This document shows positions 1 through 40,451 of a DNA stretch of 40,451 bases, piece by piece. Source of the stretch: a virus. A program made the translations under genes and the position numbers. Where the stretch lies: IMG/VR virus record IMGVR_UViG_3300034073_001895, positions 1 to 40,451 of that record; one strand, written 5' to 3'. The notes below the pieces were generated by a model. That model saw only the letters and a program-made list of their open reading frames with translations, ran no database searches and was not told the origin of the DNA. Position 1 is the first letter of the stretch; every line of letters starts with the position of its first letter.

Positions 1-121
1 ATTTGTAGCCATGTTACAGGTTATTTCTATTTTATAAGAGTTAGGAATATTATAATAGAGGGGAGTAATAAAAAAACACTTCCGCTAAAGTCTTTAAAAA
101 CCTGGCTACACCTGGAACCTG
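1..121. repeat. Terminal redundancy, left copy
   Basis: These 121 bases are identical to the last 121 bases of the window. The length is that of an assembler k-mer overlap, so the simplest reading is a circular or circularly permuted genome with an arbitrary cut, not a true packaged terminal repeat. The sequence belongs to the iteron-bearing intergenic region between the primase and the DEAH helicase. Confidence 0.95.
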
Positions 122-204
122 GCTACATTTTTGCATAACTTACTGATTTTGCAGGTGTTAAACGTGTATACAGGTTTGCGCGAAAATCGCTCAACCTGGC
201 TACA
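100..204. repeat. Iteron-like ACCTGGCTACA repeats (possible origin)
   Basis: Exact copies of ACCTGGCTACA lie at 100-110, 117-127 and 194-204; two more occur across the circular junction at 40275-40285 and 40286-40296. The inverted core TGTAGCC is at 4-10, followed by a separated CAGGTT. The stretch from 1 to 220 has no convincing gene and follows the stop of the primase gene. Direct repeats next to replication genes are typical of iteron origins, but no initiator is identified, so the origin role is inference. Confidence 0.5.
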
Positions 205-220
205 TTTTGCCGTTTTTTGG

Positions 221-2479
221 CTAAAATGGTATTGGCTCATCATCTTGACTACCCCTATACCCTATTGCCTGCTTTTTCACTACCCCATAAACATGCTTTA
301 TATTTTTGCCGTTTCTGATGGTCTTTTTGGCAAATCCGTTCTTTTGTAAAAACAGCCCTAACTTCGTGCTGGAAACATGTAAACGGGTGCCCGTCTCAAT
401 GATGTTCTTAATTTCGGTATTGGTCAGATATTCAACCCGCCCGCCGTTATCCGGATGGTCAAAGAACATCCAAATACTTTCCTCTTCAGCCGCCACCTGA
501 GCTGCATTTGTGGTGAGTATATTTAGCGTCCTGACCTCATCTTTTGTCAGCATCCACCCGTCGCCGGCTTTTCGCCATTCATGGTAAATTTCCATCCAAA
601 GCGCTGTTTTGTCAATCGCGTTGTATTTTTCCCAGTCAATATCAATTAGCGGAATCGGTATAATTCGCCTGTTGCCGGTCGGATCATTTATAACTTCCTC
701 TTCATTCGAGCATCCGCAAAGCACGGCAATACGCTCCAGGTCCTCAGAAAACCGGGCATAAGGACGCCTGGCAGTGATGGTCTGTTTTGAGATCATCTCT
801 TTGAGTAGCTTGTAATCCTGCTTTGATTTTCCTGAAAATTCATCATCGCAAATAATGGCTTTGGATGCCATTAGTATCAAGTCATCCGCATTGCCTTTGT
901 CGAGCTTGTTATCCGCGTAAAAACGCCGCAAAGCCTCAGGCAACAGCTTCCTAAAAAAGTTCGTTTTGCCCGCTGCCTGGGCACCCGTAAGTACCACCAT
1001 CATTACCGAATAGGTCCCGTGCCAGGATGCAACACATGAAATTAGCCATTTGCGGAGATAGAGTTGCGCAAACGCCTTCCCGCTCCAAACACGCCCTTCC
1101 TCCATGATATACGGCAAATCGCGTATTCTCATGCAGTCTATTAGCGCTTCAATTAGCCCCGTCGGATGGATATGCGAATGGTCAACAAAATGCTGTCTTA
1201 TAGGATGGTATGAAGGCACAAAATCCGATTCCAGGACGGCAAACAGCAGCTCCTTAGATACTTTTGTCTTTGACCCTGCAAGTGTCTCCAAAGCCTTTAC
1301 ATAGATGCTATTGCCTATCCTATCGTTAAGGTGTTGCCCGTCAACTTCAATCGCCCCGGTGATTTCGTTATACTTTAAATCGTACCCTCTCAAAAACTCT
1401 TTTAAATCCGCTACCCCGTCCTGAACCTCTCTTTTGAGTTCGCCTTCAGGCAGTGCCATTACCTGTTCTACAATTTCCTCAATATCGTCCCCCGTCATGC
1501 CGTCAACTTCAGTAAGTATCCGTACCGCTGCCGTCTTTGCATCGTCTGCCGTCTGATACCCTCCGTTTTTGCCTACCTGGAGACGTCTCATGGTTGCAAC
1601 CCGCTCAATGTGTGCCGTGCGTTCGGTCTTAATTTGGCAACCTGCCTGCTTTGCCAGGTAAAAGAAAGTAGCAACTGAAGTTTTACCGGATGCACTTTTG
1701 AGCATGTTATCAAACTTCTTATCGCAATCTCCGGGGTCGTATTTGTGCGACAAAGAACTGACCTGATGAAAATACGCCCTCCCCCCTTCGCCGTACGTTG
1801 AGGCAAATCCCATGCCCACTCGCAACCAGTCGTGATAGCTATCGCAAATATTTGCACCCTTTAAGCGAAGCTGATTCATTACGTGTTCAACATCGCTACC
1901 TGTATGCACATATTGCGCCGGTATTTGCGCCGTCTTTTTTGGGAGATACTTTTTCCAAACCCTGGCATGCGAATTGTGGTACAATTCATCATCGAGGGAG
2001 ACAAATCTAAACCGCCCAACATCTTTGCCGGATGGATCTGCCATAACGCGGTAATTGTCGGCAAAATGTTTTTCTAAGCTCAAATAGCTTTCAGCGTGCT
2101 TTGCCGGGTCAATGCGAATATAAACCGCATATCCTTTGCCGCCTGCTGATCGGTGAAAAGCATAAACAAACGGATCTGTCGCGATTTCATCTGCCGGGAA
2201 ATACGGATTGTCCTTTTCGTCAAAATCCAATGCAATAATCCCGCTATGTGCCTGCAAAGACCCTGCCGCCCGATATGTAAAAGTGCCCGACGGAGTTACG
2301 CCGGGCAATTTACTTTTCTCTATCCTCCCCGCCCGGTACTCCAGGACCTCTTTTTCCCATCGTCCATCCCGGATGCCCTCTAAGTAGGTTTCAAAGCCTA
2401 TTGCCTCTTTTGGAGTTACCCCTGGTACGGCTTTGCCTTCTTTGGTTTTTGCGGGGAGGTAGTAAGATATTTGGGTCAT
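221..2479 (-). CDS. VirE/BT4734-type primase-helicase
   Basis: This 752-residue protein is probably the replicative primase/helicase. The N-terminal ~180 residues resemble the BT4734-like domain (LDFD at 84-87), a primase-like region common in Bacteroidota elements. A PriCT-2-like segment follows at about 195-280. The C-terminal half is a virulence-associated-E P-loop domain with Walker A GAQAAGKT (499-506) and an acidic Walker B segment ending in CDDE (544-547). The start overlaps the preceding stop by ATGA, so it is translationally coupled. It is the last gene of the early operon and its stop abuts the iteron-bearing region, which suits a protein acting at a nearby origin. Domain names come from recognised patterns; helicase and primase activity are inferred from the family. 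Confidence 0.8.
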   Translation of the reverse strand: MTQISYYLPAKTKEGKAVPGVTPKEAIGFETYLEGIRDGRWEKEVLEYRAGRIEKSKLPGVTPSGTFTYRAAGSLQAHSGIIALDFDEKDNPYFPADEIATDPFVYAFHRSAGGKGYAVYIRIDPAKHAESYLSLEKHFADNYRVMADPSGKDVGRFRFVSLDDELYHNSHARVWKKYLPKKTAQIPAQYVHTGSDVEHVMNQLRLKGANICDSYHDWLRVGMGFASTYGEGGRAYFHQVSSLSHKYDPGDCDKKFDNMLKSASGKTSVATFFYLAKQAGCQIKTERTAHIERVATMRRLQVGKNGGYQTADDAKTAAVRILTEVDGMTGDDIEEIVEQVMALPEGELKREVQDGVADLKEFLRGYDLKYNEITGAIEVDGQHLNDRIGNSIYVKALETLAGSKTKVSKELLFAVLESDFVPSYHPIRQHFVDHSHIHPTGLIEALIDCMRIRDLPYIMEEGRVWSGKAFAQLYLRKWLISCVASWHGTYSVMMVVLTGAQAAGKTNFFRKLLPEALRRFYADNKLDKGNADDLILMASKAIICDDEFSGKSKQDYKLLKEMISKQTITARRPYARFSEDLERIAVLCGCSNEEEVINDPTGNRRIIPIPLIDIDWEKYNAIDKTALWMEIYHEWRKAGDGWMLTKDEVRTLNILTTNAAQVAAEEESIWMFFDHPDNGGRVEYLTNTEIKNIIETGTRLHVSSTKLGLFLQKNGFAKKTIRNGKNIKHVYGVVKKQAIGYRGSQDDEPIPF

Positions 2480-2784
2480 AATACAAGTTTTGTAAATTCA
2501 TGGTATGTATAATCTTCGTCAACGTCGTTTAAAAAACCCTGCCATTTTTTGACTTTGTTTTCGTATTTGTCAATTTTAGATTTACAAAAACTCATAAGCG
2601 CTTTAATAGCTTCATCCTTTGTCTCATAAAATGTCCTTCTGTCTCCGTAATATCCAGCTACATAAATTTTTCCACTTTTGCTGTAAACAACCGAATACTG
2701 TTCGTGAGGATTGTAATCAGGGCATACCCTGCATGTTTTGATAGACCTTTTTTTGAAGTCCACGTAAAAATATTGCTTTGTCAT
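2476..2784 (-). CDS. Hypothetical protein, early operon
   Basis: A 102-residue protein that I do not recognise. It has an N-terminal CxxC (CRVCPDY, about 18-24), many aromatic and Lys residues, and a charged helical C-terminal half (about 58-102). There is no signal peptide or membrane segment. It lies between the SSB-like gene and the primase and overlaps the primase start by 4 nt (ATGA), so the two are probably co-translated. The position suggests a replication or recombination accessory role, but nothing in the sequence proves it. Confidence 0.65.
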   Translation of the reverse strand: MTKQYFYVDFKKRSIKTCRVCPDYNPHEQYSVVYSKSGKIYVAGYYGDRRTFYETKDEAIKALMSFCKSKIDKYENKVKKWQGFLNDVDEDYTYHEFTKLVL

Positions 2785-2796
2785 ATCACATTGAGT

Positions 2797-3063
2797 TTAA
2801 AACGGCAATTCATCATCATCCTTCACTGTCTCCACCTTTGCAGGCTCCACCGCTTTTGGCACATCCTCAACAGGCTTTGGAGTTTTTACCGAAAAAGACA
2901 GCTTCATATACTTTTTGCCGTCCTTTGACGTGTTTGTCCAGCTCGAAATCCAGTACTCTACCCCATCAATTAGCGCCGTACCTTTTGCGTTTGGATCTGA
3001 TTCCTTTTCCTTTTTGTCGTTGGCAAACAGCGTGCCCGAATTGGGTTTTTGTTCGTAGCTCAT
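2797..3063 (-). CDS. Small SSB-like protein with acidic tip
   Basis: An 88-residue protein. The N-terminal half (about 1-60) is rich in Gly, Asn and Lys with alternating aromatic residues, resembling a family of short phage proteins often found next to recombination genes. The C-terminus is Pro/Val/Lys-rich and ends in DDDELPF, the acidic hydrophobic tip characteristic of bacterial SSB proteins, which recruits replication partners. It is shorter than a canonical SSB (about 110-180 residues) and a full OB fold is not obvious. The neighbours are the YqaJ exonuclease upstream and the primase downstream. A terminator-like hairpin lies 23 nt before its start, so expression may depend on read-through. 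ssDNA binding is inferred from the tail and context. Confidence 0.6.
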   Translation of the reverse strand: MSYEQKPNSGTLFANDKKEKESDPNAKGTALIDGVEYWISSWTNTSKDGKKYMKLSFSVKTPKPVEDVPKAVEPAKVETVKDDDELPF

Positions 3064-3086
3064 GATTTTAGCGATTTAAAATTGAT

Positions 3087-3112
3087 AAAAAACCCCGGCA
3101 CTATGGCCGGGG
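3087..3112 (-). terminator. Intrinsic terminator before the SSB-like gene
   Basis: On the minus strand there is a perfect 7-bp stem CCCCGGC/GCCGGGG with a 6-nt loop, followed at once by six T. It sits between the YqaJ stop and the SSB-like start, inside what otherwise looks like one operon. There is no T-run on the plus strand, so it acts on minus-strand transcription. No promoter is visible between it and the next gene. Confidence 0.75.
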
Positions 3113-3138
3113 CAATCACACACTCAAAAAAACAACTC

Positions 3139-4029
3139 TTATCCTTTTAAAAGTAGCGACCTAACAGGCACCCCTTCTTTTAAATAGCTTTTGTAAAGGT
3201 CAGGGTATTCCATTTGAAAACTCTTTGCGTCAAACCTGGAAACAGGCTTTGACGCCTTCCAGGTAGCAAGCACCTCGCCGGCATACTCCAACCTCTCTGC
3301 ATTACCAAGTATCATCTTAAACCGCTCCTTAAGCTCTTCCAGCTCTGTTTCAGTCGTTTTCAGATCGCTTTTGAGTTGTACCGCTCTTTGCCAAAGCTCC
3401 ACCGTTTCATCAGTCGCAAAAACAGTTTTGCCATCAACGTGCCTGGGGTGCATCCTTTGCACATCTTCACCCGTTTTTGCGGCAGGTGGTACATCGGCAA
3501 TTACATGGCTTTGCCACCAGTCGTTAGCAAAGTTTATCAAATAGTCCCCAAACTTTGAATCTACCTCAAAACTGGCCATTCCAAATTCAAGCCCAAAACC
3601 AATCCAAGCAATTGTAATCTGATGCACGGGCATACTTATACGATTCATAACAGCCGCCTGATATTGTGCCTGCATAAACCAACCATGCGGTATATCGTCG
3701 TCCTTAACCGCCATTCGCGTAGTCTTGATTTCAACAATGCCATTTTGATAGGTATAGTCAGGCGTTGCGCTGCAATACATGTATTTGAAAGTCGTATCAG
3801 GGTAAACAAGGCTAATGCCCATCTCTTCCATTGCCCACCGACCTACCGCGCTTTCTAAAAGCTGCCCTCTGCGAGTTGCCTCATTACCCTGAAACTCTGC
3901 TTTGCGTCCGGTCTTAACCTCCCATACATCGTAGGGCGTTCGGTAGCCGGATAGCCCCATTATTGAGGCTATCTCTGAGCTACCAATACTACTTTTGCGG
4001 TCGTTATTAAATTGCTCTTTGCTTCTCAT
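3139..4029 (-). CDS. YqaJ-family recombination exonuclease
   Basis: A 296-residue protein matching the YqaJ viral recombinase family (lambda-Exo/RecE fold), a 5'-3' dsDNA exonuclease that makes ssDNA for the annealase. The N-terminus has the family-like SSEIASIMG pattern (17-25). The PD-(D/E)xK core is visible as D91 (ATPDY) and E100-x-K102 (VEIKT). A charged helical segment lies at about 215-245. It overlaps the recT stop by ATGA, the usual exonuclease-annealase pair of a phage recombination module. I use the ATG at the overlap as the start. A terminator-like hairpin follows the gene. Confidence 0.88.
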   Translation of the reverse strand: MRSKEQFNNDRKSSIGSSEIASIMGLSGYRTPYDVWEVKTGRKAEFQGNEATRRGQLLESAVGRWAMEEMGISLVYPDTTFKYMYCSATPDYTYQNGIVEIKTTRMAVKDDDIPHGWFMQAQYQAAVMNRISMPVHQITIAWIGFGLEFGMASFEVDSKFGDYLINFANDWWQSHVIADVPPAAKTGEDVQRMHPRHVDGKTVFATDETVELWQRAVQLKSDLKTTETELEELKERFKMILGNAERLEYAGEVLATWKASKPVSRFDAKSFQMEYPDLYKSYLKEGVPVRSLLLKG

Positions 4030-4835
4030 TGCCCTTGCTCTTTTTCGGTTTCAGGCTCGATTTCGATTTCATACGTCAGCTCTTCCGGATCAATTCCTGA
4101 GTTATTGTTACTTAGCGCCGAATCCGGTATAAAAGCATCATCGGCAACCCCTGCATGTAACATTTCATCAGATAGCGGCAAATACTTTGCAAGGCGTTTA
4201 ACCGCCTTTGCCTTCGCCATTTCTTCATAATCTGATGCCCATGCCCCCGATGGATTGCCCCGCTGCGAAGCATTGCGAACGCGCAAACGCTCAACATCTT
4301 CATACGTCAGGACCTCAAACACTTCCCCGCCTCCGTTGAGGTGAGCAACTGCATACACATGCGTCATCTTTCCCCGCTTCACTCCAGGCTTATGCACGAG
4401 CTTTGGAGATAGCCCGTACTCCTGTATAAATTCGTCGCCCTCATGCACGGTCTTTGCGTACAGCATCTTTATTTGCCCGCTTCGCCGTGCCAGTTCAATC
4501 CAACCCCGATATCCGATTTGGAACTGCACATGTCCCCCATAAGGGACAAAGTAGCATTGCCCCAAACCGCTTACCGGCCTGAATCCAAGTACCGCCGCCT
4601 CCATCACCGCCCCGATTACAGATGCAGCGCTGCACTCCCCTATTTTCGGGTTTTTGGCCACCAGGTTTGCCGCCATTTGGATAATTCGGTCAGGCGTAAT
4701 TCCGGCAGGTACCGCCTGCGAGATTTGTGCCCTCATGCTCGATAGTACCGCAGTCAGATCGGTGTGTTTCAAACCTGCCAGCGTGCCCTTCTTTGAAGAT
4801 TTGGCCATAATAGCCTTTACATCATTCTGCGTCAT
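4026..4835 (-). CDS. recT: RecT-family ssDNA annealing protein
   Basis: A 269-residue RecT homologue, close to the family's usual length. Family-like blocks include the early segment with AANLVAKNPKI, the central GQCYFVPYGGHVQFQIGYRG region (about 100-120), and a K/A-rich helix with EEMAKAKAVKRLAKYLP (about 205-225). The C-terminus (about 240-269) is acidic and Asn-rich and probably flexible. RecT coats ssDNA and anneals it to homologous strands, working with the exonuclease encoded directly downstream with a 4-nt overlap. The start overlaps the preceding hypothetical gene by 14 nt. It belongs to the early operon that begins at the promoter near 5861-5892. Confidence 0.92.
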   Translation of the reverse strand: MTQNDVKAIMAKSSKKGTLAGLKHTDLTAVLSSMRAQISQAVPAGITPDRIIQMAANLVAKNPKIGECSAASVIGAVMEAAVLGFRPVSGLGQCYFVPYGGHVQFQIGYRGWIELARRSGQIKMLYAKTVHEGDEFIQEYGLSPKLVHKPGVKRGKMTHVYAVAHLNGGGEVFEVLTYEDVERLRVRNASQRGNPSGAWASDYEEMAKAKAVKRLAKYLPLSDEMLHAGVADDAFIPDSALSNNNSGIDPEELTYEIEIEPETEKEQGQ

Positions 4836-5214
4836 TGCCTTTGATTTCTGAGTTTAAAAATGATACTGATTCAATTTCCAAGTCCAATGTAGTGATTTCT
4901 TTGCAGATATGCTTTGCGAGTTGAATGCCGTGCGCTTTGATTGAAACTTCTGCAACTTGCTTCCAAGTATCTTCAAAATACATTTTGCCGGGTCCTTCGC
5001 TAAATTCGAGTTCAACATACCCGTTCCAAATATCATCGTTTTCGGCAAAAAACTCTCCCCCGTCAATCTCTGAAAGCCGCTCCAAAAACTTTTTGAAAGA
5101 CATATCAGTCCATGCCGAAAAGTAGTTCTCTGTACCAATATTGCAGTACAATTGTAAAGAAACGCGCTTATTTCCGCTTCTTTCGCTGACTATAAATGTG
5201 CCAAAAGTATTCAT
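4822..5214 (-). CDS. Hypothetical acidic protein upstream of recT
   Basis: A 130-residue acidic protein with no family I can name. I prefer the ATG at 5214 (MNTFGTF) over upstream in-frame starts, because the upstream extension runs into the structured non-coding element at 5242-5329. It has several aromatic residues (about 30-75) and no signal peptide or membrane helix. Its end overlaps the recT start by 14 nt, so it is likely co-translated with the recombination genes. A recombination accessory role is possible from context only. Confidence 0.6.
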   Translation of the reverse strand: MNTFGTFIVSERSGNKRVSLQLYCNIGTENYFSAWTDMSFKKFLERLSEIDGGEFFAENDDIWNGYVELEFSEGPGKMYFEDTWKQVAEVSIKAHGIQLAKHICKEITTLDLEIESVSFLNSEIKGNDAE

Positions 5215-5241
5215 CTTGCTAATTTTTTGAGTTGAATAAAG

Positions 5242-5329
5242 ACCCTGCCGCATCCGCTGACGCATCGGCCAGGAGTTAAACCTGCCTTTTCAGAGCGTAC
5301 AGGCCGACCCGCGGTCTGCACGGCAGGGT
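5242..5329 (-). other. Structured intergenic element bounded by a 9-bp inverted repeat
   Basis: The 120-bp gap between two early genes is closed by a perfect 9-bp inverted repeat (5242-5250 with 5321-5329, ACCCTGCCG/CGGCAGGGT). Inside are a 5-bp stem CGGCC/GGCCG (5266-5270 with 5302-5306) and an adjacent short palindrome, ACCCGCGGT (5307-5315). Together these can fold as a branched structure in the minus-strand transcript. There is no T-run after it, so it is not a standard terminator. The function is unknown. Confidence 0.45.
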
Positions 5330-5334
5330 ATGTT

Positions 5335-5631
5335 TTAACCTAATTTCAATGCTGATTTAATCGCCAGATGTTCGCCATGTGCCTGGCATTGCTCCAGGCT
5401 TTCATCCGGTTGCTTTTGGATACGCTTAAGGATAGCTGCATACTGATAGCAGTTAAAGCCGCTATATGCCTGTATTTCGTCAAAAGCTACGTTATTGGAT
5501 TTGGCAATTTTACGCGCAATACCGCGAACGCGTGCGCTGCCTTTGATGGTAAGTTGACGCTGTGAGGTTTGAACGTCAGAAGATCCATTTTGTACGAAAT
5601 GGTCAAAAACGAGTTTTTCGAGCTGTGTCAT
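5335..5631 (-). CDS. Hypothetical early protein
   Basis: A 98-residue basic protein, not recognised. The middle (about 25-50) is Arg/Lys-rich and helical, and the protein could bind nucleic acid; this is inference from composition. No membrane segments. It is the second gene after the early promoter. A 15-nt leader (CACTCTTAAAACAAC on the minus strand, 5637-5651) just before its start is identical to the leader before the 54-residue gene upstream. It is followed by the structured element at 5242-5329. Confidence 0.6.
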   Translation of the reverse strand: MTQLEKLVFDHFVQNGSSDVQTSQRQLTIKGSARVRGIARKIAKSNNVAFDEIQAYSGFNCYQYAAILKRIQKQPDESLEQCQAHGEHLAIKSALKLG

Positions 5632-5663
5632 GTTGCGTTGTTTTAAGAGTGGTAAAAAGTATT

Positions 5664-5828
5664 TTAGTAAACGTTGTAACCTTGCTCAAAAAGAATGTTT
5701 GCGTTGCGACGGGTATAAAGCTCGTATCCGTTAGCTTCTACAATCATCAAGCTTTGACCAGCTTGAAAGGCACGGTTGCGAAAAGCTTCGGCCTGGGTGC
5801 GGGTAGTGAATCGTGCTATTGCTTTCAT
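5664..5828 (-). CDS. Small hypothetical protein, first early gene
   Basis: A 54-residue protein beginning MKAIARFTTR and ending FEQGYNVY. It is the first open frame after the early promoter (5861-5892), about 25 nt from the expected transcription start. The 15-nt leader at 5835-5849 is repeated before the next gene, which supports translation of both. The N-terminal half is basic and helical (TQAEAFRNRAFQAG) and the C-terminal half is strand-like. No family is recognised. A small early regulatory or host-takeover protein is plausible from position only. Confidence 0.55.
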   Translation of the reverse strand: MKAIARFTTRTQAEAFRNRAFQAGQSLMIVEANGYELYTRRNANILFEQGYNVY

Positions 5829-5860
5829 GATCGTGTTGTTTTAAGAGTGAATTGATATGA

Positions 5861-5892
5861 CAAAGATAATCCACTATTTTGAAAAAAGCAAA
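5861..5892 (-). promoter_or_regulatory. Early minus-strand promoter
   Basis: On the minus strand TTTG (5889-5892) is followed after 20 bp by TATCTTTG (5861-5868), matching the Bacteroidota consensus TTTG-N19/20-TAnnTTTG. The sequence after the -33 box (TTTGCTTTTTTCAAAA) resembles the promoters at 35828 and 38759. Predicted transcripts start near 5854 and lead into the early genes. Confidence 0.75.
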
Positions 5893-5903
5893 TAAAACTT
5901 TAT

Positions 5904-5934
5904 TTTTTTTCTAATAATTTTTTTTATACCTTTG
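5904..5934 (+). promoter_or_regulatory. Plus-strand promoter of the divergent module
   Basis: TACCTTTG at 5927-5934 fits the TAnnTTTG -7 box. The -33 position (around 5904) is a T-run rather than TTTG, so the upstream box is poor. Predicted transcription starts near 5941 and favours the ATG at 5961 for the next gene over an in-frame ATG at 5940. It is back to back with the early promoter. Confidence 0.6.
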
Positions 5935-5960
5935 CAGCATTGTATAACCAAAAGCACAAC

Positions 5961-6155
5961 ATGAAAAAAGCTATTATGCTGGGAGGCGTACCGGATGACG
6001 TCAAACAGCGCCTTAAATCCGTCAAAATCGAATTGCAGGCTAAATTTTCCCGCAATGTGCCTTACTGGGAAGTCTTGCAATACCTTTTGGCATTGTACGA
6101 CGAACAAAAGCACATTGCAGGCTCAAAACAAATCTTTCCTCACATCGAGGGCTAA
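5961..6155 (+). CDS. Small possible DNA-binding protein
   Basis: A 64-residue protein (MKKAIMLGG...). I use the ATG at 5961 because the -7 box at 5927-5934 places the transcript start near 5941. A short N-terminal strand followed by two helices (VPDDVKQRLKSVKIELQ, then VPYWEVLQYLLALYD) is reminiscent of ribbon-helix-helix regulators, but the match is loose. It lies beside two divergent promoters, the usual place for an autoregulator, and is followed 18 nt later by a membrane-protein gene in the same operon. An unrelated small helical protein is the alternative. Confidence 0.55.
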   Translation: MKKAIMLGGVPDDVKQRLKSVKIELQAKFSRNVPYWEVLQYLLALYDEQKHIAGSKQIFPHIEG

Positions 6156-6173
6156 CTTTCAAAATCCAACATC

Positions 6174-6974
6174 ATGCAAAACCAACATCACTTTGAAAAC
6201 CGCGCGTTTCAGGACATTTTTCAGTCCATCACAAACGCAATGCCGTCAACGGTATTCTTTGGCATTCTTTTGACGTATGGCATTACGGTCCTGCTCAATG
6301 TCCATTTTATTCCACTGCCAAAAGAAATTTCAATCCCTGCCGCCCTGGCTATTCAGTTTGGCCGCTTCGCGGTGGTCTTTATGGATTTTTTAAATCCGAC
6401 CGGCAAACGTTCGCAAGCCCCTCCGATAATTGCCACCATTGCAACTATCGTCGCACTAATTGAATTGGGCTTTAGCATTCAGGACATTACCTTAGAAAAA
6501 GACTGGACCGATGCCCGTTACTGGTCTGTTTTTCTTTTTGGCGCCATGCTGATCTCTTTTGGTTACATCCTGGAGATGAATTTCATCGCAAAAGGTGCTG
6601 AGGCATACGGCATGAAATCCGCAAAAAGTTACGCCGCAACTACCGCAACCGTAACGCAAAGAATCCGTAACGCCGCCGAATCCGTAACGCCGCAACAAAG
6701 ACCCGTTATTGCGGGTTTTCAGCATAACGAAAAGGTGGACGCAAAACGTGAAAAATCAGTTGAAACAAACGATTTAGCCCCTTACGTCGTTGAATCTCCA
6801 GCCGACGTAACGGAATTGCCAGCCGACGTTATAGGCGAGGCGATTAAAAAGCAACAAGCCTCGTTGCGCGCATATCGTTACAAATTGATTAACGGTATCG
6901 GCAAACCCGAAACAGCCCAGGCAGGCATTGCGCGTGCAACTGCCAGGATATCAGAACTTGAAAGCATGTTATAA
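6174..6974 (+). CDS. Four-helix membrane protein with cytoplasmic tail
   Basis: A 266-residue protein. Four hydrophobic segments are visible at about 24-46, 55-75, 83-104 and 116-137, followed by a polar tail of about 125 residues ending in a helical stretch (ISELESML). I recognise no enzyme motif. It is one of only two genes on the plus strand, in an operon with a small putative regulator and ended by a terminator at 7007-7036. Because it is transcribed apart from the lytic operon and sits in a membrane, superinfection exclusion or another host-envelope function is possible; this is inference. Within the gene the 9-mer CCGTAACGC occurs three times (6649-6690). Confidence 0.65.
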   Translation: MQNQHHFENRAFQDIFQSITNAMPSTVFFGILLTYGITVLLNVHFIPLPKEISIPAALAIQFGRFAVVFMDFLNPTGKRSQAPPIIATIATIVALIELGFSIQDITLEKDWTDARYWSVFLFGAMLISFGYILEMNFIAKGAEAYGMKSAKSYAATTATVTQRIRNAAESVTPQQRPVIAGFQHNEKVDAKREKSVETNDLAPYVVESPADVTELPADVIGEAIKKQQASLRAYRYKLINGIGKPETAQAGIARATARISELESML

Positions 6975-7006
6975 TTCATGGGTTTTAGGTGAATAGGTGT
7001 TTTTGC

Positions 7007-7036
7007 CCTGATCGGTTTTCCGGTCAGGGTTTTTTA
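7007..7036 (+). terminator. Terminator of the plus-strand module
   Basis: CCCTGATCGG (7007-7016), loop TTTT, CCGGTCAGGG (7021-7030) forms a 10-bp stem with one G-T pair, followed by six T. It lies 33 nt after the membrane-protein stop and faces the late-operon terminator at 7041-7069. Confidence 0.9.
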
Positions 7037-7040
7037 ATTA

Positions 7041-7069
7041 AAAAAGCCCCCGTCGTAAAACGGAGGCTG
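7041..7069 (-). terminator. Terminator of the late (lysis) operon
   Basis: Read on the minus strand, AGCCTCCGT (7069-7061), a 6-nt loop and ACGGGGGCT (7054-7046) form a 9-bp stem with one G-U pair, followed by a run of T. It is the first strong terminator after the holin-like gene and marks the end of the minus-strand structural and lysis transcript. Confidence 0.88.
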
Positions 7070-7106
7070 AACATCATGCGTAAACTATCCCTAAAAACCG
7101 AAAAGC

Positions 7107-7547
7107 CTATTGAGGGTTTGCCGCCTTTTTCTTGACAAAGAAATGATAAAGCGGATTTATCAAATTGACCACCAAAGCCATTGCGATAATAGAAAACTGC
7201 TTCGAGTAATACGCCGTAACCAATGCAGGTGCCGCATTTTCAGGAAACTCTATACCATACGCCGCAACCAATACTAAAACCACCGTTAACACCTGCGTCC
7301 AAAAATTCGGCGATTTCAAAAAGCCCCAGTCCCATTTAGCCGCCTTTGTCGCCAGCTTCATGATCGGGTTGAGAAAATTCATCACGATAAGCGCTACAAT
7401 TGCGCCCACATCGCGATTTAGCAGTACATCTGCCACTTGTTCAGGCTTTACATTTACCTGCAATGAATTGGCCTCAAAAGCCAAAAGAACGAGCGTAATA
7501 ACGCTCACCAAAAAGTTTTTGCTTTGCAGCGGTGATTTCTTTTCCAT
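7107..7547 (-). CDS. Holin-like membrane protein with internal duplication
   Basis: A 146-residue membrane protein, the last gene of the lysis cassette. It consists of two similar halves, about 9-65 and 79-136. Each begins with (S)xNF, continues with a hydrophobic V/L/T-rich helix, and ends in a second helix with a [MV]NxxNP motif (56-61 and 127-132) followed by Lys-rich residues. That gives about four membrane helices. Holins are small membrane proteins next to the endolysin, which fits the position. The duplicated architecture is unlike common holin families I can name, so holin is a contextual call. The plus-strand RNA unit lies immediately upstream. Confidence 0.65.
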   Translation of the reverse strand: MEKKSPLQSKNFLVSVITLVLLAFEANSLQVNVKPEQVADVLLNRDVGAIVALIVMNFLNPIMKLATKAAKWDWGFLKSPNFWTQVLTVVLVLVAAYGIEFPENAAPALVTAYYSKQFSIIAMALVVNLINPLYHFFVKKKAANPQ

Positions 7548-7548
7548 A

Positions 7549-7579
7549 TTTGATATTTAGAATAAATTTAGTAATTTTG
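7549..7579 (+). promoter_or_regulatory. Promoter of a putative plus-strand small RNA
   Basis: TTTG (7549-7552), exactly 19 bp, then TAATTTTG (7572-7579): a full match to the Bacteroidota promoter consensus, on the strand opposite to the surrounding lysis genes. Predicted start near 7585. Confidence 0.65.
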
Positions 7580-7584
7580 CACTA

Positions 7585-7653
7585 CCCAAAGAATTTGGTT
7601 TTCGCTAAACGAACCTAAGAGCCGGATAACGCCAATTATCCGGCTTTCTTTTT
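7585..7653 (+). ncRNA. Putative ~68-nt small RNA within the lysis cassette
   Basis: Downstream of the plus-strand promoter there is no ORF. The sequence can form a short hairpin CCAAA-GAA-TTTGG (7586-7598), then a perfect 9-bp hairpin GCCGGATAA/TTATCCGGC with a 6-nt loop (7621-7644), followed by TTTCTTTTT. That is a complete promoter-to-terminator unit of about 68 nt. It is antisense to the mRNA leader between the 92-residue gene and the holin-like gene. Expression is inferred from the signals only. Confidence 0.5.
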
Positions 7654-7667
7654 AGGATAGGGGAGAG

Positions 7668-7946
7668 CTACCTCCTTTTTTCCAGTGATTGAATGCGTTT
7701 TTCATGATCGCGTAATTCCTGCCAAAGCTCTTCAACGTCCTGTTCGATTCTCCGTTGTTGCGTCGCAAATACCGCGTAATTCTGCTCCAGGCTTTTGATG
7801 CTTTCTTGCATCTCCTTCAAAGAGCTGTTTATGCCGGTCGTTACTGTACCAACATAGCCAACGCCCATTGTAATAATAACCGGTAAGATATTCCTGCCTA
7901 ACCAGTTATTTACCTTTGCATCAAATTGCCCGTTAATCTCAGCCAT
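7668..7946 (-). CDS. Membrane-anchored coiled-coil lysis protein
   Basis: A 92-residue protein. The start is the ATG at 7946, which overlaps the endolysin stop by one base (TAATG). There is one hydrophobic segment (about 18-35, NILPVIITMGVGYVG) followed by a long charged coiled coil (about 45-92) rich in Glu, Gln and Arg. This layout resembles XhlA/hemolysin-type or other holin-associated proteins. Its place between endolysin and holin-like gene supports a lysis role. A spanin-like function is an alternative, but I see no lipobox. Confidence 0.6.
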   Translation of the reverse strand: MAEINGQFDAKVNNWLGRNILPVIITMGVGYVGTVTTGINSSLKEMQESIKSLEQNYAVFATQQRRIEQDVEELWQELRDHEKRIQSLEKRR

Positions 7947-8422
7947 TACTTTGCCTCCGATTCTTTTAAATGATCGCGCTTTGCATTGTACCACCCTTGC
8001 ACCCATGCCCAAACCGTCGGGTTCGTGTTCCCATAGCGCCATATCGCCGCCGGCCTGGCCGGGTCATCGTCCACATGGATAGCCTCCCGCATAATGCCAA
8101 AGCGCCGGAACCCCGCATCCCAAAGTGCGTCCAGGAGCTTCTTCCAGGCTTCCAGGTCAACGCCTAACCGTGCACTCGCCGGGTGCAAGTCCATTGCATA
8201 GCCCAGCTCGTGCGCCGAACGTGAGGCAACCTCGTAGCCCTGGGCTTTCAGCCGTGCCTTGTCCTTCGCCGTGCGAAATGCGTGCGTGATGGTGATGGGT
8301 GCCCCGTAGATTTCCCGCGCACGCTCAAAGCGTATCACCGTGCCCAGTCGCATGTGCTGCCAGGCTTCCGGGTCAGTCTTCGAGGCAATCTCCGTCAGGC
8401 TTGCATACTTAATCTGTATCAT
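7946..8422 (-). CDS. Endolysin, M15-type peptidase
   Basis: A 158-residue protein with the zinc-peptidase M15 (D-Ala-D-Ala carboxypeptidase/L-alanyl-D-glutamate endopeptidase) signature. SAHELGYAMD (69-78) matches SxHxxGxAxD and supplies the zinc ligands H71 and D78; IHVDDD (115-120) supplies the third ligand, H116. These enzymes cut peptidoglycan cross-bridges, so this is the likely endolysin. There is no signal peptide, so release should need the neighbouring membrane proteins. The gene overlaps the preceding coiled-coil gene by ATGA and the following one by one base. Base composition is clearly more GC-rich than in the replication genes. Confidence 0.88.
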   Translation of the reverse strand: MIQIKYASLTEIASKTDPEAWQHMRLGTVIRFERAREIYGAPITITHAFRTAKDKARLKAQGYEVASRSAHELGYAMDLHPASARLGVDLEAWKKLLDALWDAGFRRFGIMREAIHVDDDPARPAAIWRYGNTNPTVWAWVQGWYNAKRDHLKESEAK

Positions 8423-8622
8423 GTCGCTGTTTTTACTTCGCGAAATTCATACGTTTTTTCATACGCCCGGATAGCCAGTGCCAGCGTGCGTATCTTTTCC
8501 TCCGTGCGCCTTAGCTGTAGCTCCGCGTTTTCGAAGGCTTCGCGGTGCTGCCGGACGGCTGCCAGGTGCTTTTTCCGCTCTTCCTGTAGCCCGTCAATGA
8601 TGTTTTCCAGATGCTGCTTCAT
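8419..8622 (-). CDS. Small coiled-coil protein
   Basis: A 67-residue protein, almost entirely helical, with a heptad-like pattern of Leu, Glu, Arg and Gln from about 5 to 55. No membrane segment or enzyme motif. It starts at an ATG overlapping the stop of the preceding signal-peptide gene by one base and ends in an ATGA overlap with the endolysin gene, so it is tightly coupled to the lysis cassette. The function is unknown; a chaperone or lysis-timing role would be guesswork. Confidence 0.6.
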   Translation of the reverse strand: MKQHLENIIDGLQEERKKHLAAVRQHREAFENAELQLRRTEEKIRTLALAIRAYEKTYEFREVKTAT

Positions 8623-9254
8623 CAGTTCCCGATTCCAGTTTCCGGCCTCCAGGGCTGCCAGTTCACCGCCGTTCGCCTGATGAAAATAGCCCTATCCGCA
8701 TCCGTCCATAGCCCCGGCGATAGCTGATAGAAATTCATTGCGCCCGAGGTGCCAAAGTTCACAATGCGCATCGTCGCACTGACAAGGTACGCCGCCTTTG
8801 AGGTAGCGCCGCCCCATGCCGCGCGGAGCTTGCCCTGGGCATTGCGCGTGAACGTGATCGGGGTAGGGGAGGCACCGGGTTGTTCGAGCTGCCACGTGTC
8901 CATCAATAGGGTAGAATCGTACTGTTGTTGTACGTCGGTCAGCGGGCTTTTTCCGTAGGCTGCCTGAAAGCCTGCATCCTGCTGAATAATCGTAGTCCAA
9001 AGCCTATCAGCCTTCAGCACCTCTGCCACCGCCTGCGATAGCGCCGACGCCCTACGCACGATTGCGCCCTCTGTGTAGTCGCTGAATTGCTCGAGGTCGC
9101 CGCGTAGCGTTGAGCTTTCCACGTAGCTGCCGTTGGATTGCGTTGTGCGCTCAACAAGGTAGAACAAGTCGCCTACCTTGACCACGTAGGCCGTGTCGGT
9201 CTGTGCGAGGGCGAGGGCCGGGATAAGAAGAAGGAAAAAAAGTAAGTGTTTCAT
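8622..9254 (-). CDS. Secreted or virion-associated hypothetical protein
   Basis: A 210-residue protein starting with a clear Sec-type signal (MKHLLFFLLLIPALALAQ, predicted cleavage after ALA). The remainder is polar with many Thr, Ser, Gln and aromatic residues and looks beta-rich. It has no family I recognise. Its signal peptide and the underlying DNA resemble those of the fibre-like protein at 11371-12771, suggesting a duplicated 5' segment. It follows the propeller protein and precedes the coiled-coil and endolysin genes, so it closes the tail region. It may be a minor tail or host-envelope protein. Confidence 0.6.
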   Translation of the reverse strand: MKHLLFFLLLIPALALAQTDTAYVVKVGDLFYLVERTTQSNGSYVESSTLRGDLEQFSDYTEGAIVRRASALSQAVAEVLKADRLWTTIIQQDAGFQAAYGKSPLTDVQQQYDSTLLMDTWQLEQPGASPTPITFTRNAQGKLRAAWGGATSKAAYLVSATMRIVNFGTSGAMNFYQLSPGLWTDADRAIFIRRTAVNWQPWRPETGIGN

Positions 9255-9267
9255 AGTATTATAATTT

Positions 9268-10518
9268 TTACATTTTGTTATACAATCGCGATAGCGGAAA
9301 ATTACTATCTATTGTTACTTGGGTCAAAAGCTCCAACACGGTATTTGTCCCAGCCGGGATGCCGTATATTTTCCCATTAGGGGCAAGAACGCCGCCAATC
9401 CATCTTGTGTTTCCAACCCCTGTACTTACCGTCACCGTTCCAAAAGTTGTCCAAGTATTGTTGGATGGGTCAATTTCAAGCGCTCCGTTAATTGCGCGAG
9501 GGATTCCGTATATTTTCCCATTTGCGCCAATAACGCCGCCGTGCCATTTAGTTCCGGTTGCAAGCGTCCCAAAAGTTGATACCGATTTTGTTGCGGGGTC
9601 AAGCTCAATTATTGACGTTGCTGTCCACGGTATGCTGTATATTTTTCCATTAGGTGCAAGAACAGCCCCCAGCCATACCTGCGAAGCGGGTATATTTGTG
9701 CTTCCAAAAGTTGATACCGTTTTACCTACCGGGTCTATTTCAACTATATTTCGCGAAGCAATAGGCATTGCGTACAATTTCCCGTTAGGGGCAAGAACAG
9801 TGCCTTGATATTTGTCATTTCCAGCCGCAAGCGTGCCAAATGTTGAAACGCTTGGCACGGAAGGATCTATTTCAATTACATTAACTGCATTACTTGGAGC
9901 TGCATATATTTTTCCATTAAGCGCAAGAACACCAGCGCTATATTTTGCATTTCCGTTAATCGAACCAAATGTAGTATAAGTATCATTTGACGGATTAATT
10001 TCTAAAACGGAAACTGAATTCCACGGTATGGCATATATTTTCCCATTAGTTGCAAGTACACCGCCAACCCACTTATTAATGCCTGCAAGCGTGCCAAATG
10101 TTGAAATAGTATTGTCGGAAGGATTAATAACTAAAATATTTTCAGAATTATGCGGGATAGCATATATTTTCCCATTAGGCGCAAGCACACCGCCCTGCCA
10201 GTTAAAATCCACGCCAAGCGTAGAGCCAAAAGTGCTATAAATTAATGATTGCGTAATTGAAATATTACTTATTTCGGTTAATGTAGCATCAATATCAAAG
10301 GTGTCATATCCTACCTTGTCCCATGCGGGAAAACCTGACACCGCTTGTTGTGCAAAGCGGTACGAGTTAATATATATCTGAGAAAGCCCCCTGCGCGCCC
10401 CGCCAAAAAGCAAGGCCAATGCCAGCATCACCGCGCCCGGCCAGCCCACGGAGGAGAGCGCCGGGGCATCGGTGAGCAGCAGCAGGGGGAGGGCGAAAAA
10501 CACGCTATAATATTTCAT
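9268..10518 (-). CDS. Seven-repeat beta-propeller-like protein
   Basis: A 416-residue protein. Residues 1-45 contain two hydrophobic segments (about 1-20 and 29-42). From about residue 95 there are seven repeats of 43-47 residues, each with the pattern STFG...W.GGVLAPNGKIYAIP....VLEIDPS, ending near residue 400. Seven such four-strand units fit a seven-bladed propeller, a fold often used for binding glycans or proteins. It lies after a glycosyltransferase in the tail-fibre region, so a receptor-binding or virion decoration role is likely. The N-terminal ~60 codons are strikingly GC-rich while the repeats are AT-richer, which suggests a module fusion. The start overlaps the preceding stop by ATGA. 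Confidence 0.7.
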   Translation of the reverse strand: MKYYSVFFALPLLLLTDAPALSSVGWPGAVMLALALLFGGARRGLSQIYINSYRFAQQAVSGFPAWDKVGYDTFDIDATLTEISNISITQSLIYSTFGSTLGVDFNWQGGVLAPNGKIYAIPHNSENILVINPSDNTISTFGTLAGINKWVGGVLATNGKIYAIPWNSVSVLEINPSNDTYTTFGSINGNAKYSAGVLALNGKIYAAPSNAVNVIEIDPSVPSVSTFGTLAAGNDKYQGTVLAPNGKLYAMPIASRNIVEIDPVGKTVSTFGSTNIPASQVWLGAVLAPNGKIYSIPWTATSIIELDPATKSVSTFGTLATGTKWHGGVIGANGKIYGIPRAINGALEIDPSNNTWTTFGTVTVSTGVGNTRWIGGVLAPNGKIYGIPAGTNTVLELLTQVTIDSNFPLSRLYNKM

Positions 10519-11345
10519 GCTTCAATATTTTCAATTAGATAATCCGGCTTCGGCATTCGATCATTCCAGCGCTTATCAATGTAATGCTTATCGCGGTAGG
10601 TCAATGGCCTGCCGATAGGAATGCAGGTGTTGTAGTCCTCCAGCACAACGTCCGGGTGCGCCGTGTAATTCCCGGTAGCTAAGTCCATGTGCAGGCATTG
10701 CACGTCGGTTGTAATCAGCACGCGAAAACCATTGCGGTATAGGCGTGTCAAGAAAAAGTCATCTTCGCCCACAAATCGTATTTCTTCATTCCCCGGAAAA
10801 ACGCAGGTAAATGGCGTATCCGGTTCATTTTCCTGCATCTTTTTCAGGATCGCCGTTGGTATGAGCATCACATCCAGCCCGCAAAGCAGTGGGTTTTCAA
10901 TCATCCTGCCCGGCGTTGCATCCGCAAGGCATTGGCGGTTTTCCTCATCGCGTATCATTATCATCGGGCCGCCGCACTTGAAATAATACACCCCGCTAAT
11001 CACCGCGTCCGGGTTGGCTTCCGCGAGTCGGTGCAATTCCTGAAACGCATAGAAAGGTAGTACGGTATCTTCGCCGATGAAAAACGCATACTTCGCCCCG
11101 CGCTCAACCGCCGCCTCAAGAAGCATATTGCGTGCCACGTCCACGGGTTGCCCGCTTACCTGAAGAAAGGTATGCGAGTAGTTTTCAAGTGCCAGCGGGA
11201 AAGTCCCGCCGTACTGCGCCGCAAAGTCCTGCGCCGGGGTTTCGCTTGCATCGCGCCGGGGTTGGCAGATTGCGAAATACGGCTTGGGTTTGGATTGATT
11301 TTGGATAGTGCCTAACACATCGTAGATTTTTTCTTCGCTGTACAT
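10515..11345 (-). CDS. GT-A-like glycosyltransferase in the tail operon
   Basis: A 276-residue protein that looks like a nucleotide-sugar-dependent GT-A glycosyltransferase. FIGEDTVLP (89-97) occupies the usual DxD place at a strand end, and FVGEDDFFLTRLYRNGF (191-207) resembles the acceptor-side acidic motif. VISGVYYFKCGG (115-126) lies between them. It has no signal peptide, so it acts in the cytoplasm. It sits between the fibre-like protein and the propeller protein and overlaps the latter by ATGA. Glycosylation of tail proteins is an attractive but unproven job; modification of host glycans is the alternative. Confidence 0.7.
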   Translation of the reverse strand: MYSEEKIYDVLGTIQNQSKPKPYFAICQPRRDASETPAQDFAAQYGGTFPLALENYSHTFLQVSGQPVDVARNMLLEAAVERGAKYAFFIGEDTVLPFYAFQELHRLAEANPDAVISGVYYFKCGGPMIMIRDEENRQCLADATPGRMIENPLLCGLDVMLIPTAILKKMQENEPDTPFTCVFPGNEEIRFVGEDDFFLTRLYRNGFRVLITTDVQCLHMDLATGNYTAHPDVVLEDYNTCIPIGRPLTYRDKHYIDKRWNDRMPKPDYLIENIEA

Positions 11346-11370
11346 GATACTGTTGCTTTTCGTTAATGAA

Positions 11371-12771
11371 TTAATTTTTCCGATATAGGATAGTTACTTT
11401 CAGCCCTTTGCCCTTTGTGGTCGTGCCAACCTGATCTATGCCTATCGTAACTTCAGCATCGTTGGCTATTGTGCTATCGCTTATCACCGGAGCAGTCCCG
11501 GCTTCCAAGCTCGTTTTTTCACTTGCATCTATTGTAATTCTCTGACTTAGTATTGATACCCCAGTCTCGTTAATGTCCACTTCAATAGCCGCGCCCACCG
11601 GAGCCGTGTTCACATTAGCCCGCACACCAAGCACCGTGAACGCGAACGGTGCCCGGAACGTTACCGCCGCTGTCGCCGTGTCTAAGTCCGTTTTTTCATC
11701 GCTGCACGCGATAATCATAGCCATTGTATCACTAACCGCCGCTGTGAGCCTGCCGTCCTGATCTACCGTGATACGGGGATTCACGTAGCTGCCCGCCGTT
11801 ACCGCCGTCGTGTCGAGCTGGTTTGCCCCGACGCTGTTGTTAGCGAGCTTCAGCTTAGTTACCGCCGCCGTGTCAATCGTCCACACCGTGCCGCTACTTG
11901 TTACGTCAATGTCGCCTTTGTCGCCGTCGGCCACACCGCCGGAGCCTGTCCACGATATTGTGTCATTAGAAATACCAATGCCAGTGCCTGCGATCAGTAT
12001 GTTTTGTTTTAAGTTAATCCGGTTAGAGAGGGTGAGGGTATCCGCCTCTCTTAAGTACGGTGCAAGCATGGCCGTTGTGTCCGATATATTCAGCTTAAGA
12101 TTGATACGGTTGGATAGCGTCAGCGTATCCGCCTCCCTAAGATACGGTGCAAGCATGGCCGTTGTGTCCGATATATTCAGCTTAAGATTGATACGGTTAG
12201 AGAGGGTGAGGGTATCCGCCTCCCTAAGATACGGTGCAAGCATGGCCGTTGTGTCCGATATATTCAGCTTAAGATTGATACGGTTAGAAAGGGTGAGCGT
12301 ATCAGCCTCACGTAAATACGGGGATAGCATGGCCGTTGTGTCGTAAACCGTAATCAAGAAGTTGGTATCTGCCGCAATGGTGCCCGACGTGGTGATCGTC
12401 CCCCCGGTCAGCCCCGTGCCCGCCGTGATGCTGGTAACGCCGCCACCACCGCCACCTCCCGCGCCGATGCTATCCTTGACCGCCTGGGCCAGGTCTTCCC
12501 AGACTACCGCGCCTGCGTCAATGCTCCAGGTATCGCCGTTGTTGGATACGGTAATATCACCTTTGTCGCCCACCAGCTTAACGCGCGTGTACTTTGCAAG
12601 GCTATCCAGGCGTAGCTTTTTCCAGGTGCCCTCAACGTAGTAGAACTTTAGCGAATCGCGTGCGGTGCCCTGGCTTATTTCGTCGTCGCTTAGCACGTTA
12701 ACCGTGTCCTTCGACGTTTGCGCCGAGGCGAGGGCCGGGAGGAGGAATAAGAAAAAAAGTATCTTTTTCAT
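11371..12771 (-). CDS. Fibre-like tail protein with four 29-residue repeats
   Basis: A 466-residue protein with a Sec-like signal (MKKILFFLFLLPALASAQ), a GDKGDITV...WSID segment near 68-85, a Gly-rich run (103-111) and four tandem copies of a 29-residue unit (144-259; DTTAML.PYLREADTLTLSNRINLKLNIS pattern). A second GDKGDI segment follows, then a beta-rich C-terminus ending TILYRKN. Composition and repeats are typical of trimeric tail fibres. The GDKGDI and QAVKDSI blocks also occur in the larger fibre protein upstream, so the two are paralogous mosaics. A signal peptide on a tail fibre is unusual. Confidence 0.7.
   Translation of the reverse strand: MKKILFFLFLLPALASAQTSKDTVNVLSDDEISQGTARDSLKFYYVEGTWKKLRLDSLAKYTRVKLVGDKGDITVSNNGDTWSIDAGAVVWEDLAQAVKDSIGAGGGGGGGVTSITAGTGLTGGTITTSGTIAADTNFLITVYDTTAMLSPYLREADTLTLSNRINLKLNISDTTAMLAPYLREADTLTLSNRINLKLNISDTTAMLAPYLREADTLTLSNRINLKLNISDTTAMLAPYLREADTLTLSNRINLKQNILIAGTGIGISNDTISWTGSGGVADGDKGDIDVTSSGTVWTIDTAAVTKLKLANNSVGANQLDTTAVTAGSYVNPRITVDQDGRLTAAVSDTMAMIIACSDEKTDLDTATAAVTFRAPFAFTVLGVRANVNTAPVGAAIEVDINETGVSILSQRITIDASEKTSLEAGTAPVISDSTIANDAEVTIGIDQVGTTTKGKGLKVTILYRKN
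11995..12342 (-). repeat. Four tandem 87-bp coding repeats
   Basis: Four in-frame copies of an 87-bp unit encode the 29-residue repeats of the fibre-like protein. The two central copies are nearly identical at DNA level, while the outer copies have diverged, as expected from recent expansion by unequal recombination. Confidence 0.9.
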
Positions 12772-12774
12772 TGC

Positions 12775-15132
12775 TTAGTATTTGTGTACGATTATTTTGA
12801 ATAACGCTTTTGGGGGATTAAGTGTGCTGCCAGGATTGGTATTGTGAAATCTGATTTTGACCGTGTCGGCAGCGCTTACATAGGCTGCATAAATCGCATA
12901 TTGACCGCTCGCCATCGTCATTACCGCTTCCGGTATGCCAAGCGTAACCGGATCGCTAAGCGCCGCGCCAGTTACCGTTACGGTTTGCTCCAGCGAGCCT
13001 ATCCCGGTAATGGAGGAAAAGTCTATGCTATCCGACGCAACAAGTATTTTCTGTTTCAATGCCCCGCCGGATATTTCAAGCCCCGTGCCAATGTCTGCCG
13101 CCGTGAGTTCGCCGTTGCTGTTTTTCCCGTAGATGCTATCAAGTGCGCCAGGTGCGCTCACGCGGAATTTCACAACGCCGTCGCCGCCAATGCGAAGGTC
13201 AGCGCCTGGGGTGGGGGAGGTCGTTGCGGCATTGTTGGCATACATGGCAATAATACCGCCTTCCATTCTAATTTCCGTTTCGTTGGAATCAACAATACCG
13301 CCGTTTTGAAAGCCGTATTGCGTCATCGTTTGCCTGTTATCGTAAAACGTATTGGTAACACTTACATAGTTTTCGCGTATGTCTACAAAGTCGTATATAT
13401 CCGATGTGTCCTTGAATAGCATTTGAAAGCCATTCATAAACATTGTGCGGTTTCCTGTCAGTGTCCCGTCCTGCTTGTATATCGTGCTGTCTTTTGTCTG
13501 CTGCCAAATCCCGCCTCCCGTGTGCCTCAATATGTCGCCCGCGCTGCCGCCGCCTACGCTAACATCGTGCAAGTTGCGAAGGTAGCTGCCTGGGTCAATG
13601 CGCACGGCGAGGGTGCCGTTCGTCGCCTTGTGTACTACAAAGGCAATGGGTAGTTTCAGCCTGTTGCCCGGAGGTGGTACTTGAGTAAGTTCGCCAGGAT
13701 AAAAATAATCCGCGTATAGCACCGCGCCTTCAGTATATGCGTTCGTGTTGATTTTCCGTATTTTCCCCTGGGTCATTACATACCCATCCTCCCCCGGCGC
13801 AATGTCCTGCGCCGCAATGCCCAGCAGGTACATAGCATCTACGCTGCCGTCAGCTATCATGTGTTTGACCTTGATACGCCCGCTATTGCCCAGGGTGCCA
13901 GTTGCACGCACCACCGTGCCCTTAGTGAGCGTTACGCTTGTGTCGTTACGAACGTACCAATGCCCCGGTAAAATGGGTATTTCCACCCCGCCGTTAGCAC
14001 CATAAACCAAGCTGCCCTTATCATAATTATATTGCAGCTCTAAGCTATCCGGATCGCTTTCATTGTTGTTGAAGGTGATGCTATCCGTCGGCAGGGAAAA
14101 GCCCAATAAAATGCTATCCCTTACCGCCTGCGTCAAGTTATCCCAGTCTACCACCCCGGTATCAATCATCATCACCGCGCCGGCATCGCTTACGATAATA
14201 TCGCCTTTGTCCCCGTTCGGGATGGGATCGAATTGCACTTGCTGCCCGTTGACCGTTAAAAATATCGTCGTTTGGCTACCTGTTTCCACATAGCCCACAA
14301 CGGCGTTACCATCCCAGGGGAGTTGCACGTCCGTAACGTTGTCAACCACTACGAACGTTGCGCCGGATGCGCCCTGCGTTACGCTAAGGTTCGTAACGCT
14401 GTTAATTGTCATCGTGCTATCCGTTGCGCCCAGCGTAATGTAATCCCCGGCCAAAAACGTAACGCTGTCACCCGTGCTGCTTAGCAAATTGACCGGGCTT
14501 GTTGCGCCGGAAAAAGACAAGTCCGTCTCGCCCGTGCCACCTTGCGCAATGCTATCTTTCACCGCCTGCGATAGCATCGTATAATCAATGTGCCCGGTCG
14601 GTATCGTTGCGCCTATTGTTATTTCGCCGTCCTCGACCGCAACGGTCTCCGTGATGCTAATTAGCCCGGTGCCCGTTATCGTTACGGCGTGCGAAGTTGT
14701 TACGGTCGTTATAATGCCCACCACCGCGCTGCCGTCCCAGGGTAGGCGAACGTCCGTAACGTTATCCACCACCACCTCCGCACTACTTCCGTCCGTGTCA
14801 GTTCCGCTCAAGTACAGCGTCGCCCCGTTCGCCCCATCAGCCCCAACGCCCAGCTTTTGCACGCGACCCTGCACGGGCTGCCAGCCGCCGTTCGTCTTGA
14901 TATAGCGGTATAGCTTATCATTGATTGTGTCCTGAAGATAGAACGCGTTATTCATATTGGCCGGCTTAATCGCGGTCGTATCGCTAAGCCTGCCCCGGTA
15001 AACAAGTCCGTCGCCAGTGGTCTGAAAGCCCAGGCGTTGCTTGTTCCCGGTAGCAGGGTACTGCCCGAAGGCAGCCCCTGCGGTCAAAAAAACATACAAA
15101 CTAAAAAGTAGTATTTTAAATATCCCTTTCAT
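12775..15132 (-). CDS. Large tail-fibre protein
   Basis: A 785-residue protein. The N-terminus has a signal-like sequence (MKGIFKILLFSLYVFLTAGAAFGQ). A long Thr/Val/Asp/Gly-rich beta region follows, with repeated blocks such as VVDNVTDV.LPWDG (twice), QAVKDSI and GDKGDIIVSD. The C-terminal ~110 residues look like a separate beta domain ending LFKIIVHKY. This is the composition of a tail fibre or tail-spike stalk with a C-terminal receptor-binding tip. The start overlaps the upstream tail-hub gene by ATGA. GC content is high compared with the early genes. No catalytic motif is evident. Confidence 0.72.
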   Translation of the reverse strand: MKGIFKILLFSLYVFLTAGAAFGQYPATGNKQRLGFQTTGDGLVYRGRLSDTTAIKPANMNNAFYLQDTINDKLYRYIKTNGGWQPVQGRVQKLGVGADGANGATLYLSGTDTDGSSAEVVVDNVTDVRLPWDGSAVVGIITTVTTSHAVTITGTGLISITETVAVEDGEITIGATIPTGHIDYTMLSQAVKDSIAQGGTGETDLSFSGATSPVNLLSSTGDSVTFLAGDYITLGATDSTMTINSVTNLSVTQGASGATFVVVDNVTDVQLPWDGNAVVGYVETGSQTTIFLTVNGQQVQFDPIPNGDKGDIIVSDAGAVMMIDTGVVDWDNLTQAVRDSILLGFSLPTDSITFNNNESDPDSLELQYNYDKGSLVYGANGGVEIPILPGHWYVRNDTSVTLTKGTVVRATGTLGNSGRIKVKHMIADGSVDAMYLLGIAAQDIAPGEDGYVMTQGKIRKINTNAYTEGAVLYADYFYPGELTQVPPPGNRLKLPIAFVVHKATNGTLAVRIDPGSYLRNLHDVSVGGGSAGDILRHTGGGIWQQTKDSTIYKQDGTLTGNRTMFMNGFQMLFKDTSDIYDFVDIRENYVSVTNTFYDNRQTMTQYGFQNGGIVDSNETEIRMEGGIIAMYANNAATTSPTPGADLRIGGDGVVKFRVSAPGALDSIYGKNSNGELTAADIGTGLEISGGALKQKILVASDSIDFSSITGIGSLEQTVTVTGAALSDPVTLGIPEAVMTMASGQYAIYAAYVSAADTVKIRFHNTNPGSTLNPPKALFKIIVHKY

Positions 15133-17336
15133 TCGATGTATGTAAATACGACTGTATAATTAGCCCCGTCCCAATGCGCTGCCTCTTCTATTGTTATTTC
15201 GCCAGTACCTGTTTTTGCCCATTGGCTATCAACCATTAATTGCCCTGACTGGTACACGTCTATTTGCGCCTCATTGTCCGGCAATATCCCGCTATTTCGT
15301 GTAACAGTCAATACCCGCGTATAAGAATCTATAAATTCCTGCTTAAAGACATTTACCGCCCTTACGCCCGGCAAAGTGCCTGCAACTGCAATGTTGCCAA
15401 TGCCTGAAGATCTAACAGAACTTCTAACAGTACTTTCAACGCCCTCTTCATCTTCGAGTATCAATTCACGGGTCAGTTCGGTAAAATCTGATGATGTTGC
15501 TAATAGTGCCCAATCTCCCGCAAATATCTCTGTTTGAAAATCATAAGTACCGCTCAAAAAAAGCCAAAAGCCTGAGTTGTAGTTTAGAACATGGTGCGGT
15601 AAAAGCGCTTTAGCTAAACCTTTATTATTTTGGAAGGACGTGCCTAAAAATTTGCGTACCGGGTAAATTTGCCCCCGGATGATTTCATTTGCCAGCAATT
15701 GCCCAAACTCCTTAAAATCCCCCGAATTGCCTACCCTCCAGCCCGTACTTTGCACCCAGGTAGATGTGTTGTTCAAAACCTGAATAGCCCCAGGGCTTAC
15801 CTGATTAGGACCGTCCCCAATGCGGGTTTGTACCTCAATCTCCCTGCTGCTGCCTTTTGTGCTTTGCGCTGCATATCTGTAAATGTCGCTTTGATCGTCA
15901 AAATTGCCCGTTTGCAACACTTCCAGATACGACGGTCCCAAACTAAACGAATACGTTACCTCGCCTCCCGACGTGCTTAAAATTAGCTCATTGCCCAATT
16001 CGTCAAAGGCTTTGTGCGCCTGGAAGTTGAAAATGATTTGCCCGGTCGTGTTTAAAGGTAGGGGAGGGGTAATAAACTCGATGCGGTTTACCAAGTCCGC
16101 AAATTCCTGATCTATCCTGTCGCCGGTAACATAATACCACTCCGTTACGTCCGTTGACCATTCAGTAGCCCCAATGCCGCCTTTTAGCGTATAAAGCCCC
16201 ACAATCAACTTTAGGCGAAAAGTAACAAAGTAGGCCACCCCAGTAAAAGGATTGCGTTCAGTTCGATATTTAAGCGTTGAGGCAAAGGATATTTGAGTAT
16301 TGCCGCCGTTGTCAGTTACAAATCCAAAGTCCGCGTATTGCGAGCTGTTTTGCGTGAACGTGCGCCCTACTAAAATATTCCTGGCTTGTATGTGTTGATA
16401 GTCAACCGTTACTTTTTTGATCGGTGCAAAGTAGTTGAAGTACCCACCTGCAAAGCGGATAACCTCTGCATTGGTTTTGCTAAATTCGTGCAATCGTCTA
16501 AAATCCTGCGAGCTTTCAATTACCTCCGTGCCTGTTTTGGTATAGGTAAAAACCGTTTTGGCAGATGGGCTTAACATTTCATTTACCTGCACAAAATAGA
16601 AGGACGTGCCCGAAAAAAAGAATCTTGCACCCCATGCCGTGCAAATAAATTGCAGTACTTGATAGCAGGAATAATAGCGTTTGTTTTCTTTTGTGTCAAT
16701 CCAATAAAACGCGTTTTCGCTTACCCTGCTACGACTTAACGGGTTTATAGTCGAGGCATAATTATAGCTATCCTCATGCCAATTGCACACAACGCGCAGA
16801 ATCTTGTAATTTGCATCAAACCCGTCAATAATGCCGTCAAAGCCCGTTAGCTTGTTGATTATCTTAAGCAGGATTTCTACAAAGGTACTTTCGCCCGTAA
16901 AAGGTCCAGCAAGCGAGTTGTATTCAATCCCCTTCAAAACGCCGATTGCATCGGTGCCCACAATTTCGGCAATATATCCAACGTCTAATGGCCTATCTTC
17001 TGTATTGATTAAATCCGATAGAATGTAGCCCGTCCAATTTATTACAGGTCCTGATAGGGTAGAGGATTGCACCTGTAATACTAAATCGCCTTCCTCAACC
17101 GTTACGATATCGTCAATGAATTGTTGCAGGTCGTTGGAGTTTATAATCATCCTGACCTTGCACTGAGAACCGATAACGGACGAAAAACGCTCACGGTCTT
17201 CATCTCCCTGATAAGTGATTTCAACGTTTTCTGCTGAAAAAGCAATAGCGCTGCCGCTGTAATTTGCATCGAAGATGTTTACCGCAAATTGCGTATCTTT
17301 TTCAGAATAAAAAACGCCTTGAAATCTCAATCCCAT
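15129..17336 (-). CDS. Large tail protein (distal tail/hub-like)
   Basis: A 735-residue protein encoded directly after the tape measure, with a one-base TAATG overlap. That position in siphovirus tail operons normally holds the distal tail and hub proteins. The N-terminal ~170 residues are beta-rich and polar (MGLRFQGVFYSEKDTQFAV...), followed by a long aromatic-rich region and a C-terminal fibronectin-like segment of about 90 residues ending YTVVFTYIE. I cannot assign a named family. It could combine distal-tail and hub functions in one chain, which would explain its length. It is followed with an ATGA overlap by the large fibre gene, so it probably forms the fibre attachment platform. Confidence 0.6.
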   Translation of the reverse strand: MGLRFQGVFYSEKDTQFAVNIFDANYSGSAIAFSAENVEITYQGDEDRERFSSVIGSQCKVRMIINSNDLQQFIDDIVTVEEGDLVLQVQSSTLSGPVINWTGYILSDLINTEDRPLDVGYIAEIVGTDAIGVLKGIEYNSLAGPFTGESTFVEILLKIINKLTGFDGIIDGFDANYKILRVVCNWHEDSYNYASTINPLSRSRVSENAFYWIDTKENKRYYSCYQVLQFICTAWGARFFFSGTSFYFVQVNEMLSPSAKTVFTYTKTGTEVIESSQDFRRLHEFSKTNAEVIRFAGGYFNYFAPIKKVTVDYQHIQARNILVGRTFTQNSSQYADFGFVTDNGGNTQISFASTLKYRTERNPFTGVAYFVTFRLKLIVGLYTLKGGIGATEWSTDVTEWYYVTGDRIDQEFADLVNRIEFITPPLPLNTTGQIIFNFQAHKAFDELGNELILSTSGGEVTYSFSLGPSYLEVLQTGNFDDQSDIYRYAAQSTKGSSREIEVQTRIGDGPNQVSPGAIQVLNNTSTWVQSTGWRVGNSGDFKEFGQLLANEIIRGQIYPVRKFLGTSFQNNKGLAKALLPHHVLNYNSGFWLFLSGTYDFQTEIFAGDWALLATSSDFTELTRELILEDEEGVESTVRSSVRSSGIGNIAVAGTLPGVRAVNVFKQEFIDSYTRVLTVTRNSGILPDNEAQIDVYQSGQLMVDSQWAKTGTGEITIEEAAHWDGANYTVVFTYIE

Positions 17337-19870
17337 TACCTCACCCGATTTGTGCGCCTTTCGGCACGTGTTACCAATAACGCCAAATCGTTGCCCGAAA
17401 TGCGAGCCTCAGCGACAAAGCCGCCGTCCTGTTGAAAGTTGCTCAAAAACTCGCCCATCCGCTCAAAGGGTATGATAAATTCACGGCCTGACGGATTATC
17501 GCCGACGATTGCCAGGGTTTCGCCCGTCGTTAAGCCACCATCAGCAAGTTTTATCGTAGATAGCAGTGCCTTTGTAAGCTGCCCTGCCGCTGCACCTGCT
17601 GCGATAGCGACAGGCACAATAGCACCTCCAAGTAGTTTACCCAATGGGCTGTCTATCGTTTTCTCAATCGCCCTTACTACAATTAACTGAACAATAGCGC
17701 CTATCAAATCAATAAGTACCTTTTGCGCCGCTTTTCCAAAACTTACAACGCCTGCGATTGCATCACTAAAATTTTGTCCGATAGATGTGATCGTTGTTGC
17801 AATTATTTGCCCTAAATCTGCCTGTCTTTGGGATGCGTTATTTGCCTCTTCGATTTCCGCTTTTAGCCTTTCATACTCTGCTGCCAATACCCGTACCGCC
17901 TCCGATGCAGGTCCAAACTGAACAATGGCATTTTTTAAAGCCTCTTCAGTCGCTTTAAACGTTTCCTCTAACGGGTTTGTCTTAAATACCGCCGCCGTGT
18001 CGTTAATAGCTTTTAAGCCTTTTTCATACTCCAGCAATGCCTCTTTTTGAACATTTATAATCGGCGTGCTTTTGCCCAAATCTGCCAGGTTTGAGCGAAC
18101 GGAGTTGAGAGATGATCTTGCAACATTGCCCAAATCCGTCAATGCCTTTTGAGTCCTGAAAAGTTGCGCCCTTAGCGTGTCTTGTTCCGATAGGTCAATT
18201 TCAGCGACTTTTTGAGTTCCTGTACCATCACCGCCTCCCCCTGATGTTGGAACGACTGGTTCAATACCCAAAGACGTTATAAGCTCCGATAGTACATTTT
18301 GAGATTTAAGCGATTCGGCAGTAAGGGCTTTTTGCGCGTTTTTATTGTTTTCGATTTGCGTTTCAAGATCGCGCAAACTTGCAGCGTATTGTATGGCAGT
18401 TTGCGTATTTATTGCCGCTGTTTGCCCGTATGATCGCTCTGCCTTAGCGTATATGCTTGTAGCCGGTGCGCCAACCGCCCTGCGTCTTGCAAGCTCTGAT
18501 TCAAGCTGTATTTGTTCCTCAGCCAAATCAACCAATCTGGTTTTTTGCTTTTCTACAATGCCCTCAAGCGCTGCCAGCTTAATCTTTTGCTCAAAAGCGA
18601 CGTTTGCGCCCTCTTGCAGCTCTTTGATATCCTTTATCGTGTCCTTTTCGGTAATTAAGCGGGGTAGGTACGTTGAATAGTTGGTGTTAAGCTCGTTGAT
18701 TAGCCTTTTACGTGTTTCGGTAGAGATGTTTGCGTCCGATAGCTGTTTAACGAGCAAATCAAATTCCGACCTCTCCCGCATGATGTTTTTAGCACCATCG
18801 CTTACGTAGTCGTTGAATGTCTCAACTTCAGGGTTTAGCTTCTTGTAATTTTGGAATGCTTTAAAAATAACCAAACCCAAAGTACCGATTGCCAAAGCTG
18901 CAATGCCTATTGGAGAGGCTAAAAACGTAGCTGCCTTTGCAAGTGTGCCTAATCCGACAGCTCCTATTGCCGTAACCCTGGTAAGTGCCCCAATGGCAAT
19001 TAATGCAGGACCTATCGCCGCAACAAGGGCACCAAAGGCAATAATATTTTTTTGCGTTTCGGGTGAGAGTCGTTTAAACCAATCCACAACATCATTTAGA
19101 CCTTCAGTAACACGCGCTAAGATGCCGGCCAAATCAAAATTAGCCGCAATAGCCCTGCCTAACTCCGCAACCGCTATTTTGACTTCATCCTGAAAGTTGC
19201 CAAATGCCGTACTTAAACCGCCCGTTGCCCTTTGTACTTCAGGCAGGTTTTGCAAGGCTTCAACAATGCGCCTGTTAAACTCTTGTGCGCTAACGCCCGT
19301 ATCGCGGATTTTATCAATACTTTTTGTGCCAAATGCAGCCTGAACTGCTTTACCGATTAAGGGTACATTTTCCTGAATGATGCCAAAATCCTGCTGCAAT
19401 ATCCTATTCTTACTTATCATTTGAGTAAGCTGATATTGCACGCTGTCAAGATTTTGAGCAGTCCCGCCTGTTGCGGCAATGGCAGAACCGAACGCCTGTA
19501 GGGTCTGCCTGGCTTCATCTGCACTAAGCCCAACGGCCTGTAAACGGATGCTGCCTCTTACAGCTTCTTCAAATCCTAAGCCTGGCGCCCTGGCTGCAAT
19601 CTTTAGCTTTTCAAGTTCAACCGCCGCCGCCTCCGTGCTGCCTGTTACCGCCGTCATGCCCTTTTCGAGCTTCTCAATATCGGCAAACGACTTTAAAGCA
19701 GCAGCTCCAACGCCAATTAAAGGAAGCGTTAGGCTTTGCGTTAAGGTAGAACCGACCTCAGTAACTTTGCGAGAAAAGGCTTGTAAATCGCGTTCAATGC
19801 GTCGCATGGATTGCTGAAATGCTGATGTGTCCAGCACCAAAGTAGCGTTCAAACGTGCATTTCTCGCCAT
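17336..19870 (-). CDS. Tail tape-measure protein
   Basis: An 844-residue protein with the usual tape-measure layout: an N-terminal helical region with phage-minor-tail motifs (FQQSMRRIERDLQAFSRKV, about 13-31), a long coiled coil, a hydrophobic Gly/Ala-rich stretch (about 270-345), a further Gln/Glu/Lys-rich coiled coil (about 430-690), and a hydrophobic C-terminal domain (about 725-800). It is the longest tail gene and lies right after the frameshifted tail chaperones, as in lambda-like tail operons. The length sets the tail, which would place the tail at roughly 120 nm using the common 0.15 nm per residue rule (estimate). It is secreted into host membrane during DNA ejection in related phages. 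Confidence 0.88.
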   Translation of the reverse strand: MARNARLNATLVLDTSAFQQSMRRIERDLQAFSRKVTEVGSTLTQSLTLPLIGVGAAALKSFADIEKLEKGMTAVTGSTEAAAVELEKLKIAARAPGLGFEEAVRGSIRLQAVGLSADEARQTLQAFGSAIAATGGTAQNLDSVQYQLTQMISKNRILQQDFGIIQENVPLIGKAVQAAFGTKSIDKIRDTGVSAQEFNRRIVEALQNLPEVQRATGGLSTAFGNFQDEVKIAVAELGRAIAANFDLAGILARVTEGLNDVVDWFKRLSPETQKNIIAFGALVAAIGPALIAIGALTRVTAIGAVGLGTLAKAATFLASPIGIAALAIGTLGLVIFKAFQNYKKLNPEVETFNDYVSDGAKNIMRERSEFDLLVKQLSDANISTETRKRLINELNTNYSTYLPRLITEKDTIKDIKELQEGANVAFEQKIKLAALEGIVEKQKTRLVDLAEEQIQLESELARRRAVGAPATSIYAKAERSYGQTAAINTQTAIQYAASLRDLETQIENNKNAQKALTAESLKSQNVLSELITSLGIEPVVPTSGGGGDGTGTQKVAEIDLSEQDTLRAQLFRTQKALTDLGNVARSSLNSVRSNLADLGKSTPIINVQKEALLEYEKGLKAINDTAAVFKTNPLEETFKATEEALKNAIVQFGPASEAVRVLAAEYERLKAEIEEANNASQRQADLGQIIATTITSIGQNFSDAIAGVVSFGKAAQKVLIDLIGAIVQLIVVRAIEKTIDSPLGKLLGGAIVPVAIAAGAAAGQLTKALLSTIKLADGGLTTGETLAIVGDNPSGREFIIPFERMGEFLSNFQQDGGFVAEARISGNDLALLVTRAERRTNRVR

Positions 19871-19876
19871 GCGTTT

Positions 19877-20263
19877 TTATTCTTTTACTTGTGCAAATCC
19901 GGCTTTCATCTCAGCGTCCCACCGCTCCCACTTTTTGCGTGTCTCTTCGCTGACTTCTTTTGCCTTTGGCTTTTCCTTTTTGTCCCAGGGTAGGTTAATC
20001 AGGTCGGTAGGCTTTAGCCTTACGCCCTTCTTTACCTTTGCCTGTAAAAGTAGTGTTGCGTGTATGCGCATTCGCTCCCAGGCTGCCTGTTGTTCAAGCT
20101 CTTCACGTCTGCGGGCACCTTTTAGGACGTTGTAAATTTCGCGGTATGTAGCCTCCCAAAATTCGCTTAGTTGACGTTGGTAATCGCCGCAAAAGACGGT
20201 CATTAGTTCGTCAATCGTTATCTTTTCGCCCCGGCTCTTTTTGCCGGGGCCTGCTTGTTTCCC
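19877..20263 (-). CDS. Tail chaperone T-domain, probably made by -1 frameshift
   Basis: The frame is open from the slippery site (20257-20263) to 19877 and lies in the -1 frame relative to the upstream chaperone. It would give a 227-residue fusion: about 101 residues from the first frame, an 18-residue bridge (QAGPGKKSRGEKITIDEL), then 108 residues that begin at the ATG at 20203. The T part is helical and charged (LKGARRREELEQQ, EVSEETRKKWERW). In lambda-like tails the G and G-T fusion proteins are both needed to load the tape measure, whose gene is next. Independent starting at 20203 cannot be excluded. Confidence 0.7.
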   Translation of the reverse strand, partial: GKQAGPGKKSRGEKITIDELMTVFCGDYQRQLSEFWEATYREIYNVLKGARRREELEQQAAWERMRIHATLLLQAKVKKGVRLKPTDLINLPWDKKEKPKAKEVSEETRKKWERWDAEMKAGFAQVKE

Positions 20264-20559
20264 GTGTCCGTTTTGGGCATACTGTCAGAAAACACCGTCA
20301 TGCACTTTTGCAGCAATTCGGGGTCATCGTCGCATAAGTCGCCAATATCGTCCAGGGTAAAGGCAAAGTCTTTGCCTGCTTTGCGGGCCCCGTGTTTTAG
20401 GCCAAAATAAACGAGCTTTAAAGCCCGTGTCAGGCTCATGTTTTTGCCTATGTTTTCCATATCAGACAATGCCAGCCCCTCAGAGTCCAAAAACTCCGAG
20501 AGGGCTGCCATGCCGTATTTGACAGGGTAATTTTTGCCTGCGCTTTCGATTTCGGTCAT
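20218..20559 (-). CDS. Tail assembly chaperone (G-like)
   Basis: A 113-residue acidic protein located between the major tail protein and the tape measure, exactly where lambda G-like chaperones lie. It is mostly helical (about 12-70), with an acidic patch DIGDLCDDDPELLQ (71-84) and a basic, low-complexity tail (APAKRAGAKR). The tail is encoded by the frameshift hairpin itself, which explains its odd composition. The zero-frame stop is at 20218-20220. The product probably coats the tape measure during tail assembly. No sequence motif alone identifies the family; the call rests on position, size and the frameshift signal. Confidence 0.75.
   Translation of the reverse strand: MTEIESAGKNYPVKYGMAALSEFLDSEGLALSDMENIGKNMSLTRALKLVYFGLKHGARKAGKDFAFTLDDIGDLCDDDPELLQKCMTVFSDSMPKTDTGNKQAPAKRAGAKR
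20228..20263 (-). promoter_or_regulatory. Programmed -1 ribosomal frameshift signal
   Basis: On the minus strand the heptamer G GGA AAC (20263-20257) is in the right phase (zero-frame codons GGA and AAC), giving GGG AAA after a -1 slip. A 6-nt spacer (AAGCAG) separates it from a perfect 8-bp GC-rich hairpin GCCCCGGC/GCCGGGGC with a 7-nt loop (20250-20228). The -1 frame is open through to the T-domain. Confidence 0.8.
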
Positions 20560-20590
20560 GTTTCAGCATTTAGTGATGTTGTAATTTAGG

Positions 20591-20666
20591 GTATCGCGCG
20601 GTTTTGATCGCTTAAGGTATCGCGGTTCTAATCGCTTGAAGTATCGCGCGGTTCTAATCGCTTAGG
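20591..20666. repeat. Three tandem ~26-bp repeats after the major tail gene
   Basis: Copies at 20591-20616, 20617-20640 and 20641-20666 share GTATCGCG..GGTTYTRATCGCTTRRG (plus strand); the middle one lacks two bases. The third copy includes the stop codon of the major tail gene. The rest fills the gap before the tail-chaperone gene. The role is unknown. Confidence 0.85.
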
Positions 20667-21081
20667 ATTCCGTACCTGAAGTGATTGCACCGTTCACGGT
20701 AAAGGTTGCGCTGTAAGTCGTGTTATCCTCAACAGGTGCGCTCAAATTCAGTGAGGTAATGTATCCGGAACCCTCCCAGTAAGTATCGCTTGTTTCGTCG
20801 GTTGTAAAACGTAGTAAAAGCAGCGTACCATTGTCAAACGCCGTGAAAAGATCGGAAAATTTCTTATTCGTCGTGTCATAAGAAAACATCCCATCCGTTG
20901 ATAGCGTTGCGGATTTTCGCCCTACCTCAGCAGTAGCCCACCCACCGCCTGGAGCGTCTTTGGTGAGCGTTTCCCGTGTTTCACGGGTCAAATCCAGGCT
21001 GCAAGTTGTTGCGTGCCCTATGGCAACCCCACCCATGTAAATGCGTAAGTCGGTGCCATTAACAATTCCTGATGTTGCCAT
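20662..21081 (-). CDS. Major tail (tube) protein
   Basis: A 139-residue protein with the beta-rich pattern of siphovirus tail-tube proteins (TP901-1/phage_tail_2-like): an N-terminal GTDLRIYMGGVAIGHATTCS segment, then TLSTDGMFSYDTT and a C-terminal NTTYSATFTVNGAI strand pair. The length is typical. It lies between head-completion genes and the tail chaperones, in the usual order. It probably forms the hexameric rings of a non-contractile tail; no sheath gene is present. Three tandem repeats overlap its 3' end. No promoter with the Bacteroidota consensus was found in the 87-bp gap upstream. Confidence 0.82.
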   Translation of the reverse strand: MATSGIVNGTDLRIYMGGVAIGHATTCSLDLTRETRETLTKDAPGGGWATAEVGRKSATLSTDGMFSYDTTNKKFSDLFTAFDNGTLLLLRFTTDETSDTYWEGSGYITSLNLSAPVEDNTTYSATFTVNGAITSGTES

Positions 21082-21168
21082 TTTTTATTTCACTTTTGCG
21101 TTAAAAATTCGTCTTTATTTTAGTTTTACTTAGTGCCTTATATTGCGCTATTACCCCATATTTATTGC

Positions 21169-21414
21169 CTATCTGCGAATATTTGAACGCCTCTTTTTGG
21201 CCTTTCTTGCCTCTGGCGCCACATAGTAATTGTTCACAATTATCTCCTTTGGCTCCGTTTCCTCAACTTTCTTTCTCACAACGTCAAACCGCTCCTGATT
21301 ATCTGCCGCAATAGCTACCTGCCAGGATATTAGCTGCCGGGCATATTCGCGCGTAACATCTACAATTTGCCCAGGTCTTAACCCGTCGTATTCTTTGAGG
21401 ATGTGTACTATCAT
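21169..21414 (-). CDS. Small head-tail region protein
   Basis: An 81-residue protein. The first half is strand-like (MIVHILKEYDGLRPGQIVDV), the second charged, ending in a strongly basic tail (RKAKKRRSNIRR). It overlaps the preceding gp10-like gene by ATGA. The N-terminus is similar in style to small phage proteins that follow head genes, but I cannot name a family. The position before the major tail gene suggests an assembly role; the basic tail could contact DNA or the capsid interior. Confidence 0.6.
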   Translation of the reverse strand: MIVHILKEYDGLRPGQIVDVTREYARQLISWQVAIAADNQERFDVVRKKVEETEPKEIIVNNYYVAPEARKAKKRRSNIRR

Positions 21415-21953
21415 GGTTGTAGTCCGTTTGCGCGTGCCTGTCGTTGGTGAAAATTTCTGAAGCTGTCTAAAAGTGCGTTAAACACGTCTTGTCCGTTTAG
21501 TTCGGGCTCCAGGATATATTGACGGTATTTTTCAGCACTGCCAAAAATCATCGAGGCATAAAAACCGGATGCGTACCTCAAACTTTTGCCTACTTCGTCC
21601 GGAAGTTTTTTTCTGATTACTTTAGGGCCAATTTCGTATTCTTTGTACTTGGTGAAATAGTACTTTGTGGATCTCAATAAGTTGCCTTTAAAAATCTTGA
21701 CCTTTCGCCTACTTTCGCCAGTGCCTGAATAGAAGTAATGATATTTTTCTCCGTATTCGCGGTCGTAAGTTTGCGATTTTGGATAGTCAAGCCTTCGCAC
21801 ATTGTACGCAACAACAGCGGATGCACGCCTCAATATTGCTTTTTTGGCTTCATCTGTCCCCATGCCGGCAACATAGCGGTTTAAGGCACCGCGAAATGCA
21901 CGGTCATCAATAAAGAAAACTCCAGCCTGACCAAAATTGCCCGTTATTGCCAT
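21411..21953 (-). CDS. HK97 gp10-like tail completion protein
   Basis: A 180-residue protein with features of the HK97-gp10 family: N-terminal helix (AFRGALNRYVAGMGTDEAKKAILRR, about 18-42), a Tyr-rich middle (about 55-110) and a C-terminal helix. It is a little longer than typical members (110-150). In related phages this protein joins the tail terminator ring to the tail. Its position between the DUF3168-like gene and the major tail gene fits, although the order of these two is often the reverse. Overlaps the next gene by ATGA. Confidence 0.6.
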   Translation of the reverse strand: MAITGNFGQAGVFFIDDRAFRGALNRYVAGMGTDEAKKAILRRASAVVAYNVRRLDYPKSQTYDREYGEKYHYFYSGTGESRRKVKIFKGNLLRSTKYYFTKYKEYEIGPKVIRKKLPDEVGKSLRYASGFYASMIFGSAEKYRQYILEPELNGQDVFNALLDSFRNFHQRQARANGLQP

Positions 21954-21982
21954 GTTGCCACTTTTAGCGTATTATTGCCATA

Positions 21983-22372
21983 CTATCTCCGTTGCCTCAA
22001 CCCGTAAACCTGATTTACAATAAAGACCTTTTCGTCAACTTCCATCTGATTGCTTTGTTGGTCTTTAAAATGCACGCTTTGGACATTTACGCCATTTATC
22101 GTGCCTTTGTAGCGATCTAAAGCAGTCCTGGCAGCTGCTGCAATGTCCTGAGCTTGTGTATAGGTCTTTGCATATGCTGTCAGCGAAAAATCTACAACGT
22201 CTAATTTGCTTGTACCGTCCTTTGTGTCAGAAGGTCCCGTTGATTCAATCATATACACCAAAAAAGGAAAAGCTGCGTCCTGAGTGGCTATATCCGGGTA
22301 AATACGCGTGCTTACTAATGCCGTTACCGCTGCATTTGCTGCCAGGATTCCATATATTGCTTTTCCGGTCAT
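21983..22372 (-). CDS. DUF3168-like tail terminator
   Basis: A 129-residue protein. The ATG at 22372 (MTGKAIYGIL) overlaps the preceding stop by ATGA and is preferred over an in-frame start ten codons upstream. The sequence pattern is that of DUF3168 tail-completion proteins: TALVSTRIYPDIATQDAAFPFLVY (about 18-41), DFSLTAYAKTYTQAQDIA (about 61-78), then a C-terminal strand-rich part. Such proteins cap the tail tube and bind the head connector. Length and position are typical. Confidence 0.75.
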   Translation of the reverse strand: MTGKAIYGILAANAAVTALVSTRIYPDIATQDAAFPFLVYMIESTGPSDTKDGTSKLDVVDFSLTAYAKTYTQAQDIAAAARTALDRYKGTINGVNVQSVHFKDQQSNQMEVDEKVFIVNQVYGLRQRR

Positions 22373-22725
22373 ATTATTGCGCCCGTGCCTATCATGGCAC
22401 ATCTTAGGGTTTGAAATTGTTTGTCTTGACTTACCTCAATACCTTCAATGTCGTAGGCTTTCAAATCAAAAACTATTCGGGTGCGTTCTGTTATATCGGT
22501 GCGCCGTCTGATCGTAAAATTTGCATAGCTCTGCACCGATTCACGTCCTGCCCGCTCCATTTCGCGACCTTCAGTACCAGGATATTCAACAAAAGCCCAA
22601 ACCGTTGCAAGGGCTGTATAAATCTCTACCCGTTCGCCGTATGTGTTTGTCGTTTCGGTATAGTTTTGAAGTTGGATTTGTCTATCCATCTTCCCTATCT
22701 CTTCGTTCTTGTTTTGTCGCCTCAT
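22369..22725 (-). CDS. Head-tail adaptor (head closure) protein
   Basis: A 118-residue protein of the phage head-tail joining family (SPP1 gp16/HK97 gp7-like). The recognisable parts are MDRQIQLQNYTETTNTYGE (13-31), the conserved TVWAFVEYPGTEGRE segment (about 41-55) and FTIRRRTDITERTRIVFD (about 69-86). It probably closes the capsid vertex after packaging. It overlaps both neighbours by ATGA, between the connector and the tail terminator. Confidence 0.78.
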   Translation of the reverse strand: MRRQNKNEEIGKMDRQIQLQNYTETTNTYGERVEIYTALATVWAFVEYPGTEGREMERAGRESVQSYANFTIRRRTDITERTRIVFDLKAYDIEGIEVSQDKQFQTLRCAMIGTGAII

Positions 22726-23294
22726 CTGAAGTAGCTTACCCGATATGCGTTATAAAGGTGCATTGCGGCAGTGGGTAGGGTCATTATTGCGTCCTGCCTA
22801 TCCTGGTACGCCGCTGCAATGGTTTTGAGCATCCCTATCTTTATAGGCGCCGGTACGTTTGCCGCATTTGCAAAGCCTGCCTGATACGTTACTTTTACCT
22901 TTGCACCCTGTAACGAAACTTCAGGAAACGTAACGTTTTCTTTGCGGATAATTAGCGGTGGTTGCGCTGTCGGATGCGTTTCGTATAAATCGGTGTTGAG
23001 CGTTTGTTCTGTCCCTCCCGTTGGCGTGTATTTGACGTGCGTTACCGAAATTAGCGGGCTAATAGATAGCCGTAATCCGTAATGGTAAAAGTTATCAAAG
23101 TACTCTTCAATGGTTTGCGGCAAAAGTGCCATTTGCAGATATTTTTCAGCCTCCATTCGAGCGGACGAAATCAGCAGGGCAATAAGTGCGTCATCATCTG
23201 AAGAATCTACCTTCAGATAGTTTTTGACCTCAGAAGCGGTTAAAGGCTCCGTTGCAGGTGCTGTCGCAATCTTATATGTGCCCGTTTCAAACAT
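22722..23294 (-). CDS. Head-tail connector (gp6-like)
   Basis: A 190-residue protein with the phage gp6-like connector pattern. PLTASEVKNYLKVDSSDDDALIALLISSAR (about 17-46) is the characteristic helical start; a Tyr/Phe-rich middle and a strand-rich region with VKVTYQAG (about 133-140) follow. Such proteins form the ring beneath the portal. It is the first gene after the major capsid gene, separated by a 67-bp gap with a perfect hairpin (23308-23330), and overlaps the adaptor gene by ATGA. Confidence 0.8.
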   Translation of the reverse strand: MFETGTYKIATAPATEPLTASEVKNYLKVDSSDDDALIALLISSARMEAEKYLQMALLPQTIEEYFDNFYHYGLRLSISPLISVTHVKYTPTGGTEQTLNTDLYETHPTAQPPLIIRKENVTFPEVSLQGAKVKVTYQAGFANAANVPAPIKIGMLKTIAAAYQDRQDAIMTLPTAAMHLYNAYRVSYFR

Positions 23295-23307
23295 CGCTTT
23301 AAATTGC

Positions 23308-23330
23308 GGGGAGGGTTTTTAGCCCTCCCC
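23308..23330 (-). other. Perfect 8-bp hairpin between capsid and connector genes
   Basis: GGGGAGGG and CCCTCCCC enclose a 7-nt loop. No T-run follows on either strand, so it is not a standard terminator. It may protect the 3' end of a capsid mRNA or set the ratio of capsid to connector transcripts. Confidence 0.6.
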
Positions 23331-23361
23331 TTCACCATAAGGAAACGAAAAATCAAAGGCT

Positions 23362-24594
23362 CTATGCCTGGCCCACCATCAGCTTAATGGCAGCAGGTTG
23401 AATCAGTTTACCGTCAACGCGTAACCAACCCAGGAACCCGTCCTCCAGGTAGTCCGCATAGCGCTCCTGCAAACGGATAAGTTCAAAGTCCTTTACCATG
23501 CGGATAACGTACTTTGACCAGTCGCCAAAAGCGGCAAACTTTTTGGAAGCGCCGAAATTGGGGAATGCTTGATTGATAACGTAAGGGTAGCCCAAAATCC
23601 GGTCAGGCTCCATGGGTGCAAAGGAAGGCTGCCAGATAGGTTCGTCATCGGTCGTGCCAAAGTCGAGTTTGCGGATGCTTGCGAGCGTGTTATCGCTGAA
23701 CATGAAAGCGACGTTTGGCCCGGTACGATAGGCAGGGTCAACGGAATGCACCAGGTCAATAAATTCCTTTTTGTCAAGTGCCGTGTTGGATGCAGTGGTT
23801 TTGCCGGTCGTTGCACCGCCCGTAGCGTCCAAGATGCCGGTAGGCTTTCCAGATCCGTTGCCGTCGGTAAAGGCGTTATTGAGTGCCCGTCCGGATGCTT
23901 CGCCGAAAAATTGAGCGAGGTAGGAAGCGACAAACATTACATCTTCGTCCTGGATAAATTCCCAGGTCAGGTTTGCAATGTCGCTCCAGAGGTGCGCTCC
24001 GAATTGTTTGCGGCTGAAAGTGAACGCCCTGGAAGTCAAACCCGCTGCACGCGGTTCTGCCTGCCAGTTGCCCGTTTGCGAAGTATCGTCAATGGTGGGC
24101 CAGTTCATGGTACCGCCTCGAACGCTTCGATGAATGCGGGACGCCTGCAACATACCGCCAAAGGCTTTTTGCGTTACTTCAAGCTCACGCATAAACTCTT
24201 CAGGGATAACGTAGGCACCGTCATTTTGCGTGCTTGTTACCGCCCTGGTAACGTCATCGGCATTTACTCGACGCATTGCCTCAGCGTGGCTTTGAGGCGA
24301 AGAGCTTAACAGACGCTCGAAATATGCGCGGTATTGCGCCTTCGGGTCAGTTTGTGCCCTTGCACGTAGGATTTGCGGCTCTTGCACCTGGTTTAGTTCG
24401 CCGTCCCGCTGTAAAAGCGTGCGTACCATGTCCAGTTCTTTGGTGTACGCCGAAAAATCCGCGTTAGCTTTGTCCCATTGCGCCGATTCGTCGTCGGTCA
24501 TCGTGCGCTTTTCGTCTGAAGCGCGTTTGAGCAAGTCCTGCATTTGGTAATGCACCCTCGCCCTTTGTTCAAGAATCTCTTTTTCTGATCTCAT
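23362..24594 (-). CDS. Major capsid protein, HK97 fold
   Basis: A 410-residue HK97-family capsid protein. Residues 1-100 form a helical, charged delta/scaffold domain that is normally removed by the prohead protease. The mature part starts around DDVTRAVTSTQNDGAYVIPEEF (about 112-133), followed by typical segments including NAFTDGNGSGKPTGILDATGG (about 235-255). The protease gene is directly upstream and the connector downstream, as in HK97. Length and order support a standard T=7-type capsid, but the triangulation number cannot be read from sequence. Confidence 0.92.
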   Translation of the reverse strand: MRSEKEILEQRARVHYQMQDLLKRASDEKRTMTDDESAQWDKANADFSAYTKELDMVRTLLQRDGELNQVQEPQILRARAQTDPKAQYRAYFERLLSSSPQSHAEAMRRVNADDVTRAVTSTQNDGAYVIPEEFMRELEVTQKAFGGMLQASRIHRSVRGGTMNWPTIDDTSQTGNWQAEPRAAGLTSRAFTFSRKQFGAHLWSDIANLTWEFIQDEDVMFVASYLAQFFGEASGRALNNAFTDGNGSGKPTGILDATGGATTGKTTASNTALDKKEFIDLVHSVDPAYRTGPNVAFMFSDNTLASIRKLDFGTTDDEPIWQPSFAPMEPDRILGYPYVINQAFPNFGASKKFAAFGDWSKYVIRMVKDFELIRLQERYADYLEDGFLGWLRVDGKLIQPAAIKLMVGQA

Positions 24595-24596
24595 TG

Positions 24597-25421
24597 TTAA
24601 GAGGTTTGTGAAATTAAAATATCCATACGGCGAAGGTGTTCCGCCCGCCAGGTTTCAAAAATTTCTATTGCCGCGTCGGCCTCTTTGGCCTCTTCGGTCT
24701 CTTTGGTTTCATGCCCATCGTTTTCAGTATTTGCGGCTCGTGTGGCCATTTCTAATAGTTGACGGTAGCTGTATTTTTCCGGGTTATCTACCTGCATAGA
24801 GGTAGGGTAGTCCTCGATTTCAGAGATTAAGCCCATTTTAAGCGCATCTTTGGCAGTTAGCCAGTGATCGGCATAATCTTCGTAAAATTCCTTTCTGATA
24901 TCATCCTCGCTCATGCCGGTGGATGCTGCCAGGGTCGAAATTGCGCTTTGATCGAATTTGTCGAGCATCTCAGCCGCTGCACGCAAATCTTTAGCCGTCC
25001 CAAAGGCAAAAGATCCGGTTGCGTGAATCATGAGTTTGCTGTTTAGGCTTGCATGGCGATATTTTGCAGCGGACCAGATATCAAAGCCCATCGAAGCGGC
25101 AATACCATCAACGTAGGTGTGAATCTCCGCTTTGCTGTTACGAATTGCCGTTACTATCGGATCTCCGTGCAACACACTACCTCCAGGGCTGTTTATCCGG
25201 ATGTTGATGCGTTTGTTTGTGCGCTCCAGGTCTTTGATTGCCTTTACTACTGCAATGTCGGTAATGTCCTCAGATGGATCTTCGCCGAACATCGGCTCTG
25301 CCTTTTGGCCAATGTAGCCGTAAAGGTAGATTTCAGGGTTCATCCCTGAAGTGCCCTGCAATACCCTGAAGTAGTTATGTTGGTTGTGGCTATTGGTGGA
25401 ATTATGCTGGTTGTGGCTCAT
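24597..25421 (-). CDS. ClpP-like prohead protease
   Basis: A 274-residue protein from the ATG at 25421 (MSHNQHNSTN), which overlaps the portal stop by 20 nt. An ATG at 25343 (MNPEIYLYG) is a possible alternative start. The ClpP fold is clear: oxyanion segment INSPGGSV (76-83), nucleophile S110 in GIAASMG, and H133 in KLMIHATG. The C-terminal part is acidic and may act as a scaffold segment. It processes the capsid delta domain during prohead maturation. The His/Asn-rich N-terminus is unusual and is encoded by a short repeated DNA motif. Confidence 0.88.
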   Translation of the reverse strand: MSHNQHNSTNSHNQHNYFRVLQGTSGMNPEIYLYGYIGQKAEPMFGEDPSEDITDIAVVKAIKDLERTNKRINIRINSPGGSVLHGDPIVTAIRNSKAEIHTYVDGIAASMGFDIWSAAKYRHASLNSKLMIHATGSFAFGTAKDLRAAAEMLDKFDQSAISTLAASTGMSEDDIRKEFYEDYADHWLTAKDALKMGLISEIEDYPTSMQVDNPEKYSYRQLLEMATRAANTENDGHETKETEEAKEADAAIEIFETWRAEHLRRMDILISQTS

Positions 25422-26718
25422 TGTCGGTATCGTTTTGTCCAAAAAGTGATAACTGTTGCCCGCTCGTTGGGTCAACCATATTCATGGGCACATAGAATTT
25501 TTCCCCGCTGCCGTCAGGTATTGGGTTTAGACCTTCCTCTAAACGTGCCTCATCGCGGTTAATGATACCCCATTTCATCAGTGCATCAATTCGTTTTGCA
25601 CGACTTTCAGCATCTGCACGAAGTAGGCTTTGCAAATCAATTCTGACTTCTTCAGTGTCCTGGGTAGATACCGGCAAAAGTTTGCGGGAAAACTCGCTTT
25701 GGATGTTTTTACAAAGCGGATAGAGCGTGTATTTGACAAAAGAAATGCCCAGCTCTTCGATATTGTTAAAGGTTGCGCGGTCCAGGTCCTCTAACAAGAA
25801 TTGAGGCACGCCTGTAATGCGGGAAATATCGGATATGGTGAATTTCTTTGCGCTTTCGATCCCTGCCTCAATAGGGGATAGGCCAATTTTTTTGTATTGT
25901 GCCCCTTGTTCCAGGATTGCCGTTGCGCCTGCATTGTGTGAACCGCCGTAGGTCTCTTTCCAGGACGTGCGCATACGCCTGTATGATTCAGCGTCGAGTT
26001 TTTGCGGGACCTCTACAACGCCTGAAAGATGCGCTCCGTTGGCGTAAAAATTGTTTACATAATCCTGCGAAGATATGGCAGCTCCAAATGTGTCTTTGAA
26101 GGAATCCAGCACCTCGATACCCGTAACGCCGTCCCAGGATAGCCCGGAAATGTGCAAGATGCTATCAGGCGAGTAACGTGTCTCTTTTGTATTGTCTTGT
26201 TTGTAGGTGTAAACAACGCCGCCCTGAGATGTTTCTTTGACCTTCATTCGGTCAGGCATGAGGATCTTTAGGCTTCGCACTTCGCCCGCTCCAGTGCGTC
26301 CGATATAGGCAAAGAAATTGCCGTAAACGGTCAAATGCAGAATAAGCGTCTGCATGAAGTTGAACTTGCTATAAAGGGGAGAAGGTGAGCGACCGATAAG
26401 ACGGGTAATTGGATGATCGGAGAGGCGTTCAGCGCTGTTTTCTGATACGCGGTAAACAGAGATGGGCAAAGATGCAACAACGCCTCCCAGGATTTGAATT
26501 GCACGCCAAAAGGCAGTTATTTGCATTACCGTGTCATTGGTAACGGTTGCGCCTGATTTGGATTTGGTTAGGCTGCCTAAAGTGGCTTCTGTAAGGCTTA
26601 CATTTGGATTTTCCAGGGTTTGTTTTACGGCATTACTAACCGCCTGCATGAGTTTACCCTCTGCAATAAAAGCGGTTTTTGCCGTAAATAGCCCCCTTAA
26701 ACGGTCTCCAAATGCCAT
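25402..26718 (-). CDS. Portal protein, HK97 family
   Basis: A 438-residue portal protein. The core motifs include an early AFWRAIQILGGVVASLPISVYR segment (about 67-88), GEVRSLKILMPDRMKVK (about 144-160), and FTISDISRITGVPQFLL (about 290-306), all typical of HK97-like portals. It forms the dodecameric DNA channel and terminase docking site. A short hairpin with a T-run lies directly before the ATG. The 3' end overlaps the protease gene by 20 nt. Confidence 0.9.
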   Translation of the reverse strand: MAFGDRLRGLFTAKTAFIAEGKLMQAVSNAVKQTLENPNVSLTEATLGSLTKSKSGATVTNDTVMQITAFWRAIQILGGVVASLPISVYRVSENSAERLSDHPITRLIGRSPSPLYSKFNFMQTLILHLTVYGNFFAYIGRTGAGEVRSLKILMPDRMKVKETSQGGVVYTYKQDNTKETRYSPDSILHISGLSWDGVTGIEVLDSFKDTFGAAISSQDYVNNFYANGAHLSGVVEVPQKLDAESYRRMRTSWKETYGGSHNAGATAILEQGAQYKKIGLSPIEAGIESAKKFTISDISRITGVPQFLLEDLDRATFNNIEELGISFVKYTLYPLCKNIQSEFSRKLLPVSTQDTEEVRIDLQSLLRADAESRAKRIDALMKWGIINRDEARLEEGLNPIPDGSGEKFYVPMNMVDPTSGQQLSLFGQNDTDNEPQPA

Positions 26719-26736
26719 AAAAAGCCCATTTTGGGC
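26719..26736 (-). terminator. Short terminator-like hairpin before the portal gene
   Basis: Minus strand GCCCA-AAA-TGGGC followed by TTTTT, with the start codon immediately after. The stem has only 5 bp, so it would be a weak terminator. It may instead affect translation initiation of the portal. Confidence 0.45.
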
Positions 26737-26788
26737 AAAAATAGGCTGTATTGACTTAAGGAGTGGTTAACTTTTACGGGTAAACGGC

Positions 26789-27025
26789 TTATTCGTCAAA
26801 ATTGAAGCGAATTAAGTCGCCTTTGTTGAAATGTTCGCATTTGGCGTTATAAAAGCTGTATGCAGAGGTGTATTTGGGTTTTAAACCCAATTCCTTCCTT
26901 CTTTGCTCGATTTTTGCCCAGGCTTCTTTTTGTGTGATGTTTTCGGCGTTGGATAGGTTCAAAATACGGCCAAAATACGAGCTTTTGTCCTCTAAAGTGC
27001 GGATTTCTTGAATAAGATCATCCAT
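26789..27025 (-). CDS. Hypothetical protein upstream of the portal
   Basis: A 78-residue charged, mainly helical protein (MDDLIQEIRTLEDKSSYFGR...), with no family I recognise. It has one of the few good Shine-Dalgarno-like sequences in the window (GGAGG, 4 nt before the ATG). A promoter with three phased repeats lies directly upstream, making it the first gene of what looks like the head operon. A regulatory or assembly role is possible. No membrane segment or signal peptide. Confidence 0.6.
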   Translation of the reverse strand: MDDLIQEIRTLEDKSSYFGRILNLSNAENITQKEAWAKIEQRRKELGLKPKYTSAYSFYNAKCEHFNKGDLIRFNFDE

Positions 27026-27043
27026 TTTGCCTCCGTTTTAGTG

Positions 27044-27075
27044 CAAAAATAGCCGTTTTTTAGCGGTATTGCAAG
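27044..27075 (-). promoter_or_regulatory. Promoter of the head operon
   Basis: Minus strand CTTG (27075-27072), 20 bp, TATTTTTG (27051-27044): a good match to the Bacteroidota consensus with one change in the -33 box. The -33 box lies in the nearest of three CGCTTGCAAT repeats. Confidence 0.65.
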
Positions 27076-27120
27076 CGTTTTTTCCTGCATTGCAAGCGGT
27101 TTTAAGCAGAATTGCAAGCG
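27068..27120 (-). repeat. Three helically phased CGCTTGCAAT repeats (operator-like)
   Basis: Exact copies at 27068-27077, 27089-27098 and 27111-27120 are spaced by 21 and 22 bp, that is, two helical turns. The first overlaps the -33 box of the head promoter and the others extend upstream, as activator sites do. Confidence 0.7.
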
Positions 27121-27121
27121 C

Positions 27122-27505
27122 TTACACCAACTTAAGTTGCTTTGCGTTGTAGATATGCAGCATTCCTTTTGTCTCTGCTACGGTGCATTCAACGACGTAA
27201 CGCCATTGGCCGGATTCATTCTTAAATGCAGATTTGACAATTCCAGGAAAAAGATACCCGTCAACTTTTTCTACCCTATCGCCAATGGCGAAATCTTGAC
27301 CTGGTAATTTATGCCCCATTAACATTTGCAGGATTTCAATGATTTTTTCAGCATATATTGACCCGTCCAAAAGTTCTGCCTGGAAATGCTTAAACCATTC
27401 GATTGGGGTTAGATCCTCCCTATCCATGCCAACGCCGTACTTTGCTTTTCCCAGCTCCATTCTTGACCGGATAAGGTCAATTACTTGTTCTTCAATGTGG
27501 CTCAT
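27122..27505 (-). CDS. MazG-like/SH3-like fusion protein
   Basis: A 127-residue protein with two parts. Residues about 12-60 follow a pattern seen in phage MazG-like nucleotide-pyrophosphohydrolase relatives: RMELGKAKYG (15-24), W37, EL.DG..Y (44-51). Residues 74-126 resemble type-II (R67/DfrB) dihydrofolate reductase: GDRVEK (75-80), a strand pair, and LHIYNAKQL (116-124) in place of the R67 VQIY block. The key Gln is His here, so reductase activity is doubtful and an SH3-like fold with another ligand is possible. The gene is two bases from the upstream one and precedes the head promoter. Both assignments are by eye. Confidence 0.5.
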   Translation of the reverse strand: MSHIEEQVIDLIRSRMELGKAKYGVGMDREDLTPIEWFKHFQAELLDGSIYAEKIIEILQMLMGHKLPGQDFAIGDRVEKVDGYLFPGIVKSAFKNESGQWRYVVECTVAETKGMLHIYNAKQLKLV

Positions 27506-27506
27506 G

Positions 27507-27728
27507 TTAGTATGTTTTGAATACGCGATGAAGTGATTTTATTTTTACAGGCTGTTTGTCCATTTCGCGGACAAAAGAAAAAAGCCTGCCTGTTGCATCC
27601 TTAACAGGCTGCATCCATTTAGTGCCATCCCAATACAAAATAGCTTTGCCTGAATTTACTATATAGTACCCTTCTTCGAGTTTACCCGATTGGTAGTCTT
27701 GAATATAGGAATCTTTTATTTGGCTCAT
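27507..27728 (-). CDS. Hypothetical protein after terL
   Basis: A 73-residue protein with alternating aromatic and polar residues (GYYIVNSGKAILYWDGTKWMQ, 20-40 region) that suggest a small beta fold. It starts ten bases after the terminase stop and ends one base before the next gene, so it is part of the same transcript. No family is recognised and no signal or membrane segment is present. Confidence 0.55.
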   Translation of the reverse strand: MSQIKDSYIQDYQSGKLEEGYYIVNSGKAILYWDGTKWMQPVKDATGRLFSFVREMDKQPVKIKSLHRVFKTY

Positions 27729-27738
27729 GTCTCTAATT

Positions 27739-29436
27739 TTACATCTTCAAAAACCCCTCAAACCGCTCCGAATTGTATACGCTCGTGTCATTGCCGTTGA
27801 TGCTGTTAAGATAGCCCGCAACACACATAGCAAGTACGATAATGCCGTCAATCTTTTCTCTGGAGGCTTCTTTGTCGGGCATTTTTAGTCCCGTGTGATT
27901 GATACGGATATTGACGTTTCCGCACATCCAACGCAATATTTCGTCGTTGTTGTGCTGAAGTATGTTTTTACTGATCGCTTTTTCAATCCAGCTTACAGGC
28001 TCGTTAAAATTTGTTACCGTTTGCCGGATAGGCTCCATTGGTGCGTTTTCGTTTGCAAGCCTGGTAGCGATAAAAGCCGACTGCCAGGGATCGTAATAAA
28101 TCTTTTGCGGTCGGTAATTTCTCAGATCGTCCAAAATTGCGGCAATTACCGTTTCCTCATCCAAAACGTCTCCTTCTGTTGCAAATAGCTTGTTTTCGGC
28201 TATCCAGTCCAAATAAGGCACCCTGTCCCGCTTTGCCCTGATTTCTGCATTTTCACGGGGGATAAAGTAGCGGCAAAAGAAATAGAAGTCGCCGTCCTCT
28301 TCCAGCGGTGGGAATAGGTGCCCAAAACAAGTAATATCGCGTGTTGCAGCTAAATCCATTGCCGAAAAGCATTCACGACCTTCAAAAGCGGTAATTGGAA
28401 GAGGCTTTTGTTTTGCCGTCCAAAGTTCGTCCGGTAGCCACGTTTTTGACTGCCTTACCCATTGGTTTAGATTTTTGGTCTTAAAGTTGATTTCAGCGCT
28501 TTGCCCCTCTATTAGCGCTTTTTGGTATTCGCTTTGCAACCCCTCCCAGGTTGGAGTGTGCCCGATTGACGGGTTTGCCTTTTCCCAGGTTTTTTTGTCC
28601 TTCCAATCGTCGCCCTGGTCAGCGCTGAAAATCATGCCAAAGGTCGTATCGTCTTTTGCTTTGCCCTGTAGGATGCTTTCAATTACCTGCCTGTATCTAT
28701 GGCATGGCCCGTTGATATTAAACCCTGCCGTTGTGATGATGATTAAAAGCGGCTGCGAACGGTTTACCATTGCAGAGGATAGGTTTCTTAAGATGCTGTC
28801 ATCTTTAGCCTCGTGAAATTCGTCTATAATGGCAAAGTGAGGACGTACGCCGTCGAGCGTTTTTGAATCCGCTGCAATGGGTTTGAAAAAGCTGTCGTTG
28901 GAGATGTTCTTTATCTGTCTGGTGGTAATGGAGTCGTAAATTTTGGCAATGGAGGCAAAGTCGGAATCTTCTGCCATAAGTTGAGAAATCATGGTTTTGG
29001 CAGCACCCCAGCAGATAGTGGCCTGATCGTACTTGTTGGCAGCGCTGTACACTTCAGCGCCTGCCTCATCGTCAAAGAACGTAGCGATATTGCCTAAAGC
29101 GCCTGCAAATTCTGATTTGCCGTTCTTTTTGGGCATTTCGATATATGCCTTTCTAAATAGACGTTTGCCCGTTGTTTTGCGCTTCCAGCCGAAAAGCGAA
29201 CAAACTATAAAATCCTGCCAGCCTAAACGGTTAAAGGGTTTGCCGTAAAAGTCGCCAGAGGTATGCCGGAAAAAGCCCATAATCGTACAGGCTATTTTTG
29301 CGGCTTGTTCGTCGTAGAATACGTCCTTCTTTTTTAGCATTGCGAAATGCCGCTCTATTGCCAGCTTTTCGAGTTTGCCGGCAGGACGTTTGCCGGATTG
29401 TACCAGCTCGATATAACTCAGTGCGTTTTCTGTCAT
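27739..29436 (-). CDS. terL: Terminase large subunit
   Basis: A 565-residue Terminase_1-type ATPase-nuclease. The ATPase has a Walker-A-like MPKKNGKSE (101-109), Walker B FAIIDEFHEA (201-210) and motif III ITTAG (234-238). The nuclease begins at SAMDLAATRD (358-367; D361), with a further acidic position in IYYDPWQ. It packages DNA into the prohead together with the small subunit encoded 18 nt upstream. The length is normal. Phages with this terminase type and an HNH gene often use cos ends, but no cos site was identified. Confidence 0.93.
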   Translation of the reverse strand: MTENALSYIELVQSGKRPAGKLEKLAIERHFAMLKKKDVFYDEQAAKIACTIMGFFRHTSGDFYGKPFNRLGWQDFIVCSLFGWKRKTTGKRLFRKAYIEMPKKNGKSEFAGALGNIATFFDDEAGAEVYSAANKYDQATICWGAAKTMISQLMAEDSDFASIAKIYDSITTRQIKNISNDSFFKPIAADSKTLDGVRPHFAIIDEFHEAKDDSILRNLSSAMVNRSQPLLIIITTAGFNINGPCHRYRQVIESILQGKAKDDTTFGMIFSADQGDDWKDKKTWEKANPSIGHTPTWEGLQSEYQKALIEGQSAEINFKTKNLNQWVRQSKTWLPDELWTAKQKPLPITAFEGRECFSAMDLAATRDITCFGHLFPPLEEDGDFYFFCRYFIPRENAEIRAKRDRVPYLDWIAENKLFATEGDVLDEETVIAAILDDLRNYRPQKIYYDPWQSAFIATRLANENAPMEPIRQTVTNFNEPVSWIEKAISKNILQHNNDEILRWMCGNVNIRINHTGLKMPDKEASREKIDGIIVLAMCVAGYLNSINGNDTSVYNSERFEGFLKM

Positions 29437-29454
29437 TACCCTGCTTTTTCGCGT

Positions 29455-29847
29455 TTACCCCGTTGCCTTCTTCATCTCTTTGATTTTGTCAAAGATAGAT
29501 GCTGCCTGCTGTTTGCCTTTGCTGTCGAGGGCTTTTTCAATCCAGCCGCGTTCTTTGCCTTTGGTCTTTAGAGTAAAGATGATTGCAGGGATTGACCCGT
29601 TTTTAATTTGGTTGTAGAGCTGCGTTTCGGCAAAGTCCAAAAGCAGGGAATCTATCTCCTCAACCTTTTGCCGATAGTCGGAATCTTCGATTAGCCAACG
29701 ATTGTGAAACTTTTTTTCTATTCCGGTAGCCCTGCAAGTAGGGGTCAGGACGCCAAAATTTGACGTCAAAACTTCCAAAAACCGTTGTTTTTGTTGGGTT
29801 TCGTCGGGCATTGTGCTTTCTGGTACTTGCTTTCGTGATTTGGCCAT
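29455..29847 (-). CDS. terS: Terminase small subunit
   Basis: A 130-residue protein with a helix-turn-helix-like N-terminus (FLEVLTSNFGVLTPTCRATGI, 28-48), a central helical oligomerisation segment (about 57-85) and a short C-terminal extension (SIFDKIKEMKKATG). It is immediately upstream of terL, and its family is typical of TerS partners of Terminase_1 enzymes. It recognises the packaging site, often within or next to its own gene. The G/C-run intergenic region at 29848-29968 is therefore of interest as a recognition site. Confidence 0.82.
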   Translation of the reverse strand: MAKSRKQVPESTMPDETQQKQRFLEVLTSNFGVLTPTCRATGIEKKFHNRWLIEDSDYRQKVEEIDSLLLDFAETQLYNQIKNGSIPAIIFTLKTKGKERGWIEKALDSKGKQQAASIFDKIKEMKKATG

Positions 29848-29968
29848 TTGTGAAACCTTTTTATTTGGTGTGAAAAATAGCGGAGGGGGCCGCTGCGAAG
29901 CTTTAGAGGGGAGATTTGAGATTCAAACCCCCCCTCCCCTTCGGTCGGTGCAATATTTAGGCTTTTGC
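29848..29968. other. G/C-run intergenic region before terS, candidate packaging site
   Basis: No gene is supported here. The region has a C7-T-C4 tract (29928-29939), an inverted repeat GGGGAG/CTCCCC (29908-29913 with 29934-29939) enclosing TTTGA-GAT-TCAAA (29915-29927), a GAAGCTTC palindrome (29896-29903), and a weak minus-strand terminator (29873-29894: AGCGG/CCGCT then ATTTTTC). cos or pac sites often lie next to terS; this is only a candidate. Confidence 0.4.
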
Positions 29969-30166
29969 CTACCCCTTTAAATCCTTGTGTTTGTCCATGT
30001 TTTGCCTTTCTTTTATCGCGCAATAATAAGCAATAGAACCTTCGGCATAGACTTTATAAGACTTGCAGCGTGCGCATTGCTGATATGCAAAGCGATCTTT
30101 AACAGTCCATTTGTGCATACACTTAAAACAGTGCATTGTCCCGGCTTTGTCTTTACCCTGCTTCAT
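29969..30166 (-). CDS. Small zinc-ribbon-like protein
   Basis: A 65-residue basic protein with two CxxC pairs (C13/C16 and C31/C34), typical of a zinc ribbon. The ATG at 30166 overlaps the methyltransferase stop by ATGA and is preferred to a start five codons upstream. Many phage zinc ribbons bind DNA or RNA. Located between the carbohydrate cassette and terS; it could be the last gene of the cassette or a packaging or transcription accessory factor. Confidence 0.65.
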   Translation of the reverse strand: MKQGKDKAGTMHCFKCMHKWTVKDRFAYQQCARCKSYKVYAEGSIAYYCAIKERQNMDKHKDLKG

Positions 30167-30768
30167 ACCCCGTACATCCAAAAGTTATCATCAATTATAT
30201 TAGCACTAAGCCCAAACACTTCTTTGACGGCTATTGCAACACCTGCAAAGGATGTGTAATCATCTCCAAAGATTACGCCTCCAGGCTTCAGCAAGGGCAA
30301 ATAAGCGAGTATATCCCGCTTAACGTCGTCTTGATCATGGCTTGCATCTATGTAGATAACATCAGCTTTAAGCTCTGTTTCCTTAAAGTATTGCGCTGCC
30401 TGCAAAGAGGGCATTGGCACGGGAGTTATCAGATGCTCTAATTTTGCTGCCTGGACATTGCGGATAAACTGATAATACACCTGTGGATAACCGTGCTTCA
30501 ACATCAAGTCCCTTTCAGGCGTTTGTCGGTGCGTTGTCCAAAACTCTAAGCTACCCAACCAGGTATCAACGCAATAGATTTTACCTGTCTTAATGATGTT
30601 GCCCATGTGAATAGCGGATGCACCCAACCAGGTACCGACTTCGATAATGGTAGGTGAATCGTACCATCTGAGAATATCCGCAAATATTGCGTGATCGTGA
30701 TTCCAGCCTTTAGGACTTGCATTGCCTTTGCCTGGGACGGGGTAGATGTCTTTGCCGATTTCGTTCAT
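30163..30768 (-). CDS. SAM-dependent methyltransferase (Methyltransf_24-like)
   Basis: A 201-residue class-I methyltransferase. Motif I is IIEVGTWLGAS (41-51), the acidic residue after strand 2 is D68, and YIDASHDQDDV (139-149) and FGDDY (167-171) are typical of the TylF/Methyltransf_24 group that often methylates sugars. The ATG at 30768 is used; a TTG start further upstream would overlap the glycosyltransferase by 31 nt. Next to three glycosyltransferases, methylation of a sugar is the most likely role. SAM binding is expected; the substrate is unknown. Confidence 0.78.
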   Translation of the reverse strand: MNEIGKDIYPVPGKGNASPKGWNHDHAIFADILRWYDSPTIIEVGTWLGASAIHMGNIIKTGKIYCVDTWLGSLEFWTTHRQTPERDLMLKHGYPQVYYQFIRNVQAAKLEHLITPVPMPSLQAAQYFKETELKADVIYIDASHDQDDVKRDILAYLPLLKPGGVIFGDDYTSFAGVAIAVKEVFGLSANIIDDNFWMYGV

Positions 30769-30779
30769 TGGTTGCAAGT

Positions 30780-31682
30780 TTAAGCGGGCATATAATCCAT
30801 ATTCTCCCAACGCTCCTTAGAAATCAGATGATAACGCCTTTCCAACTTTGCGCCCTGTAAAGCGTTTCGCCATTCTTCGTTACGCGGTGTAATTACGTTC
30901 GTTTCCGGATCGTCATGATTCTGATGGATAACCATTGCGCGGATGTCTTGAGGTGTTACGGTATGATAGCCCAAAGCCCTTGCGCGGTCGTGCATTTCAA
31001 CGTCAACAGCTCCCCAGGCTTCACTTTCAAATACGCCTCCAAAGTCTCTCCAGCCGTCAGCGGTAAAACCTCCGAAAATCCAGGAACCCCAGGATAAAGC
31101 ACGGTCAATTGCACGGGCTGTATAGTCTGGGTTTCCATTGCCTTTTTCGTTTTCTTCATAGAAGTTTGGCAGTAGTCGGATTTGCTCTAAGCCTAAAGTA
31201 AGATCTACTTTGTCTATCCGCTTTTGCTGCTCAACCGTCAAATAGTACCCTTTGGCGTTAAAGCGGGCTTTCATTGGCCTTTGCAGGTACTTAATGCCCG
31301 TTTCGATTAATGCAAGCCCCGGTATAATTTCCGGATGCGTGATGAAGATATACGGGCATTTTGCGACGTGCAAAGCGTAGGCAATACCTGCATTGATGAA
31401 GGAGGCAGAATCGCGCCATTTGCCGGGCTGTTTTTCTAAGCGGGTATATTTGATGTGTAGGCCTAAATCGTCAATTGCGTAATTAACAACATCCCTGGTA
31501 TCATCTATTGACCCATCATCAAAAACGTGGATATAATAGTCCCGTTCTGTTTGATGCCCGTAATTTTCAAGCGAGCGCCAAAGCAAATGCCCGCGATTGT
31601 AAGTACCCATAATTACCGCCGCTTTGAAGGGTTTTCCGGTAGCTGGGTTGAGGTATTCTAATCTTGAATTAATGTTTGCCAT
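30780..31682 (-). CDS. GT2-like glycosyltransferase
   Basis: A 300-residue GT-A glycosyltransferase. AAVIMGTYNRGHLL (21-34) is the N-terminal nucleotide-binding strand, and HVFDDGSIDDT (52-62) is the GT2 acidic motif. A second region, FITHPEIIPG, and a later W-rich segment (SWGSWIFGGF) probably form the catalytic and acceptor site. It overlaps the RGP-like gene by 25 nt. It likely adds a sugar to a glycan in the cytoplasm, but donor and acceptor are unknown. Confidence 0.8.
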   Translation of the reverse strand: MANINSRLEYLNPATGKPFKAAVIMGTYNRGHLLWRSLENYGHQTERDYYIHVFDDGSIDDTRDVVNYAIDDLGLHIKYTRLEKQPGKWRDSASFINAGIAYALHVAKCPYIFITHPEIIPGLALIETGIKYLQRPMKARFNAKGYYLTVEQQKRIDKVDLTLGLEQIRLLPNFYEENEKGNGNPDYTARAIDRALSWGSWIFGGFTADGWRDFGGVFESEAWGAVDVEMHDRARALGYHTVTPQDIRAMVIHQNHDDPETNVITPRNEEWRNALQGAKLERRYHLISKERWENMDYMPA

Positions 31683-32677
31683 TCTTTGAGTCTTTTTTGG
31701 TAGTTGGTAATGTATTTGAGATCGGATTCACTTGCGTTTATGCCGCTAATGGCTATGTTGCCCGCAAAATGGCCTATCCTGTCTGCCATTGTTTCGTTCA
31801 ACTCCATCCCCGCCGCCTCTTTGCGCAAATTGACAAACACGTCAGATGCGCGTTCGTGGTAAATTAACGAATAGCCGGTAACAGCGCACGCGTTGTCAAA
31901 GAGATTGTCAATGGCAAATTTCATGGTAACGCCTGCCCAAATATCGGCGAAACGGTCGTATAAGCGTCCCGTTTCCTCTAAAGTACGCATTCCCATTGGT
32001 GCCTGATATGCCCAGGGCAAAAGCTCTTTTCTGAATGCCATATTCATGGCGCAAACGGGGAAAAATGTATGTTTTGGGATAGCGTTTATTGGAAACGCCA
32101 AATTCCGGACGTTTGGGTGTTGAAGCTGCATAATTGCGTCAAAATCCGGTACGCCTTCCCAAACGCCGTGAGATAACAAAGGGTAATATTCTTTGAGCTT
32201 GTAAGGCAGGCCCCGCATTCGGTAATAACTGTGTGTATTGTACCAGTCAACCGTTATAGTTTGCCTGAAGGCGTCAATGTGCTCCTGAATCGGGTCAGTA
32301 CCAGGCAGCGGGCTAACGTCGTCGTCGAGGCTGATGTATATGTCAGGATTGTAGCGCAATTTAGCTAAGGCAAAGCCATAATTTCGGATTGCATCGGTAC
32401 GGTTGTAGAAAATATCTTGATGTGCTTGTGTCATTGCGCGGAGAGCTACTTTTTCGTAATGATCCATCATTCCGCATCGGTAAACTGACGCTGTTGGATT
32501 TTCGCCGTCGTTGACAACAAACAATTCTACTCCGTGAGTGTAAAACAACTCCTGCCACTTCGGTAAAAACTCGTTCTCAAACAGCTCTGGCCGGATTGTC
32601 GGTACAATTACGGCAATGGTAGGATTTTCAGGTAGTGGCTTTACCTGGCTATCTTCAGGTAGTGATTTTACTTGCAT
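31658..32677 (-). CDS. RGP/UDP-arabinopyranose-mutase-like protein (GT75)
   Basis: A 339-residue protein that resembles plant reversibly glycosylated polypeptides over most of its length. Shared landmarks, from memory of the plant family, are AVIVPTIRP (22-30), YNRTDAIRNYGF (91-102), the DDD motif (118-120) in IYISLDDDVSP, RGLPYKLKE..P.LSHGVWEGVPDFDA (155-181), IPKHTFFPVCAMNMAF (200-215), IWAGVTMKF (246-254) and IYHERASDVFVNLRKE (272-287). Arg98 falls where plant RGPs have a functionally important Arg. Such enzymes convert UDP-arabinopyranose to the furanose form. Here it may supply or transfer an unusual sugar with the adjacent glycosyltransferases. It overlaps both neighbours. Confidence 0.72.
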   Translation of the reverse strand: MQVKSLPEDSQVKPLPENPTIAVIVPTIRPELFENEFLPKWQELFYTHGVELFVVNDGENPTASVYRCGMMDHYEKVALRAMTQAHQDIFYNRTDAIRNYGFALAKLRYNPDIYISLDDDVSPLPGTDPIQEHIDAFRQTITVDWYNTHSYYRMRGLPYKLKEYYPLLSHGVWEGVPDFDAIMQLQHPNVRNLAFPINAIPKHTFFPVCAMNMAFRKELLPWAYQAPMGMRTLEETGRLYDRFADIWAGVTMKFAIDNLFDNACAVTGYSLIYHERASDVFVNLRKEAAGMELNETMADRIGHFAGNIAISGINASESDLKYITNYQKRLKEWQTLIQD

Positions 32678-33666
32678 GTGATTTGTTTTGCGATGGTTTC
32701 ACGGATGGTGTTGATGTAACTCAGCCTCAATTCTTCATAAAGGTAAATTCGGCTATCTAAGTAGCTATCGTGCATTTTACGCCGCAAATCTGCATTAAGC
32801 ATAAAGGCGAGTGTTTCAGGGTCTGAATACGTCAATGCAGGTGTTTTGCTGAACTCTGGCATGTAGGACGGTGCAATTATTGCGCTGCCCGCTATCGTTG
32901 CCTCAATCCAGGCTATGTTCGATTTGCAGCGGTTAAATTCGTTGTTTTCAAGCGGGAAAACAAAGCAGTCCGGGGCAATACGCCGTATTTGATCGTGATA
33001 GCTGTAAATATTGGTGTTAAAGCTATCCCAATGCAGGGTATCCAATGGACCTCCGTACGCTTTTAAAAAGTACCAAGGCAAAGCGCCCATAAAGCGAAAA
33101 AGCGTTTTTTCTGAAGGTTGAAACGCTATTCGGTGCGCGTACAAATCGCCGTCGTGCGTGTTTGACCCTCTCCAGAAAAAAGTCGTAAATTCTTTTTTGG
33201 TCTCGCCATTCCAAGCTTTGGGCATTTCAAAAAGACGGTCGTTCCAGGCATTGGGCACCACCGCGACAGGTGCCTGAGTTTCCCGGCTTATCGCCTCTGC
33301 CAATGCGTCGGTGGTGGTGGTAACGATATCCGCATTTGCCAGGGCTTTCTTTAGATTTTCGTCAGCTTCAGGGCTCCAATTTACGGAGGCTGAATTTGCA
33401 GCGGGGATCTGCCAAAGTAGATCATCCAGGTCAATCCAAATCTTTAACCCTGCCTTCCATGCCAGGTATATCATATTGATATTTTCCTGTTTGGTCGGTC
33501 GAAGGTCAAAGTAGATGTCGTACGATGGTAATCTATCTAAATCGAAGTTCTTTGGGTCAACTGCATCAAAAGTCCATCCGGTTTGCCGGCAAAGCTCCTG
33601 GAAAACGTTTTGACCGCGATAAAAGGTAACGCCGTTGGGACGGTGGGTAAGGGAGAGGATTTTCAT
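32668..33666 (-). CDS. GT-B-like glycosyltransferase
   Basis: A 332-residue protein with the outline of a GT-B (family 4-like) enzyme: N-terminal ILSLTHRPNGVTFYRGQN (3-20), a WIDLDDLLWQ segment (about 94-103), TTTTDALAEAISRET, VVPNAWND at the inter-domain linker, and a C-terminal domain with WIEATIAGSAIIAPSYMPEF, which matches the donor-binding region that usually has an E-x7-E-like pattern. It starts with an ATGA overlap after a small membrane protein, and overlaps the RGP-like gene. Sugar and acceptor are unknown. Confidence 0.75.
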   Translation of the reverse strand: MKILSLTHRPNGVTFYRGQNVFQELCRQTGWTFDAVDPKNFDLDRLPSYDIYFDLRPTKQENINMIYLAWKAGLKIWIDLDDLLWQIPAANSASVNWSPEADENLKKALANADIVTTTTDALAEAISRETQAPVAVVPNAWNDRLFEMPKAWNGETKKEFTTFFWRGSNTHDGDLYAHRIAFQPSEKTLFRFMGALPWYFLKAYGGPLDTLHWDSFNTNIYSYHDQIRRIAPDCFVFPLENNEFNRCKSNIAWIEATIAGSAIIAPSYMPEFSKTPALTYSDPETLAFMLNADLRRKMHDSYLDSRIYLYEELRLSYINTIRETIAKQITCK

Positions 33667-33785
33667 TTGTACGAGTTTTTGCGCTTTTCTGATCTGATTT
33701 CGAGCAAGGCAATGATATAGGCAAAAATCAATATTGCCGCAACCGTGCCAACAAGGTATAATGAGAATTGATAAAATGTGTTCAT
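33663..33785 (-). CDS. Small single-pass membrane protein
   Basis: A 40-residue protein beginning MNTFYQFSLYLVG. Residues about 6-28 form one hydrophobic helix, followed by a charged tail (EIRSEKRKNSYK). It ends in an ATGA overlap with the GT-B-like gene, which supports translation. It may anchor the following glycosyltransferases to the membrane; this is inference from position. Confidence 0.55.
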   Translation of the reverse strand: MNTFYQFSLYLVGTVAAILIFAYIIALLEIRSEKRKNSYK

Positions 33786-33815
33786 GTTACAAAGTTTTGA
33801 GTTCAACTTGCATAA

Positions 33816-34220
33816 TTAAAGGCTTTTGAGTTCAACAATCCGATTCAATACATCCTCCCTACCCTGTTTAGTTGGCAGTTTTGCGCCGTCTTGACCGTGC
33901 GAATTTACCGCGTATCCGTTTTTCTCCATTGCAGATTTACGGTTGTGGCAGCTCTCGCAAAGCGTGCAAAGATTTTGCAAATCTAACATTGCCCCGCCGT
34001 CCTCAATCCTTACAACGTGGTCAATCGGTTGGGCAAACGTGCAATCTGTCAAAATGCCTGCCATAAAGCAAGCCTCGCAAAAAGGGGTTTGGGCAATTTT
34101 TAGCAGTCGTAACTTCTTCCAGGCAGCAGATTTATAAAAGCGCTGATCTGATGTCGGTTTTCGCCTTTGCGTTTTTGTAGGCAGATAAGCGGGCTTTTTG
34201 CCGCGTGGAAGATTTGGCAT
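33816..34220 (-). CDS. HNH endonuclease
   Basis: A 134-residue HNH nuclease. The N-terminus is basic (1-45). The core has C48/C51 and C88/C91 as a structural zinc site, with PIDHVV (H68), the central Asn in QNL (N83) and CHNRKS (H92) forming the HNH motif. Such proteins often assist terminase in HK97-like phages and then lie beside terS. Here the carbohydrate cassette separates the two, as if inserted between them. A free-standing homing or restriction-like role is the alternative. It overlaps the upstream stop by one base (TAATG). Confidence 0.85.
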   Translation of the reverse strand: MPNLPRGKKPAYLPTKTQRRKPTSDQRFYKSAAWKKLRLLKIAQTPFCEACFMAGILTDCTFAQPIDHVVRIEDGGAMLDLQNLCTLCESCHNRKSAMEKNGYAVNSHGQDGAKLPTKQGREDVLNRIVELKSL

Positions 34221-34540
34221 TAGTTGCTCTTAATCTGATTCAAATAGTCCCTCAAATAGCAGTACCACTTTTTGCCGCCTACCTCTACCCTTCGCGGTTT
34301 GTCGGGATCTTCATAAATCGTAATGTTTTCGCCGGGCTTTGCATTACTTTCAGCAGGCAGCAAAAGTAGCTTTATGCGACCTTCGTAGCTGCTTTCTGCG
34401 AAGATGTACTCCGTTGTACCGATACCGCGGATTTGTACGGTCATTGGCCGGGTTTGGACAATTACGGCTTTTTGACCGTTGGCAGGCAGGGCAAAGAATG
34501 CCAAAACAATGGCAATAAGCGAGGTGAGATGTTTTTGCAT
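34220..34540 (-). CDS. Small secreted protein
   Basis: A 106-residue protein with a Sec signal (MQKHLTSLIAIVLAFFALPANG, cleavage near ANG-QK). The mature part is beta-like, with many Val, Ile and Thr residues (AVIVQTRPMTVQIRGIG) and a C-terminal WYCYLRDYLNQ segment. Upstream there is a degenerate promoter-like sequence (TTTG, 21 bp, TACTTTAA) with two AAGTAAAT copies. The protein would reach the periplasm, so receptor masking or exclusion of other phages is possible, without direct evidence. Confidence 0.6.
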   Translation of the reverse strand: MQKHLTSLIAIVLAFFALPANGQKAVIVQTRPMTVQIRGIGTTEYIFAESSYEGRIKLLLLPAESNAKPGENITIYEDPDKPRRVEVGGKKWYCYLRDYLNQIKSN

Positions 34541-34597
34541 GATCGAGAATTTTAAAGTAAATGAAAGTTTTGAAGTAAATCAAACTTACGCATGATG

Positions 34598-34750
34598 TTA
34601 AAATTGTTCGCAGTCTCCGTTTTTGATCGATTCGTTGTTTTCTTTTTCGAGCTGAAGCGCATTTTGGTACAAGTGTTTCAATACTTTGCGTGTGAGGGGC
34701 TTTTTGCGCTTTTTAGCGTCGAACGGGCTAAACGGTTTTTTCGGCTTCAT
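34598..34750 (-). CDS. Small basic protein
   Basis: A 50-residue protein (MKPKKPFSPFDAKKRKKPLT...), strongly basic in the first half and acidic-polar in the second. It overlaps the end of the preceding gene by 23 nt. The size and coupling fit a real small phage gene, but there is no similarity evidence. It could bind nucleic acid. Confidence 0.4.
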   Translation of the reverse strand: MKPKKPFSPFDAKKRKKPLTRKVLKHLYQNALQLEKENNESIKNGDCEQF

Positions 34751-34994
34751 ATTGCGCCATGTTTGGCCGTCCCAGGCTATTCCAATGCCTGATTTGGCTT
34801 TTTAGAAAAATGGTGTTAATGCCGGACTTCATAAATACCGGTATGCGCTTTTGTCCGACGTAGATTTGTATGGACTTTGCAGAAATAGGCTTTGCGCTGA
34901 TTTCGCTGATATAGTCGCTGCAACATTTGTAGCCTAACAAAATATCGTCAGTCCTGATGCTGTCGGGATAGTCAATAATTACCGTGTCATTCAT
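34728..34994 (-). CDS. Hypothetical protein after the VRR-NUC gene
   Basis: An 88-residue protein. The ATG at 34994 overlaps the VRR-NUC stop by ATGA and is preferred to an in-frame ATG at 35081. It has a CC pair (YKCCSDY) and a short helical segment, with beta-like sequence after (SIQIYVGQKRIPVFMKSG). No family is recognised. Confidence 0.6.
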   Translation of the reverse strand: MNDTVIIDYPDSIRTDDILLGYKCCSDYISEISAKPISAKSIQIYVGQKRIPVFMKSGINTIFLKSQIRHWNSLGRPNMAQYEAEKTV

Positions 34995-35515
34995 TGTATG
35001 GTAAGTTTTAAGTTTGTGAAGTAGTCTATTGTGTCCTGATTTAGTGTTGCGTCGGCAAAGTTGCGTTTTATCCAAATCCACTCTTTGATGTTGCGCAAAT
35101 GCTCATATTCAAGTCCCATAAATTCGCAATACGCCAAAAGTTCTAAGCTATTTACCGAATGCCCTGCATGTGTCATGCCAACGTGTACCCAAAATTTAAA
35201 GTCTTTGAGACAGCGCACAACTGCATATATACCGCCTCTTCGCTCTATGTTTTTGGCAAACTCTATCTGCTGTTTGCTTTGCCGGCCATTGGGTAATTTC
35301 AGCTCCAGGAAGTACGGGTAATTACCTGATGCAAGGTAGGTCATATCGGAAATCCCTGCCAGCATACCCATGCCCTTTAGCTGAGATCCTGTTACCATCG
35401 AGCGGGGATTGTTTAAGTTTGCCCAAAGGTAAGGACGCTCTGCCGGGTAGGTTTCGGCAAACCACCAATAGCATTCGCTTTGCAAATATGCCTCCGATAT
35501 GGCTTGTTCGCTCAT
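34991..35515 (-). CDS. VRR-NUC-type nuclease
   Basis: A 174-residue protein whose first ~105 residues match the virus-type replication-repair nuclease fold: GISDMTYL (54-61; D57), FLELKLPNG (69-77; E71 and K73), SKQQ (80-83; Q82) and GGIYAVVRC (94-102). This gives the PD-(D/E)xK active site with the following Gln. VRR-NUC proteins cut branched DNA such as Holliday junctions, which suits late DNA processing before packaging. The extra C-terminal ~70 residues are helical and unassigned. It overlaps its neighbours by ATGA at both ends. Confidence 0.82.
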   Translation of the reverse strand: MSEQAISEAYLQSECYWWFAETYPAERPYLWANLNNPRSMVTGSQLKGMGMLAGISDMTYLASGNYPYFLELKLPNGRQSKQQIEFAKNIERRGGIYAVVRCLKDFKFWVHVGMTHAGHSVNSLELLAYCEFMGLEYEHLRNIKEWIWIKRNFADATLNQDTIDYFTNLKLTIQ

Positions 35516-35721
35516 CTGGTACGTTTTGCGTATATCGGTCCTGAATTGCCGACGGAGATATAGTTCCAGTTTTTCCAGCCCAAAGCGGTTGCCATTTCGT
35601 GCAACTTTGCAAAGGCATGATCAAGCCCGTTTTGCGTAGGGGTTGAAATCATCCTTTTACCCTCAACTAACATAGCCTTTTCAATCGGCCTGCCTGGAGA
35701 TGGTTTTCTTTTCTTTTGCAT
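35512..35721 (-). CDS. Hypothetical small protein downstream of an attenuator
   Basis: A 69-residue basic protein (MQKKRKPSPGRP...) with a central helix (QNGLDHAFAKLHEMATALGW, about 30-49). It follows its own promoter (35797-35828) and a terminator-like hairpin (35734-35763), so its expression seems specially controlled. It overlaps the VRR-NUC start by ATGA. The basic N-terminus could bind nucleic acid. No family is recognised. Confidence 0.6.
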   Translation of the reverse strand: MQKKRKPSPGRPIEKAMLVEGKRMISTPTQNGLDHAFAKLHEMATALGWKNWNYISVGNSGPIYAKRTR

Positions 35722-35733
35722 GATGAAAGTTTT

Positions 35734-35763
35734 AAAAAAACCTGCCGCCAGGGCAGCGACAGG
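35734..35763 (-). terminator. Terminator-like attenuator before the 69-residue gene
   Basis: Minus strand CCTGTCGC (35763-35756), 7-nt loop, GCGGCAGG (35748-35741), then seven T: an 8-bp stem with one G-U pair. It lies between a promoter and the start codon at 35721, so it would stop most transcripts from that promoter unless overcome. Confidence 0.8.
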
Positions 35764-35796
35764 CTCAAAAACATATTATATATGAAAAAACTGTTG

Positions 35797-35828
35797 CGAA
35801 GTTAGAAAAACGTTTTGGATAAAGCAAA
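35797..35828 (-). promoter_or_regulatory. Promoter upstream of the attenuator
   Basis: Minus strand TTTG (35828-35825), 20 bp, TAACTTCG (35804-35797; one mismatch to TAnnTTTG). The 15-mer ending the upstream gene region, TTGCTTTATCCAAAA, is identical to that at the promoter 38728-38759. Confidence 0.6.
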
Positions 35829-35830
35829 TT

Positions 35831-36385
35831 TTATTTTGGGCTTAATTTATGCCATTGCCCTGCCTTTTTCCAAAGTTTCGATGCGACAGGCTTATCCGAT
35901 ATTTCCGTATAGCTGCCCCGGTCCTGATAATCCTTCTCCAAAAGCGAAGAGGGCACATAGTAGGCAATTTGGCCAATCGGCATACCTCTGTAAATGCGGA
36001 TAGGTTGCACTGCCTGCATTTCAAGTGTCCAGTGTCCTTTGAATCCTAAGTCGCCAAATCCGGCGCAAACGTGAACATGCAAGCCCAAACGCCCAACGCT
36101 GCTTTTGCCTTCCATTACGGGGATATGCTCCAGGGTTTCGGTATATTCAAGCGTTGCGGCTAAATACAGCGTGTTGGGCTTCAGGATATAGCCTTCTTCA
36201 GGTATTTCCCAAATTGTTGCATAATTTAGCTTTGCAGCGTCCAGGATTTCATCATCATATTTCATCAAGTATTTGCCCAAATGCACGTCAATCGAGTTTG
36301 TGCCAACGCTGCCTGGGATAATGGGAGATACTACAATTTTGCCGGATGCAAGGCATTTTTGTAGGTCGTGGTGGGTGAGGATCAT
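35831..36385 (-). CDS. dcd: dCTP deaminase
   Basis: A 184-residue protein with the dCTP deaminase/dUTPase fold. MEGKSSVGRLGLHVHVCA (91-108) matches the family nucleotide-binding motif EGRSSLARLG, and FGDLGFKGHWTLEM (110-123) carries the expected catalytic Glu (E122). It converts dCTP to dUTP, or to dUMP in bifunctional forms, feeding dTTP synthesis during phage replication. The ATG at 36385 (MILTHHDLQ) is chosen; an upstream TTG would start inside a perfect hairpin. The length fits the family. It is directly downstream of the helicase-methyltransferase. Confidence 0.88.
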   Translation of the reverse strand: MILTHHDLQKCLASGKIVVSPIIPGSVGTNSIDVHLGKYLMKYDDEILDAAKLNYATIWEIPEEGYILKPNTLYLAATLEYTETLEHIPVMEGKSSVGRLGLHVHVCAGFGDLGFKGHWTLEMQAVQPIRIYRGMPIGQIAYYVPSSLLEKDYQDRGSYTEISDKPVASKLWKKAGQWHKLSPK

Positions 36386-36401
36386 GTTTGGAAAAGTTGA
36401 A

Positions 36402-36426
36402 GGCAATGCCTACTTAGGGCATTGCC
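36402..36426 (-). other. Perfect 9-bp hairpin before dcd
   Basis: GGCAATGCC and GGCATTGCC enclose a 7-nt loop between the methyltransferase stop and the dcd ATG. It is followed by TTCAACTTTT on the minus strand, a poor T-run, so termination would be weak. It may separate the two messages or act on dcd translation. Confidence 0.6.
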
Positions 36427-36434
36427 GTTAGTGA

Positions 36435-38627
36435 TTAATCAAAGATGGTAATTTGAAGCGAAGCAGATACCGCGTTTTTGCAGTTTTTTACCGCTGTTTG
36501 GTAGTAGCTGTCTTTTAGCTCTATGCCTATTGCTTTGCGCCCGTTTTTGATGCTCATGTACGCCTCTGACCCTATGCCCAAAAACGGAGTGAAAACTGTT
36601 TCGCCTGGGTTGCTCCAAAGATTGACTAAGCGGTGGATAACTTCGAGTTGGAGCGGTGCGATATGTTTTTCATCGCCTAAGTCCGTACCCTCTTTGCCGT
36701 TTAAAACGTCGGTACGCTTAATGTCCATCCAGACGGGAGATGCCCATTTTTGCCAAACGTCGAGCGGGAAGTTTTGACGGGTGATGTTGGTTACAGGAGT
36801 CCATTCGTTTTCGTCGCCGTCCCATTTGCGAAAAACGGTAATGTATTCGGCCATTCCGATTCCGGTATAGCTGGAATCGCTTGTAAGGGTCTTGTAAAGC
36901 AGGCGTTGTGTTTTGGTGCGCTGCATCTCCAAAACAGGATCTGTCCAGATGGTAATTTTAGAATGCAGCTTAAAACCTGCATCAAGTACAGCTCGTGTGT
37001 GTTCGCCGGTAAAATCGTACATGCCCGTATATCCTGAACTGTTTTTATAAACTCCCAGGTCTTTGGTATGGCAGCACATTAGCCGGCCAGGCTTCAGTTT
37101 TTGATACATCTTTTTGAGCAAAAACCCGTATTGCTCGAAAAATTCGTCGTGGTTTTCGCAGTTGCCCATATCCTGAATATAATCAGAATAGGTAAACAGC
37201 GAGCTAAATGGAGGCGAAAAAACAATCAAGTCCAGGCTGTTATCCGCAATGCGGTCAATTTCTTGAACTGTATCGCCGTGCATTAGCCACATATTGCCGT
37301 CTTTGTACTCCTCAAAGGTGTAATTTTCCCTTAAACGGTACTTTTCGTTGTTGATCTGGTTGTTCATTTCTGTTTGCATTTCTTCAAACTGTTTTTGTTT
37401 GCGGTCAATGGCAGCAATTACGTTTTCCATTGTATCGGTGGTGATGATATAGATGTTGACTTCCTTTTTTTGCCCAAAACGATAGCTTCGCCGGATTGAT
37501 TGATATAGGCTTTCAAAGCTGAAATCCAGGGAGGCAAATACCTGATTGTTGCAGTTTTGAAAATTCATTCCGAATTGCGCAATCTTTTGCTTTGTAATCA
37601 AAACTCGAAATTCGCCGTTGGCAAAGCCTAAAAGGTCGCGCTCTTTATCTTCAGGCTTATCGCTGCCTGAGACTTCAATAGCGCCAGGTATCAACTTTTT
37701 AAGCCTTTCGCCTTCTTCGTTATGCCTTATCCAAATCAAAAAAGATTCGCTTGACTGGTTTACGATCTCTGCCACTTTTTCAAGACGTGGCAAAATTGAT
37801 AGCCTTAGTTCTTGATTGAAATTTGTGGCATTTACGATGCCGTCGGCAAAAAGGCGGTTTTCAGCGGTGCGCCCTGTTTTTACGACGTGTTCCACATAGT
37901 TCAATCCTGGAAGTTCGTAACCGTCCATTTTAAACCCGATATCTGACGGCTTTGATAGCATTGTTGCCCATGATGAAATCCAACCGTAAAAGTCCTTTTT
38001 GGCGTGAGATTTCAGGCGATAGTTATTCATGCCTTCTTCACGAACAAACCACCGTGAACGCATATCCTGAGCGTCCAGGACGTTTAAAAACTCGCTATGG
38101 TTTCCGATTTCGTTTAAATCGTTTGGTGAAGGTGTTGCGGTGCAAGCGAGCTTGAATTGCGTCTCTGCGAATGCCTCGATAATCCGCTTTTTGGTTTTTC
38201 CGGTGAATGTTTTTAAGATGCTCGATTCGTCCAAAACAACGCCTGCAAACTGATCTGGATTGATGTTGTCGAGCTGTTCGTAATTGCTTACAAACACTCC
38301 AGGGCCAAATACATCGCTTTTTAAACGCTCAACGTGAATGCCAAACTTTGCCCCTTCCTGGACAGTTTGACCGGATACCGCTAAAGGTGTAAGTACTAAA
38401 ACAGGCTGTTTGGTGTGCTTACTAACTTGGTTTGCCCATTCGAGCTGCATAAGCGTTTTACCCAGTCCGCAATCGGCAAAAATGGCGTATTTGCCTTGCT
38501 TTAAAGCTGTTTGCACGATGTGTTTTTGAAAGTCGAACATTGCCGGGTTTAAGTCCTGCAAAGCAACCTCAAACCCACTTTCGGCAATGCGCTTTTTCTT
38601 TGTCTCTAAAAACTGTAAGTAATCCAT
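36435..38627 (-). CDS. SNF2-like helicase fused to a DNA methyltransferase
   Basis: A 730-residue protein from the ATG at 38627; an in-frame ATG at 38693 lies inside the leader hairpins. The N-terminal helicase has DCGLGKT (52-58), DESS (133-136), TATP (163-166) and QSIRRSYRFGQ (376-386). The C-terminal part (about 445-730) is a beta-type N4/N6 DNA methyltransferase: SPPF (471-474) as motif IV and FLGIG...GRKAIGIEL (about 682-703) as motif I. SPPF is more common in N4-cytosine enzymes. A helicase-coupled methyltransferase without a nuclease suggests protection of phage DNA from restriction, as proposed for P1 DarB. The leader upstream is an attenuator. Confidence 0.85.
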   Translation of the reverse strand: MDYLQFLETKKKRIAESGFEVALQDLNPAMFDFQKHIVQTALKQGKYAIFADCGLGKTLMQLEWANQVSKHTKQPVLVLTPLAVSGQTVQEGAKFGIHVERLKSDVFGPGVFVSNYEQLDNINPDQFAGVVLDESSILKTFTGKTKKRIIEAFAETQFKLACTATPSPNDLNEIGNHSEFLNVLDAQDMRSRWFVREEGMNNYRLKSHAKKDFYGWISSWATMLSKPSDIGFKMDGYELPGLNYVEHVVKTGRTAENRLFADGIVNATNFNQELRLSILPRLEKVAEIVNQSSESFLIWIRHNEEGERLKKLIPGAIEVSGSDKPEDKERDLLGFANGEFRVLITKQKIAQFGMNFQNCNNQVFASLDFSFESLYQSIRRSYRFGQKKEVNIYIITTDTMENVIAAIDRKQKQFEEMQTEMNNQINNEKYRLRENYTFEEYKDGNMWLMHGDTVQEIDRIADNSLDLIVFSPPFSSLFTYSDYIQDMGNCENHDEFFEQYGFLLKKMYQKLKPGRLMCCHTKDLGVYKNSSGYTGMYDFTGEHTRAVLDAGFKLHSKITIWTDPVLEMQRTKTQRLLYKTLTSDSSYTGIGMAEYITVFRKWDGDENEWTPVTNITRQNFPLDVWQKWASPVWMDIKRTDVLNGKEGTDLGDEKHIAPLQLEVIHRLVNLWSNPGETVFTPFLGIGSEAYMSIKNGRKAIGIELKDSYYQTAVKNCKNAVSASLQITIFD

Positions 38628-38630
38628 GAT

Positions 38631-38720
38631 AAAAAAATTAGCCCCCACCATGTAGGAGTATGGCGAGGGCAATTTGGTATAAGATACCAGCATTTTACAG
38701 GCTCCTACCCCGGTAAAATG
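38631..38720 (-). promoter_or_regulatory. Three-hairpin leader with loop-loop complementarity and terminator
   Basis: Minus strand: hairpin 1 CATTTTAC/GTAAAATG with a 14-nt loop (38720-38691); hairpin 2 TGGTAT/ATACCA with a 3-nt loop (38689-38675); hairpin 3, an 11-bp stem with two G-U pairs and an 8-nt loop (38670-38641), then TAA and seven T (38637-38631). GTAGGAG in loop 1 (38708-38702) is complementary to CTCCTAC in loop 3 (38658-38652). The helicase-methyltransferase ATG is 3 nt after the T-run. No known riboswitch class is recognised. Confidence 0.65.
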
Positions 38721-38727
38721 CGTTTTG

Positions 38728-38759
38728 CAAATGTAGAAATTAATTTTGGATAAAGCAAC
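38728..38759 (-). promoter_or_regulatory. Promoter of the helicase-methyltransferase leader
   Basis: Minus strand GTTG (38759-38756), 20 bp, TACATTTG (38735-38728), a good Bacteroidota-type promoter. Predicted start near 38722, at the foot of hairpin 1. The -33 box overlaps the stop codon of the DEAH helicase. Confidence 0.7.
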
Positions 38760-40195
38760 TATTTAGCCGACAAAGTTTGCCCCCACCCAAACTTATCCCT
38801 ATTCACATGAACCCACCCCGGTTTCCAACCCATCAACATAACAAACCGCTTTGCCTCTTCGATTGTATGCAGGTTGTGAAGCACCCAGAACGGTTTTATC
38901 AATCCAGCCTTACACATAGCTGCCTTTTGTTCTAAAGTCGCTCCAGAGGCTTTATATCGCCTTTCAGCGGGGGATAATTCGATAAGCTCAACGGGAAATC
39001 CCAGTTCTTTTTCTTTTTGCCCAAATTCGTGTTTGCAAGTCGGGCACATTCGTACGGATACGGCTAAAATGGCATTGCATTTGGGGCAGTCTTTTGCAGG
39101 GATAGCGCCTTTTTTCTTTTTGGCGGCTTTGGTCAGTTTCCAGGACCTATCTTCCTCCCAAAACCCATGACGCTTTACATTCTCGCCAAAATCCAGCAAA
39201 TTAAAGTGCGTTTTACCTGGGTGAATGCGGCTGCCCCTGCCTGCCATTTGCAGGAAAAGCGGCAGAGATGTTGTTGCCCGGTATAAGATAATGGTTTCAA
39301 CGGCAGGCTCATCGAATCCGGTAGTCAGGATACCCACATTGCAAAGCACTGCATCGGGCGTTTTCTTAAACCAAGCTAATATCCTGACCCGATCCATCTT
39401 GCTCATGTTGCTATCCAGGTGTTTTGCGTTAATGCCCCTGAGCTGCATTTTTTGGCATAACTCCAACGAGCTATCAATATTCGGCGAAAAGGCAATGGTC
39501 TTGCTGCCTGGGCACAAACGCAAATAGTTTTCGATTACGCCCTCATATACGCGATTTTTTGAATAAGCATCCCCCATGCTTTTTTCGTCGTAATCCGTGC
39601 CCTTCATTTTTACGTCGGAGAGGTCCACCGGCACGCCGTAGGTCCTGCATGGTACCAAAAAGCCTTGTTCGATAAGATCCGGTATGCCGGTCGTTTCAAC
39701 TATTGCTTGGTAGTTTTTGTCCAGGCTAATTTGTGCCCCTTTTCGCATAGGCGTTGCAGTTGCCCCTATAACCGCCGTATTTTGCCCTATATGCTCGAAT
39801 AGCTTATCAAAGGACTGTTTGTGTGCCTCATCAAAAATAATTAAGTCAAAGCCCTTTAAAAGGGCTAAATAGCGTGCATCGCGCGTGCGTCGTGCCAGGG
39901 TTTCAACCATGCCCGTGTAAAGTTGGCCGGCAAAGTAAGATTCACGCCCTGCCTCAATCCGGTGGACCTGCATCCCTAAGTTATGCAGCGCCCTGCCTGA
40001 TTGCTGCATAAGCTCGATTCTATCTGTAACAATCAATACCTTTTTGCCCTTTTGCAGTGCCATTTTTGCCATGTGCGAAAAGATTACCGTTTTACCGCTC
40101 CCGGTAGGACTGCAAAGGATTAAGCGGTTTTTGCCCTGCATGAGCAAAGACCTCATTTCTTCAATTGCTTTTTCTTGATATGGTCTGAGTTGCAT
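38759..40195 (-). CDS. DEAH-box helicase with zinc-ribbon tail
   Basis: A 478-residue superfamily-2 helicase of the type-I-restriction-like/UvsW-like group. Walker A is PTGSGKT (30-36), motif II DEAH (122-125), motif III ATATP, and motif VI QMAGRGSR. A C-terminal four-Cys ribbon (CPKCNAILAVSVRMCPTCKHEFG) follows the second RecA domain. In phages such helicases unwind branched DNA, R-loops or recombination intermediates. It is the first gene after the origin-like region and precedes the helicase-methyltransferase. The ATG at 40195 is the only good start. Confidence 0.88.
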   Translation of the reverse strand: MQLRPYQEKAIEEMRSLLMQGKNRLILCSPTGSGKTVIFSHMAKMALQKGKKVLIVTDRIELMQQSGRALHNLGMQVHRIEAGRESYFAGQLYTGMVETLARRTRDARYLALLKGFDLIIFDEAHKQSFDKLFEHIGQNTAVIGATATPMRKGAQISLDKNYQAIVETTGIPDLIEQGFLVPCRTYGVPVDLSDVKMKGTDYDEKSMGDAYSKNRVYEGVIENYLRLCPGSKTIAFSPNIDSSLELCQKMQLRGINAKHLDSNMSKMDRVRILAWFKKTPDAVLCNVGILTTGFDEPAVETIILYRATTSLPLFLQMAGRGSRIHPGKTHFNLLDFGENVKRHGFWEEDRSWKLTKAAKKKKGAIPAKDCPKCNAILAVSVRMCPTCKHEFGQKEKELGFPVELIELSPAERRYKASGATLEQKAAMCKAGLIKPFWVLHNLHTIEEAKRFVMLMGWKPGWVHVNRDKFGWGQTLSAK

Positions 40196-40248
40196 GATTT
40201 TAAGTTTAAATTGCCAATGAATTTGCTTTTAGTTTGCTTTTTTTAGCT

Positions 40249-40330
40249 GTATCCAGGTTTGCAACCTGTATACAACCTGGCTACAACCTGGCTACACTCT
40301 GAAAGCCCCGCCGTTGTTGAGTTTTTCAGC
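40249..40330. other. Origin-like intergenic region, right part
   Basis: From 40196 to the junction no gene is supported. The region holds a perfect inverted repeat CAGGTT-TGC-AACCTG (40254-40268) and two abutting ACCTGGCTACA copies (40275-40285 and 40286-40296). On the circle it continues directly into the repeats at 100-204, giving about 355 bp between the primase stop and the DEAH helicase start. Confidence 0.5.
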
Positions 40331-40451
40331 ATTTGTAGCCATGTTACAGGTTATTTCTATTTTATAAGAGTTAGGAATATTATAATAGAGGGGAGTAATA
40401 AAAAAACACTTCCGCTAAAGTCTTTAAAAACCTGGCTACACCTGGAACCTG
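40331..40451. repeat. Terminal redundancy, right copy
   Basis: Exact copy of bases 1-121. See the left copy; together they close the circle at about 40,330 bp. Confidence 0.95.

Follow-up and report, generated by a model that had tools for sequence, protein, structure and literature searches.

The leader and its neighboring genes

The window, by which we mean the whole 40,451-nt stretch of viral DNA that was analyzed, has ends that share a 121-nt terminal repeat, and the record is therefore probably a complete phage genome. On its minus strand, a leader sits between two helicase genes. Upstream lies a ResIII/DEAD helicase gene (38759..40195, 478 aa), the end of which adjoins the promoter, and downstream lies a gene for an SNF2/DEAD-type helicase fused to an N6/N4 DNA methyltransferase (36435..38627, 730 aa); both were assigned by Pfam, the latter by its helicase and N6_N4_Mtase domains. 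The protein homology of the helicase-methyltransferase starts at residue 24 of a longer ORF, that is, at the ATG at 38627-38625, and since homology begins there, this ATG, which follows the U-run of the leader, is likely the start codon.

The predicted promoter consists of a -33-like TTG (38756..38758) located 20 nt upstream of TACATTTG (38728..38735), which matches the -7 box of the Bacteroidota sigma-A type (TAnnTTTG). The flavobacterial promoter consensus has TAnnTTTG at -12 to -5 (PMC9723704), and the Bacteroidota -7 box consensus is given likewise in PMC7366714. By the flavobacterial consensus (PMC9723704), transcription is predicted to start at 38723. The TAnnTTTG box alone was no rarer than chance in the window (42 seen, 37 expected), so our prediction of a Bacteroidota-type promoter from the -33 and -7 elements rests on their context.

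Three hairpins follow in a row. HP1, GCATTTTAC[CGGGGTAGGAGCCT]GTAAAATGC (38690..38721; loop in square brackets), has a 9-bp stem, which stood out against shuffled flanks (p=0.005) and is kept by compensatory changes in relatives; two more G-C pairs are optional and would leave an 8-nt loop, GGTAGGAG. HP2, TGGTATCTTATACCA (38675..38689), is a 6-bp hairpin with two compensated pairs. HP3, AATTGCCCTCGCCAT[ACTCCTAC]ATGGTGGGGGCTAATT (38635..38674), is a predicted intrinsic terminator with an 8-nt loop, a compensated stem made of an 11-bp core and 4 bp beyond a bulge, and a U7 tract (38631..38637). An earlier sequence-only reading had described this stem and U7 correctly and had placed them right before the start codon; the U7 tract in fact ends 3 nt short of the ATG and is not directly adjacent to it. 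The loops of HP1 and HP3 are exactly complementary over 7/7 nt, GTAGGAG (38708-38702, within the loop motif GGGGTAGGAGCC, which is common to relatives) facing CTCCTAC (38658-38652). Both hairpins can show an 8-nt apical loop that consists of one purine and the 7 nt matching the other loop. The leader thus combines a GC-rich hairpin and U-tract shortly before a start codon, as attenuator leaders do, with an exact complement between a 5' hairpin loop and a terminator loop, the feature by which we define a "kissing-terminator" leader.

The fold of the leader was computed at -38.5 kcal/mol (z = -5.0; 0 of 200 shuffles), with about -9 kcal/mol for the 7-bp kissing duplex alone. We then searched the window for the combination of a promoter, a 7-nt loop complement, an HP1 stem of 6 bp or more and a terminator. 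The window contained this combination a single time, whereas 60 dinucleotide-shuffled windows did not contain it at all. The predicted promoter, the three hairpins and the 7-nt match between hairpins 1 and 3 are present as the sequence-only reading had listed them. Another candidate, at 22936 on the plus strand (7-nt complement TGCAAAG with TAnnTTTG upstream), was set aside as a probable chance match, since it is antisense to the coding region in which it falls and lacks a first hairpin. Two ATGs upstream of the helicase-methyltransferase are in frame with it, at 38693-38691 and 38651-38649. The latter lies inside the 3' arm of the terminator and reads MVGANFFI-MDY... into the gene, and an in-frame ATG in the terminator arm also occurs in three related leaders (L424, L435 and L436).

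Relatives of the leader and covariation of the contact

We compared the leader with the upstream regions of ~60 homologous genes from viral contigs. The closest phage with a helicase-methyltransferase (L002, 84% identity) had only an ordinary terminator at this place, and many other relatives of the gene likewise had a plain terminator instead of the leader, indicating that the leader is dispensable. In several other homologues, a promoter was followed by a first hairpin and a terminator with loops complementary to each other but different in sequence from those of the window. A scan of viral contigs for the loop code of the window at the right spacing returned 14 contigs, of which L424, L435 and L436 carried the whole window-type leader; the L435 leader precedes a helicase without methyltransferase and the L436 leader a ParB-like gene. 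Because these relatives change the HP1 stem, the exact pattern GTAGGAGNCTGTAAAATGC had no match in viral contigs. A further pattern, TTTGC..TTGAAGT..GCAT, was dropped since its 120 matches were mostly chance matches in coding sequence, and a few of the 54 loci of the wider loop-code set (L441, L447, L456 and L480) are such coding-sequence matches as well.

In L424, L435 and L436 the stems of HP1, HP2 and HP3 were kept by compensatory changes at seven pairs, a number reached in 0 of 500 shuffles, and were 94.9% paired, while slid controls were 32-46% paired. Since the relatives L424-L437 and the 54 loci of the wider set were selected by the kiss sequence itself, only their stems, promoter and terminator count as independent evidence. 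The kiss is invariant within this family; compensatory change thus affects the stems in the window's own family and the contact in sister families. A loop motif, GRGGUnGnAGCC (DNA: GRGGTnGnAGCC), is common to the window, L006, L007, L339 and L343, and when the two hairpins were aligned by hand, its two variable positions showed three and four types of base pair, without any loss of complementarity.

Covariation of the contact was clearest in a family of 29 distinct leaders, obtained from homologues of one DUF6291 gene together with three helicase-methyltransferase leaders. In this family the terminator loop forms 9 bp with the nucleotides that open the predicted RNA. Here 99.6% of cells were paired, seven of the nine pairs had changed on both sides, and 71 cells were compensated (0 of 500 shuffles), with slid controls 31-45% paired. 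In a second sister set, of eight leaders, the contact was 100% paired and four of seven pairs were compensated. The model built from the 29-leader family (R1) did not detect the window leader; what the sister families have in common is a plan and not a sequence. The kissing segment differed far more than most neighboring positions (0.41 vs 0.17 and 0.26 vs 0.07 differences per site) while remaining complementary, and hairpin P2 of the 29-leader family was as variable as the kissing segment (0.445). An ATGAAA is invariant in this family (L244-L283), while the frame and length of the short ORF vary by member. The sequence-only reading had proposed that an attenuator-like leader could form a contact between its loops, and had staked this beforehand on covariation in homologous leaders; such covariation was clearly present and supports the proposal.

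Loop complements at other phage terminators

We also examined terminators independently of any loop code. All strong terminator hairpins of the retrieved loci were taken, and the 75 nt upstream of each were searched for a complement of the loop longer than that in shuffles. With a TAnnTTTG-like promoter upstream on the gene strand, 44 of 90 terminators had a loop complement at p <= 0.05, a count to be read with the fact that the promoter filter and the 75-nt reach were chosen after the first examples had been seen. The corresponding counts were 11/124 without a promoter and 16/257 on the opposite strand. When the test was repeated for loop and arms of the promoter-preceded terminators separately, the upstream complement was to the loop in 46/90, to the 5' arm in 1/90 and to the 3' arm in 3/90, the arms being at chance; after removal of near-duplicates the contrast for the loop was 26/58 vs 27/359 (odds ratio 10, Fisher p = 1.5e-11). 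In none of 48 cases did the pairing run at least 2 nt into a terminator arm. The data thus gave no alternative structure that would exclude the terminator. Because the complement is confined to the loop and stays off both arms, the kiss and the terminator can coexist, which speaks against a textbook terminator/antiterminator switch and for a terminator with a tertiary contact. The earlier proposal that the contact decides whether the terminator acts therefore stands as to the contact and is weakened as to a mutually exclusive switch.

Of the 44 kissing leaders, 37 had an ATG-started ORF beginning no more than 30 nt from the terminator. Among other gene-strand terminators the count was 44 of 170 (26%), and this difference argues for a role in cis. 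We detected no excess of loop complements in 400 kb of Bacteroides chromosome, and one leader subtype was nearly absent from 296 cellular genomes. Related leaders precede helicases without methyltransferase, ParB-like, DUF6291, GIY-YIG/T5orf172 and other genes. Most relatives are metagenomic contigs, with hosts inferred from the promoter type and from cultured relatives; leaders were also present in the cultured phages Cellulophaga phi10:1 (near 10337), Flavobacterium morran9-1 (near 14285), Cellulophaga Nekkels_1 (two leaders) and Flavobacterium FCV-3 (near 40452). Phages with two leaders carried two different loop codes (L044, L045, L046, L006, L007, L026, L043 and L401). Taken at the level of sequence, these results point to a widespread, uncatalogued class of kissing-terminator leaders in Bacteroidota phages to which the window leader belongs, a wider phenomenon than the sequence-only reading had assumed.

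Comparison with known RNAs

The window leader had no match in Rfam, either at the gathering threshold or at E<=10, and 19 loci with related leaders were unmatched at E = 1. No riboswitch covariance model in Rfam, for SAM or any other known ligand, matched the window leader or its relatives. The sole match was a c4-2 RNA (RF02944) at L049:565-640, with 46 bits against a gathering score of 41; in this related phage it lies immediately upstream of the counterpart of the window's helicase-methyltransferase gene. The c4-2 RNA belongs to the C4 clan and, like the window leader, is a phage-borne leader RNA with a terminator-like closing stem; however, it forms a three-way junction, whereas the window leader has three hairpins in a row. 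We therefore rejected c4-2 or C4 antisense RNA as the identity of the window leader, its covariance model being unmatched even at E = 10. A 2017 survey of structured RNAs is said to describe c4-2. C4 RNA acts on its own transcript through loop pairing and controls the antirepressor of P1/P7.

With attenuators and pseudoknotted riboswitches such as preQ1, the window leader shares a structured leader, an intrinsic terminator next to the start codon and a loop-based tertiary pairing, together with a promoter that here is predicted, but its class has no mutually exclusive antiterminator (the loop is targeted and not the arms) and no recognized ligand core. The plasmid kissing-loop antisense systems ColE1 RNAI/RNAII and pT181 attenuation use loop-loop recognition with a variable code in a conserved frame. 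The 7-nt loop-loop match here resembles theirs, although the window leader has both loops on one transcript and no antisense gene. In HK022 (put) and lambda (nut), a phage leader RNA governs terminator read-through for early or replication genes; unlike the window leader, these RNAs act on the polymerase and on downstream terminators and have no complement to the terminator loop itself. A literature search, with many journals outside its coverage, retrieved no description of kissing or pseudoknotted phage terminators, which is weak evidence.

How the leader may work

We consider it probable that the element is a cis-acting leader of ~90 nt with its own promoter, terminated by default 3 nt before the ATG and carrying the kiss. 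The predicted promoter would start the leader RNA, transcription would end by default at the intrinsic terminator, and the helicase-methyltransferase would be made from read-through. The predicted transcript, of ~90 nt and probably released as a short RNA, agrees with the earlier suggestion that the leader may release an RNA of about this size. The terminator loop and the HP1 loop would form the 7-bp contact, which could arise before the 3' arm of the terminator is transcribed and would be part of the terminated RNA, without competing with the terminator arms. Such a contact may shape terminator folding and the stability of the short RNA, and control might be exerted by an RNA or a protein that reaches the first loop. 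The analysis shows the anatomy, the covariation, the restriction of the pairing to the loop and the position ahead of genes, and we infer the use of the promoter, the termination, the way in which the kiss acts on it and the signal. A terminator is usually regarded as no more than a hairpin, but in these leaders the terminator loop supplies one side of a conserved tertiary contact. Bacteroidota are among the most abundant phyla of gut and sea, and little is known of the timing of phage genes there. The leaders in cultured Cellulophaga and Flavobacterium phages make the function of a kissed terminator directly testable.

Two other readings also give the contact a function, and we regard both as unlikely. 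In one, the kiss is a kinetic antiterminator that stiffens the terminator loop and slows closure of the stem so that polymerase escapes, and a protein or RNA disturbing HP1 would restore termination. The loop strand is indeed transcribed ahead of the 3' arm, which allows the contact to form first, and the 7-bp duplex alone was computed at about -9 kcal/mol; however, such a mechanism would be expected to involve pairing with the arms, which was at chance for both, and the final structures are compatible, and we hold it to be rather doubtful. In the other reading, the two loops serve as a code for self-recognition, by which the short pseudoknotted RNA would act in trans, recognizing the terminator loop of same-code leaders only and shutting off these leaders as they are made. 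C4 RNA and the antisense loops of plasmid incompatibility are precedents, a C4-clan RNA precedes the same gene in L049, and leaders of one genome carry different codes. We give this possibility some weight because the code varies more than most of the sequence around it and is yet always self-complementary, as in antisense systems where specificity matters. That variability is suggestive of a trans role at most, since hairpin P2 is equally variable, and neutral compensatory drift could explain it; moreover, an intramolecular contact normally beats one in trans, and the different codes per genome are statistically unremarkable and few. If true, the code would define an RNA-based regulon for replication genes across many Bacteroidota phages, serving copy-number sensing or control, or immunity groups among related phages.

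The remaining explanations fit the comparative data poorly. Translation-coupled attenuation, in which ribosomes starting within the leader open the terminator, appears quite improbable. The window frame is open into the gene both from the ATG at 38693 and from the one in the terminator 3' arm, the latter also in L424, L435 and L436, and ATGAAA is invariant in the 29-leader family, but leader ORFs differ in frame and length among members, several leaders lack an ATG (L006), and a stretch of 22 open codons is expected by chance in roughly a third of cases; leader-peptide attenuation was rejected because the ORF frames are not conserved. A ligand riboswitch, for example one in which SAM feeds back on methylation, would suit a leader and terminator before a methyltransferase and could draw on the conserved motif GRGGUnGnAGCC. 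We hold it to be highly improbable, as the window leader lacks both a large conserved core and an Rfam riboswitch match. The link to SAM that the sequence-only reading had found attractive is not supported, since the same leader also stands before genes that use no SAM (helicases without methyltransferase, ParB-like, DUF6291 and GIY-YIG/T5orf172). The view that HP3 simply terminates the upstream helicase gene and that the kiss is due to chance accords with the plain terminators found before the helicase-methyltransferase gene in many relatives; given the 0/60 shuffled windows and the test of 90 terminators, and contradicted as it is by the covariation, this explanation receives almost no weight.

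Other features of the genome

Iteron-like repeats, GTAGCCAGGTT, lie near both record ends, at 40249-40439 and 5-203 of the window. Nine copies with at most one mismatch were among the matches listed, compared with 0.4 expected in the whole window, and some of them fall in the shared terminal repeat; the repeats possibly mark a replication origin or a recombination site. Three 87-nt tandem repeats (11998-12342) and a series of ~130-nt repeats (9356-10233) occur inside minus-strand coding regions and are likely repeated domains of structural proteins. By Pfam, the regions 30780-32677 and 35831-36406 encode proteins of glycosyltransferase family 2, of the RGP-like type (reversibly glycosylated polypeptide) and of the dCTP deaminase-like type.
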